A DNA stretch of 64,000 bases from Chryseobacterium salivictor (lineage in GTDB: Bacteria; Bacteroidota; Bacteroidia; Flavobacteriales; Weeksellaceae): contig NZ_CP037954.1 in NCBI RefSeq assembly GCF_004359195.1, positions 1,426,001-1,490,000 of the forward strand. Reading direction: 5' to 3'. Positions 1 to 64,000 of this stretch are shown in pieces; positions within the stretch are counted from its first letter, which is position 1; every line of letters starts with the position of its first letter. Below the pieces are notes generated by a model. It was not told the origin of the DNA. It saw only the letters and a list, made by a program, of their open reading frames with translations, and ran no database searches. A program made the translations under genes and the position numbers.

Positions 1-1167
1 AGGAAGAAATATTTTCTGAAATCTTTTTTTAAGAAAGCGAATAGATTGATTGTGGATTTCGTGCCTCTGGATGAAATTACCCCGACCTATTGCAGCGAAA
101 GTATTTTGGTTGAGGATACTAAAACCACAACCGCTTTTACTCCAAAAGAATTTGATAAAGACGAAAAAAAAGTTGAAACGGGTATTTTTCCTGTAAAAAT
201 ATACGCCTTAAAAAATGGGTATGTTACCCCAAACTCTGCCTGTTTTCTGACAAAAAATTTAAAAGCAATTTATTTCGAAAAATGGCATGAAGATCAAAGG
301 GATATTTATGTATATAACAGTCCAAATCTCTTATCCCATGGTCAAAGTTTAGCTAAGGTCAATAATTTACCAAAGGCTCTTTATGACATTGATGCTGTCT
401 TTTTTGGGGGAACTTTCACCGGGAATTATTATCATTTTCTGTTAGAAATCATTTCCAAAGCGGAGTTCCTTGCCAATATTCCGGGAAGTGCAGATTTAGC
501 GGTTATTTTAGATATTTCTGTCCAGCAAAATGATAATTTAAAAACTATTGCGGAGTTTTTTTTGAAAGGTTATCGATTGCAGTATTTGAATCATGATCAG
601 TATCACGGTTTCAAAACCTTATGGTTTATAACATCTCCAAATACAACAATTCCAAATATTTCTGAAGGATCAAAGTATGAAGCACAATTCACTAAGATTT
701 CCGAAAAATCCGTTCGCTTTATAAGAGAAAAGGTTCTTGAGAATTATGATGTAAATAAAGTTAGAATCGAAAACGCAGAAAAAGTATTTATTGCGAGAAA
801 ATCTGAATTCAGAAAGTATAACGAAACTGAACTGCTTGCTGTTGCTGAGAAATATGGTTTTAAAGCGGTCTGTTTTGAGGAGTTAAATATTCATGAGCAA
901 ATTTTCCTCCTTCAAAATGCGGATTATATTATAGGGCCTAGCGGCGCTGCATTTACCAATCTTATATTTGCGAAAGAAAACAGCAAAGGTTTAATTTGGT
1001 TAGGTTCAGTTTGGAGTGATTTTTCTGTATTTTCTACCCTTGCCAAGTTTGTGAATTTTGATTTGTATTATTACAGGTACAAGAGTGAAAGTTCAGATTT
1101 TCATGAAAATTATAAGATAGATATTAATATATTTGAACGGCAGATTATTCAATTACTTTCCAGATGA
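1..1167 (+). CDS. Glycosyltransferase family 61 protein (5' partial)
   Basis: The reading frame is open to the first base, so the gene starts upstream of the window; the first possible start inside it is only a TTG at 46. The protein carries a [14 protein letters not shown] motif (about 410-447) and a late [17 protein letters not shown] motif (about 922-970), both typical of the GT61/DUF563 fold. The family transfers sugars onto glycans from nucleotide sugars; acceptor and donor cannot be read here. The stop overlaps the next start by four bases (ATGA), so it is translationally coupled to the acetyltransferase. The neighbours, amino-sugar enzymes and a GT2, suggest O-antigen, capsule or S-layer glycan synthesis. 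Confidence 0.85.
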
Positions 1168-1613
1168 AAACAATACACCCTACCTCAGATGTGCAGTCTC
1201 AAAATATTGGTGATGGTACCGTAATATGGCAATTTTGTGTTATTCTGAAAAATGCTGTTATTGGAAAAAATTGTAATATCAACTTTAATGTTTTCATTGA
1301 GAATAATGTGAATATTGGTAACAATGTGACCATAAAGCCTGGCGTGCAGATTTGGGATGGTATTACCATTGAAGACAATGTTTTTATAGGACCCAATGTT
1401 ACCTTTACCAATGACAAGCATCCTGTTTCCCAGAATAAAAATTTCCAGCTTTTGGAAACAATAGTGAAATCGGGAGCGTCAATTGGTGCCAATTCTACAA
1501 TTCTTCCGGGGCTCATCATTAATGAAAATGCAATTATTGGCGCGGGGAGTGTAGTGACAAAGGATGTCCCGGCTAATGAAAACTGGTTAGGAAATCCCGC
1601 GAGGAAAAAATAA
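1164..1613 (+). CDS. Left-handed beta-helix acyltransferase (FdtC/WlaRB-type amino-sugar N-acetyltransferase)
   Basis: A protein of 149 residues built from hexapeptide repeats (for example [18 protein letters not shown] and [14 protein letters not shown]), ending in the usual WLGNPA signature. Size and order match 3-N-acetyltransferases of dTDP-3-amino-3,6-dideoxyhexoses, which use acetyl-CoA. It lies directly before a DegT-family aminotransferase that would make the amino sugar, which supports this role. The exact sugar is inferred from context; a generic sugar O-acetyltransferase is the alternative. Confidence 0.85.
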
Positions 1614-1678
1614 ATCCGTCTTGTCACTATCAAGATGGTAATATAAAATTAAAATTAAGTCAAAGTACTTTACAGTTT

Positions 1679-2782
1679 ATGGACATTAAATTCTTAGATC
1701 TACAAAAAATAAATCTTCAATATCAGGAAGAAATCGAAGCCAAACTTTTAGAGACTTTCCGCAGTGGATGGTATCTTTTAGGAAATGAAGTGAAAAATTT
1801 TGAAAAGAATTTAGCGCACTATATTGGTTCACCAAATGCAATAGGCGTTGCCAATGGTTTAGATGCTTTGCGCTTAATATTCAAAGCTTATTTAGAACTT
1901 GGTCAAATGAAAGCCGGTGACGAAATTATTGTTCCGGCGAATACTTATATCGCTTCTGTTCTGGCTATTACAGACAACCGGTTAAAGCCCGTTTTTGCAG
2001 AACCTAATATCGAAAATTATAATATAGACATTGCCGAAATAGAAGCGCTGATCACTCCCAAAACGAAAGCTATAATGGTCGTCCATCTTTATGGGCAGGT
2101 TTGTTGGTCGGAAGAATTGGATGATTTGGCAAAAAAATACAATTTAAAAATAATCGAAGATAATGCGCAGGCAATCGGTGCAGCGTGGAACGGTATAAAA
2201 TCCGGAAATCTTGGTGACGCGGCCGGCTTTAGTTTCTATCCGGGTAAAAATTTAGGTGCATTAGGAGATGGTGGTGCAGTTACGTGTAAAGATTCGCTTT
2301 TAGCAAAAACCATAAGAACTTTAGCTAACTATGGTTCCGAAGAAAAATACATCAATAAATACCAGGGTTTAAACAGTCGGTTAGACGAAATTCAGGCAGC
2401 GGTTTTAGACGTGAAATTAAAATACATTGATCAGGATAATGAGAAGCGGAGGAGCATTGCTGAAAAATTCTGTTCCGAAATAAAAAATCCAAAAATAATT
2501 CTACCCATTTTTCCAGAGGAAAAGAAAGAACATGTCTGGCATCTTTTTGTGGTCAGAACTGATCATAGAGAAAAACTGCAAAATTTTCTCCAGGAAAACG
2601 GCATCCAAACTTTGATTCATTATCCTGTTCCGCCACATAAACAGAGAGCGTATAGATATTACAATCATCTTTCTTTTCCGGTTACAGAGAAAATTCATCA
2701 TGAGGTTTTAAGTTTGCCTGTCAGCCCGGTAATGACAGAAGAGGAAGTAGAGAAAATAATAGAGATTTTGAACAAATATTAA
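1679..2782 (+). CDS. DegT/DnrJ/EryC1/StrS sugar aminotransferase (FdtB/QdtB-like)
   Basis: A PLP-dependent aminotransferase of 367 residues. The PLP lysine is K190 in the context [16 protein letters not shown]; the cofactor-binding EDNAQAIGA stretch is near residues 160-168 and YGSEEKY and [12 protein letters not shown] follow, all standard in this family. It would transfer an amino group from glutamate to a dTDP-keto-6-deoxyhexose. The acetyltransferase lies 65 bp upstream and a GT2 gene starts one base after its stop, so all are probably one operon. Confidence 0.9.
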
Positions 2783-2783
2783 G

Positions 2784-3686
2784 ATGGAGCAACCTTTGGT
2801 AAGTATCGTCATTATAACAATGAATCATGAGAAATTCATTGAACAGGCGTGTCGGTCTGCAATTTCCCAAACCTACGATAATTTTGAAATTGTTTTTTTA
2901 GATAATTGTTCTGATGATAATACCTATGAAAAAGGGAAGAAAATTTTAGAAGATTCGGGTATTTCATGCACATTCATAAAAAATACGGAGAAATTTAAAG
3001 TATCGAAGAACTTAAATATTCTAGTTTCTAAAGCCTCCGGAGATTATATTTCCATTTTATCTGGAGACGATTGGTGGGCAGAAAATATCATTGAAGAGAA
3101 AGTTAATTATATAAAAAATCATCCCTCTGATTTCGTGCTTTCCGATGGTTATAAATATATCCAGGAGACTGGCGAAACAATTGAAGCTTATCAAAATACA
3201 GATAAAACAAAGGTCATAAAGTCGCTGAATTCTTTTTTCCACGAAAATGTAGTTCAGAATAAAACAATTAATGTTGGGACTTTCGTTAAAAAGGAACTTT
3301 TGGATCAATATCCGTTTGATGAAAATCTACATACTGAAGACTGGGATATGAATTTGCAGCTGAGTTCCCGTGGTTATAAAATCGGTTTTATTGATAAAAA
3401 GTTGTTCTACTATAGAATCCTGTCTACGAGTTTGTCCAGAAATTGGACGCTCATGAGTGATTCCTATAATAAAGTCACCTCAAAGTATTTGGATTATATA
3501 AATGCTGACCAAAAGTTGAGAACCAAATATCTTTTAACTTTATTGCAGTTCAAGTATGAAATTATGCTTTCAGAGGCAATATCTGAAGAGGAAAAAAAAG
3601 AATTTCAAAAAAGATGGACCAGAGAAAAATATGAACTTAAATACAAGAATCCTGTTTTATTTTTCAAACTTTTATTTTTAAAGTAG
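2784..3686 (+). CDS. Family 2 glycosyltransferase (GT-A fold)
   Basis: The N-terminus PLVSIVIITMNHEKFIEQA and the following AISQTYDNFEIVFLDNCSDD are the classic GT2 nucleotide-sugar binding start; SGDDWW near residue 92-97 is the metal-binding DxD-type position, and HTEDWDMNLQLSSRG fits the acceptor-side acid motif. There is no membrane segment, so it is cytosolic. It closes the glycan operon, one base after the aminotransferase. Sugar specificity cannot be assigned. Confidence 0.88.
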   Translation: MEQPLVSIVIITMNHEKFIEQACRSAISQTYDNFEIVFLDNCSDDNTYEKGKKILEDSGISCTFIKNTEKFKVSKNLNILVSKASGDYISILSGDDWWAENIIEEKVNYIKNHPSDFVLSDGYKYIQETGETIEAYQNTDKTKVIKSLNSFFHENVVQNKTINVGTFVKKELLDQYPFDENLHTEDWDMNLQLSSRGYKIGFIDKKLFYYRILSTSLSRNWTLMSDSYNKVTSKYLDYINADQKLRTKYLLTLLQFKYEIMLSEAISEEEKKEFQKRWTREKYELKYKNPVLFFKLLFLK

Positions 3687-3699
3687 CCGGGTATTTCAT

Positions 3700-4047
3700 T
3701 TATTCCCCGCGGGCATAATCATCCTGCAATCTCACGATATCATCTTCCCCGAAATAAGTTCCGGTCTGTACTTCTACAAAAACAACCAGTTCTGATGTCC
3801 TGTTTTCAATTCTATGTTTTGCTCCCAAAGGAATATGAATACTCTCGCCATATTTCACCGTGATTTCTTCACCGTCTAAGATAACAACTGCTTCGCCTTC
3901 TACAACCGTCCAGAATTCCTGCCGGTGATGATGAAACTGGTAAGATAATCGCTGACCCGGATTTACTTCAATTCTCTTTAATTTATAATGAGGCTCATCT
4001 GCCAAAACATAATATTTCCCCCACGGTCTGTCACCAATTTCTAACAT
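3700..4047 (-). CDS. Cupin, mannose-6-phosphate isomerase type II C-terminal-like
   Basis: The start is placed at the ATG at 4047 (MLEIGDRPWGKYYVL), because the longer frame to 4179 runs through the promoter. That gives 115 residues. The single cupin domain has the metal-ligand pattern YQFHHHRQEFWTVVEGEA and HIPLGAKHRIEN. Stand-alone domains like the C-terminal half of ManC/AlgA occur next to sugar biosynthesis genes and may isomerise mannose-6-phosphate; function beyond the fold is inference. It is convergent with the glycan operon, 13 bp from its end. Confidence 0.8.
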   Translation of the reverse strand: MLEIGDRPWGKYYVLADEPHYKLKRIEVNPGQRLSYQFHHHRQEFWTVVEGEAVVILDGEEITVKYGESIHIPLGAKHRIENRTSELVVFVEVQTGTYFGEDDIVRLQDDYARGE

Positions 4048-4066
4048 ATACAGTATATTTATAGTG

Positions 4067-4074
4067 CAAAAATA
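4067..4074 (-). promoter_or_regulatory. Bacteroidota -7 box (TATTTTTG) of the cupin gene
   Basis: TATTTTTG on the minus strand matches TAnnTTTG and lies 20 bp before the ATG at 4047, supporting the shorter start. No clear TTG -33 element was seen. Confidence 0.45.
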
Positions 4075-4191
4075 AGTAATTTTATGAAACACGCCTGTCA
4101 GAATATGATCTGCAGGAAAATAATTGAGCAAGTGTCCCGTCTGACCAATCAAAGCCATAAAAATAAAGAGATGAAACACCGTTTTTTTCTT

Positions 4192-4199
4192 TAAATTTG
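4192..4199 (+). promoter_or_regulatory. -7 box (TAAATTTG) of gltX
   Basis: TAAATTTG matches TAnnTTTG, 22 bp before the ATG at 4221. It overlaps the longer in-frame extension and so decides for the later start. Confidence 0.55.
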
Positions 4200-4220
4200 C
4201 AACTTAAAATTTCAAGGAAA

Positions 4221-5732
4221 ATGAGCAAAGTAAGAGTGCGTTTTGCACCAAGTCCAACCGGACCTTTACATTTAGGAGGAGTAAGAACCGCATTGTACGA
4301 TTATCTTTTTGCCAAAAACAAAGGTGGTGATTTCGTATTGAGAATAGAAGATACCGATACCGCCCGATATGTAGAAGGTGCGGAAGAATATATTATGGAA
4401 GCCCTGGAATGGTGCGGAATCATTCCTGATGAAAGTCCTAAACATGGTGGCCCATTTGCACCTTACAGACAATCGGAAAGACGGGATATTTACGATAAAC
4501 ATTTAGCAGAACTTCTAAAAACAGATTACGCCTATTTGGCCTTCGATACGCCGGAAGAGCTGGATGAAGTGAGAAACGAGTTCGAAAAAAACGGAGAAGT
4601 TTTCGCTTATAATAATATGACCAGAAACCGACTGAAAAATTCTTTGACGCTTTCTAAAGAAGAAGTTCAGAAATTAACAGATGAAAAGGTTCCATACGTT
4701 GTGCGTTTCAAAATGCCGGTAGACAGAGTCCTGAATCTGGAAGATATCATCCGCGGTAAATCATCTGTGAATACCAATACTTTAGATGATAAAGTTTTGG
4801 TGAAGAACGACGGAATGCCCACTTACCATTTTGCCAATATTGTCGATGACCATGAAATGGAAATCTCACACGTCATTCGTGGCGAAGAATGGTTACCTTC
4901 CCTGGGACTGCATTATTTATTATATGAAGCGATGGGTTGGGAAAAACCGGAATTTGCGCACTTGTCATTAATTCTAAAACCGGAAGGGAAAGGAAAATTA
5001 AGCAAAAGAGATGGTGATAAATTCGGTTTCCCGGTATTTCCATTAAATTTTAAAGATCCCGAAACCGGAAATATTTCAAAAGGGTACCGCGAAGAAGGGT
5101 ATTTGCCGCAGGCATTTATCAATATGGTCGCCCTTCTTGGCTGGAGTCCTGCCAATGACAGAGAGGTGCTGACTTTAGAAGAAATGATTACCGAGTTCGA
5201 TTTGCATAAAGTACATAAAGCGGGTGCAAGATTCAATAAAGAAAAGGCAGAATGGTTTAACAGCGAATATTTAAGATCAAAATCCGACGAAGAGGTTTTA
5301 GAATTGCTAAAAAATGTGGAGGGAATAAATCTTACAAATTCAAGTGATGTCCATTTATTGAAAATCATTTCATTAATGAAAGAAAGAGCCGTTTTTGCAA
5401 AAGATATTTATAACGATGGCAAATTTTTCTTTGAAGCACCAACTCAGTATGATGAGAAAGCAGTAAAGAAAGCCTGGAACGAAACGGTAGCAGAAGTGAT
5501 GATTGAATTTTCACTAAAGTTACAGGATTCCATCTTTGAACCTGAAGCTCTAAAACAGGATATTCATGATTTTGCAGAAAGCAAAGGACTTGGAATGGGA
5601 AAAGTAATGATGCCGCTTCGGTTAACTTTAGTGGGAGAATTGAAAGGACCCGATGTTCCCGATATTATGCAAATCCTTGGAAAAGAAGAAACTATCGCCA
5701 GAATAAAAAATGCAGTGAATAATATTCAATAA
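4221..5732 (+). CDS. gltX: Glutamate--tRNA ligase
   Basis: Class I aminoacyl-tRNA synthetase of 503 residues that charges tRNA-Glu. The HIGH-type motif is in VRFAPSPTGPLHLGGVRTAL at the N-terminus and the KMSKS-type motif is GKLSKRDGD. Start chosen at ATG 4221 (MSKVRVRFAPSP), because the upstream extension contains the promoter. The motifs are intact and the length is normal for the family. accA follows after 47 bp but has its own -7 box. Confidence 0.97.
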   Translation: MSKVRVRFAPSPTGPLHLGGVRTALYDYLFAKNKGGDFVLRIEDTDTARYVEGAEEYIMEALEWCGIIPDESPKHGGPFAPYRQSERRDIYDKHLAELLKTDYAYLAFDTPEELDEVRNEFEKNGEVFAYNNMTRNRLKNSLTLSKEEVQKLTDEKVPYVVRFKMPVDRVLNLEDIIRGKSSVNTNTLDDKVLVKNDGMPTYHFANIVDDHEMEISHVIRGEEWLPSLGLHYLLYEAMGWEKPEFAHLSLILKPEGKGKLSKRDGDKFGFPVFPLNFKDPETGNISKGYREEGYLPQAFINMVALLGWSPANDREVLTLEEMITEFDLHKVHKAGARFNKEKAEWFNSEYLRSKSDEEVLELLKNVEGINLTNSSDVHLLKIISLMKERAVFAKDIYNDGKFFFEAPTQYDEKAVKKAWNETVAEVMIEFSLKLQDSIFEPEALKQDIHDFAESKGLGMGKVMMPLRLTLVGELKGPDVPDIMQILGKEETIARIKNAVNNIQ

Positions 5733-5749
5733 CTTTCTTTAATTTTTAC

Positions 5750-5757
5750 TAAATTTG
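5750..5757 (+). promoter_or_regulatory. -7 box (TAAATTTG) of accA
   Basis: TAAATTTG, 22 bp before the accA ATG, the same distance as in gltX. Confidence 0.45.
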
Positions 5758-5779
5758 AAGGATATTTTTAATAATTAAA

Positions 5780-6736
5780 ATGGAATACTTAAGCTTTGAA
5801 CTTCCGATTAAAGAACTGATGGATCAGTATCAAACCTGTTCATTGGTGGGCGAAGAAAGTGGGGTAGATGTAAAACTCGCCTGCTCGCAAATCGAAGATA
5901 AAATTATAGAAAAGAAAAAAGAAATCTATCATCATCTTACGCCGTGGCAGAGAGTGCAGCTTTCCCGCCATCCAGATCGTCCATATACTTTGGACTTTAT
6001 TAAAGGTATCACAGATAAGGACAGTTTTCTTGAACTTCACGGTGACAGGAATTTCGCAGATGATCCTGCAATGATCGGTGGTTTGGCTACGATCGACGGA
6101 CAGAGAGTAATGATCATCGGAACCCAAAAGGGCCGTACCACCAAAGAAAGACAGTACCGAAGATTCGGGATGAGCAATCCCGAAGGATACCGAAAAGCTT
6201 TGAGATTAATGAAACTTGCAGAAAAATTTCATATTCCTGTAATTTCTTTAATTGATACACCAGGTGCATATCCCGGTTTAGAAGCTGAAGAACGTGGGCA
6301 GGGGGAAGCGATTGCCAGAAATATTTTTGAAATGACCATGCTCAAAACTCCCATTTTCGTGTATATCATTGGTGAAGGAGCGAGTGGAGGAGCTTTGGGA
6401 ATCGGCGTTGGAAATAAAGTATATATGCTCGAAAATACTTGGTACACAGTGATCGCACCGGAAAGTTGTTCCTCAATCCTCTGGAGAAACTGGGATCATA
6501 AAGAAGATGCTGCCAATGCTTTGAAACTGACACCGCAAGATGCCTTAAAAGAAAAATTCATTGATGGAATTGTAGAAGAACCACTTGGTGGAGCGCATTA
6601 TGAACCACAGGTTGCTTATGATCATTTGAAGGCTTCTATTCTTCAGAACATCAAAGCGTTTTCTAAATTTACCGGTAAAGAATTAGAAATCCAAAGACAG
6701 GAGAAATTCATCGCAATGGGTCAGTTCAAAGGGTAA
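5780..6736 (+). CDS. accA: Acetyl-CoA carboxylase carboxyltransferase subunit alpha
   Basis: A full-length (318 residues) AccA. It transfers the carboxyl group from carboxybiotin to acetyl-CoA, giving malonyl-CoA for fatty-acid synthesis, as an alpha2beta2 complex with AccD (not in the window). Diagnostic stretches are [36 protein letters not shown] and [14 protein letters not shown], which form the oxyanion-hole and CoA sites, followed by [12 protein letters not shown] strong intrinsic terminator follows. Confidence 0.97.
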
Positions 6737-6780
6737 GTTTACAGATTTTTTATTTAAGGAAACTAGATATATCAATAGGA

Positions 6781-6802
6781 ACGGGCTTTAGCCCGTTTTT
6801 TT
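6781..6802 (+). terminator. Intrinsic terminator of accA
   Basis: ACGGGCTTTAGCCCGT is a perfect hairpin (6781-6796) running into a T tract. A weaker related palindrome (TAGGCTTTAGCCTA) follows 20 bp later. Confidence 0.8.
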
Positions 6803-6862
6803 ATGAGAAAAATTATAGGCTTTAGCCTAAACTTAATTTTAGTGTACTGTTTTAGCCTTTAC

Positions 6863-6896
6863 AAAAAAACTCTGCAATTGCTTACAGAGTTTTTTA
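6863..6896 (-). terminator. Terminator of ftsE (probably bidirectional)
   Basis: Arms AAAACTCTG and CAGAGTTTT around a 10-nt loop, with A runs on one side and T runs on the other, lie just after the ftsE stop. Confidence 0.7.
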
Positions 6897-6918
6897 TATT
6901 TTAAATGGAATTTGAAAA

Positions 6919-7629
6919 TTATTCAAAAAGTTCAGCAGTATCTAAAACCGAAACTTTTCCGTCTTCACATCTGATCGCTTCTCCCGGGAAGTTTTGGATC
7001 ATGTGGTAATCGTGAGTTGCCATTACGACTGCAGAATTGTTTTCAAAAGCTACCTGCTTCAGAAGGGTCATGATTTCGTTCGAAGTCTCTGGGTCAAGAT
7101 TTCCGGTCGGTTCATCAGCCAGAATCAATTCTGGGTGGTTCAGGAGTGCTCTGGCGATAGCGATACGCTGTTGCTCGCCTCCTGAAAGTTCGTGCGGCAT
7201 TTTGTGTTTCTTGGATTTCATTCCCACGCTTGCCAAAACTTCATTGATTCGGTCATCTATTTTGGTTTTATCATTCCAGCCTGTTGCTTCGAGAACGAAT
7301 TTTAAATTCTTTTCCACAGTTCTGTCCGGTAACAACTGAAAGTCCTGAAAGACAATGCCTAGCTTTCTTCTTAAATTCGGTATGTCTGAGGGTTTCAACT
7401 TAGCCAAATCAAATCCGGCAATATGTCCTTGTCCTGCACTCAGTGGGATATGTCCGTAGAGTGTTTTGAGCAGTGAGCTTTTTCCGGAACCTGTTTTCCC
7501 GATAAGGTAGCAGAATCTTCCTTTTTTTATGTTGAGGTTGACTTCATTGAGTACAGTAAAATTCTTCTGCGCAATTTTCGCATTTTTCAGATGAATTACA
7601 TCCTGGCCTTCCTGATAAGTATGTGGCAT
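6919..7629 (-). CDS. ftsE: Cell-division ABC transporter ATP-binding protein FtsE
   Basis: ABC ATPase of 236 residues from the ATG at 7629 ([10 protein letters not shown]); the longer frame to 7680 begins with TTG. Walker A is GKTGSGKSS, the signature is LSGGEQQR and Walker B is [12 protein letters not shown], with H-loop [25 protein letters not shown] is the FtsE-type Q-loop region. With FtsX (not nearby) it would couple ATP hydrolysis to peptidoglycan hydrolase activation at the septum. A LolD-like export ATPase is the alternative, but the whole pattern favours FtsE. Confidence 0.88.
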
Positions 7630-7787
7630 ATCGTGTTTGATTGTTATTGATGAAATGGGTGCGCTGCAATAGCTGCTCAAAAGTAAAAAAAATCTTTCTT
7701 TTGAGCCTACACTTTAGCAAATTTTAACAACGAAAAATGCTTGAAAAATAACTTTTCAAGCATAATCTGTTATGATAATTCCTGAGA

Positions 7788-7946
7788 TTATCTCTTAGCG
7801 CGCTGTGCACTTACAGTTAAACTCTTTCTGCCTTTTGCTCTTCTAGCAGCCAAAATTCTTCTACCGTTAGGTGTTGACATTCTTAAACGGAAACCGTGTT
7901 TGTTTCTCTTCTTTCTTTCAGATGGCTGGAATGTTCTCTTGCTCAT
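7788..7946 (-). CDS. rpmH: 50S ribosomal protein L34
   Basis: A 52-codon frame starting [19 protein letters not shown] and ending in SAQRAKR. L34 is a small, extremely basic protein of the large ribosomal subunit; the N-terminal RTFQPS and the [14 protein letters not shown] stretch are diagnostic. It has its own strong promoter 46 bp upstream. Confidence 0.97.
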
Positions 7947-7991
7947 TGCTTATATTTTTAAGTAAAAAACTATATCTTATTTTTCAGATTG

Positions 7992-7999
7992 CAAATATA
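7992..7999 (-). promoter_or_regulatory. -7 box of the rpmH promoter, with TTG -33
   Basis: Minus strand TATATTTG preceded by TTG with a 19-bp spacer, the full Bacteroidota sigma consensus. It serves as the reference architecture for this window. Confidence 0.7.
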
Positions 8000-8382
8000 G
8001 GAAACTTTTTATTTACTACAAGCAATATTTTAAATAAATTAAAAAGAAAAATAGGAGCGGACGAACAGAAGCGTTGCAGGTATCTTTCCCCCGTTTTATT
8101 TAATACTTATCACAAGATACATTTTAGGTTTGTATAAAACCCTTTGGTGTGTTTCCGGAAATATTTCCGCTTATGTTTGTTTAGCCTGATCATTAACTGT
8201 TGGCCGATATTTTTCAGAAACAAAAAGAAGTTGGAAATGATTTTATAAATAAATTTTTGATAGAGATGAACGGATGTTATTCTATATTTAATCAGCGTTT
8301 TATATGTTTTTTTGTATGTGGCAATACTCAAAATTGCTGTTTGGTGAACAAGTTTTTATGGAAATAAAATAAAAACAAACCC
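8000..8382. other. Intergenic region without recognisable gene
   Basis: Between the rpmH promoter and the nrnA promoter. A minus-strand frame of 73 codons (8110-8331) is Lys/Ile/Tyr-rich low-complexity sequence with no recognisable domain, and I do not call it a gene. No RNA structure stands out. Confidence 0.5.
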
Positions 8383-8390
8383 TATCTTTG
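8383..8390 (+). promoter_or_regulatory. -7 box (TATCTTTG) of nrnA
   Basis: TATCTTTG, 25 bp before the ATG at 8416. Confidence 0.5.
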
Positions 8391-8415
8391 CTCTTCTTAA
8401 AAAATATCCCAATAC

Positions 8416-9423
8416 ATGTTTACTTCATCCGAAATTTCAGAGATTCAAAAGCTTTTAACACCCCGTCATAAAATCGTTATTATTACCCATTATAATCCTG
8501 ATGGTGATGCAGTTGGATCCAGTTTGGGATTGAAACATTTTTTAAAACAAATGGGTTTAGAGGCCGATGTAATTGTTCCCAATGATTTTCCTAAATTTCT
8601 GAAATGGATGCCGGAAGCGAAACAGATCATTATTGCTGATTACAAAAGGAAGCAAGCCGGAGAAGCGATTTACAATGCAGATGTCATTTTTGTCTTGGAT
8701 TTTAATGCGTCTCACCGAAGTGGAAATTTGGTTGGGCCCTGGCTCGAAAAAGCCAGAGCTAAAAAAATATTGATCGATCATCATCAGCAGCCTGATGCTT
8801 TCGATTATGTATATTCGGATGTTACGGTTCCGGCAACGTCGCAAATGATTTATCATTTTATACAGGAACTGAATGAAGAAAATTTGGTCAACAAAGATAT
8901 TGCAGAATGTCTTTATACAGGAATTATGACCGATACCGGTGGGTTCCGGTTCCGCTCGACCAGTGCCACAACACACAGAATCGTCGCCAATTTAATTGAA
9001 AAAGGAGCCGATCCTGCGATGATTACGTCAAATACCTGGGATACGAATACCGTTTCCCGACTGCACCTTCTGGCTTTGATTTTAAGCAGAATAGAAGTCG
9101 TGAAAGATGGAAAAGTGGCAATACTCTGGCTAAAACGTGAAGAATTAAAAGAATTCGGTTTTCAAAAAGGAGATACCGAAGGTTTCGTCAATTATGGCTT
9201 GAGTATTATGGGAACTCAGGTTGCAGCGTTTTTTATGGAAGATTTATACGATGATTTTATCAAAATATCTTTCCGTTCCAAAGAAGATGTTGATGTCAAT
9301 CAGTTTTCTAGAAAATATTTCAATGGAGGTGGCCACATCAACGCTGCCGGTGGAAAGTACATGAAAACCATCGAAGAAACAATCGTAGATTTCAAAGAGA
9401 AAATCGAGCAGGAAGATTTCTAA
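8416..9423 (+). CDS. nrnA: DHH-family phosphoesterase, NrnA-type nanoRNase/pAp phosphatase
   Basis: A 335-residue DHH-DHHA1 protein. The N-terminal motif IITHYNPDGDAVGSSLGL, VLDFNAS, IDHHQQP (the DHH signature) and TGIMTDTGGFR provide Mn2+ ligands; the C-terminal DHHA1 domain ends in GGGHINAAGG, the substrate-binding glycine motif. Family members degrade 2-5-nt RNA oligomers and dephosphorylate pAp in the cytosol. Its stop overlaps the convergent hydrolase gene by four bases. Confidence 0.9.
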   Translation: MFTSSEISEIQKLLTPRHKIVIITHYNPDGDAVGSSLGLKHFLKQMGLEADVIVPNDFPKFLKWMPEAKQIIIADYKRKQAGEAIYNADVIFVLDFNASHRSGNLVGPWLEKARAKKILIDHHQQPDAFDYVYSDVTVPATSQMIYHFIQELNEENLVNKDIAECLYTGIMTDTGGFRFRSTSATTHRIVANLIEKGADPAMITSNTWDTNTVSRLHLLALILSRIEVVKDGKVAILWLKREELKEFGFQKGDTEGFVNYGLSIMGTQVAAFFMEDLYDDFIKISFRSKEDVDVNQFSRKYFNGGGHINAAGGKYMKTIEETIVDFKEKIEQEDF

Positions 9424-10202
9424 AACAGTAGATTTTTTGGAAGATGGTGTAGCAATTCTGTATTGATTATTTCTGCACAGATACTTGGTTTTTCCCAATG
9501 GCCGTTATGACCGCAATCCAGCAGGTAGGATTTAATGTTGGTTTGATCCGGCAGATGCTTGAGAATCAAATCTGTTTGTACCGCGCCGTCGTGTTTTCCG
9601 GCGATGACCAAAATTTTACCGTCGAAATTTTCGAGAACAGTCATTTTATTTGTTCTTTCAATCATTCCTTTCACCGCGGCCAAAACGCCATCATTTTTAG
9701 TAGAAAGTGCGATTTTTTTGGCGTGGTCTATTTTAGCTTCCAGAAAATCTTTTTCATTGGGATTAAATAAATTCGGAACGCCGGCATTTACGTAAGCGGG
9801 AAATGCTTCTTTGATAATTCTTAAGCTTTTCTGTCTTTGTTCTTTTTTCTCGGCATCATCAGCGAAATAGGAAGAGAAAAATAAAGTGAGGCTTTTCAGA
9901 AGCCCGGGGAATTTCTCGGCAAAAGCCAGCGACACATAGCCACCCATCGAATGACCAAGCAAATGAAAATTGCCGATGTTTAGATAATCTGTCACTTTTT
10001 TTACTTCTTTCGCCATAAGTTCCATGGTGTGCACGTGGTCATAGACTTTAGACAAGCCATGTCCCGGCAGATCAATTTTAATTAAAATGAATTTCTCCGA
10101 AAGGTAAGTGTCCATATCATCCCAAATAGACAGGTTTTCCATAAAACCATGAAGTAAAACGAGAGGTTCTTTTCCGCTGCCGGATATTTCGTAATTTAAC
10201 AT
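9420..10202 (-). CDS. Alpha/beta hydrolase
   Basis: 260 residues with LVLLHGFMENLSIWDDM (oxyanion-hole HG motif), nucleophile elbow GHSMGG, and the late aspartate and histidine in IAGKHDGAV and LDCGHNGHWEKP, so the catalytic triad appears intact. There is no signal peptide. Substrate unknown; MenH/BioH-like carboxylesterases share this layout. It ends a four-gene minus-strand run (11717 to 9420) with a Rieske-like lipoprotein, dtd and a small lipoprotein. Confidence 0.85.
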   Translation of the reverse strand: MLNYEISGSGKEPLVLLHGFMENLSIWDDMDTYLSEKFILIKIDLPGHGLSKVYDHVHTMELMAKEVKKVTDYLNIGNFHLLGHSMGGYVSLAFAEKFPGLLKSLTLFFSSYFADDAEKKEQRQKSLRIIKEAFPAYVNAGVPNLFNPNEKDFLEAKIDHAKKIALSTKNDGVLAAVKGMIERTNKMTVLENFDGKILVIAGKHDGAVQTDLILKHLPDQTNIKSYLLDCGHNGHWEKPSICAEIINTELLHHLPKNLLF

Positions 10203-10214
10203 AATAGCTTATTT

Positions 10215-10721
10215 TTAAAAATAGATATCAATATAATCAACAAATCCCGAACCATTTATTTTATTCTGTAAACGCCAGAATTTCCCTTTTCCTTCGTCCA
10301 GAAAAGTGGTCTTTGAAGTTCTTTTAAAAACAGTTCCATTGATTTTTTGAGTAATCACCCCTTCAAAATTAAGGTGTTTTTCTGAAACTCTTTTTACCGT
10401 TCCTTTTATTTCTAATGTGTTTTTTCCTGATTGGGCATTTCCGGATACGGTATATAAATCCCTGCCCGTTTTTTTGAAATCTGCCGTTCCGAAAAGAGCT
10501 GAGGTTTCATCTGACGTAAATTTCAGCTTATGCATGCCGCTCAAATCCCTGAAAATATTTTGTTGATTTCGAATCGCAATACGGTCATTCAGTTTTTGCC
10601 GTTCAATATTAATGGATTCTATTTTTTTGGCTTCCGGAGAAATGACAGCCGTGTTTTCATTCCCTTTTTTTGAGCAGGATAAAAGGGTTGCCGCGGAAAT
10701 AATCAGGATGGTTTTCTTCAT
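10215..10721 (-). CDS. Hypothetical lipoprotein
   Basis: From the ATG at 10721 the protein begins MKKTILIISAATLLSCSKKG, a lipoprotein signal peptide with lipobox LLSC; 168 residues. The mature part is Lys/Thr-rich with a beta-strand-like pattern (KLKFTSDETSALFGTADFKKTGRDLYTVSG). I do not recognise the family. It lies 12 bp upstream of the hydrolase and is probably cotranscribed. Confidence 0.65.
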   Translation of the reverse strand: MKKTILIISAATLLSCSKKGNENTAVISPEAKKIESINIERQKLNDRIAIRNQQNIFRDLSGMHKLKFTSDETSALFGTADFKKTGRDLYTVSGNAQSGKNTLEIKGTVKRVSEKHLNFEGVITQKINGTVFKRTSKTTFLDEGKGKFWRLQNKINGSGFVDYIDIYF

Positions 10722-10789
10722 TTTTAATAATAAGATGCTCAAATTTAATTAAAAATAAGAGTTGTTTTTAAAGTTGAAGAAATTTTATT

Positions 10790-11239
10790 TTAAAGTTTGG
10801 TTTTAGAATCCATCACAATCGTTACGGGGCCGTCGTTTAATAAAGAGACTTTCATGTCTGCACCGAAAATTCCGCTTTCGATTTTTAAATTTGATTTTGC
10901 AATCTCCGTTTTAAAATAGTCAAATAAAGGAATCGCTTTTTCGGGTTTTGCTGCTTTGATGAAAGACGGCCGGTTTCCTTTTTTATAGTCGGCGATTAAA
11001 GTAAACTGGCTGATGCAAAGGATTTCACCGGAAATATTCAAAATAGATAAATTGAGTTTTCCTTCTTCGTCACCGAAAATTCTTAAATTTAATATTTTCT
11101 GAATGAGCCAGTCTGCATCGGTTTGTTCATCTTCTTCGTCAACTCCTATTAATAAAAGTAAGCCAGCAGAAATTTCGCCGACTATTTTACCATCAACTTT
11201 TACATTCGCTTCAGAAACTCTTTGGATTACTGCTTTCAT
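10790..11239 (-). CDS. dtd: D-aminoacyl-tRNA deacylase
   Basis: Start at ATG 11239 (MKAVIQRVSEANVKVDG), the standard DTD N-terminus, giving 149 residues; the longer frame runs back into the upstream lipoprotein gene. The two active-site motifs are present: SQFTL near residue 78 and NDGPVTI near the C-terminus (the NxGPxT cross-subunit motif). It hydrolyses D-aminoacyl-tRNA and mischarged Gly-tRNA-Ala in the cytosol. Confidence 0.95.
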   Translation of the reverse strand: MKAVIQRVSEANVKVDGKIVGEISAGLLLLIGVDEEDEQTDADWLIQKILNLRIFGDEEGKLNLSILNISGEILCISQFTLIADYKKGNRPSFIKAAKPEKAIPLFDYFKTEIAKSNLKIESGIFGADMKVSLLNDGPVTIVMDSKTKL

Positions 11240-11267
11240 ATTTAAAAAGATAGAGTTGAAATTTTGA

Positions 11268-11717
11268 TTAATAATAAACAGATAAAGTTTTGGTGTAGGT
11301 ATCGAAACTGTAAGGATAAGTTTTGGGTGGAACCTGTGATATTTTCGTTGGTTCACCGGTAATTGTAATCCATTCTGCACCATCTTTTGGACAAACAATT
11401 TTGATTTCATTCTCCACACTCAAAGTGGTGTTGGAATCGGGGCAGATATGCGGAGCATTCCGGTCGAATACTTTGAATCCGTTGGTTGTTCTTACGACAA
11501 TCAGACCACGGGTTCCGGATTGCTGTTCATTGATGTACATCCATCCGCCAACATTTTGCAGCGTAAAATAGGTGGGAAGGTTCAGGTTGAGTACTACATT
11601 GATCGGGGTCTTCGGGAAACAGCTTACCGTTTCTTCGCGGTTGCTGCAGGAGGTGAAATTTAAAATGACAAAAATTAAAATTACAGAAAAAAAGACGTTG
11701 AAGATATTTCTTTTCAT
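11268..11717 (-). CDS. Rieske-fold-like lipoprotein lacking canonical 2Fe-2S ligands
   Basis: 149 residues beginning with a signal peptide and lipobox FTSC. The mature part has APHICPDS and IVCPKDGAEW, reminiscent of the two cluster-binding loops of Rieske proteins. The histidines of the CxH and CxxH motifs are missing or in reversed order, so iron-sulfur binding is doubtful. First gene of the dtd run, 28 bp before dtd. The family is common in Flavobacteriia (from memory); function unknown. Confidence 0.6.
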   Translation of the reverse strand: MKRNIFNVFFSVILIFVILNFTSCSNREETVSCFPKTPINVVLNLNLPTYFTLQNVGGWMYINEQQSGTRGLIVVRTTNGFKVFDRNAPHICPDSNTTLSVENEIKIVCPKDGAEWITITGEPTKISQVPPKTYPYSFDTYTKTLSVYY

Positions 11718-11731
11718 TTAAAATATATTTA

Positions 11732-11739
11732 TATCTTTG
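11732..11739 (+). promoter_or_regulatory. -7 box (TATCTTTG) upstream of greA
   Basis: TATCTTTG, 74 bp before the greA ATG; transcription should begin near 11745 and read into the leader hairpin. Confidence 0.55.
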
Positions 11740-11762
11740 TGAAACAAACACACAAAAACTTG

Positions 11763-11788
11763 TCCGACAAATGTCGGATTATTTTTTT
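11763..11788 (+). terminator. Terminator-like hairpin in the greA leader
   Basis: TCCGAC AAAT GTCGGA followed by TTA and seven T (11782-11788). It lies between the greA promoter and the greA start, so it would cut a transcript of about 45 nt unless read through: an attenuator. Confidence 0.6.
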
Positions 11789-11813
11789 ATACTAACGTTA
11801 AATATTAGATATT

Positions 11814-12287
11814 ATGGCAAGTTACGTCACCAAAGTAGGATTGGATAAAATGAAAGCTGAACTGGAGCAACTGGAAACCATTGAAAGACCAAAAATCACC
11901 GCACAAATTGCTGAGGCCAGAGATAAGGGCGATCTTTCTGAAAATGCAGAATACGATGCTGCGAAAGAAGCGCAGGGAATGTTGGAGATGAAAATTTCTA
12001 AACTCAAGAACCTTATTGTAAACGGAAAGGTAATCGATGAAACACAACTGGATACTTCAAAAGTTTCGATTCTGACGACCGTACGTCTTAAAAATAATAC
12101 CACCAAAGGAGAGCAGAAATTCACTTTGGTTCCCGATAATGAAAGCGATTTGAAATTGGGGAAAATTTCAGTGAATACTCCTATTGCGAAAGGTTTATTA
12201 GGGAAAGTAGTAGGCGATAATGCTGAAATTCTTTTGCCAAACGGTAATAAACTATCTTTTGAAGTATTAGAAATCTATTTGGGATAA
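11814..12287 (+). CDS. greA: Transcription elongation factor GreA
   Basis: 157 residues: an N-terminal coiled coil with the acidic tip GDLSENAEYDAAKE (GDLxENAEY, the residues that place Mg2+ in the RNA polymerase active site), then the FKBP-like C-terminal domain ending ISVNTPIAKGLLGK and KLSFEVLEI. It stimulates RNA cleavage in backtracked polymerase. Its leader carries an intrinsic terminator, so autogenous or sRNA-producing attenuation is possible. Confidence 0.96.
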   Translation: MASYVTKVGLDKMKAELEQLETIERPKITAQIAEARDKGDLSENAEYDAAKEAQGMLEMKISKLKNLIVNGKVIDETQLDTSKVSILTTVRLKNNTTKGEQKFTLVPDNESDLKLGKISVNTPIAKGLLGKVVGDNAEILLPNGNKLSFEVLEIYLG

Positions 12288-12374
12288 TTAATAACAAGGA
12301 GTTGTAAAATATGATGTTACCGGGATGTTTTAAAAAATTACCAAATTTTTAACATCTTCTTTATTAACATTTTG

Positions 12375-12382
12375 TAATTTTG
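12375..12382 (+). promoter_or_regulatory. -7 box (TAATTTTG) of the HIT gene
   Basis: TAATTTTG, immediately followed by the hairpin at 12385-12402 and 43 bp from the ATG. Confidence 0.45.
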
Positions 12383-12384
12383 TA

Positions 12385-12407
12385 CCCTCGCATATGCGTG
12401 GGTTTTT
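12385..12407 (+). promoter_or_regulatory. Leader hairpin with T tract before the HIT gene
   Basis: CCC T CGCATATGCG T GGG followed by five T, at the extreme 5' end of the expected mRNA. It could be an attenuator or a stabilising 5' hairpin. Confidence 0.4.
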
Positions 12408-12424
12408 AATTAAATACAATCATC

Positions 12425-12814
12425 ATGGCTTCTATTTTTACAAAAATTGTACAGGGCGAAATTCCGTCTTACACGATTGCAGAAGATGAAAAGCATCTGG
12501 CTTTTCTTGATTCGATGCCTTTGGTTAAAGGCCATTGTCTGGTCATTCCCAAGCAGGAGATAGATCTTATTTTTGATATGGAAAATGACGATTTCAAAAA
12601 CCTGTGGAGTTTTGCACAGCATGTTGCGAAAAAAATGGCGAAAGCATACCCCGAGCGCCGAGTCGCCGTTGCGGTGGTCGGATTAGAAGTTCCCCACGCC
12701 CACATTCATCTGATTCCGATTACTAAAATGGAAGATATGAACTTCAAAAATGTAAGATTGAAATTTTCTGATGAAGAGTATCGGGAAGCCCAACAGCATA
12801 TCATTAATTCTTAA
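12425..12814 (+). CDS. hinT: HIT family protein (HinT-like purine nucleotide hydrolase)
   Basis: 129 residues starting MASIFTKIVQGEIPSYTIAED with the KGHCLVIPK segment and the catalytic histidine triad PHAHIHLIPI. HIT proteins of this branch cleave AMP-lysine and adenosine phosphoramidates. Length and motif are complete; the physiological substrate is unknown. It ends in an intrinsic terminator before clpX. Confidence 0.88.
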   Translation: MASIFTKIVQGEIPSYTIAEDEKHLAFLDSMPLVKGHCLVIPKQEIDLIFDMENDDFKNLWSFAQHVAKKMAKAYPERRVAVAVVGLEVPHAHIHLIPITKMEDMNFKNVRLKFSDEEYREAQQHIINS

Positions 12815-12823
12815 ACACCAACT

Positions 12824-12859
12824 TTTGTCAGAGTATTGAACTTTGACAAAGTTTTTTTT
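12824..12859 (+). terminator. Terminator of the HIT gene
   Basis: Arms TTTGTCA (12824-12830) and TGACAAA (12844-12850) followed by G and eight T. Confidence 0.65.
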
Positions 12860-12886
12860 AAACTTATTCTTAATTATAAAATTTAT

Positions 12887-14068
12887 ATGAATTCAAACCA
12901 ATGTTCTTTTTGTGGAAAAAAACGAAATGAAGTGCAAATGCTAATTTCTGGAAATAATGGTTTTATTTGTGAAGAATGCATCGAACAGGCACACGGCATC
13001 GTAAAGGAAACCAGCACAGCAGCTGGTTCTGTTTCTACAGAAAAGATAGAGGATTTAAAAAAGCCGAAAGAAATAAAAGAATTTCTGGATCAATATGTGA
13101 TTGGACAGGATCAGGCAAAAAAGCAGTTGTCGGTCGCAGTCTATAATCATTATAAAAGGTTATTGCATGCAAAAGATGAAAACCGCGAGGTGGAAATCGA
13201 AAAATCAAATGTCATCATGATCGGTGAAACAGGTACGGGAAAAACGCTTTTGGCAAAGTCGATTGCAAGAGAATTGAATGTGCCTTTCTGTATTGTAGAT
13301 GCAACTATTCTTACAGAGGCCGGTTATGTAGGAGAAGATGTTGAAAGTATTTTATCACGACTTTTAATGGTAGCTGATTATGACGTAGAAAAAGCAGAGA
13401 AAGGAATCGTTTTTATTGATGAGATCGATAAAATTGCTCGTAAATCTGATAATCCAAGTATTACCAGAGATGTTTCCGGTGAAGGAGTGCAACAGGGTTT
13501 ACTAAAATTATTAGAAGGAAGCATCGTCAATGTTCCCCCGCAGGGAGGTAGAAAACATCCTGATCAAAAATACATCCAGGTTAATACCCAGAATATTCTG
13601 TTTATTGCCGGGGGTGCTTTTGATGGGATCAAAGAAATTATCGAGCGCAGGTTGAATAAACAGGCTATCGGTTTCAGTGCAGAAAAGCTAAATAAAATAG
13701 AGGAGGAAGAATATATCTTAAGCCAACTGAATGCCATTGATCTACGGAAGTTCGGTCTGATTCCTGAACTTTTAGGAAGATTTCCGATCATTACCTATTT
13801 GGATAAATTAACCAAAGAAACGATGATTCGGATTATGAAAGAGCCTAAGAACTCAATTGTGAATCAGTTTGTAGAACTGTTTAAAATGGATGGAGTCCAG
13901 TTGGAATTCACAGATGAGGGCCTTGAAAGTATTGTAGAAGAAACAATGGAAAAAGGTCTGGGAGCACGAGGACTTCGTGGGACTACTGAAAAAGTGCTGG
14001 AAGATTACATGTTCAATATTGCTGCTCAGAAAAAAGTGGTAATAGACCGTGAAAACACCCTTTTTTAG
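12887..14068 (+). CDS. clpX: ATP-dependent Clp protease ATP-binding subunit ClpX
   Basis: Start at ATG 12887 ([13 protein letters not shown]); the longer frame begins at a TTG inside the preceding terminator. 393 residues: N-terminal zinc finger with C6, C9, C28 and C31; AAA+ domain with Walker A GETGTGKT near 113-120, Walker [15 protein letters not shown], pore-region sequence [14 protein letters not shown] and sensor-2 GLGARGLRG. It unfolds tagged substrates and feeds ClpP; clpP is not in the window. Confidence 0.96.
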
Positions 14069-14090
14069 CTTTTTGAGAACATTCTGATGA

Positions 14091-14131
14091 TGCCTTACAA
14101 AAATTAATTATCTTTGTAAGGCATTCTTTTT
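14091..14131 (+). terminator. clpX terminator with an embedded -7 box
   Basis: Perfect arms TGCCTTACAAA and TTTGTAAGGCA (14091-14101, 14113-14123) followed by TTCTTTTTT. The loop-descending arm contains TATCTTTG (14109-14116), a full -7 box, so the terminator of clpX may double as promoter of the next gene. Confidence 0.65.
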
Positions 14132-14176
14132 TAAGAAAGTACAAAACACAAACACAAACACAAAACACAAATTGAA

Positions 14177-16162
14177 ATGAAAAAAAATCTATTTATGATA
14201 GGCTTTTTGGCGTTGAGCGTAACTCTCGGAGCCCAAATTGTTTGCCATGTAGACACTGACGGGGTTCTCTACGTCGGTAAAGGTTCGTTGTTTTATAATG
14301 GCGGTGGTCTTCAGATGAAAGGAAATGCTGTTTTCGAAAACCACGGAAACGTTATGGTAGTTGGAAACGGTACGACAGATGTTTTTAAAACAATCGATGC
14401 TGCTGGGGCGGATAAAGTTGAAACGAATGGAGGAGGTAACTTTATTAATAAATTGAATGAGCCAACTGCCTATGCATCAACTAATTCTATTAATCCCACT
14501 ACGCCGCCCGTTTACACCTATGGGCAGTTATTTATTTCTGGTATCATTCAAAGTAATATTAAAGGTATTGTTGATCAGGAATATCGGCAGGTAAGTCATG
14601 GTGCTTACCAGCAGATAGGTATGCCATTTTACAGTAAATCAGCGTCAACTTTAAATTCCGAATTAGGAAAATTTTTTAATACGGTAAGAAGATCAGAAAA
14701 TGAAATTTTACGTTGGAACAACAGTAGAGTTGTATTTGATAACCTGCCCAATTTGAGTTTTAAACTTGGTGAAGATACAAAAGCGTTTACCTATTTTAGT
14801 TTAGGAGGAAAAGCATTGGATGTTTCTTCACTCACAAGAACTTTAAAAGGTAGACCGGTTGCAGATGTTCTTGATGCCGATAAAAAAATAACACTCGAAA
14901 ACGCAGGAGAAGGTATGTTCTTCGGTGTTGGTGGAAGCGGAATCAACGAATACGGTGGAAGATATAATACCTATTTACAGGATGGGTTCCATATTGCCAG
15001 TGGCGGTACAGCATGGAATGGTGATTTTGGTAAAAACATTTATCAGTTTGGCAATCCTTATCTGACTAATTTAGATTTGTCTCAGATCGCTATCGCCGAA
15101 GCGAATGGTGACGGTAACAATCTCAGCAATATTTACGGAGTGCGATTAGAGGTTTCAGGAGTGCAATTTAAGCCCAATGAAGTTGGTGGATCAACTTCAT
15201 ATAAAGCAATAACCTTTAATACAGGAGTTGCAACTGGTGATGTAGATTACCAGGTTATCCGCCCAATGGGTACTTTTGTTATAAAATTAAATGACAATAT
15301 AGCTAAGCCCATTCTCGATTTTTCTACCTTGAGAAGGTTTAAATATCATCCAAGATCAGCAACTACACCATACACTGTTACGGCGGCAAAAGGAGCAGGT
15401 AATACCTCTACGGTTAAGCAACTTGGTATTATTGGTCTAGATGCAAATGGTAATGAAGTTGAAAGAACTTATTATGTTGTAGGAGAGACTACTGTATCAG
15501 GTAATTCCACCCAGGTGAAAGCTCAGATTGGAGCGCAGGGCGATCAACTTTTTGGCACTTTTGAAGAGGATCCAATCAATGGTGGATATGATAACAATAA
15601 TGTTTCCTACTGGTTGTATCTTAACGAAGCAAACGAAAATGATTTCAAAGGGAAAAATATTAAAATGGTGAATTACAATTCAAATATTGTAAGTTTCAAA
15701 TTTGAAATTAGAGAAAATGCTGAGTTGGTTAATGACGCAACTCATTTATTATCGCAGGGAGAGGGCTTTTATTATAGAAAAGAAACCGAATCCACAGCGC
15801 ACCCCATCATACAGAATGCAATCGTAAACAGCGTTCCGGGAAATTATCAAAATGGGGTAGAATATAATATTTATTATGGTAAGCCCCAAAGCATTGCGTT
15901 GGGTACGGATACCAGTTTGAAAAAAAGCAGCACCATTGTAGTCTTCAGTCCAGAGAATGACAACTATTTTGTAATCTTTGATAAAACATGGAAAAATGCA
16001 GATATTCAAGTGTATGATATGAGTGGAAAACTTGTACATGATGCTTCTAAAGTTTCAGCGGCAGGTCGTTATGAATTGCCTCTTCAAAGAACTTCTGCGG
16101 GTTATATAGTACAGATCACTTCAGAGAAAGGTGAGAAAGTAGTAACCAAAATCCTAAGATAA
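14177..16162 (+). CDS. T9SS type A sorting domain-containing cell-surface protein
   Basis: 661 residues. An N-terminal signal peptide (MKKNLFMIGFLALSVTLGAQ) is followed by a long Gly/Asn-rich beta-structured body with no enzyme motif I recognise. The last 70 residues form the type A C-terminal domain (IQVYDMSGKLVHDASK ... GYIVQITSEKGEKVVTKILR), the signal for export by the type IX system and anchoring or release at the surface. The body resembles structural or adhesin-like proteins of flavobacteria. The leader just before it carries short CACAAA repeats (14141-14170). A small Pro/Gly protein follows by 20 bp. Confidence 0.88.
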   Translation: MKKNLFMIGFLALSVTLGAQIVCHVDTDGVLYVGKGSLFYNGGGLQMKGNAVFENHGNVMVVGNGTTDVFKTIDAAGADKVETNGGGNFINKLNEPTAYASTNSINPTTPPVYTYGQLFISGIIQSNIKGIVDQEYRQVSHGAYQQIGMPFYSKSASTLNSELGKFFNTVRRSENEILRWNNSRVVFDNLPNLSFKLGEDTKAFTYFSLGGKALDVSSLTRTLKGRPVADVLDADKKITLENAGEGMFFGVGGSGINEYGGRYNTYLQDGFHIASGGTAWNGDFGKNIYQFGNPYLTNLDLSQIAIAEANGDGNNLSNIYGVRLEVSGVQFKPNEVGGSTSYKAITFNTGVATGDVDYQVIRPMGTFVIKLNDNIAKPILDFSTLRRFKYHPRSATTPYTVTAAKGAGNTSTVKQLGIIGLDANGNEVERTYYVVGETTVSGNSTQVKAQIGAQGDQLFGTFEEDPINGGYDNNNVSYWLYLNEANENDFKGKNIKMVNYNSNIVSFKFEIRENAELVNDATHLLSQGEGFYYRKETESTAHPIIQNAIVNSVPGNYQNGVEYNIYYGKPQSIALGTDTSLKKSSTIVVFSPENDNYFVIFDKTWKNADIQVYDMSGKLVHDASKVSAAGRYELPLQRTSAGYIVQITSEKGEKVVTKILR

Positions 16163-16182
16163 TACAACACAAATTACACAAG

Positions 16183-16404
16183 ATGATGAAAAATATAGTT
16201 AAGACATTCGTAACCGCTTTTATTTTGCTTGGCAGTTTTTTATTAAATGCCCAGACACCACCTCCACCAGGTGGCGGTACTGGAGGAACAACCCCCGAAA
16301 CAGCGGCAGCACCAATCGATATGTACATTTTTATTTTAGCAGCAGCAGCGATTTTATTTATTGTTCTTTATGCTAAAAGAGTACACAGAAAACAAATAGT
16401 ATAA
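16183..16404 (+). CDS. Small exported membrane protein with Pro/Gly linker
   Basis: 73 residues: signal peptide ending in NAQ, a short TPPPPGGGTGGTTPETAAAP linker and a C-terminal hydrophobic helix (IDMYIFILAAAAILFIVLYA) with a basic tail. Such small proteins often follow T9SS cargo genes in flavobacteria (from memory). It could be a membrane anchor or accessory of the upstream protein; function unknown. Confidence 0.65.
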   Translation: MMKNIVKTFVTAFILLGSFLLNAQTPPPPGGGTGGTTPETAAAPIDMYIFILAAAAILFIVLYAKRVHRKQIV

Positions 16405-16422
16405 CCTTTTAACAATACAAAG

Positions 16423-16453
16423 AACTCATTGAATTTACAATGAGTTTTTTTTT
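16423..16453 (+). terminator. Terminator of the T9SS cargo unit
   Basis: AACTCATTG and CAATGAGTT (16423-16431, 16438-16446) followed by T7. Confidence 0.75.
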
Positions 16454-16464
16454 ATATTTACATT

Positions 16465-17748
16465 ATGAAAAAAGTAATATTTATCTTGAGTTTGTTGGCT
16501 GTAAATTCTTATGAAGCGCAGTTTAAAATCAATGTAGAAGTCCCATCTTCCTTTACTCCCAAAGAAGTGTATCTCTATACGCTGAATGGTTCCAAAGATG
16601 TCCTGAACAGCAAGGAGATAAAGAAAGGCAATTCATGGCAGATCAATGTCAGTAAACCCTATTCCGGGATGATGAAGCTGTATTTCCCGGAGACGAACGC
16701 ATCCATTAATTTTATCTCAGAAAATAAGGATGTTAAAATGAAATTTGAAACTGAGAAAGATAAAATCGTGAATATTGATTATATAGACGAAGCAAATTAT
16801 GTGATGGATCAAATGCAGGATATTCAGAAAAAGAAAGAATATATTTTGCCGGCCTTATATCAAATTAAAGAGTATTACAAAACTAAGAGTGATTTTGCCA
16901 CGGCCCTCAACAATGAAGTTCTCCGTCTCTCCAATGCTGCGCCAGATCTTAGCAAGTTCCCGTTTGTAGCATATTACGGAAGCAACTATAATAAGTTTTT
17001 GGAAAAAAATGCCAATAAGAGCGCTGTTACTCATGACCAAATTATCGATTTTTTGACAAAATCAAATGAATTGCTGGAGAGTTCATCTTTATTGAGGCCT
17101 ATTCTGGTTGCTTATTTAAATGCCGGTTCCAGTGCCAGCCTATCTGCAGATGTAGATAAGATGTTAAAGGCCGTAAATGTAGAAACTCCCCGCGGACAAA
17201 CAGTTCTTTCTGAACTTATTGAGATTTTTGATACTTATGCAATGCAGGATTTAAAAGACAAATACCTTACCGAAGCGAAGAATTTGAAATGTACAATTAA
17301 CGAAAGATTAAAGAATACTATTGAAACAAATATTAATACAGAAATTGGAGCAACATTTCCCAATTATGTTTTCAATAGAGCATCGAATACCAAAGCCAAA
17401 TCCATTTATGATGTAAAGGCGGATAAGAAAATTATTGTTTTCTGGGCTTCAACATGCTCCCATTGCGAAGCAGAATTACCCAAGATTATCGAGAAATATA
17501 GCGCAATTAAAGGGTTGAAGGGTGAAGTTATCGCTTTTTCTTTGGACAGTGATGCCCTGGCGTACGAAAATAAAGCTAAAATGCTTCCCTGGATTAATGA
17601 TTCTGAATTGAAAGGTTGGAATAGTTCATTCTCAGACACTTATAATGTCCACGCAACTCCTAGCTATTATATATTGGATGGTCACAATAAAATTATTGCC
17701 AAGCCGGATCATGCTGCAGATGTAATTTCTTATTTAAAGTTAAATTAA
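16465..17748 (+). CDS. TlpA-like thioredoxin-fold protein, exported
   Basis: 427 residues with a signal peptide (cut after about YEAQ), an alpha-helical middle domain and a C-terminal thioredoxin fold with active site FWASTCSHCEAELP, a CxxC of form CSHC as in ResA/TlpA periplasmic thiol reductases. The cis-proline region is present as HATPSYYIL. It probably reduces periplasmic disulfides; partner unknown. Only a weak -7 box (TATATTTA, 16453-16460) is visible, 5 bp from the ATG. Confidence 0.82.
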   Translation: MKKVIFILSLLAVNSYEAQFKINVEVPSSFTPKEVYLYTLNGSKDVLNSKEIKKGNSWQINVSKPYSGMMKLYFPETNASINFISENKDVKMKFETEKDKIVNIDYIDEANYVMDQMQDIQKKKEYILPALYQIKEYYKTKSDFATALNNEVLRLSNAAPDLSKFPFVAYYGSNYNKFLEKNANKSAVTHDQIIDFLTKSNELLESSSLLRPILVAYLNAGSSASLSADVDKMLKAVNVETPRGQTVLSELIEIFDTYAMQDLKDKYLTEAKNLKCTINERLKNTIETNINTEIGATFPNYVFNRASNTKAKSIYDVKADKKIIVFWASTCSHCEAELPKIIEKYSAIKGLKGEVIAFSLDSDALAYENKAKMLPWINDSELKGWNSSFSDTYNVHATPSYYILDGHNKIIAKPDHAADVISYLKLN

Positions 17749-17773
17749 TTTTTGCTACCTCGTAAAATATTTT

Positions 17774-17781
17774 TATATTTG
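17774..17781 (+). promoter_or_regulatory. tRNA-Met promoter -7 box with TTG -33
   Basis: TATATTTG with TTG exactly 19 bp upstream, 15 bp before the tRNA. Confidence 0.7.
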
Positions 17782-17795
17782 CACCACTCAAAAAC

Positions 17796-17869
17796 GGCGA
17801 GGTAGCTCAGTTGGTTAGAGCGCAGGATTCATAACCCTGAGGTCACGGGTTCAATTCCCGTCTTCGCTA
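17796..17869 (+). tRNA. tRNA-Met (CAT)
   Basis: A 74-nt cloverleaf: acceptor GGCGAGG with CTTCGCT, D-arm GCTC/GAGC, anticodon loop TTCATAA (CAT), T-arm ACGGG TTCAATT CCCGT and discriminator A. One A.C mismatch closes the anticodon stem. CCA is not encoded, which agrees with the tRNA nucleotidyltransferase at 22.6 kb. The acceptor does not have the unpaired first base of an initiator, so it is an elongator tRNA-Met or an Ile2 type (CAT modified). Confidence 0.93.
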
Positions 17870-17877
17870 CAAAAAAG

Positions 17878-17908
17878 GTCCAGTATTTTTACTGGACTTT
17901 TATTTTTG
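17878..17908 (+). terminator. Terminator of tRNA-Met
   Basis: GTCCAGT and ACTGGAC (17878-17884, 17891-17897) followed by TTTTATTTTT. Confidence 0.75.
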
Positions 17909-18143
17909 TGTAAATTCTGCTGAGTTCCGTGTTAAAAATGAAATTTAAAATACGGAATCTCCGTTACCATCTTCATTTTTTTATTGCCGTTAGGCTTTCT
18001 CGATACTTCAATAAAAGTTCATTTTAACTGTCATAATCAGGACGGTCAAAAAGGAGTGGTACCGAAAGAATAACTTCAGGTTTTGTAAGTTAATTTTAAC
18101 TAATTATCCTCAGAAATAACTTTGTTATTACAAAATTTATTTC

Positions 18144-18249
18144 TACATTTACATCGCTTTAAAGATGGCGTCAGCCAGATTGAAAGCATAAATTTTTTTT
18201 CATCATTTGTGTTTTTAGAATCGCATCGTAAGGTGCGATTCTTTTTTTG
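18144..18249 (+). ncRNA. Candidate small RNA with own promoter and terminator
   Basis: TTG at 18122 with a 19-bp spacer to TACATTTA (18144-18151) repeats the promoter geometry of rpmH and tRNA-Met, except for a final A instead of G. Downstream come a nested stem (GCTTT...AAAGC around TGGC GTCA GCCA, 18156-18187) and a strong terminator GAATCGCA...TGCGATTC with T7 (about 18219-18248). Only a nine-codon frame lies between. No known RNA family recognised. Confidence 0.4.
18219..18248. terminator. Bidirectional terminator
   Basis: AGAATCGCA / TGCGATTCT stem followed by T7 on the plus strand; it also lies just after the stop of the minus-strand DUF3810 gene. Confidence 0.7.
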
Positions 18250-18256
18250 TTGTCAC

Positions 18257-19309
18257 TTACTGATACCGGATAAGCAGATCGATGAAATAGGAATAGGTTA
18301 TGCTGCCTTCCTGTTGGTTGCTTTTCAGAAATAGATCATTGGTGAATCTGAAAAACACATTAAAAAGTCCTTCGTGCTTTTTAACGAAAAGTTTTTCTGC
18401 AATCCGGTCACGTTTCATTCCAATAGAATAGTTTTCTAATATGGTTTCAGCAAATTTCCGGTCATGTTCTGCCAGATAATTAAGCAAAGATTTCAAAACA
18501 AAATATTCGGTACTGTATTTTAGATCTGCATTTTTCGAATCCCTGCCAATTAAAAAACCGATGAAATTGGCCTCCTGTTCTCTTGCGTAGCCCAATTGAT
18601 GGGCGCTCTCATGTGACAGCGTGAAAGGAATATAAGTAGAGGGCAGGGCAGCGTTATACTGCGCTTCAGCTGTAAACGGATTGTAGTATCCTAAGATCCC
18701 GGTATAGCTCATGACCGGTTTAAATAAACTCGATTTGAAAGCCCGGGTCCGTGTCCCTTTCTTGTTATTTAAATAAGCGGGGAGTTGAGTCTGATTCTTC
18801 AGTATTTCCTCTTTAACAGGCAAATTGTTTGAAACAATGAAAACTCCATTCTGATCTTCTTGTACCAGCGTTCTTGTTTTTTTGCAGCGTTCAAGATATT
18901 CTAAGCTGAGGGTTTTTACGTCCTCGATATTGATCTCTTTTTCCGGTAATTTTTCTAAGAGCGGTTTCTGGAAGTAAAGCATTCCCCAAAAAATCTGATA
19001 GGTGAAATACAGAATGTTAAGAAGAATTAATAATTTTAAAGAATATCTTTTCCGGCTTCTTTTTTTTATAATTTTAAAAATGAAAAAAAGAAAAATCGCC
19101 AATAAGAAAATATAGAATATATCACCGACAGAAAAAGGGATTATAGAAAAGATGTGTTGATGAATTCTTTTCTGAAATTCAAAAATTCTTTCAAAAATAC
19201 CGACGGCAAAATCGATTTTTGAAAGAATTAAAAACAAAACAAATTGGGCAAGTAATACACCTGCCCAAAATCTTTTTTTATTGTAGATATGACCCTCTTT
19301 AATGAGCAT
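18257..19309 (-). CDS. DUF3810 domain protein (membrane, zincin-like motif)
   Basis: 350 residues with three N-terminal hydrophobic segments and a soluble domain holding FTLSHESAHQLGYAREQEANFIGF. This HESAH plus distal glutamate has the gluzincin-type HExxH...E order, so the protein may be a membrane metallopeptidase, although no activity is known for DUF3810. The start overlaps the end of the MFS gene by 11 bp, so the two are cotranscribed. Confidence 0.8.
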   Translation of the reverse strand: MLIKEGHIYNKKRFWAGVLLAQFVLFLILSKIDFAVGIFERIFEFQKRIHQHIFSIIPFSVGDIFYIFLLAIFLFFIFKIIKKRSRKRYSLKLLILLNILYFTYQIFWGMLYFQKPLLEKLPEKEINIEDVKTLSLEYLERCKKTRTLVQEDQNGVFIVSNNLPVKEEILKNQTQLPAYLNNKKGTRTRAFKSSLFKPVMSYTGILGYYNPFTAEAQYNAALPSTYIPFTLSHESAHQLGYAREQEANFIGFLIGRDSKNADLKYSTEYFVLKSLLNYLAEHDRKFAETILENYSIGMKRDRIAEKLFVKKHEGLFNVFFRFTNDLFLKSNQQEGSITYSYFIDLLIRYQ

Positions 19310-20753
19310 TTTCTTTTTGAACTTGATCCAGACTGATTCCCTGCTCTTTCAGTATTTTCGTTACCCGCAAAGCATAGAATACAAGATAGGCAAAGCAAAT
19401 AACACCTACGATATAACTGAAGTGAATATTCGTGTAATCAGCAAGCATTCCTTGCAGCCAGGAAACGATACCGCCACCCATAATCATCATAATTAAAAAA
19501 CCAGAACCTTGGTTGGTGTGTTTTCCCAATCCATTAATTGCCAAAGCAAAGATGCATGGCCAAAGGGTGGAGCAAAATAATCCAACACTGGTGAAGGCAT
19601 ATACAGAGATCATTCCCGTGGTCATCATTCCGGTGATTAAGGACAGTATTCCCATTGATGAAAAGATCAGCAGCATTCTTGCAGGATTTCCTTTGCTTAA
19701 GATATCGCACGCAATCATTACCAGAATAATCACACCATAAATATAGAAATGGGATAAATCATGCTGTGCAATTGCATTGACCAAAAGGAAAACACCAAAT
19801 GCTAAATAGGGAGCTAAAAATCTTAAGATCTTTTTTGAACCTGATGTGATGTCAAACGCTTCAACTGCACCGGTCCATCGGCCAATCATTAAAGATGCCC
19901 AGTATAAGGAAACGTACGGAGCAATATCTTTGGTTGAAAAACCTAGTGAGTTTTCCATGTAGGCCGGCAAATTACTTGCCGTAGATACTTCTACGCCGAC
20001 ATAGACGAAAATGGCAATCATTCCTAATACCAGTTGCGGATATTTCAAAGCAGAATCTCTGTGCTCACCAGGAACAACATCGTCTGTATCTTCTGTAATC
20101 GTTGGTGTAATTTGTGGAAGTGATGAGAATTTCAATAAAATTGCGACCAGAATGAACGCGCCTCCCAGAACCATATAAGGGATTTTTACAGATTCTATAC
20201 TCGCTTCCGTATTAGAAGCGGTCGCCGAACCGAAAATAGCAAATGCGACGATTAATGGTCCAATCGTTGTTCCCAAATTATTAATTCCTCCCGCCATGGT
20301 AAGGCGTTGTGATCCCGTTTCAGTCGGTCCAATTTCAATTGCCAGCGGGTTGGCCACAATCTGTTGTAGCGAAAAGCCCAGTCCCAAAATAAATAACCCT
20401 GTAATCATTAAAGGAAAAGAACCCAGATTTGCTGCCGGATAAAACAGTAAGGTTCCCGATGCTGAGATGAGAAGTCCTAAGATCAAACCGTTTTTATATC
20501 CGATTTTATTAACTACATCCTGTTTTATGGCTTTAGAAATAAACATATAAATCAGTGATCCCACTGTATATGCGACATAAAATGCCACCGAAACCAACTG
20601 ACTTTGACCTTGGGAAAGATTAAATGCTTTTTTAAATACCGGGATCAAAATATCGTTGCTCGCCGCAACGAATCCCCAAAAGAAAAATACAGTTACCAAA
20701 GGTACAAATTGCCCCCAATTGGTTTGTTTAGAATAATTAGAATTTGTCGACAT
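19299..20753 (-). CDS. Sugar MFS transporter (FucP/GlcP-like)
   Basis: 484 residues and about 12 hydrophobic helices. N-terminal FFFWGFVAASNDILIPVFKKAFNLS is the hallmark of the fucose/glucose:H+ symporter (FHS) family, where the Asn-Asp pair is conserved. It carries sugars into the cytoplasm; the specific sugar is not deducible. Transcribed before DUF3810 from a -7 box at 20774-20781. Confidence 0.87.
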   Translation of the reverse strand: MSTNSNYSKQTNWGQFVPLVTVFFFWGFVAASNDILIPVFKKAFNLSQGQSQLVSVAFYVAYTVGSLIYMFISKAIKQDVVNKIGYKNGLILGLLISASGTLLFYPAANLGSFPLMITGLFILGLGFSLQQIVANPLAIEIGPTETGSQRLTMAGGINNLGTTIGPLIVAFAIFGSATASNTEASIESVKIPYMVLGGAFILVAILLKFSSLPQITPTITEDTDDVVPGEHRDSALKYPQLVLGMIAIFVYVGVEVSTASNLPAYMENSLGFSTKDIAPYVSLYWASLMIGRWTGAVEAFDITSGSKKILRFLAPYLAFGVFLLVNAIAQHDLSHFYIYGVIILVMIACDILSKGNPARMLLIFSSMGILSLITGMMTTGMISVYAFTSVGLFCSTLWPCIFALAINGLGKHTNQGSGFLIMMIMGGGIVSWLQGMLADYTNIHFSYIVGVICFAYLVFYALRVTKILKEQGISLDQVQKENAH

Positions 20754-20773
20754 ATTTATTTATTTCTTAAAAA

Positions 20774-20781
20774 CAAATATA
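20774..20781 (-). promoter_or_regulatory. -7 box (TATATTTG) of the MFS-DUF3810 operon
   Basis: Minus-strand TATATTTG, 20 bp before the ATG at 20753. Confidence 0.5.
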
Positions 20782-20795
20782 GCTATTTTAATTTC

Positions 20796-21521
20796 TCAAA
20801 CTGAGCTTTTCAAAATGTTTTTGATCTTTTGGTGTGCTTCTGCTTTTAGCAATTCCGCAGACTGATTGGGTTCCAATACATCATTGAAATAAACTTTCAC
20901 TTTTCCCGGATGCCCTTTTCCATAATTGAAAGGAAACATCTCCTTTAAACCAACAAATGTGAATACGGCAATCGGGGACTGATGTTTCGATGAAAGTGTA
21001 AAAGCACCATCTTTAAAAGAATCCAGCAGTACCGAAGTGTCATCGGGAACCCCGCCCTCCGGAAAGATGACAATGCTTTGTCCTTCTTCCATTCTTTCTG
21101 CGCAACGGCGGTACACATCTGCACGGCTGCGGGCAGAAGACCGGTCGACCATCACACAAATCCTTTTATAAATCGTTCCAAAAATCGGAATCTTCACCAA
21201 TTCCTTTTTCCCGACATAACACAGCGGATGGTGCGGCATCAGAATACACGGCAGCATCACATCCATAATAGAGGTGTGGTTGGAGACAAAAACATACGGT
21301 CGATTTTTATCCATCTTTTTATCGGTGAGGTTGATCAGCTCATAGCGGAATCCCATTCCGTAAAACATCCCGAAGCACCATAAACGGATGAAAAAATAGG
21401 CATACGGATAATGTTCTTTTTTAATGGAGAACAGCAACACAGGAATGCCCAGAATCGGGGTCAGGACGGCTCCTAAAATCACCATCCAGCCTCGCCAGAT
21501 ATAATTCAAAACTTTTGTCAT
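20796..21521 (-). CDS. plsC: 1-acyl-sn-glycerol-3-phosphate acyltransferase-like protein
   Basis: 241 residues. An N-terminal hydrophobic region is followed by the catalytic NHxxxxD motif in VSNHTSIMDVM and the glycerol-phosphate motif FPEGGVPDD. It acylates lysophosphatidic acid at the inner membrane in phospholipid synthesis; flavobacterial paralogues can also acylate ornithine-type lipids, so exact substrate is open. Confidence 0.85.
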   Translation of the reverse strand: MTKVLNYIWRGWMVILGAVLTPILGIPVLLFSIKKEHYPYAYFFIRLWCFGMFYGMGFRYELINLTDKKMDKNRPYVFVSNHTSIMDVMLPCILMPHHPLCYVGKKELVKIPIFGTIYKRICVMVDRSSARSRADVYRRCAERMEEGQSIVIFPEGGVPDDTSVLLDSFKDGAFTLSSKHQSPIAVFTFVGLKEMFPFNYGKGHPGKVKVYFNDVLEPNQSAELLKAEAHQKIKNILKSSV

Positions 21522-21579
21522 GTACTTTGAAAATTACTTTTTAGGTAAATTACAGAAGGGCTATTCATTACTCTAATGA

Positions 21580-22038
21580 TTAACCATTGAAAATCACTTT
21601 TTTCTTCACCGAGTAATTCAAGACAGAAACCAACAGAATCGCTGCTGTTTTACTTATAACCGCCTGGCTGATAACGAAGAATCCTACATCGATATTCTCT
21701 TTGAACGCAAATCTAAAGAAAAGCTGGAAGAAAGTTAAACTCAGCAAAGTTGAGAAAAAAGAAACAAACATAAAGTAAGCAAATTCCTTGCGTTTTGAAT
21801 GTTTGCCGCGCTCAAAAACAAACCAGATGCTCAGGAAATAATTAGTGATAATTCCGCAACTCGTTGAAAATATATTGCTTAGTGGGAAATGGATCCCGTA
21901 ATAATTATTTTCTCCGGAAAAAATCAACGGCAGATATACGCTGAATATTTTAAATGAACCGATTTCTATGACAGCACTGAGCCCTCCCGCGATCACGAAA
22001 AGTAATACTTGTTTTTGTTTGAGTAAAAGTTCCTTCAT
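21580..22038 (-). CDS. GtrA family membrane protein
   Basis: 152 residues and four hydrophobic helices (KQVLLFVIAGGLSAVIEIGS, then around residues 60, 85 and 125), the layout of GtrA proteins that flip or shuttle lipid-linked sugars for cell-surface glycan modification. No glycosyltransferase partner adjoins it; plsC lies 58 bp downstream in the same direction. Confidence 0.8.
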   Translation of the reverse strand: MKELLLKQKQVLLFVIAGGLSAVIEIGSFKIFSVYLPLIFSGENNYYGIHFPLSNIFSTSCGIITNYFLSIWFVFERGKHSKRKEFAYFMFVSFFSTLLSLTFFQLFFRFAFKENIDVGFFVISQAVISKTAAILLVSVLNYSVKKKVIFNG

Positions 22039-22239
22039 ATTAATTGTTGCAAATTTAAAACTATATGTTAAACAATCAGAAAAACTTGTTAAAATATTTT
22101 TTCGCTTTGATATATTGTTTACTTTTATTTTGTGAAAGAGAGATGTGTGAATGTAACTTTTTCATTTTTAATGAGTTAATGGAGTCTGAGACCAGAAGTA
22201 AGTTTTATAAACCAGTCAAAAATTTAATCACGAAAAAAC

Positions 22240-22491
22240 ATGACCACACAAAGACCTTACCGAAAATTTACGCCTCAACAAAAGAAAATTGAGGAATTAG
22301 AGAAAAACAGCCCCCGATTCAAAAGAATATATTCCGAGTACGAACTGATGTCTGACGAATTATGGAATCTGGAAAATACCGACACAGCCAACATACCCGA
22401 TGATTTTATGGAAGCGATAAAATTACAGACCGAATATTTAGAAGAAGAAATTGATGACTGGCTTTTAAATAATTCCCCAACGGTAGATTAA
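22240..22491 (+). CDS. Hypothetical protein, acidic and helical
   Basis: 83 residues, charged (KIEELEKNSPRFKRIYSEYELMSDELWNLE), predicted helical, no signal or membrane segment. The frame, the intact start and the acidic tail EEEIDDWLLNN look protein-like. I do not recognise the family. An overlapping frame at 22065-22292 starts upstream and is less protein-like. Confidence 0.6.
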   Translation: MTTQRPYRKFTPQQKKIEELEKNSPRFKRIYSEYELMSDELWNLENTDTANIPDDFMEAIKLQTEYLEEEIDDWLLNNSPTVD

Positions 22492-22578
22492 CCCCTCAAT
22501 ACTGCGGTTTTTTACCGGTGATCACTTTTTTTGAATCTGCCGTAGTTCTTCAATACCGGCTGATTAAATCAGAAGCTT

Positions 22579-22586
22579 TATCTTTG
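22579..22586 (+). promoter_or_regulatory. -7 box (TATCTTTG) of the tRNA nucleotidyltransferase gene
   Basis: TATCTTTG, 22 bp before the ATG at 22609. Confidence 0.5.
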
Positions 22587-22608
22587 CAGAAATTGTCGAA
22601 GAATAGCT

Positions 22609-24030
22609 ATGAACATCAATCTCAATCAAAATAAAAATCTGAAACTCTTTAAAATTATTTCAGAAGTTGCCGGGAAAAACAACCAAACGGTTTTTATTGT
22701 TGGCGGTTATGTGCGGGATTTATTGATGAAAAGAAAAACACCCACTGACATTGATTTTGTTACAGAAAGCAACGGAATCGATTTAGCAAAAGCTGTTGCA
22801 CACGAAATTAATCCCAAACTGAAAGTTTCTGTATTCAAAAATTACGGCACTGCAATGTTCAAACATGAAGGACTGGATTTGGAATTCGTAGGTGCCCGCA
22901 AAGAAAGTTATGCTGAGCATTCCCGAAAGCCTTCTGTAGAAACCGGGACTTTGGAAGACGACCAGAAACGCAGGGATTTTACCATTAATGCCTTGGCGAT
23001 TTCTTTAAATAAAGAAAACTTCGGTGACCTGATCGATCCTTTTGACGGAATTAATGATATTAAGAAAAAAATCCTCCGTACTCCCCTTGAACCCAGCCAA
23101 ACGTACTCAGACGATCCTTTGCGGATGATGCGCGCGATTCGGTTTGCATCCACCTTAAATTTCAAAATTGAAGAAAATTCTCTGAAAGCCATTCAGCAGG
23201 AAGCAGAAAGAATAAGAATTGTTTCGCTGGAACGCATCATGGTGGAATTCAATAAAATTATGCTTTCCGAAAAACCTTCTCTGGGGTTGAAATTAATGGA
23301 ACAAACCGGTCTAATGCAACTCATCATTCCTGAACTTACCGCATTGAAAGGAATTGAAGAAGTAGAAGGACAAACGCACAAAGACAATTTCTGGCATACG
23401 CTGGAAGTCGTTGACAACATTTGCCAGAATACAGGAAATCTTTGGCTTCGCTGGGCAGCATTGCTCCACGATATCGGAAAAGCGCCAACCAAAAAATTTG
23501 TTGACGGAACGGGCTGGACTTTTCACGGCCACGAATTCTTAGGATCAAAAATGGTGAAAAATATTTTTTACCGGTTAAAACTTCCGCTCGGAGCCGACAT
23601 GAAATATGTTCAGAAATTAGTGAAGTTATCCTCGAGACCTATTGCGCTGGTTGATGATGGAACTTCTGATTCGGCGCTGCGTAGACTTTTGTTTGATGCC
23701 GGCGAAGATCTGGAAGATTTGTTTATTCTGAACAAAGCCGATATTACCACCAAGAATTCTTCAAAACAGGCAAAGTTTAAAAAGAATTTCGAATATGTTG
23801 CTTTGAAAATTAAAGAAGTTGAAGAAAAAGATCAGGTTCGGAATTTTCAGCCACCCATTTCAGGTGAAGAAATTATGGAAATGTTTAATATTCAGCCCGG
23901 CAGAGAAATTGGGATTTTAAAAGAGAAAGTAAAAGAAGCCATTCTGGAAGGCGAAATCGGAAACGATAAAGAAGAAGCGAAAAGTTTCGTGATTCGCGAA
24001 GGGGAATTATTAGGATTAATTCTGCAATAA
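22609..24030 (+). CDS. cca: CCA-adding/poly(A)-type tRNA nucleotidyltransferase with HD domain
   Basis: 473 residues. The class II nucleotidyltransferase head has VFIVGGYVRDLLMKRKTPTDIDFV (GGxVRD and DxD carboxylates) and RRDFTINALA; the neck/body includes DDPLRMMRAIRFA. A C-terminal HD domain follows (HTLEVVDN, LLHDIGKAPT, FHGHE). It adds CCA to tRNA 3' ends, needed because the tRNA-Met here lacks an encoded CCA. Poly(A) polymerase is the alternative reading of this family. Confidence 0.9.
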   Translation: MNINLNQNKNLKLFKIISEVAGKNNQTVFIVGGYVRDLLMKRKTPTDIDFVTESNGIDLAKAVAHEINPKLKVSVFKNYGTAMFKHEGLDLEFVGARKESYAEHSRKPSVETGTLEDDQKRRDFTINALAISLNKENFGDLIDPFDGINDIKKKILRTPLEPSQTYSDDPLRMMRAIRFASTLNFKIEENSLKAIQQEAERIRIVSLERIMVEFNKIMLSEKPSLGLKLMEQTGLMQLIIPELTALKGIEEVEGQTHKDNFWHTLEVVDNICQNTGNLWLRWAALLHDIGKAPTKKFVDGTGWTFHGHEFLGSKMVKNIFYRLKLPLGADMKYVQKLVKLSSRPIALVDDGTSDSALRRLLFDAGEDLEDLFILNKADITTKNSSKQAKFKKNFEYVALKIKEVEEKDQVRNFQPPISGEEIMEMFNIQPGREIGILKEKVKEAILEGEIGNDKEEAKSFVIREGELLGLILQ

Positions 24031-24053
24031 ATTCTCTTTGTAAAAACAAAAAA

Positions 24054-24086
24054 AACTTTGCCAAAGTTCGAAACTTTGGCAAAGTT
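24054..24086 (-). terminator. Terminator of the TonB receptor gene
   Basis: A perfect 15-bp inverted repeat (AACTTTGCCAAAGTT / AACTTTGGCAAAGTT, 3-nt loop), with the T run on the minus-strand exit. Each arm has internal AAAGTT symmetry. Confidence 0.8.
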
Positions 24087-24106
24087 GATTGAGGTCTTTT
24101 ATCTGT

Positions 24107-26014
24107 TTAAAATTGATATTGAGCACCAACGGTATAATTTCTTCCCTTGGTATTAAAGCCAATTACATCAACATAAGAAGTATTAAAAAGATTGCCGATA
24201 TTTACAAAAGCATCGACGTTTTTAATGATATTCTGATTGATATTGAGGTTAAATAAATTGAAACTTTCTAACTCCACATTTTTGTTGGAAAAAGTAGTAG
24301 CGTCGTAATAAGCATCAGTTCTTTTCGATACAAATTGATGAGCGAAATTAATTTTTGTTGTCGAAAAAGGCGAAACTTCAAGATAAGAATTTACCCTTTG
24401 TTTCGGTTGACGGAGCATGGTTTCTTCTTTTTCTTTTTCCACAAAAGTGAAATTTCCGCCCAGTTTAAACATTTCGCTGAAACGATAATCTGCGGCGATT
24501 TCAAAACCTTTTACTTTATTGTCTCCTACATTTTTAAATTGCCCTGCATAGGTAACAAAATCAACTGTTTGATAAGCAAAAGCTTCTTTTTCCTGTCTTT
24601 GGAAAAGGCTTGCGGTAACATTCAGACTTCTGTCTTTTTTTCCGAAACTCAGATCGATTTCGTGTGAAGAGTTGAGTTCAGGTTTCAGGTCGGAATTCGG
24701 TAAAGTGTAAGGAAGCGAACCGTAATTTTGGTAAAGAGTTGGGGCAATAAAAGCGGTCGCAAAGGAATATCCTACTTTGAAATAGGTGCTTTCCATTTCA
24801 TGCAGATAAAACGGATTGATGTTGTACACGAAATGATTTCCAAATTTGGAATGATCGGTCATTCTGCTTCCAAGATCAAGATTTAAACCTTCATAATTGA
24901 TGTTTGCCGTTGCGAAAACATCAAAATTATTGAGTTTGGTATCGTTCATAATCAAATCATCCTGCATCGAATTTCCACCCCATGGAAGAGATTTTGCGCC
25001 CAATTTTTGTGTCTCATACTGTAGTCCTACAATAAAACTGAAGTGATCAGAAAAGGTATAATGATTAAAAAGTTCTGAGAAAAAAGTTCTTCCAGAATAA
25101 CTGAATTGGTCCTGGTAACCGTTTGAAACAAAGTTCTGGCCTAATCTTTCATTTCCGGAAAACCTTGTATTGAAGGTGATTTCACCTTTGTTGTATTTAA
25201 AATTTGCATTTGCTCCGGCATAACTCTGCTCATCATTTCCCCGGTATTTTCCGTCGGTGAAAGCGCCTTCATCGTAATCGAATAAATGATGCTTCCATCC
25301 TCCATTCAAATTAACCGTGAAATTATCAGTTTTAAAGCCAAAATTGGCATTAATATTTTGTTTTTCGAAACCGTCTTTATCGAAATTTTCGCCGGTAGCA
25401 GAAGAAAAACCTTCGGATTTTTCATTGAATCCGGAAATCTGATAATTGAACTGACTGAGTTTTCCGCGCAGTCCCAAGTTTTGCGCAAACGTATCATAAG
25501 AACCGGCTCTTGCGCCTAAAGTTCCCTGAATTTTGTCCACCGAAGAAAATTTAGTTTTAATATTGATGACCGAAACCGTAGCATTTGAACCGTACAACAC
25601 AGAAGATGCTCCATTTAAAACCTCGATGCTTTCTACATTTTCTAAAGACAAAAGCCGAAGGTCAGCCGCGTTGTAATCATTTCCTGTAACGTCTTTCAAA
25701 GGGATTCCATCAATTAAAATTAAAACATTGGCGCTTTTCCCACCGCGGATTTTCATTGATTTTGGCTCCTGAGCGTTGTTGAAATTTCCTGTAATTTGAA
25801 TTCCGGCTACCTGGTCGAGGACATCGTTTACATTTTGACCTTTGTATTTCTGAAGATCCTCCTGGGAAATCAGTTTTACATTTTTTCCGGTTTTGTAAAG
25901 TTGTTGTGGTGTTTTTGAAGCGATTGTTACTTCATCGATCGTGGTTTCCTGTTGGGCAATAATGTTTGAACTTACGACAAGCATTGCTCCAACCAGGATT
26001 AATTTTTTGTTCAT
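24107..26014 (-). CDS. btuB: TonB-dependent outer-membrane receptor, cobalamin type
   Basis: 635 residues: signal peptide ending SSNIIAQ, TonB-box region TIDEVTIASKTPQQ, plug domain (QVAGIQITGNFN ... IRGGKSANVLILIDGIPLKDVTG ... VESIEVLNGASSVLYGSNA) and a 22-strand-type barrel ending in GAQYQF with terminal Phe. The cobalamin riboswitch in its leader makes vitamin B12 or cobinamide the likely ligand. It is a single transcription unit. Confidence 0.9.
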   Translation of the reverse strand: MNKKLILVGAMLVVSSNIIAQQETTIDEVTIASKTPQQLYKTGKNVKLISQEDLQKYKGQNVNDVLDQVAGIQITGNFNNAQEPKSMKIRGGKSANVLILIDGIPLKDVTGNDYNAADLRLLSLENVESIEVLNGASSVLYGSNATVSVINIKTKFSSVDKIQGTLGARAGSYDTFAQNLGLRGKLSQFNYQISGFNEKSEGFSSATGENFDKDGFEKQNINANFGFKTDNFTVNLNGGWKHHLFDYDEGAFTDGKYRGNDEQSYAGANANFKYNKGEITFNTRFSGNERLGQNFVSNGYQDQFSYSGRTFFSELFNHYTFSDHFSFIVGLQYETQKLGAKSLPWGGNSMQDDLIMNDTKLNNFDVFATANINYEGLNLDLGSRMTDHSKFGNHFVYNINPFYLHEMESTYFKVGYSFATAFIAPTLYQNYGSLPYTLPNSDLKPELNSSHEIDLSFGKKDRSLNVTASLFQRQEKEAFAYQTVDFVTYAGQFKNVGDNKVKGFEIAADYRFSEMFKLGGNFTFVEKEKEETMLRQPKQRVNSYLEVSPFSTTKINFAHQFVSKRTDAYYDATTFSNKNVELESFNLFNLNINQNIIKNVDAFVNIGNLFNTSYVDVIGFNTKGRNYTVGAQYQF

Positions 26015-26060
26015 AAAAAATAATTAGGTTAAAGATGACTTATCGGAAAAAAATGCAGGT

Positions 26061-26085
26061 AAAAAAACAGAACTGAAAGTTCAGT
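26061..26085 (-). terminator. Riboswitch-controlled intrinsic terminator of btuB
   Basis: Minus strand ACTGA ACTT TCAGT followed by TCTG and T7, about 50 nt before the ATG. The ACTTTCAGT segment is exactly complementary to ACTGAAAGT just after the B12 box (26124-26132), which gives a mutually exclusive antiterminator. Confidence 0.7.
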
Positions 26086-26124
26086 AATTCACGACTCTTC
26101 CTCCGAAAGCGTTTAATAATAATA

Positions 26125-26259
26125 CTTTCAGTAAGGTCTCCTGACTTTCACAAAACTGCACCTTCCCGATTGCTCAGTGGTTGTATCGCAGTTTCACTAA
26201 TGGTGATTTACAGTTGCGGGGACAGTTTGTGATTCGCACACAATTCCCTTTTCTAAAAG
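26125..26259 (-). promoter_or_regulatory. Cobalamin riboswitch
   Basis: On the minus strand the aptamer shows the conserved core: GGGAAT ... GTGCGAATCAC ... ACTGTCCCCGCAACTGTAA, a GGTGCAGTTTTG arm and the B12 box AGTCAGGAGACCT (about 26134-26146). P1 forms from CTTTTAG (26259-26253) and CTGAAAG (26131-26125). It senses adenosylcobalamin or a related cobamide and represses by termination. Confidence 0.93.
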
Positions 26260-26264
26260 CAGGG

Positions 26265-26272
26265 CAAAGGTA
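26265..26272 (-). promoter_or_regulatory. -7 box (TACCTTTG) of the riboswitch-btuB transcript
   Basis: Minus-strand TACCTTTG just before the aptamer, in the 50-bp gap after the ppk1 stop. Confidence 0.55.
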
Positions 26273-26322
26273 TTGTTTATTTTTTATACCACGAAAACTT
26301 CTGAACATTCAGATTCTTATCC

Positions 26323-28395
26323 TTACTTTTCCTGCGCTGTTTTATTTTTCAGATAATGGTAAGTTTCAATCTGCGACCGTATTTCTTTAGTGTCGGCTTT
26401 TACATATTCGTTCGCCATTTTCTTGTCGAGGATTCTGGCTTTTACATTGTCGCTCAGCTGAATTTCCAGTTGGTCTTTGATTTCTTTTTTCAGATTTTTC
26501 TGAGTGATTTTTGCGGCGGCTTCAATCCGGTAATCCAGATTACGGGTCATCCAGTCGGCAGAGGAAATATAGACATCTTCATGACCTTTATTGTAAAAAT
26601 ACATGATGCGGGAATGTTCCAGATATTCATCAACAATGCTGATGGCCTGGATTTTCTGTTTGAAATCCTTCTGATTAATCGCGCAGTAAATCCCACGTAC
26701 AATCATTTTGATCACGACTCCTACTTTTGCAGCCTCATAAAGTTTGGTAATTAAATCCCGGTCGCTCAGGGAATTGACTTTAATGATAATTAAAGTTTTT
26801 CTGCCGGATTTGGCTTCTTCAACTTCTTTCTCAATATGGTCAATGATTTTCTCGCGCATGAATTCCGGACAAACCACCAGATTTTTGCAGGATTTCAAAG
26901 CGGGAATCACGTCCTGTTTTGGTTTTTTCAGAACGGTAAATATTTTGTTGATGTCGGCCATAATTCCCCGGTCAGAAGTCATTATCAAATGGTCACCATA
27001 AATTTTTGCCGTTTTTTCATTGAAGTTTCCGGTACTTACAAAACCATACTGAAGGGTTTTATTGTTGGCTCTTTTTTTAATGACGCAAAGTTTCGCATGA
27101 ACCTTTTTATTCGGAATCCCCGTTAAAACCTTCACGCCTTCCTGCTCCAGAATCTCTTTCCATTTCAGATTGTTTTCTTCATCGAATCTTGCGCGAAGTT
27201 CCAGCATCACCGTCACTTCCTTACCGTTTCTCACCGCATTAATTAAGGCATTGATGATTTTGGAATTGCTCGCTAACCGGTACGCCGTAATCTGAATTGA
27301 CTTCACGTCGGGATCCATCGCAGATTCCCGCAACAGATCGATGACTGGAGTGTATTTGTGGTAGGGAAAAGTGAGCAGAATGTCGGTTTTCTGAATCACA
27401 TCGGTAATTCTTTTTCCTACCAGTTCAGGATGGTCAAAAGAGGTCCTTTCAACCGGTTTTTTATAGGTTTCAAACACATCGGGAAACTCCATGAAATGCC
27501 GGAAATTATGAATTTTTCCGCCCGGAATAATGCTGTCTTTTTTTGTTAAATGAAGTTTTCTGATCAGGAATTCCAGCAGCGCTTTGTCCATCAGTTTATC
27601 AAAAGTGAAACGGGTGGGTTTGCCTTTGCGCCGGGATTTTACTCCTTTTTCTATTTTCTCGGCGAGCGTGGTTTTGATGTCATTATCCAAATCGAATTCG
27701 GCATCTTTCGTTACTTTAAAACAGTGCGCTTCAAACTCTTCATAGCCGAAGTAAGAGAAAATGTGCGGCAGATTGTAAATGATAACGTCTTCTAACAACA
27801 TGACATTTTTTTCGTTGGGGACGGCCGAAGGCAGTAAAACAAACCGTCCGACGATTCGCGACGGAATTTCGATAATCGCAAATTTGCTTTCGTACTGAAA
27901 TTCTTTTTTCCGCATCGCCACTCCTAAGTAAAGAGATTTGTCCCTTAAATAGGGCATGGGTGAATTGTCATGCAATAAAATCGGGATGACATTGCTTTCT
28001 ACCACTTCATCAAAATAGGAAGTGACAAACTGTTTCTGAGCGGAGGTTAAATTCCTGGCGGTTTTAATGAAGACTTTCTGGTCGGCCATTTCAACCTGAA
28101 TTTTCTTCCAGGTTTTCGCGAAATTCTGCTGTTGCCGGATTACAATTTCATTTATTTTCTGCAGAATCTTGGTCGGCGGCTGATAAAAGGATTCCGTGAT
28201 GAATTTATCTTTGAAATCCATCGCCCGTTTTAAACCGGCCACGCGAACCCGGAAAAACTCATCCAGATTATTGGAAAAAATTCCCAAAAAACGAATCCGC
28301 AAATGCAACGGAACATACTCATCCATAGCTTCTTGTAAAACTCTCTCGTTAAAAGAAAGCCAGGTAATATCTCTTGGATTGAACTGATTCGACAT
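26323..28395 (-). CDS. ppk1: Polyphosphate kinase 1
   Basis: 690 residues of normal length. N-terminal RDITWLSFNERVLQEA and FLGIFSNNLDEFFRVRVAGLK are diagnostic; the catalytic half has IQITAYRLASNSKI, LELRARFDEENN, the autophosphorylated histidine in KKVHAKLCV and FVSTGNFNEKTA. It makes inorganic polyphosphate from ATP at the inner membrane. A monocistronic gene; btuB and its riboswitch lie downstream on the same strand with their own promoter. Confidence 0.96.
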   Translation of the reverse strand: MSNQFNPRDITWLSFNERVLQEAMDEYVPLHLRIRFLGIFSNNLDEFFRVRVAGLKRAMDFKDKFITESFYQPPTKILQKINEIVIRQQQNFAKTWKKIQVEMADQKVFIKTARNLTSAQKQFVTSYFDEVVESNVIPILLHDNSPMPYLRDKSLYLGVAMRKKEFQYESKFAIIEIPSRIVGRFVLLPSAVPNEKNVMLLEDVIIYNLPHIFSYFGYEEFEAHCFKVTKDAEFDLDNDIKTTLAEKIEKGVKSRRKGKPTRFTFDKLMDKALLEFLIRKLHLTKKDSIIPGGKIHNFRHFMEFPDVFETYKKPVERTSFDHPELVGKRITDVIQKTDILLTFPYHKYTPVIDLLRESAMDPDVKSIQITAYRLASNSKIINALINAVRNGKEVTVMLELRARFDEENNLKWKEILEQEGVKVLTGIPNKKVHAKLCVIKKRANNKTLQYGFVSTGNFNEKTAKIYGDHLIMTSDRGIMADINKIFTVLKKPKQDVIPALKSCKNLVVCPEFMREKIIDHIEKEVEEAKSGRKTLIIIKVNSLSDRDLITKLYEAAKVGVVIKMIVRGIYCAINQKDFKQKIQAISIVDEYLEHSRIMYFYNKGHEDVYISSADWMTRNLDYRIEAAAKITQKNLKKEIKDQLEIQLSDNVKARILDKKMANEYVKADTKEIRSQIETYHYLKNKTAQEK

Positions 28396-28497
28396 TTTTT
28401 TAATTATGAATTCAAAAATAGAGATTCCTAATGGGTTTTCAGCGGTTTTTTGATTAAATTGTAGTAATATTATCCTAAAAGTTTGTTAAAACTTTGG

Positions 28498-28505
28498 TAT
28501 ATTTG
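28498..28505 (+). promoter_or_regulatory. -7 box (TATATTTG) of the Crp/Fnr regulator
   Basis: TATATTTG, 21 bp before ATG 28527; the longer frame start (TTG 28494) overlaps it and is therefore rejected. Confidence 0.5.
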
Positions 28506-28526
28506 AAGGAATTACAAAGATATAAC

Positions 28527-29129
28527 ATGAAGTTTTTATTGGACGATGATTTAATAAGCACCACAAAAGCAGAATCTAAAAGATATTACAAAGGGGATAT
28601 TATTTTACACGAGGGCGACCGTTCCCAATGCTTTTTTTATTTAAAACATGGCGAACTTTCTGTTTTTAATTTAACGGAAAAAGGAAAAGAACTTTTGCAG
28701 CACAAAGTGAAAGAAGGTCATTTTTTTGCAGAACCTGCCATTTTGTTAAATGAGCCTGTGCCGGGAAACATAGAAGTGTGTTCTGATAAAGTGGAAATCA
28801 TCAAAATTGAACGCGAGCGCCTGATTGCTTATTTAAAAGAACACCCGGAAAAACTCTTTGAATTTACGGTTTCTATCGCTAAAAAATCCATTAAAAAAAG
28901 TCACTTACTCAAGCAGATTGTTTTGTTTAATCCGGAAGACCGCATTCTGCTGCAGCTGCGTGATTTTAAAAGTGAGAATGGCTGCGACGGCGAAAAAATA
29001 ATGATTAATTATACCAGGAAAGAACTTTCCCACATGACCGGACTGAGAATTGAAACCGTTATCCGGACCATTAAAAAAATGGAAAAAGAGGGAAAACTTG
29101 AGATTGTTAACGGTAAAATTTTCATTTAA
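28527..29129 (+). CDS. Crp/Fnr family transcriptional regulator
   Basis: 200 residues from ATG 28527. The N-terminal cyclic-nucleotide-binding-type beta roll (about 15-115; GDIILHEGDRSQCFFYLKHGELSVF) is joined to a C-terminal HTH_CRP (about 150-195; TRKELSHMTGLRIETVIRTI). It lacks the FNR cysteine cluster, so an iron-sulfur oxygen sensor is unlikely; a DNR-type NO regulator is plausible. It sits at the edge of the nos region, and a palindrome shared by the nos promoters is its probable operator. Confidence 0.87.
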   Translation: MKFLLDDDLISTTKAESKRYYKGDIILHEGDRSQCFFYLKHGELSVFNLTEKGKELLQHKVKEGHFFAEPAILLNEPVPGNIEVCSDKVEIIKIERERLIAYLKEHPEKLFEFTVSIAKKSIKKSHLLKQIVLFNPEDRILLQLRDFKSENGCDGEKIMINYTRKELSHMTGLRIETVIRTIKKMEKEGKLEIVNGKIFI

Positions 29130-29132
29130 ATC

Positions 29133-29146
29133 ATGACGGGAGTCAT
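29133..29146 (+). promoter_or_regulatory. Crp/Fnr-type operator ATGAC-N4-GTCAT
   Basis: Perfect 5-bp arms ATGAC and GTCAT around GGGA. The centre (29139.5) is 30.5 bp upstream of the TAATTTTG -7 box at 29170-29177, an activator position. Confidence 0.65.
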
Positions 29147-29169
29147 ATCCGTAATCTGTTTTTTCAGCA

Positions 29170-29177
29170 TAATTTTG
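29170..29177 (+). promoter_or_regulatory. -7 box (TAATTTTG) of the membrane-protein gene
   Basis: TAATTTTG 4 bp before the ATG at 29182, which implies an almost leaderless mRNA. Confidence 0.5.
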
Positions 29178-29181
29178 TAGG

Positions 29182-30393
29182 ATGAAGAATATTATTTTTT
29201 GGCTTCGGTTTTCAGTTCTTAACTTTTTAATCGTTGCGGTACTGGGTGTTTTGATGAGATATAAAATCGCCTATTCACTGCCGATAGTTGATCAGAAACA
29301 TGTGCAGGAAGCGCATTCTCATTTCGCTTTCTACGGTTGGATTACACAGATTATTTATGTGCTGATGATCCGGTATTTGCACGGGATTCTTTCTGAACAG
29401 CAGTTGAAAAAATACCATGCTTTACTGATTGTCAATGCGGTGTCGGCGTACGCGATGATTCCGAGTTTTATTTATAATGGCTATTACTGGGCATCTATTG
29501 CCGCCTCAACTGCCGCTTTGCTGACTGGTTTCGTCTTCTTCTTTTTCTTAGTGAGAGATTTGCGGAATAATCACGATTTGGCAAAACCGTGGTTTTTGGG
29601 AGGATTGTTTTTCTCTGTTATTTCCTCGGTCGGCGTTTTTGGACTCAGTTATATGATGGCTTCAGGAAATATGCCCCAAAATTTATATCTGGCTTCCACT
29701 TATTATTACCTGCATTTTCAGTATAACGGATTTTTTATTTTCAGCTGTATAGGATTACTTATTCATTCACTAAAGGAAATCGGAGCTGAAATTTCTGATC
29801 AGGAAAACAAAATGATTTTTTGGCTGATGTTTACAGGCTGTTTAGTTGGTTTTGGACTTTCGGTACTTTGGATGAAAATCCCCCTTTGGATTTTTATCGC
29901 CATTGTACTGGCGACGGTCGCTCAGACTTTTGGAGCGGGCAAACTATATCTATTGGTCAAAAGAAACTGGGCGAAACTGGTTCTTCATTTTTCTGCGTTA
30001 CAAAGGTTGGTCTTAATGTATGTCGGTTTTGCATTCTTCGCGAAAACGCTTCTGCAGTTGGGATCTACCATACCGGCATTAAGTCAGTTTGCCTTTGGAT
30101 TCCGGAATGTAGTGATTGCCTATCTGCACTTAATTCTATTAATGTGTGTTTCGGTGTTCCTGATCAACCAGATTTTGGCAACCAACGTTTTCAAAATGAC
30201 CAAACCTGTGATTACCGGACTTAAACTTCTGCTTCTCGGGATTTTCTTAAATGAAGCTGTCCTTGGATTGATGGGGATTTTCTCGATTAAATATATTTCA
30301 ATTCCTTTTACCCCGGAAATACTGTTGGCGGTTTCTTTATTAATGTTGATTTCGCTGGGAATCATCCTATTCAATTTAAAAAAGAAGGCCTAA
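29182..30393 (+). CDS. Polytopic membrane protein, heme-copper-oxidase subunit I-like (degenerate)
   Basis: 403 residues and about 12 hydrophobic helices. Histidines fall in VQEAHSHFAFYGW (helix 2), YYYLHFQYNGFFIF (helix 6) and VVIAYLHLILLM (helix 10). The spacing recalls NorB/CcoN-type heme-copper oxidases, where such positions bind heme and CuB, but the HH pair of CuB is not evident. Within the nos region and with the shared operator, a role in NO or N2O respiration or its sensing is inferred. An NnrS-like protein is the alternative. Confidence 0.6.
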   Translation: MKNIIFWLRFSVLNFLIVAVLGVLMRYKIAYSLPIVDQKHVQEAHSHFAFYGWITQIIYVLMIRYLHGILSEQQLKKYHALLIVNAVSAYAMIPSFIYNGYYWASIAASTAALLTGFVFFFFLVRDLRNNHDLAKPWFLGGLFFSVISSVGVFGLSYMMASGNMPQNLYLASTYYYLHFQYNGFFIFSCIGLLIHSLKEIGAEISDQENKMIFWLMFTGCLVGFGLSVLWMKIPLWIFIAIVLATVAQTFGAGKLYLLVKRNWAKLVLHFSALQRLVLMYVGFAFFAKTLLQLGSTIPALSQFAFGFRNVVIAYLHLILLMCVSVFLINQILATNVFKMTKPVITGLKLLLLGIFLNEAVLGLMGIFSIKYISIPFTPEILLAVSLLMLISLGIILFNLKKKA

Positions 30394-30465
30394 AAAAGCT
30401 TCCTGAAACTGAATTCCGGGAAGCTGAACAAAACATTAATTAAATTTAAACAACTTATTCGATCC

Positions 30466-31020
30466 TTAATTGGGTAAGATGACGCTGTCAACAACGTGAA
30501 CAATTCCATTGGACGCGGGAACAGATGCGATAATATTTACGGTACCGTTCACCACCGGTTTTCCATTGACGATTTTAATGCTGATGGGCGTTCCGTCGAC
30601 CATTCCCAGACTTTGACCATCTGTAAGCTGATCGGTTTTTATCACTCCGACATAAGTGTGGTGGCCCAGAATGTCATTTAATTTTTCAACGTTTTCAGGT
30701 TTCATTAAATCATCTAGAGTTCCTGCCGGAAGTTTGGCAAACGCTTCATTGGTAGGTGCGAAAACGGTGAAAGGTCCGGCGTTGCTTAAAGAGGTCGCTA
30801 AACCTGCCGCCTGTACTGCTTTTACCAAAGTCGATAAATCCGGATTGCTCACCGCCAGTTTCACAATGTCGGGAGCGCTGTCATTATCCACAACTGCTTC
30901 CTGGCCACCGCCGACCGCTTCTGTGCCTGTGGTTTCAGTCGCAGCTGCTATTGTCTCATTCTTCGAGCAGGAAGAAAAAGTGAGGGCAATCAGTGCGAGC
31001 ATCATCATTGATTTTTTCAT
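30466..31020 (-). CDS. Fasciclin-domain lipoprotein
   Basis: 184 residues: lipoprotein signal (lipobox FSSC), a Thr/Gly/Glu-rich linker and one FAS1 domain with SNPDLSTLVKAVQAAGL, GPFTVFAPTNEAFAKLP, LGHHTYVG and GIVHVVDSVILP. FAS1 domains mediate adhesion; in bacteria small fasciclin lipoproteins often accompany respiratory gene clusters. The operator at 31114 places it in the presumed Crp/Fnr regulon. Confidence 0.88.
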   Translation of the reverse strand: MKKSMMMLALIALTFSSCSKNETIAAATETTGTEAVGGGQEAVVDNDSAPDIVKLAVSNPDLSTLVKAVQAAGLATSLSNAGPFTVFAPTNEAFAKLPAGTLDDLMKPENVEKLNDILGHHTYVGVIKTDQLTDGQSLGMVDGTPISIKIVNGKPVVNGTVNIIASVPASNGIVHVVDSVILPN

Positions 31021-31082
31021 AGCTTTTATTTTATGGGTTAATTTTTAAAAATTGAAATTGAATCAGTTTTTTTAATCTGAGA

Positions 31083-31090
31083 TAAAATTA
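31083..31090 (-). promoter_or_regulatory. -7-like box (TAATTTTA) of the fasciclin gene
   Basis: Minus-strand TAATTTTA, exactly 30.5 bp from the centre of the operator at 31114-31127; final base A instead of G. Confidence 0.4.
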
Positions 31091-31113
31091 AGCTGAAAAA
31101 TCCGTAAGCTGCT

Positions 31114-31127
31114 ATGACTGTAATCAC
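31114..31127 (-). promoter_or_regulatory. Crp/Fnr-type operator upstream of the fasciclin gene
   Basis: ATGACTGTAATCAC; it shares TATGACTGTAATCA with the nosZ operator at 37846. Half-sites TGA and TCA are spaced six bases. Confidence 0.6.
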
Positions 31128-31184
31128 ATATCAAACAATTAATTAGGTGAGTTTTATCAGTTTTTATAAAGCGTTCTAAAATAC

Positions 31185-31952
31185 TTACAGATCTTTTTTA
31201 TTGAACATAATCAGTGACCATAAGAACGGAACCAAAGTCCAGATTCCTAAGATGATGATGGATATCACCATGCCGCCGCCTGAACCAAAAACCTGTCTGA
31301 AAATCGCACCGGCCTGTCCCAGCATCGCGGCCACATCTAACTGAAGCAGCACAAAAATTCTGGAAAGTCCAATCGGATTAACTGCCGCCAAAGTGGCCAT
31401 GATGCCTTCAATCGGATAATCGGTGAACTGAAACATTAAGACCAATAAAATCCCGTCGTAGATAATGGCGAAAAACATCCAGATGAAAATGGAGATCCCG
31501 ATTCCTTTGGCGCGGTCTCTGCTGAAAATGGCGGCTAACATCGCTAAAGAAGTAAAAATAACCGACAGAAAAACGCCCGTTATCAACAAAGAAATCCCGG
31601 TCGCAATCGAAGAATATAACAGGATCGGAATCCCGCATCCGATTAAAAATGCTAAAATAAGAGCCGTAGCAAGTCCCAGAAAAAGATTGAACCAAACCTT
31701 GCCGCGCGGAACGGGTTGGCTCAAAAGCAATTCGATAAACTGACTGCTGTTATAAACGTAAATCGTCGAGAAAATAATACTGACTAACGGAACCACCAGC
31801 AAGACCACATTCAGTAAACTCAGCGTGGCTTTGGTGTAATTGTTATCCAGTCCTAAAACGGACCAGGAAATAATGAAAAGTAAAACCGTATAAAGAATCA
31901 CGATCTTATTTTTTAAAATGTCAAATAAAATAAAGCGGGCTATTTTGTTCAT
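31185..31952 (-). CDS. nosY: ABC transporter permease NosY
   Basis: 255 residues with six hydrophobic helices and no catalytic motif, of the ABC-2 permease type. It overlaps the ATPase gene by four bases. NosDFY supplies copper or sulfur for assembly of the CuZ cluster of nitrous oxide reductase. It is the last gene of the nos operon. Confidence 0.88.
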   Translation of the reverse strand: MNKIARFILFDILKNKIVILYTVLLFIISWSVLGLDNNYTKATLSLLNVVLLVVPLVSIIFSTIYVYNSSQFIELLLSQPVPRGKVWFNLFLGLATALILAFLIGCGIPILLYSSIATGISLLITGVFLSVIFTSLAMLAAIFSRDRAKGIGISIFIWMFFAIIYDGILLVLMFQFTDYPIEGIMATLAAVNPIGLSRIFVLLQLDVAAMLGQAGAIFRQVFGSGGGMVISIIILGIWTLVPFLWSLIMFNKKDL

Positions 31953-32662
31953 TTTTTCATTGCTTTTAAGATGGAAATAATCCCGTCGGAAATTTTTTCG
32001 GTATTGGTTTCCTTTTTCAAATCTTCTACGGATTGGTGCACGACCACTTTGCCTTCGTTCATGAAAACGATTTCGGTGATGATATCGTCCAGTTCGCTCA
32101 GCAGGTGAGAAGTGATGATGATGAGTTTTCCTTTGTTTTTCTCCTTGATGATTTTGTTTTTCAGGATTTCTGTCGCCAGTGGATCCAGGCCGGCGGTAGG
32201 TTCATCCAGAATAATTACTTTAGGATTAAAAAGAAAAGCGAGTACGGCGCTTACTTTCTGCGTGGTTCCGCCGGAAAGCGTCCGCATTTTTTTACCGTAG
32301 ATATTTTCAAGTTCGAATGCTTCCAGAAGTTCAGTGTCAAGATAATCGCTGCTGTTTTTGCGCGTATCTTTGATCATCTTAATGGTTTCCTCGATGGTCA
32401 TGTTTTCGGGATATCGTCCTATCTGTGGCATATAGCCGATGTTTTCCCGGTATTTGTAATCGTCTTTTACACTTTTGCCATCGACCAAAATATCGCCCTC
32501 TTCAACTACATTTAAACCTAAAATGCATTTAATCATGGTGGTTTTTCCACAGCCGTTTGGGCCTATTAGTGCGATAGAATGGCCGTTTTCAAAGGATAAA
32601 TCAATCCCGTTCAGGGCGGTGAACTTTTGGAATTTCTTCGTTAAATTTTTAATTTCAATCAT
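31949..32662 (-). CDS. nosF: ABC transporter ATP-binding protein NosF
   Basis: 237 residues. Walker A GPNGCGKTT, signature LSGGTTQK, Walker B VIILDEPTAGLD and H-loop ITSHLLSELD are intact. It energises NosY for maturation of nitrous oxide reductase, together with NosD in the periplasm. Confidence 0.92.
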   Translation of the reverse strand: MIEIKNLTKKFQKFTALNGIDLSFENGHSIALIGPNGCGKTTMIKCILGLNVVEEGDILVDGKSVKDDYKYRENIGYMPQIGRYPENMTIEETIKMIKDTRKNSSDYLDTELLEAFELENIYGKKMRTLSGGTTQKVSAVLAFLFNPKVIILDEPTAGLDPLATEILKNKIIKEKNKGKLIIITSHLLSELDDIITEIVFMNEGKVVVHQSVEDLKKETNTEKISDGIISILKAMKK

Positions 32663-32734
32663 ATCATTGAGATGTTAATTTTCAACATCAACTTTCATTA
32701 AATTTTTCTTTTGCCAAAGTTTTAAATAAAAATC

Positions 32735-33985
32735 CTACAGATTATTTTTAAAGCGGAGAGGTTTCATCAGCGGTTGATCATCAACAAAACTTTCAGGCGT
32801 CAAGCTCGGAATTATTTTTTCCGTCCGGTCCAGCATGTCTACCATAAAACTTCTGAAGAGCAGCATCACCGATGGATTCTGTTCCACCAAAACCGAGTAT
32901 AAACTCAACGGATGAAAGGGCACATCGCCGATCTTATCTTTATTCAGATCATAGCCTTCATATTTGTCCCAGTAATTAAACCGGAAATCGTTCATCACGG
33001 TAGAACCGTTGGTGCTGACATCGAAAGTATTATTGATGAAATTATTTCTGATGACTTTATTTTCCATACAGTTTGAGTTGATTTTTATCGCCCACCCGTT
33101 GTTTTCGAACTGGTTATTGTAAAAATCGATTTTAGTGGCGCCGTCGGCAAATATGGCGGTGGTGTTGTTGGTGAAGGTATTTCCTTTGATCTTGCTGAAT
33201 GAAATTTCTTTTAATAAAAGTCCGAAAACACTGTCGCCCCAGTTGTTGATGAATTTGTTGTGGTACATGCTCACATTCATGGCGTACATTACGGCCACAC
33301 CGGCTTCATTATTATCAAAGACATTTCCTGTGTAAACACTGTCATTGGAAAACATAAAGTGCAGCCCGTACCGGAGATTGTGTCGGGAAAGGTTGCGATA
33401 GACGAAGCATTTTGCATTTTTTTCGAGGTAAATTCCGTCTTTGTGCCCGCTGATGTAATTGTTTTTCACCCAAATTTCACGGCTTCCCAAAAGATGGATT
33501 CCGTCGCCGATGCTTTCCTCAGAAGTGCCGCGGTTGCTGGTGATTTTGTTATTGCTGATCATACAGCGCAATCCTCTCTGAACATAAATTCCGAAATGGT
33601 TGTTTTCAAAAATATTATTATCGATGACCGAATCGGCGCTGGTGTAAATATGCACGGCGGCCACACTTTTGATTTCGTCTCTGCCGCTGTTGATCAGTTT
33701 AAATCCTTTCAAAGTAATACGGTCAGCCTTAAAGGTGATGATTTCTCCGTCGAGGTTTCCGTCAATTACCGGTCGGTCTATTCCGATCAGGGTTAATGAT
33801 TTTTCGATATCGATGGTTCCTTCCCGATAATGGCCCTTCTGCACGAAAATAGTGTCGCCGTTTTTTGCGGCGGCAATGGCTTGTCTGATGGTTTTGTACT
33901 GCCCGTTTTTACCGACTTTTAAAACTGCGGAAAACGCAAAAACCGGTAAAAGTATAAACAGTAAACAGGATATTTTATTTTTCAT
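32735..33985 (-). CDS. nosD: Nitrous oxide reductase maturation protein NosD
   Basis: 416 residues: signal peptide ending in VFAFSAV, then a right-handed parallel beta-helix of CASH repeats (NNIFENNHFGIYVQRG, NNYISGHKDGIYLEKNA, GNVFDNNEAGVAVMYA). NosD works in the periplasm with the NosFY ABC transporter to build CuZ. Full length. Confidence 0.92.
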   Translation of the reverse strand: MKNKISCLLFILLPVFAFSAVLKVGKNGQYKTIRQAIAAAKNGDTIFVQKGHYREGTIDIEKSLTLIGIDRPVIDGNLDGEIITFKADRITLKGFKLINSGRDEIKSVAAVHIYTSADSVIDNNIFENNHFGIYVQRGLRCMISNNKITSNRGTSEESIGDGIHLLGSREIWVKNNYISGHKDGIYLEKNAKCFVYRNLSRHNLRYGLHFMFSNDSVYTGNVFDNNEAGVAVMYAMNVSMYHNKFINNWGDSVFGLLLKEISFSKIKGNTFTNNTTAIFADGATKIDFYNNQFENNGWAIKINSNCMENKVIRNNFINNTFDVSTNGSTVMNDFRFNYWDKYEGYDLNKDKIGDVPFHPLSLYSVLVEQNPSVMLLFRSFMVDMLDRTEKIIPSLTPESFVDDQPLMKPLRFKNNL

Positions 33986-34032
33986 ATTTCATACCAACTG
34001 CGATCCTTGGGGGATTACAAGTTTGCAGATTG

Positions 34033-34443
34033 TTATTGGAGTAGGGTTGCGTGTAATTCGGTCGCTGCTTTTTCTGCAGAGGCTTTGTCTTTGTAAGCCT
34101 GTGTGTTTCCGCCCATTGGACTTTTAATGTCGCCTCCTTTAATAAAAGTGGCCGTATTGCTTTCTATAAACGCTCCACTTGGGAAATCGGCCACATATGC
34201 TTTTGCATTACCGGTGGTTTCGGGATTAGAAGTTTGGTAATCCTCCATGCAGTGGATATCATCAAATTTATAAAGTCTGCCTTTTTCGGTAATTAATTCG
34301 GTAGCGTATTTCGGCTCGGTAATGGTCATTTTGCAGTTGTCGCACTGGTCTTTGCCCACCGCAATTTCCTGAGGTCCGGTTTTCGTACATGCGGTCAAAG
34401 CAATCATGCTGCCTGCTAAAAATAATCTTCCTAATAATTTCAT
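34033..34443 (-). CDS. nosL: Copper chaperone lipoprotein NosL
   Basis: 136 residues: lipobox LTAC, then the conserved DQCDNCKMTITEPKYATELI segment (CxxCxM, Cu(I) ligands) and HCMEDYQ. NosL delivers Cu(I) to NosZ or NosD. It lies between nosD and a membrane protein of the same operon. Confidence 0.92.
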   Translation of the reverse strand: MKLLGRLFLAGSMIALTACTKTGPQEIAVGKDQCDNCKMTITEPKYATELITEKGRLYKFDDIHCMEDYQTSNPETTGNAKAYVADFPSGAFIESNTATFIKGGDIKSPMGGNTQAYKDKASAEKAATELHATLLQ

Positions 34444-34491
34444 AATTTTTAATTTTTTTAAATAGATAATAAGTTGAAATAATGGAAGGTC

Positions 34492-35079
34492 TCAAACTGC
34501 TTTTTTAGCAATTCTGTTTTCCATCAATGCTAAGATAATCAAAATAACACCAGCGCCAATCATGATGCCGCCTCCAATATTGGGATAAGACCATACTTCA
34601 AAATTAAGCAATTGTTTATAGCCGAAAAGTGGAGGTTGGTAAGACATTCCGGGAACGATAATCGCTGCATGAGGATTCAGGTTGTGGCCGTAATCGTAGA
34701 GCCACCGCCAGAAATCAAATACGAATCCTACACCGAAGAGTAAATAGATGCCGGTTAGGGTATAAAGAAGTTTCCGGCTGTTCAAGAAAGCGGCCAAAAA
34801 ACAGAGAAGTGCAAAAATTCCTAATGCGTAAGGCAGGATTTTGAATTCCCAAAATTCGTCGGCGTGTATTTCTTTCATCCCGATATAATGATTCAGACCG
34901 TTAATGATTGCGTATTCTCCGGATATTTTATCGGCGTGGATGAACATCGCTAGGCCTTCCGGATATTGTGGCGCGTTGAGATAGATGGACCAGATGGGCA
35001 CAAAAATCGCAACAATTAATCCGATGCCCAAAAGGATAAGAAGTATTTTACTCCATTTTTGGATTGCGTTTGTTTTCAT
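34492..35079 (-). CDS. Nos-cluster membrane protein of unknown function
   Basis: 195 residues with about five hydrophobic segments (first near residue 12-32) and conserved polar loops NGLNHYIGMKEIHADEFWEF and GHNLNPHAAIIVPGMSY. Proteins of this type lie between nosZ and nosL in many Bacteroidota clusters (from memory), and no biochemical role is known to me. His/Glu-rich loops could bind metal. Confidence 0.75.
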   Translation of the reverse strand: MKTNAIQKWSKILLILLGIGLIVAIFVPIWSIYLNAPQYPEGLAMFIHADKISGEYAIINGLNHYIGMKEIHADEFWEFKILPYALGIFALLCFLAAFLNSRKLLYTLTGIYLLFGVGFVFDFWRWLYDYGHNLNPHAAIIVPGMSYQPPLFGYKQLLNFEVWSYPNIGGGIMIGAGVILIILALMENRIAKKAV

Positions 35080-35172
35080 TTTGTTTTTTTTAAGGTATTT
35101 AAGTTTTTGCTGATGGATTCAGTAAAGTGACGGTTTACTGTTTTTCAGTAAATGACCTCAATTATTTAAATT

Positions 35173-35199
35173 AAAAAGGGCAGTAAAAAACTGCCCTTT
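35173..35199 (-). terminator. Hairpin with T tract after nosZ
   Basis: AAAGGGCAG and CTGCCCTTT (35175-35183, 35191-35199), with T5 on the minus-strand exit. It would reduce transcription from nosZ into the downstream nos genes rather than stop the operon, or there is a second promoter near 35090-35170 that I could not identify. Confidence 0.6.
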
Positions 35200-35210
35200 A
35201 TTCCTGATTT

Positions 35211-37205
35211 TTACTTGGTTTCACCTTGTTTTACAGGGCTTTGAGCATTGTCCTTTTTATTATTCAGTGAATAGATAAGCGGGGTATTGCTGCCAGCCGG
35301 TGATACTCTTACGTATCCCTGCATTTCCTGGTGTAGGGCAGAACAGAAGTCGGTACAGTACATCGGATACATTCCCGGTTTTAGGGGAACCCATTTCAGG
35401 GTACAGGTTTCACCCGGCATGATGAGGAGTTCTGCATTTTGTGCGCCTTTGACTGCGAATCCGTGCGGCACGTCCCAATCCTGTTCCAGATTCGTCACGT
35501 GGAAGTAAACTTCGTCACCTACTTTTACGCCCTCGATATTATCCGGTGCAAAGTGAGAGCGGATAGAAGTCATATAAACATGAACTTTATTTCCTTCTCT
35601 GACGACTTTGCTTTCGGCTTCACCTTTGGTCGCATACGGGTGTTTGTTGTCTTCCAGTTTATAGAATTTTATCTGGTTTTTCGTAAACAAAGCTGCCGGA
35701 CCGGCCTGTGCATAATGCGGCTCACCAATGGTTGGGAAGTCCAGGAGCAGTTTCATTTTGTCTCCACTGATGTCAAACAGCTGGGCAGACTGCGTTAATT
35801 CCGGACCCGTTGGTAAATACCGGTCTTTCGTAATTTTGTTATAAGCAACCAGATATTTTCCGTAAGGATTTTTAGTATCTCCACCTGGAATCATTAAGTG
35901 ACCTACAGAGTAGAACGTTGGAGTTCTGTCTAAAACCTTACAGGTTGCGATATCCCATTTCACGACTTCAGAAGAAACGAACATCGAGGTATAGGCATTT
36001 CCCTTTCCGTCAAATTCGGTGTGGAGTGGCCCTAAACCCGGTTTCTGAACTTCACCGTGTAAAACGGCATCATATTTAACGATTGGAATACCGTCAAATT
36101 CGCCTGAGAAATTTTTGTCTGCAATTGCTTTCATTAATTTATCAAAACTGAATACAGGGATCAAAGCAGCCAGTTTTCCAGATCCGATAATGTACTCCCC
36201 CGTTGGATCAATATCGCAACCGTGCGGAGATTTTGGACAGGGAATTAAATAGCAGATGTCTTTTAATTCTTTAGCAGAAAGAACAGAAACTTCTTTTAAG
36301 ATTTCAGATTTCGCCATTTGGGTAGATTCGTCAAAGGTGTTGTGCGCGTATTCTACCGCCATTTTTTTGGCTTTTCCTGCTTTCAGATATTCTTCAGCTT
36401 TTTTCCAGTTGACGGCCATGATGAAATCTTTCTCGTTTTGAGAAGCATTTACTTCCAGAAGCGTGTTGGCCTGTTCGGAGTTATAACAGGAGAAGAAGAA
36501 CCAGCCGTGGGATTTCCCTTTACCGGCGTGCGACAGGTCAAAGTTGAATCCCGGAGCTTCAATTTGGAACGTGATGTCCATTTTTCCATCTTCTTTTCCA
36601 ATTCCAATGAAAGAAAGGTAACCTTTAAAATTTTCTTTGAAAGACTCAATTGGCACGTCGCCCTGTCCGTCAACAGGTACGGCGAAACGGGTTCCGGCAA
36701 CGACATATTCGGTGTTTTCCGTTAAGAAAGGAGAGGAGTGGTTCCCTGCAGAGTTAGGGATTTCAATAATCTCTGTTGTTTTAAAAGTGGTCAGGTCAAT
36801 CTTAGCAACACGCGGAGTGTTATTGGCGTTGGCAAATAAATACCTGCCGTCAATTTCTCCGTTGGTCTGTGACAGGGCAAGGTGGTGCTGGTCATCCCAA
36901 GGCACGAACCCGTGGGAAGTTTCGAGCATCGGTTTTGTTTCTTCGCTGAATCCATAACCATTTTCCGGATGTACAGAGAATACGGGAACGATTTTCAAAG
37001 TTCTGCCACTTGGCAGCCCGACAACGCTGATTTGCCCATTAAAACCACCGCTGACGAAGTTGTAAACCTCATCATGTTTTCCCGGAGCAACATACACTTT
37101 CTCCGCAGCATCGCCTGATACAGCAGTCTGCGTACCCTTAGGTTTACATGCGACAATACTCACCGCAGCAAAAGCTGCGAGTCCAATTTTCTTGTAAGTT
37201 TTCAT
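35211..37205 (-). CDS. nosZ: Nitrous-oxide reductase, clade II (Sec-type)
   Basis: 664 residues. The N-terminus MKTYKKIGLAAFAAVSIVAC is a Sec lipoprotein signal (lipobox VAC), not a Tat signal, as in clade II NosZ. The seven-bladed propeller contains CuZ histidines (DDQHHLALS, PHGCDIDP, LHTEFDGKGNAYTS, VGHLMI). The C-terminal cupredoxin has CuA motif CTDFCSALHQEM near residues 617-628. It reduces N2O to N2 in the periplasm, membrane-anchored through its lipid; electrons probably come from the adjacent cytochromes c. Confidence 0.96.
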   Translation of the reverse strand: MKTYKKIGLAAFAAVSIVACKPKGTQTAVSGDAAEKVYVAPGKHDEVYNFVSGGFNGQISVVGLPSGRTLKIVPVFSVHPENGYGFSEETKPMLETSHGFVPWDDQHHLALSQTNGEIDGRYLFANANNTPRVAKIDLTTFKTTEIIEIPNSAGNHSSPFLTENTEYVVAGTRFAVPVDGQGDVPIESFKENFKGYLSFIGIGKEDGKMDITFQIEAPGFNFDLSHAGKGKSHGWFFFSCYNSEQANTLLEVNASQNEKDFIMAVNWKKAEEYLKAGKAKKMAVEYAHNTFDESTQMAKSEILKEVSVLSAKELKDICYLIPCPKSPHGCDIDPTGEYIIGSGKLAALIPVFSFDKLMKAIADKNFSGEFDGIPIVKYDAVLHGEVQKPGLGPLHTEFDGKGNAYTSMFVSSEVVKWDIATCKVLDRTPTFYSVGHLMIPGGDTKNPYGKYLVAYNKITKDRYLPTGPELTQSAQLFDISGDKMKLLLDFPTIGEPHYAQAGPAALFTKNQIKFYKLEDNKHPYATKGEAESKVVREGNKVHVYMTSIRSHFAPDNIEGVKVGDEVYFHVTNLEQDWDVPHGFAVKGAQNAELLIMPGETCTLKWVPLKPGMYPMYCTDFCSALHQEMQGYVRVSPAGSNTPLIYSLNNKKDNAQSPVKQGETK

Positions 37206-37292
37206 ATATTATTGATTAATTCTTTCGGAATAGAAAGGAAAAGAAGATGAATGGTAAATAAGAATCTGTTTACCATTCATCATCAGGAGGTA

Positions 37293-37793
37293 TTATTTGG
37301 CGCCGTCGATCTGTCTCATGTATTCGAGAACTTCTCTGGCGTCGGTATCTGTAAGGGCTTGATTTGGCATTCTCACCAAACAGAGTTCCAGTTGTTTCTG
37401 TAATTCAGGATCTACGTCGATCATCGGGTCAGGATTAGAGATAAAGTTCATAATCCACTCCGGAGTCTGTCTTTTTGTAACGCCCAGCCAGCCCGGACCC
37501 ACTAATTTTTCGTCGGTTGGTTTGTGGCAGGAAGTACATTTTACTTCAGCTATTTTTTTACCTGCAGCAGCCATTGCCGGATCAAACTTACTTACATCAA
37601 CGTTTTCATGTTTACCCAGACCTCTGTTTGGGTCGTACTTCGCAGCACTAGCCTCCATTTCAGCGCTAGTTTCATTTGCAGTTGTAGCAGCGTCAGATGA
37701 TGCTGTAGGAACTGAATCGGTTTTTTTGTCTCCTCCGCAAGAGAATAAGGCGAAGGTAAGCGTTGCCAGGGCAATTGTTTTTACTAATTTCAT
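37293..37793 (-). CDS. Monoheme cytochrome c lipoprotein (nos operon)
   Basis: 166 residues: lipobox FSC at residues 17-19, a 50-residue acidic/Ala linker, then one class I cytochrome domain with heme motif CTSCH and axial methionine candidate in VRMPNQALTD. First gene of the nosZ operon, 87 bp before nosZ, with operator and -7 box at ideal spacing. It probably donates electrons to NosZ. Confidence 0.9.
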   Translation of the reverse strand: MKLVKTIALATLTFALFSCGGDKKTDSVPTASSDAATTANETSAEMEASAAKYDPNRGLGKHENVDVSKFDPAMAAAGKKIAEVKCTSCHKPTDEKLVGPGWLGVTKRQTPEWIMNFISNPDPMIDVDPELQKQLELCLVRMPNQALTDTDAREVLEYMRQIDGAK

Positions 37794-37815
37794 TGTTTTG
37801 ATTTTTTTGTATGTT

Positions 37816-37823
37816 CAAAAGTA
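37816..37823 (-). promoter_or_regulatory. -7 box (TACTTTTG) of the cytochrome c-nosZ operon
   Basis: Minus-strand TACTTTTG; its 5' base is exactly 30.5 bp from the centre of the operator at 37847-37860. Confidence 0.6.
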
Positions 37824-37846
37824 CTACCGTTTGCTTGATTCTCGTT

Positions 37847-37860
37847 ATGACTGTAATCAT
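37847..37860. promoter_or_regulatory. Crp/Fnr-type operator between the divergent cytochrome genes
   Basis: ATGACTGTAATCAT. Leftward it is 30.5 bp from the nosZ-operon -7 box; rightward it is 30.5 bp from CAAATTTG (37884-37891), a near-consensus box for the divergent cytochrome gene. Confidence 0.65.
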
Positions 37861-37930
37861 ATATACCGTATGATAATTATCGTCAAATTTGTGATACAAA
37901 ATTTTAACTGATATTTAAAATAAGAAAAGA

Positions 37931-38317
37931 ATGAAAAAGTATCTCGTAATCTGCGGCGTTTTAGCACTGATAGCATGTAACAAGAAAGAAAGCAATCCCA
38001 ATATGGACAGCAATGTAATGAAGGAGGAACCTGTAGTGAAAGTTGTAGATTCTGCGGCAGCAGGTAAAAATGAAGGGCTGGCTCTGATCGAAGGAGCAGA
38101 TTGTTTAACCTGTCATAAAGTTGATGCCAGACTTGTTGGGCCCTCTTACCAGGAAGTAGCAGATAAATATACAGAAGGCGATCTTGATATGCTTGCCAAC
38201 AAGATTATTGAAGGCGGAAAAGGCAACTGGGGAGAAATCCCGATGACACCACATACGGGCATGAGTAAAGAAAATGCTAAGAAAATGGTGGAATATATCA
38301 TGACGCTTAAAAAATAA
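37931..38317 (+). CDS. Monoheme cytochrome c lipoprotein
   Basis: 128 residues: lipobox IAC, acidic linker, and heme motif CLTCH with Met ligand candidate in IPMTPHTGMS; c-552/c-551 type. Divergent from the nosZ operon and sharing its operator, so a second electron donor to NosZ or an NO reductase is likely. A terminator follows. Confidence 0.9.
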   Translation: MKKYLVICGVLALIACNKKESNPNMDSNVMKEEPVVKVVDSAAAGKNEGLALIEGADCLTCHKVDARLVGPSYQEVADKYTEGDLDMLANKIIEGGKGNWGEIPMTPHTGMSKENAKKMVEYIMTLKK

Positions 38318-38340
38318 CAGACCACTTCATTAAAAATTAA

Positions 38341-38370
38341 AGACATCTTACCGGGTAAGGTGTCTTTTTT
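38341..38370 (+). terminator. Terminator of the cytochrome c gene
   Basis: AGACATCTTAC CGG GTAAGGTGTCT (38341-38365, one G-T pair) followed by T5. Confidence 0.8.
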
Positions 38371-38925
38371 GTTTCTGAGTCAGAAGCAAATCTAATGAAT
38401 GAAGCGCTGTGACATTTTGCATGGAAATAGAGTTTGAACTTAAATCTGTTTTTGAAAAAAAACGTTTTACGAAAAGTCGTGTTATTTGTGGAAAAATCAG
38501 GGGTATTTGTGTTTTGCTGAAAACGCAATATGCATATCCGTAATGAGGATTAAGAACCTGTTTAAAAATGATTAAAATAGTTAAACCGCAAAATGAGCAA
38601 AAAAAATCTAAAAAGAAAACACTCCATAGAGCAAAAAACACAACTTTTTAGGACAGTTTCCTTATTTGCTCTTTGAAAAGCTTAAAAGAATATCCCTTTT
38701 GTGCCTTTTGTGGTTTTTACACAAATTTAAACAGGCTCTAAAAATATATTTCTTCTCAACGACTATCTGTGCACTCCTGAGGTGGATGGAGCAATATAAA
38801 TATTCCGTTTCATTTCTGGGACGGCACCCAATCTGTCAATTTGTCATAAATTTTCCCTTGGTATAAAATTGGAGAAGTACAGATTGTAAAAATTAACATT
38901 AATAACAACTAAAAATATAAATAAA
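38371..38925. other. Gene-free region before dnaK
   Basis: No convincing gene; short frames on both strands lack protein character. It contains an imperfect inverted repeat with arms near 38553-38566 (AACCTGTTTAAA) and 38726-38740 (TTTAAACAGGCT). No CIRCE-type element and no clear TAnnTTTG box was found for dnaK. Confidence 0.5.
38553..38741. repeat. MITE-like element 1 bounded by inverted CCTGTTTAAA
   Basis: Outer arms CCTGTTTAAA (38557-38566) and TTTAAACAGG (38726-38735) enclose about 160 bp. Similar ends bound a second element at 41371-41540. No coding capacity. Confidence 0.35.
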
Positions 38926-40824
38926 ATGAGCAAAATAATTGGAATCGACTTAGGAACAACCAATTCTTGTGTCGCTGTAATGGAAGGTAAAGATCCGGTA
39001 GTAATTCCTAATGCAGAAGGCAAAAGAACAACTCCTTCCATCGTTGCATTTACAGAAGACGGTGAAAGAAAAGTAGGTGATCCTGCAAAAAGACAGGCGG
39101 TAACCAATCCGACCAAGACCGTATATTCTATTAAAAGATTTATCGGAACCCACTTTAAAGATGATGCATCTGAAGTTTCCAGAGTACCTTATACAGTAGT
39201 ACCTGGTCCTAACGATACCGCAAAAGTAAAGATCGACGACAGAGAATATACCCCTCAGGAAATCTCTGCAATGATTCTTCAGAAAATGAAGAAAACTGCC
39301 GAAGATTATTTGGGACAGGAAGTAACAAGAGCCGTAATTACCGTTCCTGCTTATTTTAATGACGCACAGAGACAGGCTACCAAAGAAGCGGGTGAAATCG
39401 CCGGTTTAAAAGTAGAAAGAATTATCAATGAGCCTACCGCAGCAGCATTGGCTTATGGTTTAGATAAAAATCACAAAGACCAGAAAATCGCAGTTTACGA
39501 TTTGGGTGGAGGAACTTTTGACGTTTCTATCCTTGATTTGGGCGACGGTGTTTTCGAAGTATTATCCACCAATGGTGACACTCACCTTGGAGGTGATGAT
39601 TTTGATGATGTGATCATCAACTGGTTAGCAGACGAATTCAAAACCGAAGAAGGGGTAGATTTGAAAGCTGATCCAATCGCGCTTCAAAGATTAAAAGAAG
39701 CCGCAGAGAAAGCAAAAATCGAATTGTCTTCTTCTTCACAAACTGAAATTAACCTTCCTTATATTACCGCAACTGCAACAGGTCCGAAACACTTGGTTAA
39801 AACTTTGACCAAATCAAAATTCGAACAGTTGGCGGCTGACTTGGTAAGACGTTCTATGGAGCCTTGTAAAAAAGCCCTTTCAGATGCTGGTCTTTCTGTT
39901 TCAGATATTGATGAGGTAATTTTAGTGGGTGGTTCTACAAGAATCCCGATCATTCAGGAACAGGTAGAGAAATTCTTCGGAAAAACCCCTTCAAAAGGAG
40001 TGAATCCTGATGAGGTTGTTGCTTTAGGAGCAGCGATTCAGGGTGGAGTTTTAACTGGTGATGTGAAAGACGTACTTTTATTAGACGTTACGCCACTTTC
40101 ATTAGGTATTGAAACCATGGGTTCTGTATTTACAAAACTGATTGACGCAAATACCACAATCCCGACTAAAAAATCAGAGGTTTTCTCAACAGCAAGTGAC
40201 AACCAGCCTGCAGTTTCTATCAGAGTAGGACAGGGAGAAAGACCAATGTTTAATGACAATAAAGAAATCGGACGTTTTGATTTATCAGACATTCCACCGG
40301 CTCAGAGAGGAGTTCCTCAGATCGAAGTAACTTTCGATATCGATGCCAACGGAATCCTGAGTGTTTCTGCCAAAGATAAAGGAACCGGAAAAGAACAGTC
40401 AATTAAAATTCAGGCAAGTTCAGGACTTTCAGATGATGAAATCCAAAGAATGAAGCGTGAAGCTGAAGAAAATGCTTCTGCGGATGCGAAGAAAAAAGAA
40501 GAAGTTGAAGTATTCAATAAAGCAGACGGATTGATCTTCCAGACTGAAAAACAACTGAAAGAATTTGGCGACAAATTATCTGCTGATAAAAAAGCGGCAG
40601 TTGAAGCTGCGCATACAGAATTGAAAGCCGCTTTCGAAGCGAAAGACATGGAGAGTGTAAAAGCGAAAACTGAAGCTTTGGATGCTGCTTGGATGGCAGC
40701 TTCTGAAGAAATGTACGCTGCAGGCAACCAGGGACAGCCAGGTGCTGACCAGGCACAGGGAAATCCTGCTGGAAATGCAGGAGGCGAAGATGTTCAGGAT
40801 GCTGACTTCGAAGAAGTGAAATAA
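38926..40824 (+). CDS. dnaK: Molecular chaperone DnaK (Hsp70)
   Basis: 632 residues. N-terminal ATPase starts [20 protein letters not shown], with [33 protein letters not shown] and VGGSTRIP; linker [16 protein letters not shown]; substrate domain and an Ala/Gln/Gly-rich tail ending [11 protein letters not shown]. Standard length. dnaJ and grpE do not adjoin it. Confidence 0.98.
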
Positions 40825-40884
40825 TCCCCACAAAAAAAGTCTCTCTCCTCTGGAGAAGGATTTAGGGTGAGGAAAAATAATTGG

Positions 40885-40916
40885 AATTCCCCAGGTGAAA
40901 ACTTGGGGAATTTTTT
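40885..40916 (+). terminator. Terminator of dnaK
   Basis: AATTCCCCAGGT GAAA ACTTGGGGAATT followed by T4. Just before it (40840-40875) is CTCTCTCCTCTGGAGAAGG followed by ATTTAGGGTGAGG, a sequence type that is often repeated in flavobacterial intergenic DNA (from memory). Confidence 0.8.
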
Positions 40917-41009
40917 ATATCTTTATAAAAATGAATTGGCATGTTCCTCAGTTATCGTGGCAATCGTCCGGCATTTTGAACTGCTTTTCAGTCATCGCAG
41001 GTTAATTTC

Positions 41010-41075
41010 TCCATTACCGATCCACAACAACTCCATAGCAACTCCATAACGAATCCATAACCAGTCCATTAATAT
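41010..41075. repeat. Degenerate array, six units of 11 bp (TCCATAACNAN)
   Basis: TCCA recurs at 41010, 41021, 41032, 41043, 41054 and 41065, exactly 11 bp apart; units TCCATTACCGA, TCCACAACAAC, TCCATAGCAAC, TCCATAACGAA, TCCATAACCAG. Confidence 0.8.
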
Positions 41076-41223
41076 TATAGTTAAGCGGTTGACTTGCAGT
41101 ATATTTCTTTACCTCTTGGGTGCCGCCTGGCTAAAAGCTTCCTTAGCACTGCTATACTTAGGCGCTGTGAGAAGATCACCTCTTCCGCCTTTCACCCTCC
41201 AACTGACGATAATGTCATAATGC

Positions 41224-41289
41224 ATAGATGCTTCATAGATGCTTCATGGATGCTTCATGGATACTTCATGGATAGTTCATGAGGAGTTC
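41224..41289. repeat. Degenerate array, six units of 11 bp (ATGGATGCTTC)
   Basis: Units ATAGATGCTTC twice, then ATGGATGCTTC, ATGGATACTTC, ATGGATAGTTC and ATGAGGAGTTC, in strict 11-bp register with progressive sequence drift. Confidence 0.85.
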
Positions 41290-41370
41290 ATGACAATACT
41301 TTCGCAAAAAAGAACAAAAAGACCCGGTTCGATCACCTAAAAAGTTTCCCCGATAACGGCACTGAACTTT

Positions 41371-41540
41371 AGAGCCCTGTTTACATTTGCTTACAAAAAA
41401 CATTTTCTTTTTCCCCAACCCTAAAAGGTGGAAAAGTTCTCTGAAAATTTCATCAAATTATTCCCTTTTTTATGCTGAGCAAAGCCTAAGTAAGGGTTGG
41501 GGAAATTAATTTTGATGAAATTTAAACAGACTTTTAAACA
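41371..41540. repeat. MITE-like nested palindrome, element 2
   Basis: Outer arms GAGCCCTGTTTACATTTG (about 41371) and AAATTTAAACAG (about 41519) and inner arms TTTCCCCAACCCT (about 41411) and AGGGTTGGGGAAA (about 41494). The last TTTAAACAGAC is then repeated in tandem (41521-41555). Confidence 0.5.
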
Positions 41541-41548
41541 GACTTTTA

Positions 41549-41679
41549 AACAGTATTTTTAAAACAAATTCCCGGATGAAAAAAGGGAGAGCGAACTGCT
41601 CTGTTTGCTGCTCCGGTTTCTGCCGAAAACGACTCCATATGGCGATCTCCTATTTAATGCTTTCTCATGCTTTCTCGTG
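41549..41679 (+). repeat. Long diverged direct repeat, left copy
   Basis: Starts AACAGTATTTTTAAAA, continues CCCGG, CTGCCGAAAACGAC and GGCGATCTCC, and ends TTTAATGCTTTCTCATGCTT. The same order occurs at 44278-44428, so the two copies flank the RidA/UPF0158 module. Confidence 0.65.
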
Positions 41680-41898
41680 AATTTGTCTTACTCCAATAAG
41701 CTTTAGCGTCTTGGATCATCTTAAAAGTATAAAGAAATCTTTGTTTGTCGTTGCATTACTGCAGACAAAAATTGGACTTTTATTTTGTCTGCAAAGACAA
41801 GACATGCAGTATGTTAACGTCTACTTAAAATATCATAAAGTTTTGCTTCGACGGTAAAATTTATGGTTTTCAGACATTTCTTTAAAAAGATTTTACAG

Positions 41899-41906
41899 TA
41901 ATTTTG
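41899..41906 (+). promoter_or_regulatory. -7 box (TAATTTTG) of the triple-RidA gene
   Basis: TAATTTTG, 88 bp before ATG 41995. Confidence 0.45.
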
Positions 41907-41994
41907 TACGATGGAGCGCAGCGCTTAATTTCCGCCATTGAAGCTAAATTAAAGCGTAACTCACATTATTTATTAACCGACTAAATTGATAAAG

Positions 41995-43269
41995 ATGAGT
42001 TCAAAAGTAAATTCCTTATTGGCAAGAAATACGGAAAATGCTGCAAAAGCAATCGGTTCCTACTCGCAAACGGTAGCCTTCTCCCATTACAATAACCTGT
42101 CGGCCCAATTGCCGGTGGATCCGAAATCAGGTGCATTGGTATCCGGCGGTATCAGGGAGCAGGCAGAACAGTGCTTCAAAAACATCAAGGCCGTTGTAGA
42201 CAGTATCGGCCATGTGATGAGCGATGTTATAAGAATCACTGTATTCGTAACCGCCATCAAAGATGCTGATGCTGTAGACGAAGTTTATAAAACATTCTTC
42301 CCAACCTATGTTCCGACAAGGACGACAGTGGCCGTGGCAGCCTTACCGATGAATGCGCTGGTCCAGATTGAAGCTCTTATTTCGAACGGCGAAGGTACCA
42401 TTCCAGACGCACCACAATCCGGCGATCTTATAAAACTGACCAATAATACGCCCAATGCGCCCGTAAGTACTTTATCTGCGCAGGCGGTCGCTTTCTCTCA
42501 CTACAATAACCTTTCAGCTCAGTTACCAGTCGATCCGAAATCGGGCAGATTGGTGGCTGGCGGTGTAAAAGAGCAGACGACCCAGTGCCTGAAAAATATC
42601 AAGGCGATTTTAGAAAGTATCGATGTCCCTTTTGACGATATTGTCAAAATTAATATCTTCCTTAAAAACCTCGCAGATATTGATGCCGTAAACGAAGTGT
42701 ACTCCACATTTTTCCCAGACTCTGCGATTGCCAGAACTGTAGGGTATGTTCCTGCACGCACAACAGTTGCCGCTTCAGCCTTACCGATGGATGCCCTGAT
42801 CCAGATTGAAGCAGTGGTGTCACACGGAGACGGTACACCTCCGCAAGCCGTAGAGCACAGGCATGGAATCGTTATTTGGGCAAATAACACTCAAAATGCA
42901 CCTGAATGTTCTCTGTGTACACAAACCGTAGCTTTTTCTCATTACAATCATCTTTCAGCGCAACTGCCTTTGGATGCGAAAACGGGTGAACTGGTTGCCG
43001 GTGGTATAAGAGAACAGACGGAACAGTGCTTGAAAAACATCAAGGCCATTGTCGAAAGCATCAGCCACGTTATGGAAGATGTCGTTAAAGTCAATATCTT
43101 TGTTAAAAATATTGCAGATATGGATGCCGTAGACGAAGTTTACAAAAAATTCTTCCCTGGCGGTATTCCTGCAAGAAGAACAGTGGGTGTCTCCGCTTTA
43201 CAGAAAGATGCTTTGATCCAGATTGATGCAGTTGTTGCCAACGCAGAAGGAACCCCTCCAAAAGCATAA
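41995..43269 (+). CDS. Three tandem RidA (YjgF/YER057c/UK114) domains in one protein
   Basis: 424 residues from ATG 41995 (the frame from 41986 begins with TTG). Three repeats of about 130-140 residues each start with QTVAFSHYNNLSAQLPVD or a close variant, continue GGIREQAEQCFKNIKAVV and end in a VPTRTTVAVAALPMNALVQIE-type motif. The RidA arginine of P-x-R is present in each domain, so all may be competent for enamine/imine hydrolysis. Family RidA proteins are trimers of single domains; this chain could be a covalent pseudotrimer. No signal peptide. It lies between the long direct repeats. Confidence 0.88.
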   Translation: MSSKVNSLLARNTENAAKAIGSYSQTVAFSHYNNLSAQLPVDPKSGALVSGGIREQAEQCFKNIKAVVDSIGHVMSDVIRITVFVTAIKDADAVDEVYKTFFPTYVPTRTTVAVAALPMNALVQIEALISNGEGTIPDAPQSGDLIKLTNNTPNAPVSTLSAQAVAFSHYNNLSAQLPVDPKSGRLVAGGVKEQTTQCLKNIKAILESIDVPFDDIVKINIFLKNLADIDAVNEVYSTFFPDSAIARTVGYVPARTTVAASALPMDALIQIEAVVSHGDGTPPQAVEHRHGIVIWANNTQNAPECSLCTQTVAFSHYNHLSAQLPLDAKTGELVAGGIREQTEQCLKNIKAIVESISHVMEDVVKVNIFVKNIADMDAVDEVYKKFFPGGIPARRTVGVSALQKDALIQIDAVVANAEGTPPKA

Positions 43270-43444
43270 CTGGAATTTTCCGTCAAATACAGCACGGAGC
43301 GAAGTTATTTGTGAATGCCGGCCGCAGAGGCGAAATCATTCTCCTCGGTGATTGAACGGAACCGAAATCACCTGCACGAAAGGATCCGTAGGATCTCCAC
43401 TGAATATGGTAATGGTAAAATAAACTTATTGAATTTTAAAAAAA

Positions 43445-43882
43445 ATGGAAAATTCCATGTTAAAAGCAATTGCAGAAATTGCACAGGAATTGGATTGCGG
43501 AAATGACTGCTATTATCATCCCACAAGTCATGAAATAATTTCAATTCCGAACTTTTCAAACTTTTTTGATGAAGAGGAATTTCAGGAATGCTTTAAAGAT
43601 GAGCTACAGGCGGTTGAGAAAAACAGGCCGGATTTCATTAAAATAGAAGTTGTAGAAAGCAAGGAATCCTTTAAAATAATGAAACTATTCGTTGACCAGC
43701 TAAATGACACCCGTTATCAAGCAGAACTGGAAAGTATTTTAGAAAACAAAAAGCCCTTTCAGAATTTTAAGAATTCAATCGACAACTCTGATTTTAGAGA
43801 AGAATGGTTTGCTTTTAAAAAATTGCAACTGGAAAAAATAGTGGCAATGCAATTAAACGAAGCAAAAGGCATTGTGAAATAG
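43445..43882 (+). CDS. UPF0158 family protein
   Basis: 145 acidic residues with the family pattern: an N-terminal helix, FEEEEFQECFKDE-like acidic stretch, then LVDQLNDTRYQAELESILENKKPFQNFKNSI and REEWFAFKKLQLEKIV. No catalytic motif and no known function. Located 175 bp after the triple-RidA gene in the same module. Confidence 0.8.
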   Translation: MENSMLKAIAEIAQELDCGNDCYYHPTSHEIISIPNFSNFFDEEEFQECFKDELQAVEKNRPDFIKIEVVESKESFKIMKLFVDQLNDTRYQAELESILENKKPFQNFKNSIDNSDFREEWFAFKKLQLEKIVAMQLNEAKGIVK

Positions 43883-44277
43883 ATGAACGGGCCTTGAAGT
43901 GTACCTTGAGTTCGGGGTTTTCACCTAAAGACCACTCACTATCTAAGATTTCACGGTGCAAAGGTTTTTTAACAAAAAGTCCATGGCCACCGCAGATTTT
44001 CATCGTGCCCGTGACGGGATTCAGCCGTTTCCTGAGTGTCCTGTACTGTTCTGTTTCTATTGAAATCCAGGCCGCGCAATTGCCGTGGTTCCTCCCACTA
44101 CTGTACGATTGCACCTTCAACGTTTTTAAATTGTTAATCTGATGGCTGTTTGATAATAGTATCCATGCGCAAGGTTGCTCACGGTTTACCGCACGACTCC
44201 ATCGTGGGATCAAATCCGAACCTGGTAAGGGAACTCAGTTATAGATTGTTTCGCTTGACGCGCACTTTTTATCACAA

Positions 44278-44428
44278 AACAGTATTTTAAAAAAAATCCC
44301 GGCTGAAAAGCGAATAACGGACTGTTCTATTTCCTACACCAATTTCTTTCCGCCGGAAACGGCCGGATTTGCCGAAAACGACCAAATCTGCCGATCTCTT
44401 TTTTAATGCTTTCTCATGCTTTATCGTG
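44278..44428 (+). repeat. Long diverged direct repeat, right copy
   Basis: Same order as 41549-41679 (AACAGTATTTTAAAA, CCCGGCTGAAAA, TTGCCGAAAACGACC, GCCGATCTC, TTTAATGCTTTCTCATGCTT) with extra internal sequence. Its end runs directly into the 11-bp array. Confidence 0.65.
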
Positions 44429-44481
44429 GGGGATTCCTGGGGGATGCCAAGGGGATGACTTTGGGAGGCACTTCGGGTATG
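44427..44481. repeat. Degenerate array, about five units of 11 bp (TGGGGGATGCC)
   Basis: TGGGGGATTCC, TGGGGGATGCC, AAGGGGATGAC, TTTGGGAGGCA, CTTCGGGTATG; same 11-bp period as the arrays at 41 kb but a different unit. Confidence 0.7.
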
Positions 44482-44748
44482 CTCAGTGTGACCCGTCCTA
44501 AAATAAGGATACAGATTACTCAATAAATTCTGATATAACTATACCCTTATAAATGATCATCCTGAATGAACTATACCGTTGTATTTCTATAGTTAAAGTT
44601 GTTATTATAGTTTTCCCATCTCCTGTTTAATTTTCCAGATTTTAGATGTGCCTGCATTGGGGTTGCATCATCACGACTGGCATTGGGTCGCAACTCGTTA
44701 TAGAACTTAGTACTCTGACTTATTTATTGAAATCCAAGTTTTGAGACA

Positions 44749-44880
44749 AAAAAAAGAGCCCACGCCGTTGTATATACTCTTCAGTATTTAGTGAGTGTTC
44801 ATGACCTCACCCTACGGGTTTACAAGCACCCTCGTTATTTGTTCAGCTATCCAATGATCCATTCGATCCCAGCTTTTTCG
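44749..44880 (-). ncRNA. Guide-RNA-like scaffold copy 3, tail GGCGTGGGCTC
   Basis: Read on the minus strand, a scaffold (44880 to 44767) matching copies 1 and 2 ends in GTATATACAAC and is followed by the tail GGCGTGGGCTC and T8. Scaffold stems are kept: GGGTG/ACCC, GTGAG/CTCAC and ATACT GAAG AGTAT. It carries with it the 3' 270 bp of a Cas12f-like gene (44847-45119). Confidence 0.65.
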
Positions 44881-45119
44881 GTTTTGTATTTTATTTTGGT
44901 CTGCAATTCATAATAACTCCAGTTGCGCAGCACCAATTCCTGTTCTTTTGCGATGCCAATTTTGTCTTCCTGATTTTTAAGAATAAGGGTGCCCGCTTGG
45001 TGCTGGATGCAGTAATCGATCAATTTTCTGCTATACAAATGAAGCCGGTGACTCGCATATCGGCTTTCCAGGTTATCTGTTGTATACAGCGCCTTTTGTT
45101 TCCGTTTCGCGCCATTTCC
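44847..45119 (-). pseudogene. 3' fragment of a second Cas12f-like gene
   Basis: About 90 codons, from GNGAKRKQKAL to KAGIEWIIG stop, are close to residues 275-364 of the full gene at 45525, with the same LILKNQEDKIG in place of the RuvC-II glutamate motif. Upstream in frame (45120-45242) the sequence is unrelated, so this is a partial duplication. Since the guide scaffold overlaps the gene's 3' end, the duplicated unit may have been selected for its RNA, not its protein. Confidence 0.75.
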
Positions 45120-45251
45120 CCGCTCTCCGAAGTCTCCGACTTCGGAGCAGATCAAACAAAGCCGAGCCATCTTTTTGGCACCGGTTATCTTGATCCAAAA
45201 GATCTGATTCCTGCCCACAACGGTGTAAACTAAGAAAGACACCCCAGATTC

Positions 45252-45290
45252 CTACCGATGGAAGTAGATTCCTGCCTTTGTTGCATAAAA
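45252..45290 (-). repeat. Degraded 5' end of a further scaffold unit
   Basis: CCGATGGAAGTAGATTCCTGCC then TTTGTTGCATAAAA parallels the start of copy 2 (45391-45427); the rest of this unit is lost. Confidence 0.5.
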
Positions 45291-45420
45291 AAGAAAACCG
45301 CTCAGTTGTATATACTATTCAGTATTTAGTGAGTGTTCAAGACCTCACCCTGCGGGTGTACAGGCACCCTCGTTATTTTTTTCCGCTATCCGATGATCAG
45401 TTCGATACCTGCCTTTGTTG
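45284..45420 (-). ncRNA. Guide-RNA-like scaffold copy 2, tail TGAGCGGTTTTC
   Basis: Complete scaffold on the minus strand (45420 to 45305) with stems GGGTG/CACCC (45354-45369), GTGAG/CTCAC (45329-45348) and ATACT GAAT AGTAT (45312-45325), ending TATACAAC, then tail TGAGCGGTTTTC and T6. It has only the last about 25 bases corresponding to the Cas12f-like coding end, so it is a stand-alone RNA unit, tandem with copy 1 at 137-bp spacing. Confidence 0.7.
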
Positions 45421-45554
45421 CATAAAAATGTGAGGAGCTCTGTTGTATATACTCTTGAGTATTTAGTGAGTGTTCATGACCTCACCCTGCGGATGTACAA
45501 GCACCCTCGTTATTTTTTTTTCAGCTATCCAATGATCAATTCGATACCTGCCTT
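45421..45554 (-). ncRNA. Guide-RNA-like scaffold copy 1, overlapping the 3' end of the Cas12f-like gene
   Basis: Begins within the last codons of the Cas12f-like gene (stop at 45525) and continues to GTATATACAAC (ends 45442), followed by tail AGAGCTCCTCACA and T5. This is the arrangement of TnpB omega RNAs, where scaffold overlaps the gene end and the guide lies 3'. The 3' hairpin ATACTC AA GAGTAT differs in loop and one pair from copies 2 and 3, while pairing is kept. Confidence 0.72.
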
Positions 45555-46619
45555 TTCTGCTTTGTATTTTATTTTGGTCTGCAATTCATAATAACTCCAG
45601 TTGCGAAGCACAAATTCCTGTTCTTTTGCAATTCCTATCTTGTCTTCCTGATCTTTCAGAATAAGGGTGCCCGCTTGCTGTTGAACGCAGAAATCGATCA
45701 ACTTCCTGCTGTAGAGATGAAGCCGATGACTTACATACCGACTTTCCCTATTTTCTGTTTTGTGCAGCGCCTTTTGTTTCCGTTTGGCACCATTTCCCGA
45801 ATGGCAGAAAGCAATACCGCTTTGAATTCTTTTCTGACTGGCTTGAATCGCCAACCTGCGGTATAAAAACTCCTCTTTTGAGCCAATATTCATCCGCACC
45901 TTATTGGCTTGTACCACGATCGGATGTTCCAAAGACAGGGAAGCTTCAGCAATAATTTCGGGTTTTAAAAGATGCTCCTCTTTTTCAAATTCAAATACGG
46001 CGAGCCAAAAGATTTTCCCTGCCTTCAACTGAATCTGTGAGGTACGAAGCGCGATGTCTTTTCTTAAGAGGCGTTCCAGGATCTCCCGCTTATCAGAAAA
46101 GTCTCTTCCTAAATACGTTTTTACCGGAATCGCAAGCATATTGAAGCAAAACGCTTTTTTATCCGGATCATACCTCATTTTGGTGGTGTATTTTACCGGA
46201 ACAGGAATGGGAATGTCCTTTTTAAAGTTTCTCAATGATTTTAAGCCTTTCCAGTAATCCACTTTGTCTTTAGAAAAGTTAGACTGTATCGTATTGTTCA
46301 GGCTTCCCAGAATATCGACGGGAATCTCCCCTTTGAAGCGGTCGAAAACCATGCGTGCGGTGGTGTGCGTTTTCGAACGGGTAAATATTCCCATTTCATC
46401 TTTTTTTTCATCAGCCAGCTTGTATTGGATTTCTTCTGTGAGGTAAAAGAAATCTTTGATCATTTCCTGCACATAGAGATGGGAAACAATTAAATTAGCC
46501 GCCCGGAAACAGCGGTTCTGATAGCGGTAGAGTTTTTCCCACATCTCTCTTTTTTCATCTGCAGGAACGTCGATCAGCAGCTGAATTTTTCGGGTCAATG
46601 TCATTGTGGATTTTTCCAT
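45525..46619 (-). CDS. Cas12f/TnpB-like protein with inactivated, truncated RuvC (dCas12f)
   Basis: 364 residues. The C-terminal third follows Cas12f closely: IGSKEEFLYRRLAIQAS (245-261), GNGAKRKQKA (275-284), HRLHLYSRKLIDF (298-310), LRNWSYYELQTKIKYKAEKAGI (338-359). The RuvC-I aspartate of the GIDLG motif is absent (residues 226-236 ASLSLEHPIVV) and the RuvC-II glutamate of the EDL motif is lysine (LILKDQE, K322). The protein ends at 364, just before the zinc finger and RuvC-III aspartate. It therefore should bind RNA and DNA but not cut. One base after the sigma-factor stop, so the two are coexpressed; its guide-like RNAs follow. Known precedents are nuclease-dead TnpB/Cas12f homologues used as RNA-guided transcription factors. 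Confidence 0.88.
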   Translation of the reverse strand: MEKSTMTLTRKIQLLIDVPADEKREMWEKLYRYQNRCFRAANLIVSHLYVQEMIKDFFYLTEEIQYKLADEKKDEMGIFTRSKTHTTARMVFDRFKGEIPVDILGSLNNTIQSNFSKDKVDYWKGLKSLRNFKKDIPIPVPVKYTTKMRYDPDKKAFCFNMLAIPVKTYLGRDFSDKREILERLLRKDIALRTSQIQLKAGKIFWLAVFEFEKEEHLLKPEIIAEASLSLEHPIVVQANKVRMNIGSKEEFLYRRLAIQASQKRIQSGIAFCHSGNGAKRKQKALHKTENRESRYVSHRLHLYSRKLIDFCVQQQAGTLILKDQEDKIGIAKEQEFVLRNWSYYELQTKIKYKAEKAGIELIIG

Positions 46620-46620
46620 G

Positions 46621-47436
46621 TCAAAGTTTTATTTCAGAAGTTTTTTGATTTTGTAGATATTGATAGGCATACAGAAATTCCCGATGGACTTCATTTTCAG
46701 GTAATTTAAGTTCTTTGGCAATCACCGCAAAAGAAGATTTCTGTTCAAACCTTCTTTTCATGATCTCCAATTGTTGACTGCTTAGTTTATCTAGTTGCTT
46801 TTCATTATCGAAAGCTTTACTCTGTGACTGTTCAAAAGAACTTCTATTCAAAATTTTCCGAAGATCATCGATGGCTCTGCTCACCTCATTGCTGATGCCT
46901 GTCACGCTGCTTCCCATTGCTTCTGCGATGGGCTTGTACTGAAAGCCATATTCAAGGCAAAGTTCAATCAGGTGTTTCCTTTTGGGGTTCAGTACGTTTA
47001 AAACCTTTTGTACTTCATCAAAATTTCTTTGATCAGCTTCCTGACTGAGAAGATGCTCTTTATCCTGCTGGGGATCGTAACCTGCGAGGTAATCTTGGTA
47101 ATTCTCATACCGTTCAAGGGAATTGATTAAACGGGAAAATTTATTCCTGGGCGCGTTAAAATAAGTTATACAGTCCCTCTTCAAAACAAACCGTAAAAAG
47201 CCAATGATATGATTCGGAGTTTCAATAGAGTCGCGGTGTAACCACAATTTAAGGAAGGTATCCTGAACAAGCGTTTCCACGACAAAATCATCATCAAGCA
47301 TTTGTTTTCCGATCCAGAAAAGCAATCTTTTGTAGCGTAAATGAATATGTTCCAGCGAGGCAGGATCGCCTTTTTTCAGCAGTTCGTACAACTGAAGATC
47401 GGTTAATTTCCGGGGCAATGAGTCTGTTGTTTTCAT
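46621..47436 (-). CDS. Sigma-70 family (ECF-like) RNA polymerase sigma factor partnered with dCas12f
   Basis: 271 residues: sigma region 2 (about 11-95; HIHLRYKRLLFWIGKQMLDD, ETLVQDTFLKLWLHRD), region 4 (about 145-198; LNPKRKHLIELCLEYGFQYK, AEAMGSSVTGISNEVSRAI), and an extra C-terminal helix-turn-helix-like segment (about 215-262; SSQQLEIMKRRFEQKSSFAVIAKELKLPENEV). No anti-sigma gene adjoins. Stop TGA, one base, then ATG of the Cas12f-like gene: a tightly coupled operon. The likely role is to bring RNA polymerase to sites chosen by the dCas12f guide RNA; the extra domain may contact dCas12f (inference). Confidence 0.87.
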   Translation of the reverse strand: MKTTDSLPRKLTDLQLYELLKKGDPASLEHIHLRYKRLLFWIGKQMLDDDFVVETLVQDTFLKLWLHRDSIETPNHIIGFLRFVLKRDCITYFNAPRNKFSRLINSLERYENYQDYLAGYDPQQDKEHLLSQEADQRNFDEVQKVLNVLNPKRKHLIELCLEYGFQYKPIAEAMGSSVTGISNEVSRAIDDLRKILNRSSFEQSQSKAFDNEKQLDKLSSQQLEIMKRRFEQKSSFAVIAKELKLPENEVHREFLYAYQYLQNQKTSEIKL

Positions 47437-47452
47437 AAGCAGCGTTTTTTAG

Positions 47453-47460
47453 CAAAATTA
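47453..47460 (-). promoter_or_regulatory. -7 box (TAATTTTG) of the sigma-dCas12f operon
   Basis: Minus-strand TAATTTTG, 16 bp before the ATG at 47436; TTG lies upstream with a long spacer (23 bp). It suggests basal transcription by the housekeeping sigma. Confidence 0.45.
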
Positions 47461-47561
47461 TTGCTGGAAGGAACTGCTTAAATCAATAAATGAATTCTAC
47501 TTTTAATGTGTAGCCTTATTTTTACTTTGACACAAAAGAAAAGCGTGGAACTCAACTTACA

Positions 47562-47669
47562 GCATTAGAGGCACTGGTATACCCGTGTACGATAAGTGAG
47601 CCCACGCCGTAGTCGTGGGCACATTTACTTATCTTCTCGTACACATAAAAATTACCAGTTTTCTAATGC
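47562..47669. repeat. 108-nt long hairpin (five stacked stems) upstream of the sigma gene
   Basis: Nested arms: GCATTAG/CTAATGC, ACTGGTA/TACCAGT, GTGTACGATAAGT/ACTTATC...TCGTACAC (4-nt bulge) and GCCCACG/CGTGGGC with loop CCGTAGT. About 34 pairs. It contains GAGCCCACGCCGT (47598-47610), which is identical to guide copy 3 plus the scaffold end. It could be a structured RNA, a transposon end or a target site. Confidence 0.7.
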
Positions 47670-47760
47670 GAGATTCTAAGCAATAGCTTCTATATTTTTT
47701 TGAACTATCGCAAAATTACCTTTAAAAGTAATTTGTTCCAAATATAATAAAAATAATTTA

Positions 47761-47782
47761 ATTACGGTCGAACGACCGTAAT
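47761..47782. promoter_or_regulatory. Perfect palindromic operator of the XRE-type regulator
   Basis: ATTACGGTCG AA CGACCGTAAT, 10-bp perfect arms, directly upstream of TATCTTTC (47796-47803) and the small HTH gene; expected autoregulatory site. Confidence 0.65.
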
Positions 47783-47812
47783 ATTTTAACAACTATATCT
47801 TTCTTTTGTTGT

Positions 47813-48046
47813 ATGATTGAGATCAACGAGAAAATATGTTCATACATAACTAAAAATTGGTTAATTCCTTGGCTTAAAGAAAATAAGTCACAGAACTCGT
47901 TTGCTAAAAATCATGATATTGAAGAAAGTACTGTAAGAAAAATTAAGAGCGACAATACTTATAGAATTCCTGTTGAAACACTTTACAGAATTTGCAAAGC
48001 AAGAAAACTCACTCTTGAACAATTTTTTAAACTTATAAATGAATAA
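47813..48046 (+). CDS. Small XRE-like helix-turn-helix regulator
   Basis: 77 residues: SQNSFAKNHDIEESTVRKIKSD forms the helix-turn-helix and PVETLYRICKARKLTLEQFF the following helices of a lambda-repressor-like domain. It has an operator palindrome 31 bp upstream and its own terminator. Such small regulators commonly precede restriction-modification or defence genes, and an hsdM remnant follows. Confidence 0.78.
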   Translation: MIEINEKICSYITKNWLIPWLKENKSQNSFAKNHDIEESTVRKIKSDNTYRIPVETLYRICKARKLTLEQFFKLINE

Positions 48047-48048
48047 AA

Positions 48049-48075
48049 TACCGACGAGAGTTGGTATTTTTTGTT
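48049..48075 (+). terminator. Terminator of the XRE-type gene
   Basis: ATACCGAC GAGA GTTGGTAT followed by T6. Confidence 0.75.
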
Positions 48076-48280
48076 TTGTAAAAATGATTAGAATCTCAAA
48101 AAACTATCATTAAAACTTTTCATAAATTAATTTTATTTTAATCTGCAGCTAATTTTGGCTTGTAAAATAAAAAAAGTTTAAAAAAACATTGATTATAAGG
48201 TTTCCCGTTTTTTCCTTTATCTTCCTTTAGTTATATTTAACGATTAATTAATGCAACAGTAATCTCCCAGTTGAGATTAA

Positions 48281-48657
48281 ATGAATATGGCTAAAAAATT
48301 ACAATCAAAAAGTACCGAAGAAATCCTCTGGGATTCTGCCAATAAATTAAGAGGTTCCGTAGAGTTGTAAGAATACAAACACTTTGTTCTTGGGCTAATT
48401 TGCAAGTGACAAATTTGAATTTCGAAAAAAGAACATGTTGCATTTGGCAAAGAGAAATATGTAAGAATGAAGGATTTCTATGCAATGAAAAATGTATTTT
48501 TCCTTGATGAAATTTCGAGATGGCGTTTTATAATTAGAAATGCTAAGCAAAACGACATTTCTTTGAAAATTGATACTGCTATAAATACAATTGAAAAAAA
48601 TAATCCTGCGTTAAAATTGCATTGCGGGATAACTATTTCTCTAGATTAGCTTTAGAT
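48281..48657 (+). pseudogene. Remnant of a type I restriction-modification methyltransferase subunit (hsdM)
   Basis: Translation starting ATG 48281 gives MAKKLQSKSTEEILWDSANK and LRGSVE, then a stop; fragments EYKHFVLGL, FGKEKYV, MKDFYAMKNVFFLDEISRW and KIDTAINTIEKNNPALK, and after a frameshift ALRDNYFSRL follow in order. Together they match the N-terminal portion of HsdM, with stops, a frameshift and loss of the rest. The methyltransferase NPPF motif region is absent. 48076-48280 holds nothing recognisable. Confidence 0.85.
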
Positions 48658-48762
48658 TAATAAACAACTAACAACTAAAATATAGCCTCAAGCCATTTTG
48701 TCCTGTATTGATGAAAGGGGTTGTGTAGGAAAAGGAATACAAACAAACGAAAATAGAAAATT

Positions 48763-50733
48763 ATGAGTACTCAATCGGTAGAAATTACAAGCTCCGGGAT
48801 AAAAAAAATACTTCAAAAATATACAGCAGAGAGAGCAATATCAGAATACATTTGGAATGGGTTTGATGCGAAAGCAACGGTAATAAAAGTAGATTTTGAG
48901 ATCGGAACTGCAGAATTTGATACTTACAGCTCTATCCGTATAAGTGATAATGGAGAAGGAATAATTTATGAAGATTTATCAGAAAGATTTAGAAAATTTC
49001 ACGAATCAAATAAAGCTGGATTAAGTAGTGATAGTTCTGATTTAACTAGAGGTAAAAACGGATATGGACGCTTTACCTTTCATAAGTTTGCAAGATTTGC
49101 CAAATGGTGTACAAAATATTCCAGAAATGAACATGCACTATATTCTTATGATATATTAATCAATAGCGATAATTTAAAAGAATATGATCCAAGTACTCCT
49201 ATTGTAGCTCAGGGTACAAGAGGAACGGTTGTGCAATTCACTGACATCAACTCTGAAATTTCTAGTGCTTTCATTACTGAAATATTAACACCATACTTAC
49301 GAGCAGAATTTGCGTGGTACTTGGAACTTAAAGAAGAAAATAAGATTTTTATAAACGGAAGAGAACTAGACTATTCTTCAATAATTGCTGAAAACGATAG
49401 TTTTCCACTTACTGTAAATTTAAAGAAAAGAAATATTCGATTTGAATGCAGATACATTCGTTGGACAAAAAAATTAAATGATGAATATTCTAGATTTTAT
49501 TTTTTAAACGAAAATCTTGAGTTAAAAAAAACAAAAACTACTTCATTAAACAAGAAAGGGGATGATTTCTGGCATAGTCTGTTGATTGTGAGTGACTTCT
49601 TTAACGATGAAAATATTGATGAAGAAGAAGTGAATGAAAGCACTCCACAACTTTTTACTCAAAGCGAAGAAAATAAAATTTTAAAAGAATTAATCAAGGA
49701 TTTAGATAATTACTTAAAAACAAGAAGACGACCTTTTCTTAAAAAACAAGCTGAGAAACTTATTGACAAATATGAAGAGGAAAAGGTTTTCCCCGATTTT
49801 GGCAATAATGAATGGGACATTGCCCGTAAGGAGGGTCTTGAGAATTTAGTTAGAGAGATTTACGAAGTCGAACCTGCTATTTTTATGAAACTAAATAAAG
49901 AGCAAAAAAGAATATTTCTTGAATTGCTTAATCTCGTGATGGACAGTTCTGAAAGCGAAAATTTATTAAAAATTATAGGTGCGGTTGTTGACCTTGACAC
50001 GAATGATCGTGAGGAATTTGCTAAACTTTTAGAGGATACAAAATTAAAATATGTCATTACTACAATTAATATAATTAAAAACAGACTTCTTATTCTCGAA
50101 AATCTTAAACAGCTTGTATTTAATGATGAGTTAAAAGCAAATGAAAGAGACCATCTACAAAAATATATTGAAAAACACTACTGGATTTTTGGTGAAGAAT
50201 ATAAAATGGTATGTGCAGAAGAAGTAAAATTTGAGGAAGCACTAAAAAGATATATTTATCTATTAAGAGGGGTTTCAGAAAAACAATTTATTAGTCATCC
50301 TCATAAGTACAAAGAAATGGATTTGTTTTTAGCAGGAACAGATTTTAGAGATGGAAAACCGCATAATGTTATTGTTGAAATAAAAAATCCTACAACAATA
50401 AAAAAACTTGGAGACAAGGAAGTAGGACAAATTAAAAGATATATTGATGTTATTTTGGAACAGGACGAATTTAACGACCATAACGAGTTTTGGTCTTTTT
50501 ATTTAATTGGGCAAGACTATGATAGTATTGTGCAAAGGGACATCAGAAATATCGAAACAGGACTAATTAGAGAATCAAACAATCATTGTGTTTATGTCAA
50601 AAAATGGAGTGAAATAATTAATGAAGTGGAACGAAGACTTAAGTATTTACTTGAAAAACTCAAAATTGAAAGAAAATATTTGGCAAAAGAAAATACTTTA
50701 CAAAATATTCTTGAAGTTGAACGAACTGTATAA
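48763..50733 (+). CDS. GHKL ATPase fused to a Shedu-like PD-(D/E)XK nuclease domain (candidate phage defence)
   Basis: 656 residues. The N-terminus is an HSP90/MORC-like ATPase: E28 and N32-x-x-D35 in SEYIWNGFDAKA, DNGEGI at 62-67 and GKNGYGRFTF at 97-106. A long helical middle region follows. The C-terminal part has HYWIFGEEY and a nuclease-type core with D520 (KEMDLFLAG), E539 and K541 (VIVEIKNP), the D...ExK pattern of Shedu/DUF4263 domains. It sits alone between a broken hsdM and an IS3 element. Defence function is inferred from domains and context. Confidence 0.8.
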   Translation: MSTQSVEITSSGIKKILQKYTAERAISEYIWNGFDAKATVIKVDFEIGTAEFDTYSSIRISDNGEGIIYEDLSERFRKFHESNKAGLSSDSSDLTRGKNGYGRFTFHKFARFAKWCTKYSRNEHALYSYDILINSDNLKEYDPSTPIVAQGTRGTVVQFTDINSEISSAFITEILTPYLRAEFAWYLELKEENKIFINGRELDYSSIIAENDSFPLTVNLKKRNIRFECRYIRWTKKLNDEYSRFYFLNENLELKKTKTTSLNKKGDDFWHSLLIVSDFFNDENIDEEEVNESTPQLFTQSEENKILKELIKDLDNYLKTRRRPFLKKQAEKLIDKYEEEKVFPDFGNNEWDIARKEGLENLVREIYEVEPAIFMKLNKEQKRIFLELLNLVMDSSESENLLKIIGAVVDLDTNDREEFAKLLEDTKLKYVITTINIIKNRLLILENLKQLVFNDELKANERDHLQKYIEKHYWIFGEEYKMVCAEEVKFEEALKRYIYLLRGVSEKQFISHPHKYKEMDLFLAGTDFRDGKPHNVIVEIKNPTTIKKLGDKEVGQIKRYIDVILEQDEFNDHNEFWSFYLIGQDYDSIVQRDIRNIETGLIRESNNHCVYVKKWSEIINEVERRLKYLLEKLKIERKYLAKENTLQNILEVERTV

Positions 50734-50802
50734 TTAATATCAATTGTAATCTTCCCCAAAAATAGGATCATTTAAAAATATAGTTTTTAAATTTGAAAGA
50801 CT

Positions 50803-51069
50803 ATGAAAAACAGTAAATTTTCAGAAGTTCAGATCATCAAGATATTATCTGAACAAAATCAGGGAAAAACGGTAAATGAGATTTGCCGGGAGCATGGAAT
50901 TAGCCAGCCAACCTTTTACAAGTGGAAGAGCAAATATGGTGGATTGGATGTTCAGCAACTTTCAAAAATGAAAGAGATGGAAAAGCAACTTTCGCAATAT
51001 AAAAAGATCGTAGCTGAGCAAACTTTGGAGATTGTCGTCTTAAAAGATGTGATCGAAAAAAAGCTCTAA
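50803..51069 (+). CDS. IS3 transposase OrfA
   Basis: 88 residues with the IS3 OrfA helix-turn-helix (TVNEICREHGISQPTFYKWKSKYG) and a leucine-zipper-type tail. Near its end the codons GAA AAA AAG lie in an A7G run; a -1 slip there joins OrfA to OrfB as EKKALTPCEKREL, the usual way to make the active transposase. Confidence 0.92.
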   Translation: MKNSKFSEVQIIKILSEQNQGKTVNEICREHGISQPTFYKWKSKYGGLDVQQLSKMKEMEKQLSQYKKIVAEQTLEIVVLKDVIEKKL

Positions 51070-51089
51070 CGCCTTGTGAGAAGCGTGAG

Positions 51090-51989
51090 TTGGTGGATTA
51101 TTCGAAAGAAATCCATAACATGAGTTTGCGCAAGGCGTGCAAAGTGTTCAGTTTAAGAAGTTCAGTTTATTATTATCGTCAGGTATTTAAAAGTTCAGAT
51201 GATGAAATCCGTGCAGAACTTATTTTACTTGCAGATTCTAATCAAACGTGGGGCTTTTGGATGATGCACAATCGGTTGAAAAACTTAGGCTTTGGATGGA
51301 ATCACAAAAGGGTTTATCGGATTTATAAGTCGATGAGATTAAATTTGCGAAGTAAAAGGAAAAAGCGGCTTCCAGCACGGATAAAACAACCACTGGTTCG
51401 CCCCATCTATCCGAACGTTACTTGGAGCATGGATTTTATGCACGACAGTTTGGAAAATGGCAAAAGCGTGAGAACCCTTAATATCATTGACGATTTTAAC
51501 AGAGAGATTTTAAACATCACTATTGACAGCAGCTTGCCCTCTGCAAAAGTAATCTCGCAATTGGAACAATTAATTGAATGGCGGGGAAAACCTGAAAAAA
51601 TAAGAGTGGACAACGGACCGGAATTTATTGCAGAAAAAATGAAAGATTATTGCAACAAAGAGAATATCGAACTAGCCTTCATTCAACTAGGGAAACCTAC
51701 ACAAAACTCATTGATTGAGAGATTTAACAGAACATTCCGGACAGAGTTTTTAAGTGTTTACCTCTTTGAGAACATCAAACAAATGAGAAATTATGCAGAA
51801 ATATGGATGTGGATGTACAATAATGAGAGACCGCATAGTGCGTTACAATACCTTACACCACGGGATTTTTTATTGAAATATGGAAAACTCAATCAAAATA
51901 GCGCAAATGAGTTTCCCACATTCCAACAAAATTTCAACAACGACAACAATAAAATATTATCAAAAAACTCTACTTTTGAGTGTGCCTAA
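51090..51989 (+). CDS. IS3 transposase OrfB (DDE integrase core)
   Basis: Its own first start is a TTG at 51090; translation most likely comes from the OrfA -1 frameshift. 299 residues: HTH_21-type N-terminus and the rve core with D in TWSMDFMHDSL, D in RVDNGPEF and E in NSLIERFNRTFRTEFL, so the DDE triad is complete. The C-terminus NNERPHSALQYLTPRDFL is typical. The element looks intact. Confidence 0.92.
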   Translation: MVDYSKEIHNMSLRKACKVFSLRSSVYYYRQVFKSSDDEIRAELILLADSNQTWGFWMMHNRLKNLGFGWNHKRVYRIYKSMRLNLRSKRKKRLPARIKQPLVRPIYPNVTWSMDFMHDSLENGKSVRTLNIIDDFNREILNITIDSSLPSAKVISQLEQLIEWRGKPEKIRVDNGPEFIAEKMKDYCNKENIELAFIQLGKPTQNSLIERFNRTFRTEFLSVYLFENIKQMRNYAEIWMWMYNNERPHSALQYLTPRDFLLKYGKLNQNSANEFPTFQQNFNNDNNKILSKNSTFECA

Positions 51990-52086
51990 ACAAGGGAAGA
52001 TTACACTACGATGATGTAAGAAAGAACCAAATAGAAAATCAGCATTTTTACGAAAAAAACATTTCGCTCTGAAAAACATATCGTAA

Positions 52087-52096
52087 TATTGCAATA
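52087..52096. promoter_or_regulatory. Possible ArsR operator
   Basis: TATTGCAATA palindrome within ATCGTAATATTGCAATAG, 21 bp before the arsR ATG. Confidence 0.3.
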
Positions 52097-52116
52097 GAAT
52101 AATACAGCAAAGAATT

Positions 52117-52449
52117 ATGGGGCTTACAAAAACAGAACATTTTACCGACGAACAGAATGAAATGGCGGTACTGTTAAAGGCGATGGCGCACCCCGCCAGA
52201 ATTGCGATTATCGATTACCTGCTTTCCACCGATACCTGCATCTGCAATGATATTGTGGACGTACTTCCATTGGCGCAGGCCACCGTATCGCAACATTTAA
52301 AGGAACTGAAAAATGCCGGAATCATTCAGGGAACCATCGAGGGAGCCTCAATAAAATATTGCATCAACAAAGAAACCATCCATCAATTCCAAACCTTTAT
52401 CGACCATATTTTTCACAAAATCGAAAAACAGGAAAGCGGCTGCTGTTAA
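52117..52449 (+). CDS. arsR: ArsR/SmtB family arsenic-responsive repressor
   Basis: 110 residues: winged helix (MAHPARIAIIDYLL ... LPLAQATVSQHLKELKNAGII) with the CxC pair in STDTCICNDIV at the helix usual for As(III) binding and a vicinal CC at the C-terminus (ESGCC). It should repress the downstream arsenic operon until As(III) binds. It is the first gene after the IS3 element, from which it is separated by 110 bp. Confidence 0.92.
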   Translation: MGLTKTEHFTDEQNEMAVLLKAMAHPARIAIIDYLLSTDTCICNDIVDVLPLAQATVSQHLKELKNAGIIQGTIEGASIKYCINKETIHQFQTFIDHIFHKIEKQESGCC

Positions 52450-52477
52450 ACTTTAACCTCATTAAAATCAACCAAAT

Positions 52478-52942
52478 ATGAAACTTTCAGAAATTAAAAA
52501 CATCCTCACCAATCTTCAGGAACTTCACTTTGTTCTTGAAAACGGTGAGCAGGTCCCCCAATATTTTCACGTCACCGAAGTCGGCCAGATCAACAAAAAA
52601 TTTATCGACTGTGGCGGGGTGATGCGCGACGAAAAAGCCATCAACTTCCAGCTGTGGTTTTCCACAGACAATGACCACCGGCTGGAAGCGGAAAAACTAA
52701 AAAAAATCATCGCTCTTTCCGAAGAAAAACTGGGTCTTGAAGATGCAGAAATTGAAGTGGAATACCAACAGGCTACCATCGGTAAATTTGGGCTGGATTT
52801 CAACGGAAGCGAATTTGTGCTTACTGCAAAAACCACCGCGTGCCTTGCAGAGGATGCCTGTGGAATTCCGCAGGGAAAACCGAAACTTAAAATGGCTGAT
52901 CTTCAGGGCAGCACCTGCGCTCCGGGATCCGGCTGCTGCTAA
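52478..52942 (+). CDS. DUF6428 family protein of the arsenic operon
   Basis: 154 residues, Glu/Lys-rich, with a cysteine-rich tail: ACLAEDACGIPQ and a terminal STCAPGSGCC. The type regularly lies between arsR and the arsenate reductase in Bacteroidota. The vicinal cysteines suggest As(III) binding (inference). No enzymatic motif recognised. Confidence 0.78.
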   Translation: MKLSEIKNILTNLQELHFVLENGEQVPQYFHVTEVGQINKKFIDCGGVMRDEKAINFQLWFSTDNDHRLEAEKLKKIIALSEEKLGLEDAEIEVEYQQATIGKFGLDFNGSEFVLTAKTTACLAEDACGIPQGKPKLKMADLQGSTCAPGSGCC

Positions 52943-52993
52943 AAAAGAAAACGGAATCATTCAATTCTTCTTTAATCAAAACACCATAACAGC

Positions 52994-53602
52994 ATGTTCA
53001 AAAACGTAATGGAAAGCATTGAGGTCATTGCCATGATGACGATATCAGATAAAAGAATGGAAATCTTGAAGCCGCTGGCGGAATTCATCCAGAAAAAGGC
53101 AGACGCCGGTGAAAGAATCAACCTCAACTTTATCTGCACTCATAATTCGCGCAGAAGCCACCTTTCCCAGATTTGGGCGCAGGTGATGGCAGAACATTTC
53201 GGTATCAAAAATGTGTACTGTTACTCCGGCGGAACCGAAGCCACGGCAATGTTTCCTAAAGTGGCAGAAACACTGGAATGGCAGGGACTGCAGATTCAGA
53301 AACTTTCAGAAACAGAAAATCCGGTGTATGCTGTAAAATATGCGGAAAATGCGCATCCGGTCATCTGTTTTTCCAAGAAATATGATGATGCCTTCAATCC
53401 GGTTTCAGGCTTTGCCGCCATCATGACCTGTTCTAATGCTGATGCGGGCTGTCCTTTCATAGCGGGAGCTGAGAAGCGAATTCCCGTACAGTTTGAAGAT
53501 CCCAAATCCAGCGACGGTACGCATGAAATGGACCGCACTTACTTCAACCGCAGTCTGGAAATCGCAGCGGAAATGCATTATGTGATGAGCCGGATTAAAT
53601 GA
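52994..53602 (+). CDS. arsC: Low-molecular-weight phosphatase-like arsenate reductase
   Basis: 202 residues. The P-loop is NFICTHNSRRSHLSQ (C-x5-R with S), a variant of the LMW-PTP signature; cysteine pairs occur in TCSNADAGCPF, and the late DRTYFNRSLEIAAEM resembles the acid loop. Thioredoxin-type arsenate reductases share this fold and motif. It is larger than a typical ArsC; the phosphatase alternative cannot be excluded. Confidence 0.82.
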   Translation: MFKNVMESIEVIAMMTISDKRMEILKPLAEFIQKKADAGERINLNFICTHNSRRSHLSQIWAQVMAEHFGIKNVYCYSGGTEATAMFPKVAETLEWQGLQIQKLSETENPVYAVKYAENAHPVICFSKKYDDAFNPVSGFAAIMTCSNADAGCPFIAGAEKRIPVQFEDPKSSDGTHEMDRTYFNRSLEIAAEMHYVMSRIK

Positions 53603-53617
53603 TCAGACCAGGTTCTA

Positions 53618-53971
53618 ATGAACTGGAAAATCCGCACGCCGTATATGGCACTTCAGGATATCTCACATTCGAAAGTGCTGCTGATCTCATTGCCTGAAAC
53701 CACCCCCATGCAGGAAGCTGCTTCGCTGCAGCAAGATTTGAAAAGAGCCGGCATCAGTCCCTATGCGTGGATGATCAACCAAAGTTTATCCATGGTTCCG
53801 GGAATCACCGATCCATTGCTGAAAAGCCGTGCCCACGCAGAGGAAGAAATCATCAGTAACATTAAGGAAAATCTAACTGAAAGAATTTTCGGCATTCCAT
53901 ATATGCCTGTCAAAGATTTACTTCCGGAATTATTGGAAAATGTAAAAACAAACTCCTCTCTTAAAAAATAA
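53618..53971 (+). pseudogene. C-terminal remnant of the arsenite ATPase ArsA
   Basis: About 117 codons matching the C-terminus of ArsA (LLISLPETTPMQEAASLQ, LKRAGISPYAWMINQSLS, TDPLLKSRAHAEEE, VKDLLPELL). No Walker A or other N-terminal ATPase motif exists upstream, because the preceding gene is arsC. It is either a remnant in a decayed operon or a reused short protein; the frame itself is intact. A start at ATG 53618 gives MNWKIRTPYMALQD. Confidence 0.8.
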
Positions 53972-53974
53972 ACA

Positions 53975-55033
53975 ATGTCAGCAAACAACTGTGCACCCCA
54001 TGAAAGAAAAGAGCTTTCCTTCCTGGATAAAAATCTTACGCTCTGGATCTTCCTGGCGATGTTCCTCGGAGTGGGTATCGGGTATTTTTATCCGGGTTCT
54101 TCCACCGTGATCAATAGGTTTTCTTATGGCACCACCAATATTCCTTTGGCCATCGGTCTGATTCTGATGATGTATCCGCCTTTTGCAAAAGTGCGGTACA
54201 AAGAACTGCCGAAGGTTTTCAAAAACACAAAGATCCTCGGAGTCTCCCTTCTTCTGAACTGGGTGATCGGGCCCCTTCTGATGTTTCTTCTGGCTGTTAT
54301 TTTCCTGCATGACCAACCCGAATACATGACCGGACTGATCCTCATCGGTTTGGCAAGATGTATTGCGATGGTCATGGTCTGGAATGAACTCGCCGATGGA
54401 AACCGCGAATACGCAGCCGGACTCGTTGCAATCAACAGCATCTTTCAGGTGATTTTCTACAGTTTTTACGCGTATCTTTTTATCACCGTTTTGCCACCGC
54501 TTTTTGGAATTTCGGGCTCCGAAGTCGATATTACGGTTGTGCAGATTGCTGAAAGTGTGGCCATTTATCTGGGAATTCCTTTTGTTCTGGGTTTCTTGAC
54601 GCGGTATTTCCTGCTGAAAGCAAAAGGGGAGGAGTGGTATGACCGTGTTTTCATTCCGAAGGTTTCACCCGTTACCTTAATCGCGCTGTTATTCACGATC
54701 GTGCTCATGTTCAGTCTGAAAGGGGACATGATCGTGCAGATCCCTTTTGATGTGTTGCGCATTGCCCTTCCTTTGTTCATTTATTTCGCGCTGATGTTTT
54801 TGGTGAGTTTCTTTCTCGGCAAAAAGCTCGGTGCAGATTATTCTCAGAATGCGGCGGTTTCCTTTACTGCCGCCGGCAATAATTTCGAGCTTGCGATCGC
54901 AGTGGCGATAGGGGTTTACGGGATTAATTCCGGGCAGGCTTTTGCGGGAGTAATAGGTCCTCTGGTAGAAGTTCCCGCGCTGATTGCCCTGGTAAATGTA
55001 GCCTTTTGGTTGAAAAGGAAATGGTATCCGTAA
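53975..55033 (+). CDS. acr3: ACR3 family arsenite efflux transporter
   Basis: 352 residues with ten hydrophobic helices. The helix with [31 protein letters not shown] holds the functional cysteine of ACR3, and [17 protein letters not shown] is the second signature. It exports As(III) using the proton motive force. Starts 3 bp after the arsA remnant; end of the arsenic operon. Confidence 0.95.
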
Positions 55034-55193
55034 GAAAACTGAAAGACTCGTTATTTTAAAATAGAGACAGTACAGGACCTACTGCACTCCCGGAAACGTA
55101 CAGTTTCCTGAACAGACTTATTGAATGTCAGGAATATTGAATAATAGATGGAAGAATGATAACAGATTTTTTTTACGCTAAATAACAACTGCA

Positions 55194-57659
55194 TTAATCC
55201 GTACCCTCGTTTTTCGCTGCTGCTGTTAATAAATTATTACCTTCCCATTGTTCCTGTTTGACCAGACCATTATTGGATTCCCTCCTCTTCCATTCTGCTT
55301 TTGATATATTTTCAATCCCTTTTATCAAGGAGTCGGGTGTAAAAGAAATGGAATCGATCCCCTGCTCTACGAGGAACTGGGAAAACTCCGGAAAGTCGCT
55401 GGGTGCCTGGCCGCATAAACCGATTTTAATGCCTGCTTTTTTTGCTGCAGCAATGGCCTGCGCAATCAGGATGGTGACCGCTTCATTGTTTTCATCAAAT
55501 AAATGGCTTACGATATCCGAATCCCTGTCAAGACCCAAGGTCAGCTGAGTAAGGTCGTTGGAGCCGATCGAAAAACCATCGAACAGTTGTGCAAACTGAT
55601 CTGCCAGGATTACATTGCTTGGGATCTCGACCATTACATATACTTCCAACCCATTTTCGCCGCGTTTTAATCCGAATGATTCCATGGTCTGCAATACTTT
55701 CTTCGCTTCCTCAACTGTTCTGCAGAAAGGGATCATCACTTTTACATTCGTGAGGCCCATTTCATTTCTCACTTTCAGCACTGCTTCACATTCCAGTCCA
55801 AAACCTGGTAAATAACGCCGGTCGTAATACCGGGATGCACCCCGGAAACCAATCATCGGGTTTTCTTCTTTCGGCTCATAATACTGTCCGCCAACGAGTG
55901 AGGCATATTCATTGGTTTTAAAATCACTCATCCGCAAAATCACCTGATTGGGATGAAAGGCTGCTGCCACTTTTGCTATCGCTTCCGCCAGCTGCTGTAC
56001 AAAATATTCGGTTTTACTGTTGTAGCCCGCTGTCATCTGAGCAATGGTGTTTTTCACCGGACCTTCCGGTAACTGGTCAAACTGTACCAGTGCCATTGGG
56101 TGAATAAGGATACTGTTGTTGATGATAAACTCCATCCGAAGCAACCCTACGCCTTTCGCGGGATAATGTGAAAGCTCAAATGCCCGGTCCGGGTCAGCCA
56201 ATATAAAGAGTGGGGTGGTTTCCGTTTCCGGTACTTTCGATAAGTCAGTCGTCACCATTTCAAACGGGATATTGCCCTCCAATACATGGCCTTCATCGCC
56301 TTCGGTATTGGCGACTGTTATGATCTGCCCATCACTGATCACCTGTGTGGCGTTGCCTGTTCCTACAATTGCGGCAATACCCAGTTCACGGGCAACAATG
56401 GAAGCGTGACTGGTGCGTCCGCCTTTGTTGGTTACAATACTTACGGCTTTTCGTAAAAGGGAATTCCAGTCGGGGTTCGTAATGTCTGCAACCAATATGT
56501 CGCCCTGCTGCAATTTGTGTGCTTCGCTTAAAGAATGAATGATGCAGGCACGGCCACTGATGATTTTTTTGCCTACTGCTTTTCCCGTGCAGATCACCCT
56601 GCCTTTTTCTTTTAATTTATAAGTGTAAACTTCCCCATGGGTTTTCTGTGAATGAACCGTTTCGGGTCTTGCCTGTAAGATGTATATTTTATTACTGATA
56701 CCATCCTTTCCCCATTCGATATCCATCGGAACCCGATAGTGTTTTTCGATTTCACAGCTCCATTTGGCCAACTGTAAAACTTCGGGGTCCGATAAAATCC
56801 AGGCGGTGCTTTTATTCAGGGGAGTCTCAACAGTTTTAACGGGTCTGCCTGATTCACCTGTTTCATCATACACCATCCTGTGTTTTTTTTCGCCTTTTTT
56901 ACGGCTGATCAGTCCGTTTTTACCCTGAGCCAGCGTGGGCTTGAACACCCAGAACTCATCAGGGTTTACAGCGCCCTGTACCACATTTTCACCCAGACCC
57001 CATGCTCCTGTGATATAAATGACATTTTCAAATCCGCTTTCGGGGTCGATGGTAAAGATTACACCCGCACAGCCTTCATCTGACCGTACCATGTACTGCA
57101 CGCCTACCGATAAGCCCACCTGCATGTGATCAAACCCATTATCAATCCTGTATTTTATGGCCCGGTCATTGAATAGAGAGACATAACATTGTTGTACAGC
57201 ATTCAGTAAATTTTCCTCACCCCTAACATTTAAAAACGAATCGTGCTGTCCTGCAAAACTCGCGGTAGGAAGATCTTCAGCGGTAGCACTGCTCCTGACC
57301 GCTACCGGTAAATTATTTTTATCGGCTGCCAACAGGCGGTACGCGTTGATTATTTCAGTCTTCACCTCTTCCGGCAGATGGGCATTTGTTATCAGTGTGC
57401 GGCACTGTGCGGCCACTTTTGGAAGATTGGAAAGCGATTCGCGGTCGATGGTATCCAGTAATTGTTGGAGGGTTTCCTTCAGCTGGTTCTGCAGCAGAAA
57501 CGACCGGTAGCTTTCAACGGTCACCGCAAATCCGTCCGGCACTTCAATACCGAGTGGAGACAGTTTATTGAACATTTCACCCAGAGATGCATTCTTGCCT
57601 CCTACCTGCGGAAGGGCACTAAGTTCGATCCTGTTAAAGGGAATGGTATATGCGTTCAT
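55194..57659 (-). CDS. ppsA: Phosphoenolpyruvate synthase
   Basis: 821 residues: N-terminal PEP/pyruvate-binding ATP-grasp domain (LPQVGGKNASLGEMF, PVAVRSSATAEDLPTASFAG), the swivelling domain with phosphohistidine in GGRTSHASIVARELGIAA, and a C-terminal TIM barrel (PEGPV; IGSNDLTQLTLGLDRDS; GLCGQAPSDFPEF). It makes PEP from pyruvate and ATP for gluconeogenesis. Downstream of a universal stress protein (98 bp) and probably cotranscribed from its operator-controlled promoter. Confidence 0.95.
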   Translation of the reverse strand: MNAYTIPFNRIELSALPQVGGKNASLGEMFNKLSPLGIEVPDGFAVTVESYRSFLLQNQLKETLQQLLDTIDRESLSNLPKVAAQCRTLITNAHLPEEVKTEIINAYRLLAADKNNLPVAVRSSATAEDLPTASFAGQHDSFLNVRGEENLLNAVQQCYVSLFNDRAIKYRIDNGFDHMQVGLSVGVQYMVRSDEGCAGVIFTIDPESGFENVIYITGAWGLGENVVQGAVNPDEFWVFKPTLAQGKNGLISRKKGEKKHRMVYDETGESGRPVKTVETPLNKSTAWILSDPEVLQLAKWSCEIEKHYRVPMDIEWGKDGISNKIYILQARPETVHSQKTHGEVYTYKLKEKGRVICTGKAVGKKIISGRACIIHSLSEAHKLQQGDILVADITNPDWNSLLRKAVSIVTNKGGRTSHASIVARELGIAAIVGTGNATQVISDGQIITVANTEGDEGHVLEGNIPFEMVTTDLSKVPETETTPLFILADPDRAFELSHYPAKGVGLLRMEFIINNSILIHPMALVQFDQLPEGPVKNTIAQMTAGYNSKTEYFVQQLAEAIAKVAAAFHPNQVILRMSDFKTNEYASLVGGQYYEPKEENPMIGFRGASRYYDRRYLPGFGLECEAVLKVRNEMGLTNVKVMIPFCRTVEEAKKVLQTMESFGLKRGENGLEVYVMVEIPSNVILADQFAQLFDGFSIGSNDLTQLTLGLDRDSDIVSHLFDENNEAVTILIAQAIAAAKKAGIKIGLCGQAPSDFPEFSQFLVEQGIDSISFTPDSLIKGIENISKAEWKRRESNNGLVKQEQWEGNNLLTAAAKNEGTD

Positions 57660-57757
57660 TGGTTTGTATTTTTAAACTTTATCGGCAGGCTTTAAGAGCC
57701 TTCGTTTTGTCTGGCAAGCAGGCAGAACCGCAATTTCCGAAGGGCTGGAAGATGTTG

Positions 57758-58597
57758 CTAAAGATGTGCGATAAACAAGGGCGTATCCAGTTCTGTCATC
57801 AGTATATCTGCCAGACTGGTCTTCAGCCAGCGGCTAAATTCACTGCGCCGGTAGGCGCCGAGCACGACCAGTTCATTTTCCTTATGATGGCGTAAATGGC
57901 CGGTGATCTGATTTTTAACGGTACCTTTAATAACAGTGAAACTGGCTTTCGGGAAATGTCTTTTGATAAACTCTCTCATCAGTTTATTATCAGGCAACCT
58001 TGAGGTAGCCATCGCATCCTCTTTTACGGTAACCACCTCCACCGGCACCTCCATAAAACTGTCAAAAAGGTAGCTGAACATTTTTACCGCATATAAAGAC
58101 GAAGCCCCTCCATCATACAACAGGACTATTTTGTCAACCTTTTTAAAATTATTGGGCACCACCAGTACCGGGCACTGCACATCGCGAAGCAGATCTTTGA
58201 TAAACCATGTCGGCGATTCCTGTTTGTTTCTTGTAAATGCTTCAAACTCATTGATCACCACCAGATCGGCAAACATGCTTTCCTGTTTCAGGTCGTTGAT
58301 GGCAAAGCCCTTATCTCGGTGGATGGAAAAGTGGATACCGGCTTTGTTACATGCTTTCTGAAATTTCTGGGCAGCCGCATCTCTTTTCTTTTGATCTTTT
58401 GCGTCCAGTTCTTTCATTTTTTCTCCGTAATTCTCGTACGTCTTGATCACTTTTACCAGATTATAGCTTCGGTAAATAAATTCATCGAGAAATACACCCA
58501 CCAGATGGGCATCTGCAACTTTTGTAAGTTGTACCGCATAATCCAATGTGCTTTTTGACATATTAAATCCATCAAAAACTGCCAGAAATTTTTTCAT
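57758..58597 (-). CDS. Universal stress protein (UspA fold, two-domain)
   Basis: Start at ATG 58597 (MKKFLAVFDGFNMSKSTLDYA), 279 residues; the longer frame begins with TTG and covers the operators. The N-terminal Usp fold has the usual beta-strand/helix start, and the second half, with VLLYDGGASSLYAVKMFSYLF and LVVLGAYRRSEFSRW, is a second Usp-like unit with a degenerate ATP loop. Upstream palindromes match the nos-type operator, which fits induction under low oxygen or NO. Confidence 0.82.
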   Translation of the reverse strand: MKKFLAVFDGFNMSKSTLDYAVQLTKVADAHLVGVFLDEFIYRSYNLVKVIKTYENYGEKMKELDAKDQKKRDAAAQKFQKACNKAGIHFSIHRDKGFAINDLKQESMFADLVVINEFEAFTRNKQESPTWFIKDLLRDVQCPVLVVPNNFKKVDKIVLLYDGGASSLYAVKMFSYLFDSFMEVPVEVVTVKEDAMATSRLPDNKLMREFIKRHFPKASFTVIKGTVKNQITGHLRHHKENELVVLGAYRRSEFSRWLKTSLADILMTELDTPLFIAHL

Positions 58598-58650
58598 ATG
58601 ATATTGTTTTGAATAAGGAGTTCTCCCTGTATTTGCTGTTGTGATTGGTG

Positions 58651-58658
58651 TAAAAGTA
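58651..58658 (-). promoter_or_regulatory. -7-like box (TACTTTTA) of the usp-ppsA operon
   Basis: Minus-strand TACTTTTA, 29.5 bp from the centre of the operator at 58681; compare TACTTTTG of the nosZ operon. Confidence 0.4.
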
Positions 58659-58680
58659 GCAGAGAAATCCGTTTCAGGCA

Positions 58681-58694
58681 ATGATGCTGGTCAT
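58681..58694 (-). promoter_or_regulatory. Crp/Fnr-type operator, proximal to usp
   Basis: ATGAT GCTG GTCAT, consensus ATGAY-N4-RTCAT. Confidence 0.55.
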
Positions 58695-58702
58695 GATATA
58701 GA

Positions 58703-58716
58703 ATGACAGTTGTCAT
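58703..58716 (-). promoter_or_regulatory. Crp/Fnr-type operator, distal to usp
   Basis: ATGAC AGTT GTCAT, perfect arms, 22 bp (two helical turns) from the proximal site. Confidence 0.6.
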
Positions 58717-58906
58717 TGGCTGTCATCGGTAGAAAAAAAACAGTCAGTACAGGCGTTCTGTATTATTTACTGAAAAAATTGCGGTTGTTGATGTCAACAA
58801 TAATTTCACGCTTCTGCATTTTTCTAAAGTTTAATGGTTTTATAAAAACTTAACTTTTAACGGCTTTATTTTTCTTTAAAAATTTCCTGCTTCAATCTTT
58901 TAAAAA

Positions 58907-58914
58907 TATCTTTG
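58907..58914 (+). promoter_or_regulatory. -7 box (TATCTTTG) of the nucleoid-associated protein gene
   Basis: TATCTTTG, 21 bp before the ATG at 58936. Confidence 0.5.
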
Positions 58915-58935
58915 CAGTCTTAATTTGTCTAAACC

Positions 58936-59949
58936 ATGATCTCCAAAATAATCATCCATAAAGTCGGAAACAAAATCAATCAGGAATCGCTGGTTCTTTC
59001 ACAGGAGGAATATCAACCTGAGGAAGGCATGCTGGAATTACTCGAAGATTTTTTCCTCAAAGCCTTTAAATCCGAAGAACAGTTTCAGTTTTACAGTGAT
59101 ACCTATTTGGTTAATAATCCGGTGTTCAGTTCGGTTTCAGAAATTTTTGAAGATCCTGCCAAGTTCAGATATGAGTCCGAAAACATAGCTGAACATCTTT
59201 ATGATATTACCGAGAATCCCCGTGTGCAGCCTGGTGAACTTTTTATATGTTATTTCGAAGGGGAAGAAACCGATGGCATAAAGATCGATTCTATAGGGAT
59301 TTTTAAAACAGAAAGTAAAAACCCTTTCCTGAAAATCTCCCCCCAAGGCGAAACTTTTGAGATCGAAAAAGATTACGGAATCGGACTTACAAAACTGGAT
59401 AAAGGCTGTATCATTTACAACAATTTCAAAGAATCCGGTTATGCGGTTTCGGTCGTAGACAATAATAAGAACGGCGATATGTATTACTGGTTCGAAGATT
59501 TTCTGAAGGTAAAACAACGCGACGACGAATATTTCCATACTCAGGAAACATTGTCCGTTTACAAAGAATTCATCACCAAACAATTGCCGCAGGAATTTGA
59601 AACTACAAAAGCGGATCAAGCGGAATTTCTTAATAAATCAATTGAGTTCTTCAAAGAGAAAGAACAGTTTGACTACGATGAATTTACCAAAGAAGTTTTG
59701 CGGGATGAGAATGTGATCGAAAGTTTCGGAAACTTTAAATCCGATTACGAACAGGAAATGCAGGTGTCGATTTCAGAAGATTTTGCCATCAACGAATCTG
59801 CCGTGAAAAAACAGAGCCGCGGTTTCAAAAGCATTATCAAGCTCGACAAGAACTTCAGTATTTATGTCCACGGTGATCGAAAAATGATTGAACAGGGCCA
59901 GGATGAAAATGGAAAATATTACCGGCTGTATTTCGAGAAAGAACAATAA
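58936..59949 (+). CDS. Nucleoid-associated protein (NdpA/YejK-like)
   Basis: 337 residues, acidic. The family pattern is seen in VLSQEEYQPEEGMLELLEDFFLKAFK, ELFICYFEG, IDSIGIFKTESKNPFLKI and the terminal SIIKLDKNFSIYVHGDR. YejK-type proteins bind DNA in enterobacteria, but function in flavobacteria is not established. No signal peptide. Confidence 0.82.
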   Translation: MISKIIIHKVGNKINQESLVLSQEEYQPEEGMLELLEDFFLKAFKSEEQFQFYSDTYLVNNPVFSSVSEIFEDPAKFRYESENIAEHLYDITENPRVQPGELFICYFEGEETDGIKIDSIGIFKTESKNPFLKISPQGETFEIEKDYGIGLTKLDKGCIIYNNFKESGYAVSVVDNNKNGDMYYWFEDFLKVKQRDDEYFHTQETLSVYKEFITKQLPQEFETTKADQAEFLNKSIEFFKEKEQFDYDEFTKEVLRDENVIESFGNFKSDYEQEMQVSISEDFAINESAVKKQSRGFKSIIKLDKNFSIYVHGDRKMIEQGQDENGKYYRLYFEKEQ

Positions 59950-59988
59950 GCTGTTCGACTGATTTACTCAACTTTTAAGAATTAAAAA

Positions 59989-60717
59989 ATGCCGGAAGGA
60001 CCATTCCTACTTTTTCTGAAAAACAAATTGCAACGTTACAAAGGGAAAACCGTTTCTGAAGTTTCGGGTGATGCCGCAATCGATCACACTTTATTTAATA
60101 AGGTAAATCTAATCGATATTCAGACTTTCGGTACACATTTCCTTTTTCTTTTTAAAGAATTCTTCGTGGCAATCGAAGTCAATTCGGTTGGAAATGTTTT
60201 GGTCAACAAACGCAAGAAAATCAACGCTGGTTTTTCATTCCATTTTGAGGAAAATGAAATCAATTTCTATAATTCCGAGCCTACAGTTTATCAGGGAAAA
60301 CCGACCGATTATTTTAATTTCAAAACCGATATCTCCAAACCGGAGTTCGATGCTGAATTTGTTTTAAATGAATTGCAAACCAGGCACGCGGAAGAAAGTA
60401 TTGGCGACGCTTTATTGAACCAAAATATTCTTGCAGGTGTTGGACCAATTATCAGAACTGAAACTTTATACCATGCCAAAATTCATCCAGATAGTTTGAT
60501 TAAAGCTATTCCTGAGAAAAAGTTAATATTTCTGCTGAAGGTAACAGTTGATTACGCGGAAGAGATTTTGACTTTATTAAAAACAGACAGCGTAGAAAAA
60601 AACGCTTTAATCTTTGAAAAGAAAATCTGTCCGAAAGATAAATCTGCAATTATTATTGAAGAGACCGGAAATAGTAAAACGTACGTTTGTCCAAAGTGTC
60701 AGAAGTTATTCAAATAA
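59989..60717 (+). CDS. Fpg/Nei family DNA glycosylase-like protein
   Basis: 242 residues starting MPEGPFLLFLKNKL: Pro2 and Glu3 of the Fpg/Nei catalytic N-terminus. The H2TH region is seen in IGDALLNQNILAGVGPIIRT, and a C-terminal zinc finger in ICPKDKSAI with YVCPKCQKLF (C-x-x-C...C-x-x-C). It removes oxidised bases with AP-lyase activity; whether Fpg- or Nei-like is unclear. A terminator follows. Confidence 0.85.
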   Translation: MPEGPFLLFLKNKLQRYKGKTVSEVSGDAAIDHTLFNKVNLIDIQTFGTHFLFLFKEFFVAIEVNSVGNVLVNKRKKINAGFSFHFEENEINFYNSEPTVYQGKPTDYFNFKTDISKPEFDAEFVLNELQTRHAEESIGDALLNQNILAGVGPIIRTETLYHAKIHPDSLIKAIPEKKLIFLLKVTVDYAEEILTLLKTDSVEKNALIFEKKICPKDKSAIIIEETGNSKTYVCPKCQKLFK

Positions 60718-60720
60718 AAA

Positions 60721-60743
60721 AATCCTGCTTTGTGCAGGATTTT
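60721..60743 (+). terminator. Terminator of the glycosylase gene
   Basis: AATCCTGC TTTGT GCAGGATT followed by TTAT. Confidence 0.65.
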
Positions 60744-60750
60744 ATGTTAA

Positions 60751-60807
60751 GCCTTTTTTCTCTTTAAGAAGAAATTCTTTAAACTTTATGATCCAAAACT
60801 TTTGTGG
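60751..60807 (+). repeat. 57-bp direct repeat, copy 1
   Basis: GCCTTTTTTCTCTTTAAGAA to ATCCAAAACTTTTGTGG; nearly identical to 60900-60956 (one extra T). Confidence 0.85.
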
Positions 60808-60899
60808 TTAAAACTTTCTGGTTAAAAAAACAGAACCCTTATTTTTCACCATTAAGAAATTGAGGAAAATTAAGATTTCACTCGCAGATTTTATCGAAA

Positions 60900-60956
60900 G
60901 CCTTTTTTTCTCTTTAAGAAGAAATTCTTTAAACTTTATGATCCAAAACTTTTGTG
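60900..60956 (+). repeat. 57-bp direct repeat, copy 2
   Basis: GCCTTTTTTTCTCTTTAAG to ATCCAAAACTTTTGTG, 149 bp after copy 1, with further similarity (GTGGTTAAAA) after both copies. Found between the convergent glycosylase and cysK genes. Confidence 0.85.
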
Positions 60957-61002
60957 ACTGTTGTGGTTAAAAACTTCTTGTTAAACTTGTAGTATCACGA
61001 CA

Positions 61003-61935
61003 TTACGCCTTGAAAAGATTCTCTTCAAAAAGACCTTCCACAGACCAATATCTTTCACCGGTATCGTAATTAAAGGTTAAAATCTTAGAGCCTTCCGGAA
61101 TTTCTGCCAGTTTTTTATTTATCGCTGCCAAAGAAGCGCCGGTAGAGATTCCACCTAAAATGCCTTCTTCGCTGGCCAATCTTTTTGTGAAGGCAAAAGC
61201 TTCGTCTTTTTCGATCTGAACTGTTCCATCCAAAATTTCTGTATTCAAAACTTTTGGTACAAAGCCGGCGCCAATTCCCTGCAAAGGATGCGGTCCGGGC
61301 GCTCCTCCGGAAATTACGGCTGAATCTTTCGGTTCTACCGCGAAGCTTTTCATATTGGGGAATTTCTGTTTCAAAACTTCGGTGACACCGGTGATGTGTC
61401 CGCCGGTTCCAACACCGGTGATGAGGTAATCAAAACCTTGTGGGAAATCATTTAAAATTTCCTCTGCCGTCGTTTTTGCATGGATTTGTGGATTTGCAGG
61501 ATTTTCAAACTGCTGCGGAATCCAGGAGTTTTCAATCTCAGCGGCCATTTCCGTCGCTTTGGCAATCGCGCCTGAAGTTCCTTTTTCTTTCGGGGTCAGA
61601 ACAAACTGAGCGCCGTAGGAACTCATCAGTTTCCGGCGTTCAATACTCATGCTTTCCGGCATTACCAAAACGAGTCTGTAACCTTTCACCGCGCAGACCA
61701 TGGCCAGACCAACCCCCGTATTTCCTGAAGTGGGTTCGATAATTAAAGTATCCTTATTGATTTTTCCTTCCTGCTCCGCTCTTTCAATCATCGCCAAAGC
61801 AATTCGGTCTTTTAAACTTCCGCCGGGATTTTGTCTTTCTAATTTCATCCAAACTTCTACGTTGGAGGGAAATATTTTATTGATTTTCACGACCGGTGTA
61901 TTTCCGATGGCTTCTAATATGGTATTCAGTTTCAT
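61003..61935 (-). CDS. cysK: Cysteine synthase A (O-acetylserine sulfhydrylase)
   Basis: 310 residues. PLP lysine in [12 protein letters not shown], phosphate-binding [13 protein letters not shown], and [15 protein letters not shown]. It makes L-cysteine from O-acetylserine and sulfide. 61 bp downstream of the serine acetyltransferase gene in the same direction, so synthesis steps 1 and 2 are one operon. Confidence 0.95.
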
Positions 61936-61996
61936 AAATGTCTTTTTTGGGTTAGTATTTGTGTTGGTAATTATTGATATGGAAAAATGATTTTAT

Positions 61997-62812
61997 TTAA
62001 ATGCTGAAAATGATCGGTTCATTACCCGGGAATTTATTTTTCACCGTGACTTGTCCTTTATGGAAAACCACCGAATTCGGGGCAATGCTTTGTGTAATCC
62101 AGACGTTTCCGCCAATCAATGCATTTTCTCCGATGACCGTGTCGCCACCGAGAATAGTGGCGTTGGCATAAATGACCACATGATCTTCAATCGTCGGATG
62201 GCGCTTGGTATTCTGCAAATTCTTAGTCACCGAATGGGCACCCAAAGTTACGCCCTGATAGATTTTCACATGATTTCCAATAACGGTGGTTTCACCGATG
62301 ACGATTCCCGTGCCGTGGTCGATAACGAAATTATTACCGATTTCTGCTCCCGGATTGATGTCGATTCCGGTTTTACTGTGGGCAAATTCTGTCCATATTC
62401 TTGGGATTAACGGAACATTGCTTTTGTAGAGTTCGTGGGCGAAGCGATAAACGGCAATGGCAAAAAAACCTGGATATGAAAACATGACCTCTTCCATACT
62501 TTTTGCGGCAGGGTCGTTATCGAAGATTGCCTGGGCATCTTTTTCCAGAGATTCGTAGATTTTGGGGAAGCTTTCAAAGAAAAGCTCTGTTTCAGGACTT
62601 TCTTTATCATCTGTAACCGAATACAGGATTTCTTTAAACTCATTTTTAAAATGATTCAAACGCATCTGGATGTCGCTAAGTTCTGAACACCGCTGATATT
62701 CCAGAAAAAATATAAAGCGGAAAAACCGGTCGATAAAGTGTTCGATCTTCTTTTTATCAAGGTCATATTTCCGGTGGGCATAACCCTGATGTAAACGTTT
62801 AGAAAAATCCAT
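61997..62812 (-). CDS. cysE: Serine O-acetyltransferase
   Basis: 271 residues: an alpha-helical N-terminus followed by a left-handed beta-helix with [44 protein letters not shown] and [21 protein letters not shown], the CysE/EpsC core including the acceptor histidine DHG and HPT. Makes O-acetylserine for CysK. Confidence 0.93.
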
Positions 62813-62975
62813 TCGGCATTTATATTTTGAGCAAAGTTACAGCATAAGCTTTGCCAAACAGGTTGATCTAGGGTAATAAATAAAAATAATAACCATCATT
62901 GGCCTCAGCAGGAATTCTGAAAACCAGAACAGAACTTTAATAAGTGCAAAAATTGGTCAAAACTTTAACATTTCG
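62813..62975. other. Divergent intergenic region, cysE side
   Basis: A -7 box TAACTTTG on the minus strand at 62832-62839, 19 bp before the cysE ATG. No gene or RNA found otherwise. Confidence 0.45.
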
Positions 62976-62983
62976 TAAATTTG
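62976..62983 (+). promoter_or_regulatory. -7 box (TAAATTTG) of mdh with TTG -33
   Basis: TTG (62953) with a 20-bp spacer to TAAATTTG; it predicts a leader of about 130 nt before mdh in which I see no conserved structure. Confidence 0.55.
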
Positions 62984-63120
62984 AATGCTGATATTTAATA
63001 AGGTTCAGGAGTGTAAATGAAAACCCAGGTTTTGATGATCATTTAAAAAAAACAATAAATTAATAAATAGGAAAACGCAGGTTTCCAAATTTCCATTAAA
63101 AAATAAATAAATAAATTAAT

Positions 63121-64000
63121 ATGAAAGTTACCGTAGTTGGAGCAGGAGCCGTTGGTGCAAGTTGTGCAGAATACATCGCGATGAAAAATTTCGCAGCAGA
63201 AGTTGTTTTGGTTGACATTAAAGAAGGTTTTGCCGAAGGGAAAGCCATGGATTTGATGCAAACTGCTTCTCTGAATGGATTCGATACTAAAATTACCGGA
63301 ACAACCGGAGATTACAGCAAAACCGCTGGGTCAAAAGTTGCCGTAATTACTTCCGGAATCCCAAGAAAACCGGGAATGACCCGTGAGGAACTGATCGGGA
63401 TCAATGCAGGAATCGTGAAAGAAGTGACTGCAAACCTGGTAAAACATTCACCAAACGTAATCATCATCGTGGTTTCTAATCCAATGGATACGATGGCGTA
63501 TTTGGTTCACAAAACTTCTGGTTTACCAAAAAATCAAATCATTGGAATGGGTGGAGCTTTAGATTCTGCACGTTTCAAATACAGATTGGCGGAAGCATTG
63601 GAATGTCCAATTTCAGATGTTGACGGAATGGTCATCGCTGCTCACAGTGATACAGGAATGCTTCCTTTGATGACTAAAGCAACAAGAAACGGAGTTCCGG
63701 TGACTGAATTCTTAAGTGAAGAACAACAGACTTACGTTGCCGAAGAAACCAAAGTTGGTGGTGCAACATTGACGAAATTATTAGGAACTTCCGCTTGGTA
63801 TGCACCGGGAGCAGCAGTTTCTGTAATGGTACAGGCCATTCTTTGCGACCATAAAAAAATGATTCCGTGTTCATTAATGTTGGACGGAGAATATGGTGAA
63901 AGCGACATCTGCTTAGGCGTTCCGGCAATTATCGGCGCAAACGGTGTTGAGAAAATCGTTGAAATCAGTTTAACTGACGCTGAAAAAGAAAAATTCGCAA
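63121..64000 (+). CDS. mdh: Malate dehydrogenase (3' partial)
   Basis: Starts MKVTVVGAGAVGASCAEYIA, the NAD-binding Rossmann motif GxGxxG, followed by VLVDIKEGFAEGKAMDL (the aspartate selecting NAD), SGIPRKPGMTREELI (substrate loop with Arg), VSNPMDTMAY and VIAAHSDTGMLPL (catalytic His). It oxidises malate to oxaloacetate in the TCA cycle. The window ends before the stop; about 293 codons are visible of a usual 308-312. Confidence 0.93.
   Translation, partial: MKVTVVGAGAVGASCAEYIAMKNFAAEVVLVDIKEGFAEGKAMDLMQTASLNGFDTKITGTTGDYSKTAGSKVAVITSGIPRKPGMTREELIGINAGIVKEVTANLVKHSPNVIIIVVSNPMDTMAYLVHKTSGLPKNQIIGMGGALDSARFKYRLAEALECPISDVDGMVIAAHSDTGMLPLMTKATRNGVPVTEFLSEEQQTYVAEETKVGGATLTKLLGTSAWYAPGAAVSVMVQAILCDHKKMIPCSLMLDGEYGESDICLGVPAIIGANGVEKIVEISLTDAEKEKFA

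Follow-up and report, generated by a model that had tools for sequence, protein, structure and literature searches.

In the window (the whole stretch of 64,000 nucleotides of Chryseobacterium salivictor DNA that was analysed), a gene encoding a nuclease-dead Cas12f-like protein (dCas12f) lies directly 3' of a sigma factor gene on the same strand (-), with one base between the two. The features of the locus, in window coordinates, are the following:

44729-44844 (-), guide-RNA-like copy 3: scaffold, guide g3 GGCGTGGGCTC at 44766-44756, then a U-run
44850-45131 (-), C-terminal fragment of dCas12f that covers residues 271-364 at 84% identity and precedes guide-RNA-like copy 3
45267-45382 (-), guide-RNA-like copy 2, from the repeat family and the scaffold alignment, with guide g2 TGAGCGGTTTTC from 45304 down
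45404-45519 (-), guide-RNA-like copy 1, from the repeat family and the scaffold alignment, with guide g1 AGAGCTCCTCACATT from 45441 down
45525-46619 (-), nuclease-dead Cas12f-like gene, 364 aa (ORF list; PDB 9n9c, E 1.2e-157)
46621-47436 (-), ECF-type sigma factor gene, 271 aa (ORF list; domain search; PDB 9n9q_C 'RpoE', E 2.4e-81)
47534-47680 (-), leader A, a structured element with covariation that lies between the promoter and the sigma gene (covariance model match, alignment)
47598-47608 (-), g3 target GGCGTGGGCTC, in the apical right arm of leader A, the 5' half of a terminator-like stem
47711-47741 (-), promoter match of Bacteroidota type (TTG-N-TAATTTTG), directed into leader A
47761-47782 (no strand), inverted repeat ATTACGGTCG-AA-CGACCGTAAT by the promoter, read from the sequence
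47813-48046 (+), divergent HTH_26 (Cro/C1-type) regulator, 77 aa (Pfam HTH_26)

The limits of the two open reading frames and their one-base spacing, as given in a preliminary description of this DNA, were both reproduced from the ORF list. That description had also claimed that the RuvC-I aspartate is gone and that lysine replaces the RuvC-II glutamate, which is confirmed by the alignment to active Cas12f 9nzo (Ser227 and Lys322), as is the early stop before the zinc finger and RuvC-III, the last residue being 364. Both substitutions are widespread among the 54 aligned sequences, window included: the RuvC-I position is S in 49 (C, Y, T and F once each, and one gap), and the RuvC-II position is K in 50 (M twice, L once, and one gap). 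The dCas12f relatives comprise 57 distinct other loci, chiefly of Chryseobacterium and its kin, and the sigma gene is present in 56 of them, the exception (L048) starting at a contig edge; the spacing, read by script, is one base in 47 of 53 loci including the window, with 12 bases in one and five undetermined. The pairing of sigma factor and dCas12f and the loss of the catalytic residues are thus not due to chance.

Over its whole length (residues 1-364) the protein aligns with the 'Nuclease-deactivated Cas12f' of PDB 9n9c (E 1.2e-157), a chain of 365 residues that is likewise devoid of RuvC-III and whose entry also holds an RpoE chain, and active Cas12f/TnpB structures align partially (e.g. 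residues 83-361 with 9nzo). The NCBIfam model guided_TnpB scores 61.8 bits, below its cut-off of 100, and all Pfam matches are below their cut-offs, as expected for a truncated relative. In the sigma factor, regions 2 and 4 are followed by a second region-4-like stretch at residues 215-252; the extra C-terminal segment proposed earlier is therefore real, and 9n9q_C aligns through it (17-262). Since 9n9c and the RpoE chain 9n9q_C are the best solved matches, the assignment to the sigma-associated dCas12f family holds, although the accompanying suggestion that the locus is perhaps divergent does not, for it is not especially so.

A divergent ORF of 65-150 aa is found, by a loose criterion, upstream of sigma in 56 of the 57 sigma loci. 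The inverted repeat at 47761-47782 is likely the operator of the HTH protein, and among the relatives the repeat differs along with the HTH type (by eye), which looks like modular swapping of repressor and operator to the left of leader A. Small divergent HTH-like genes of several types were also seen by eye to the left of leader A, with differing inverted repeats nearby. A phage-defence function was considered for the cargo gene present behind the divergent HTH ORF in 25 of 54 loci. Of these left-hand genes, 17/25 matched PADLOC (E<=1e-10), but so did 10/20 control genes located to the right of the guide RNA (20 sampled of the 50 available); with matches on both sides the whole neighbourhood appears island-like, so that no specific link to defence is claimed, and the window's own cargo (48763-50733) gave no PADLOC match. 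Elsewhere in the window, we observed by eye an IS3-type transposase ORF pair at 50803-51989 (+), the same transposase being found near an HTH-leader B-susC locus (L080:14936-15805), as well as a 427-aa ORF with three tandem RidA/YjgF-like repeats at 41986-43269 (+); a cobalamin riboswitch (Rfam RF00174, E 9e-16) lies at 26114-26307 (-).

Guide-RNA-like copies and their genomic matches

Three direct repeats of ~116 nt each, located 3' of the dCas12f gene, align with the scaffold found behind dcas12f in relatives, an alignment of 30 sequences in which the evidence for a scaffold is sequence conservation. After the ACAAC that closes the scaffold comes a short variable part, the guide, and then usually a U-run. 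The three guides of the window are all different. No CRISPR repeat-spacer array was found in 44000-48000, where these three scaffold copies are the sole multi-copy repeat of that kind. The position of copy 3 behind the dCas12f fragment suggests that the 3' end of the gene was duplicated together with its guide RNA and that the array expanded in this way. The tandem copies, the fragment and leader A were absent from the preliminary description and are new here. Another short dCas12f remnant (residues 72-109, 68% identical) lies at G000:C1:652352-652465 (L065), and a Salegentibacter locus (L053, 5797-6504) has four guide-RNA-like copies with an identical guide in all. The core of g3, GGCGTGGG[CT][CT], is found behind the dCas12f gene in 53 of the 57 relatives; the other four have GCGTGGG (L051 and L053), a variant (L048), or a copy interrupted within the scaffold (L026).

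Each of the three guides has matches elsewhere in the C. salivictor genome or locus. For g3 these are the palindrome of leader A, 5' of the sigma gene, and a second site at genome position 1671293 (L058) that lies before a thioredoxin-like gene with a TonB receptor behind it. Fifteen nucleotides of g1 recur 262 nt before a susC start (3036083; L079) and again at 1671031 (L058), a given 15-mer being expected by chance 0.006 times in the genome (arithmetic, at equal base frequencies); its 11-nt core was found once more, within an ORF (L076). Ten 11-nt matches of g2 exist elsewhere in the genome. Eight fall within long ORFs and a ninth at the end of an ORF; the tenth is in a second leader, leader B, where the segment GAGCGGTTTTC matches the hairpin 1.5 kb upstream of the second susC-susD-peptidase S9 operon (L080) and, by eye, adjacent to a divergent gene of HTH-like type. 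In the leaders, the matching sequence is that of the coding strand of the operon that follows, and a G precedes the matched site if the guide is counted from two bases after ACAAC, the border between scaffold and guide being assumed. Comparable matches occur in relatives: in G105 the corresponding guide GGGGCGGTTTTC matches the leader B of its own genome over 12 nt, and in Salegentibacter a 16-nt guide, GCGTGGGCTCTCTTAT, is identical, by eye, to part of a leader A that precedes a SusC-like gene. No exact match in trans was found for the first guide of L001, three wobble-compatible sites being present, and for the two extra guides of G048 no leader B was found in that genome. The matching of guide-RNA-like copies to operon-upstream sites lends further support to the RNA-guided recruitment of RNA polymerase that had been predicted from the gene pair.

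The fit between guides and leaders was compared within and between genomes as the contiguous match over the first 16 nt, allowing rU.dG and rG.dT, for 37 trans leaders in 19 dCas12f genomes. The mean own-genome match was 13.82 nt, against 12.13 nt when the guides were exchanged at random between genomes, and 0/3000 shuffles attained the own-genome mean; for the 15 genomes with a single guide type the figures were 13.60 and 11.98 nt (5/3000 shuffles). Under strict identity, the means for the same 37 leaders and 19 genomes were 9.46 and 9.03 nt (172/3000), and three sets of non-pairing substitutions gave no comparable gain (145, 309 and 180 of 3000). L118, in which the regex found no arm, was dropped at first, as were the three leaders that belong to G125 and G092. 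Adding these two genomes, with L118 and L149 dropped (39 leaders, 21 genomes), gave 13.50 against 12.04 nt with wobble (1/3000) and 9.32 against 8.98 nt under strict identity (249/3000). Guides of the GGCGTGGG type were used, with one of the three G095 guides unread, and these shuffles ignore the kinship of the genomes. The own-genome advantage is clear only with wobble and weak otherwise, so the guides seem to be tuned to the leaders of their own genome through wobble pairs, which suggests how a single short guide could reach a diverging set of operons.

Structured leaders at the matched sites

Leader A offers two mutually exclusive pairings. In the backward one, a hairpin, 98.9% of cells are paired, with 151 double-sided changes against 42 expected; in the forward one, between the right arm and a segment further downstream, 94.8% of cells are paired, against 27-57% when slid, with 18 double-sided changes against 4.6 expected. 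The sample behind these counts is 82 model matches, 80 of them distinct; their alignment followed the hairpin model and is therefore biased towards the hairpin. The many G.U pairs on the sense strand place the leader RNA on that strand. The energy of the forward duplex was equalled by at most 1/100 shuffles in 72 of 78 leader A arms (three of 81 copies, having no arm by regex, were left out) and in 27 of 29 leader B copies, and a U-rich stretch follows the forward partner in all 107 copies (78 of leader A and 29 of leader B). For leader B, whose stem is bulged, the ungapped pairing test failed and this gapped duplex test was used instead. The guided arms can thus pair forward before a U-run, so that g3 and g2 are identical to the 5' halves of terminator-like stems in two different leaders, both of which appear attenuator-like; the g1 site gave no convincing terminator in the duplex test. 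Rfam 15 gave no match near the operon up to E 2 and, at gathering cut-offs over seven loci, a single one, to DUF805b RNA in L079, away from any leader.

Of the 58 leader A loci that have a long gene to the right, 54 show a promoter of the form TTG-N17-23-TAnnTTTG that reads into the leader, where 1.1 would be expected from simple shuffles, and -7 boxes between leader A and the gene are rare (3/58 loci against 11 expected). A full promoter match was also found upstream of leader B in 27 of 29 loci, a count given here without a shuffle control. Leader B is present in 19 of 148 genomes, near susC-type genes; the copy matched by g2 is at L080:12160-12400 (-), other copies being L211-L239. One genus also has it upstream of sigma-dCas12f, as do, by eye, L022, L023, L036 and L057.

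Counting the window, 42 of 57 dCas12f operons have leader A 5' of sigma; a promoter match accompanies 41 of these copies and 34 scored positive for a terminator. In 33 of 41, the operon guide pairs with its own leader A over 11 nt when wobble is allowed. Outside dCas12f operons, 81 copies were analysed (80 selected among the matches listed, plus L058), 41 of them in dCas12f-bearing genomes and 40 in others. The first two genes to their right include a SusC-like gene in 53/81 and a thioredoxin-like gene in 13/81 (either in 56, neither in 25), and a divergent small ORF is found on the left in 72/81. A divergent variant of leader A (L120, L184-L188) precedes by ~190 nt a short regulator-like ORF (METGTAQQKITLAF... 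and similar), so that the gene behind this variant is of another class.

By covariance model, leader A occurs in 84 of 148 genomes sampled from the family, in up to eight copies per genome, and the model also matches in genomes of Mesonia, Salegentibacter and Leeuwenhoekiella, to which L051, L053 and L048 led. The idea that leader A is exclusive to genomes with dCas12f was rejected, since the latter is found in only 32 of the 148, one of which (G119) has a fragment only. The two are nevertheless associated: leader A away from dCas12f was found in 29/32 dCas12f genomes against 53/116 others (Fisher 2.4e-6, uncorrected for kinship), in a tally made by hand among the matches listed in which unlisted places were counted as away from dCas12f. 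We also rejected the idea that dCas12f preserves the target strand, because the guided arm GGCGTGGGC is commoner in genomes without dCas12f (33/40 copies) than among the trans leaders of those with it (22/41). Leader A, multi-copy and present in many genomes without dCas12f, is exemplified by L151-L190. Retention of both leader A and its guided arm without dCas12f points to another role, the conservation not being explained by dCas12f; judged by this retention, leader A clearly functions in such genomes, which raises the question of what it does in the many that lack dCas12f.

Guided recruitment and its alternatives

We consider it probable, at about 0.7, that the system is an RNA-guided activator that would bring RNA polymerase to guide-matched sites before SusC-type operons and before its own operon. 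The dCas12f protein with its guide RNA would open the DNA at the matched strand, and the sigma factor would recruit the polymerase, with a start that we place downstream of that strand. The predicted regulon here would comprise the own operon, the susC-susD-peptidase S9 operons of L079 and L080, and the thioredoxin-like gene and TonB receptor of L058, and the self-target on the own leader A would give positive feedback.

The positions of the targets could have a further consequence. The first half of the terminator stem would be missing from a guided transcript; the guided route would thereby escape attenuation, and the upstream promoter, probably under the HTH repressor, would stay subject to it. 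It is possible, although we advance it tentatively, that the 5' strand of the leader terminators serves in this way as an address, with the start inside the terminator, and that short, wobble-tolerant, U-tailed guides together with the three-guide array drive a family of uptake operons and the system itself. The recruitment step follows the known family and the attenuator bypass is our own inference; the backward hairpin of leader A may be too stable for the terminator to form.

It could also be the case that dCas12f bound at the leader represses, in the manner of TldR, by blocking polymerase coming from the upstream promoter, the sigma factor then having a separate role. With a full promoter match before the target in 54/58 loci, a bound protein would indeed obstruct polymerase, but the tight operon with sigma across the clade and the RpoE chain included in the solved dCas12f entry make this reading unlikely. 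Antitermination at the RNA level, with the guide pairing to the 3' half of the terminator in the nascent leader RNA and dCas12f acting as an RNA chaperone, would suit the location of leader A behind a promoter and its sense-strand G.U pairs, and both the conserved 3' segment (e.g. GAGTTCCACGCC) and the target strand of the DNA are complementary to the guide. Such a process needs no sigma factor, yet one accompanies dCas12f in 56/57 loci, and the dCas12f-sigma family is a DNA-targeting one, so we regard RNA-level antitermination as quite improbable. That the guide-like sequence is a mere trace left when the cassette inserted into leader A, like a transposon flank and with no guiding, is very improbable: homology of paralogous copies often stops at the guide and U-run, and the same 11 nt are present both before sigma and at the right end, but leader A is intact upstream of sigma, the differing g1 and g2 match other susC-upstream sites, the guides fit the leaders of their own genome with wobble, and no Y1 transposase was noticed among the ORFs listed beside the operon. 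Activation through guided recruitment of sigma factor and polymerase is the most economical mechanism. A sigma factor with guide RNAs is now tied to a testable regulon and to two attenuator-looking leader families without a match in Rfam 15, and, should the bypass be true, guide RNAs would override transcription attenuation in bacteria.

Relation to known systems

Members of the dCas12f-sigmaE family form a DNA-targeting complex, with the guide RNA encoded downstream of the gene and targets upstream of SusC-type genes. A preprint on this system reportedly describes a 5'-G target-adjacent motif, SusCD targets and a start ~46 bp downstream, the distance on which the bypass idea relies. We take PDB entries 9n9c, 9n9m, 9n9o and 9n9q to be the dCas12f-sigmaE RNA-guided transcription system. 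The present locus resembles it in the match over the full length of the protein, the same truncation, with loss of the RuvC acidic residues and of the C-terminal part of the nuclease, and an adjacent RpoE-homologous ECF sigma factor with an extra C-terminal region-4-like segment. It also has a conserved scaffold downstream of the gene, recognised at the sequence level, and guides that match the coding strand in front of a gene, with targets before SusC-type genes as in that family. In a literature search by record, no paper on dCas12f with a sigma factor was found, and 'Cas12f' does not occur in the TldR paper PMC13418256. The locus is of the known dCas12f-sigmaE kind, and its guide array and type of target were not found described. 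It differs from that system in the three-guide array with a dCas12f fragment, in the single guide core throughout the clade, in the short guide, usually followed by a U-run, and in the target, the 5' half of a stem that looks like an attenuator, in the own leader too.

TldR proteins are defined as stand-alone dead TnpB proteins without a sigma partner. A dead RuvC and a guide RNA encoded beside the gene are shared with them, but here there is a sigma partner, and the targets lie in leaders downstream of a promoter instead of in an occluded promoter; membership in TldR was rejected, given the sigma gene in 56/57 loci and dCas12f as the best solved match. With the Cas12f/TnpB nucleases (9nzo, 7wju, 8dzj and others) the protein shares a region of the fold (e.g. 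83-361 with 9nzo), whereas the catalytic residues and the C-terminal RuvC-III and zinc finger are missing; a place among CRISPR-Cas12f was rejected on the state of the nuclease active site (Ser227, Lys322, no RuvC-III). Finally, the leaders are like transcription attenuators in having two exclusive pairings, a U-run and an upstream promoter, and unlike them in matching nothing in Rfam 15 in the stretches searched and in a 5' terminator strand that would double as the address of a guide RNA.
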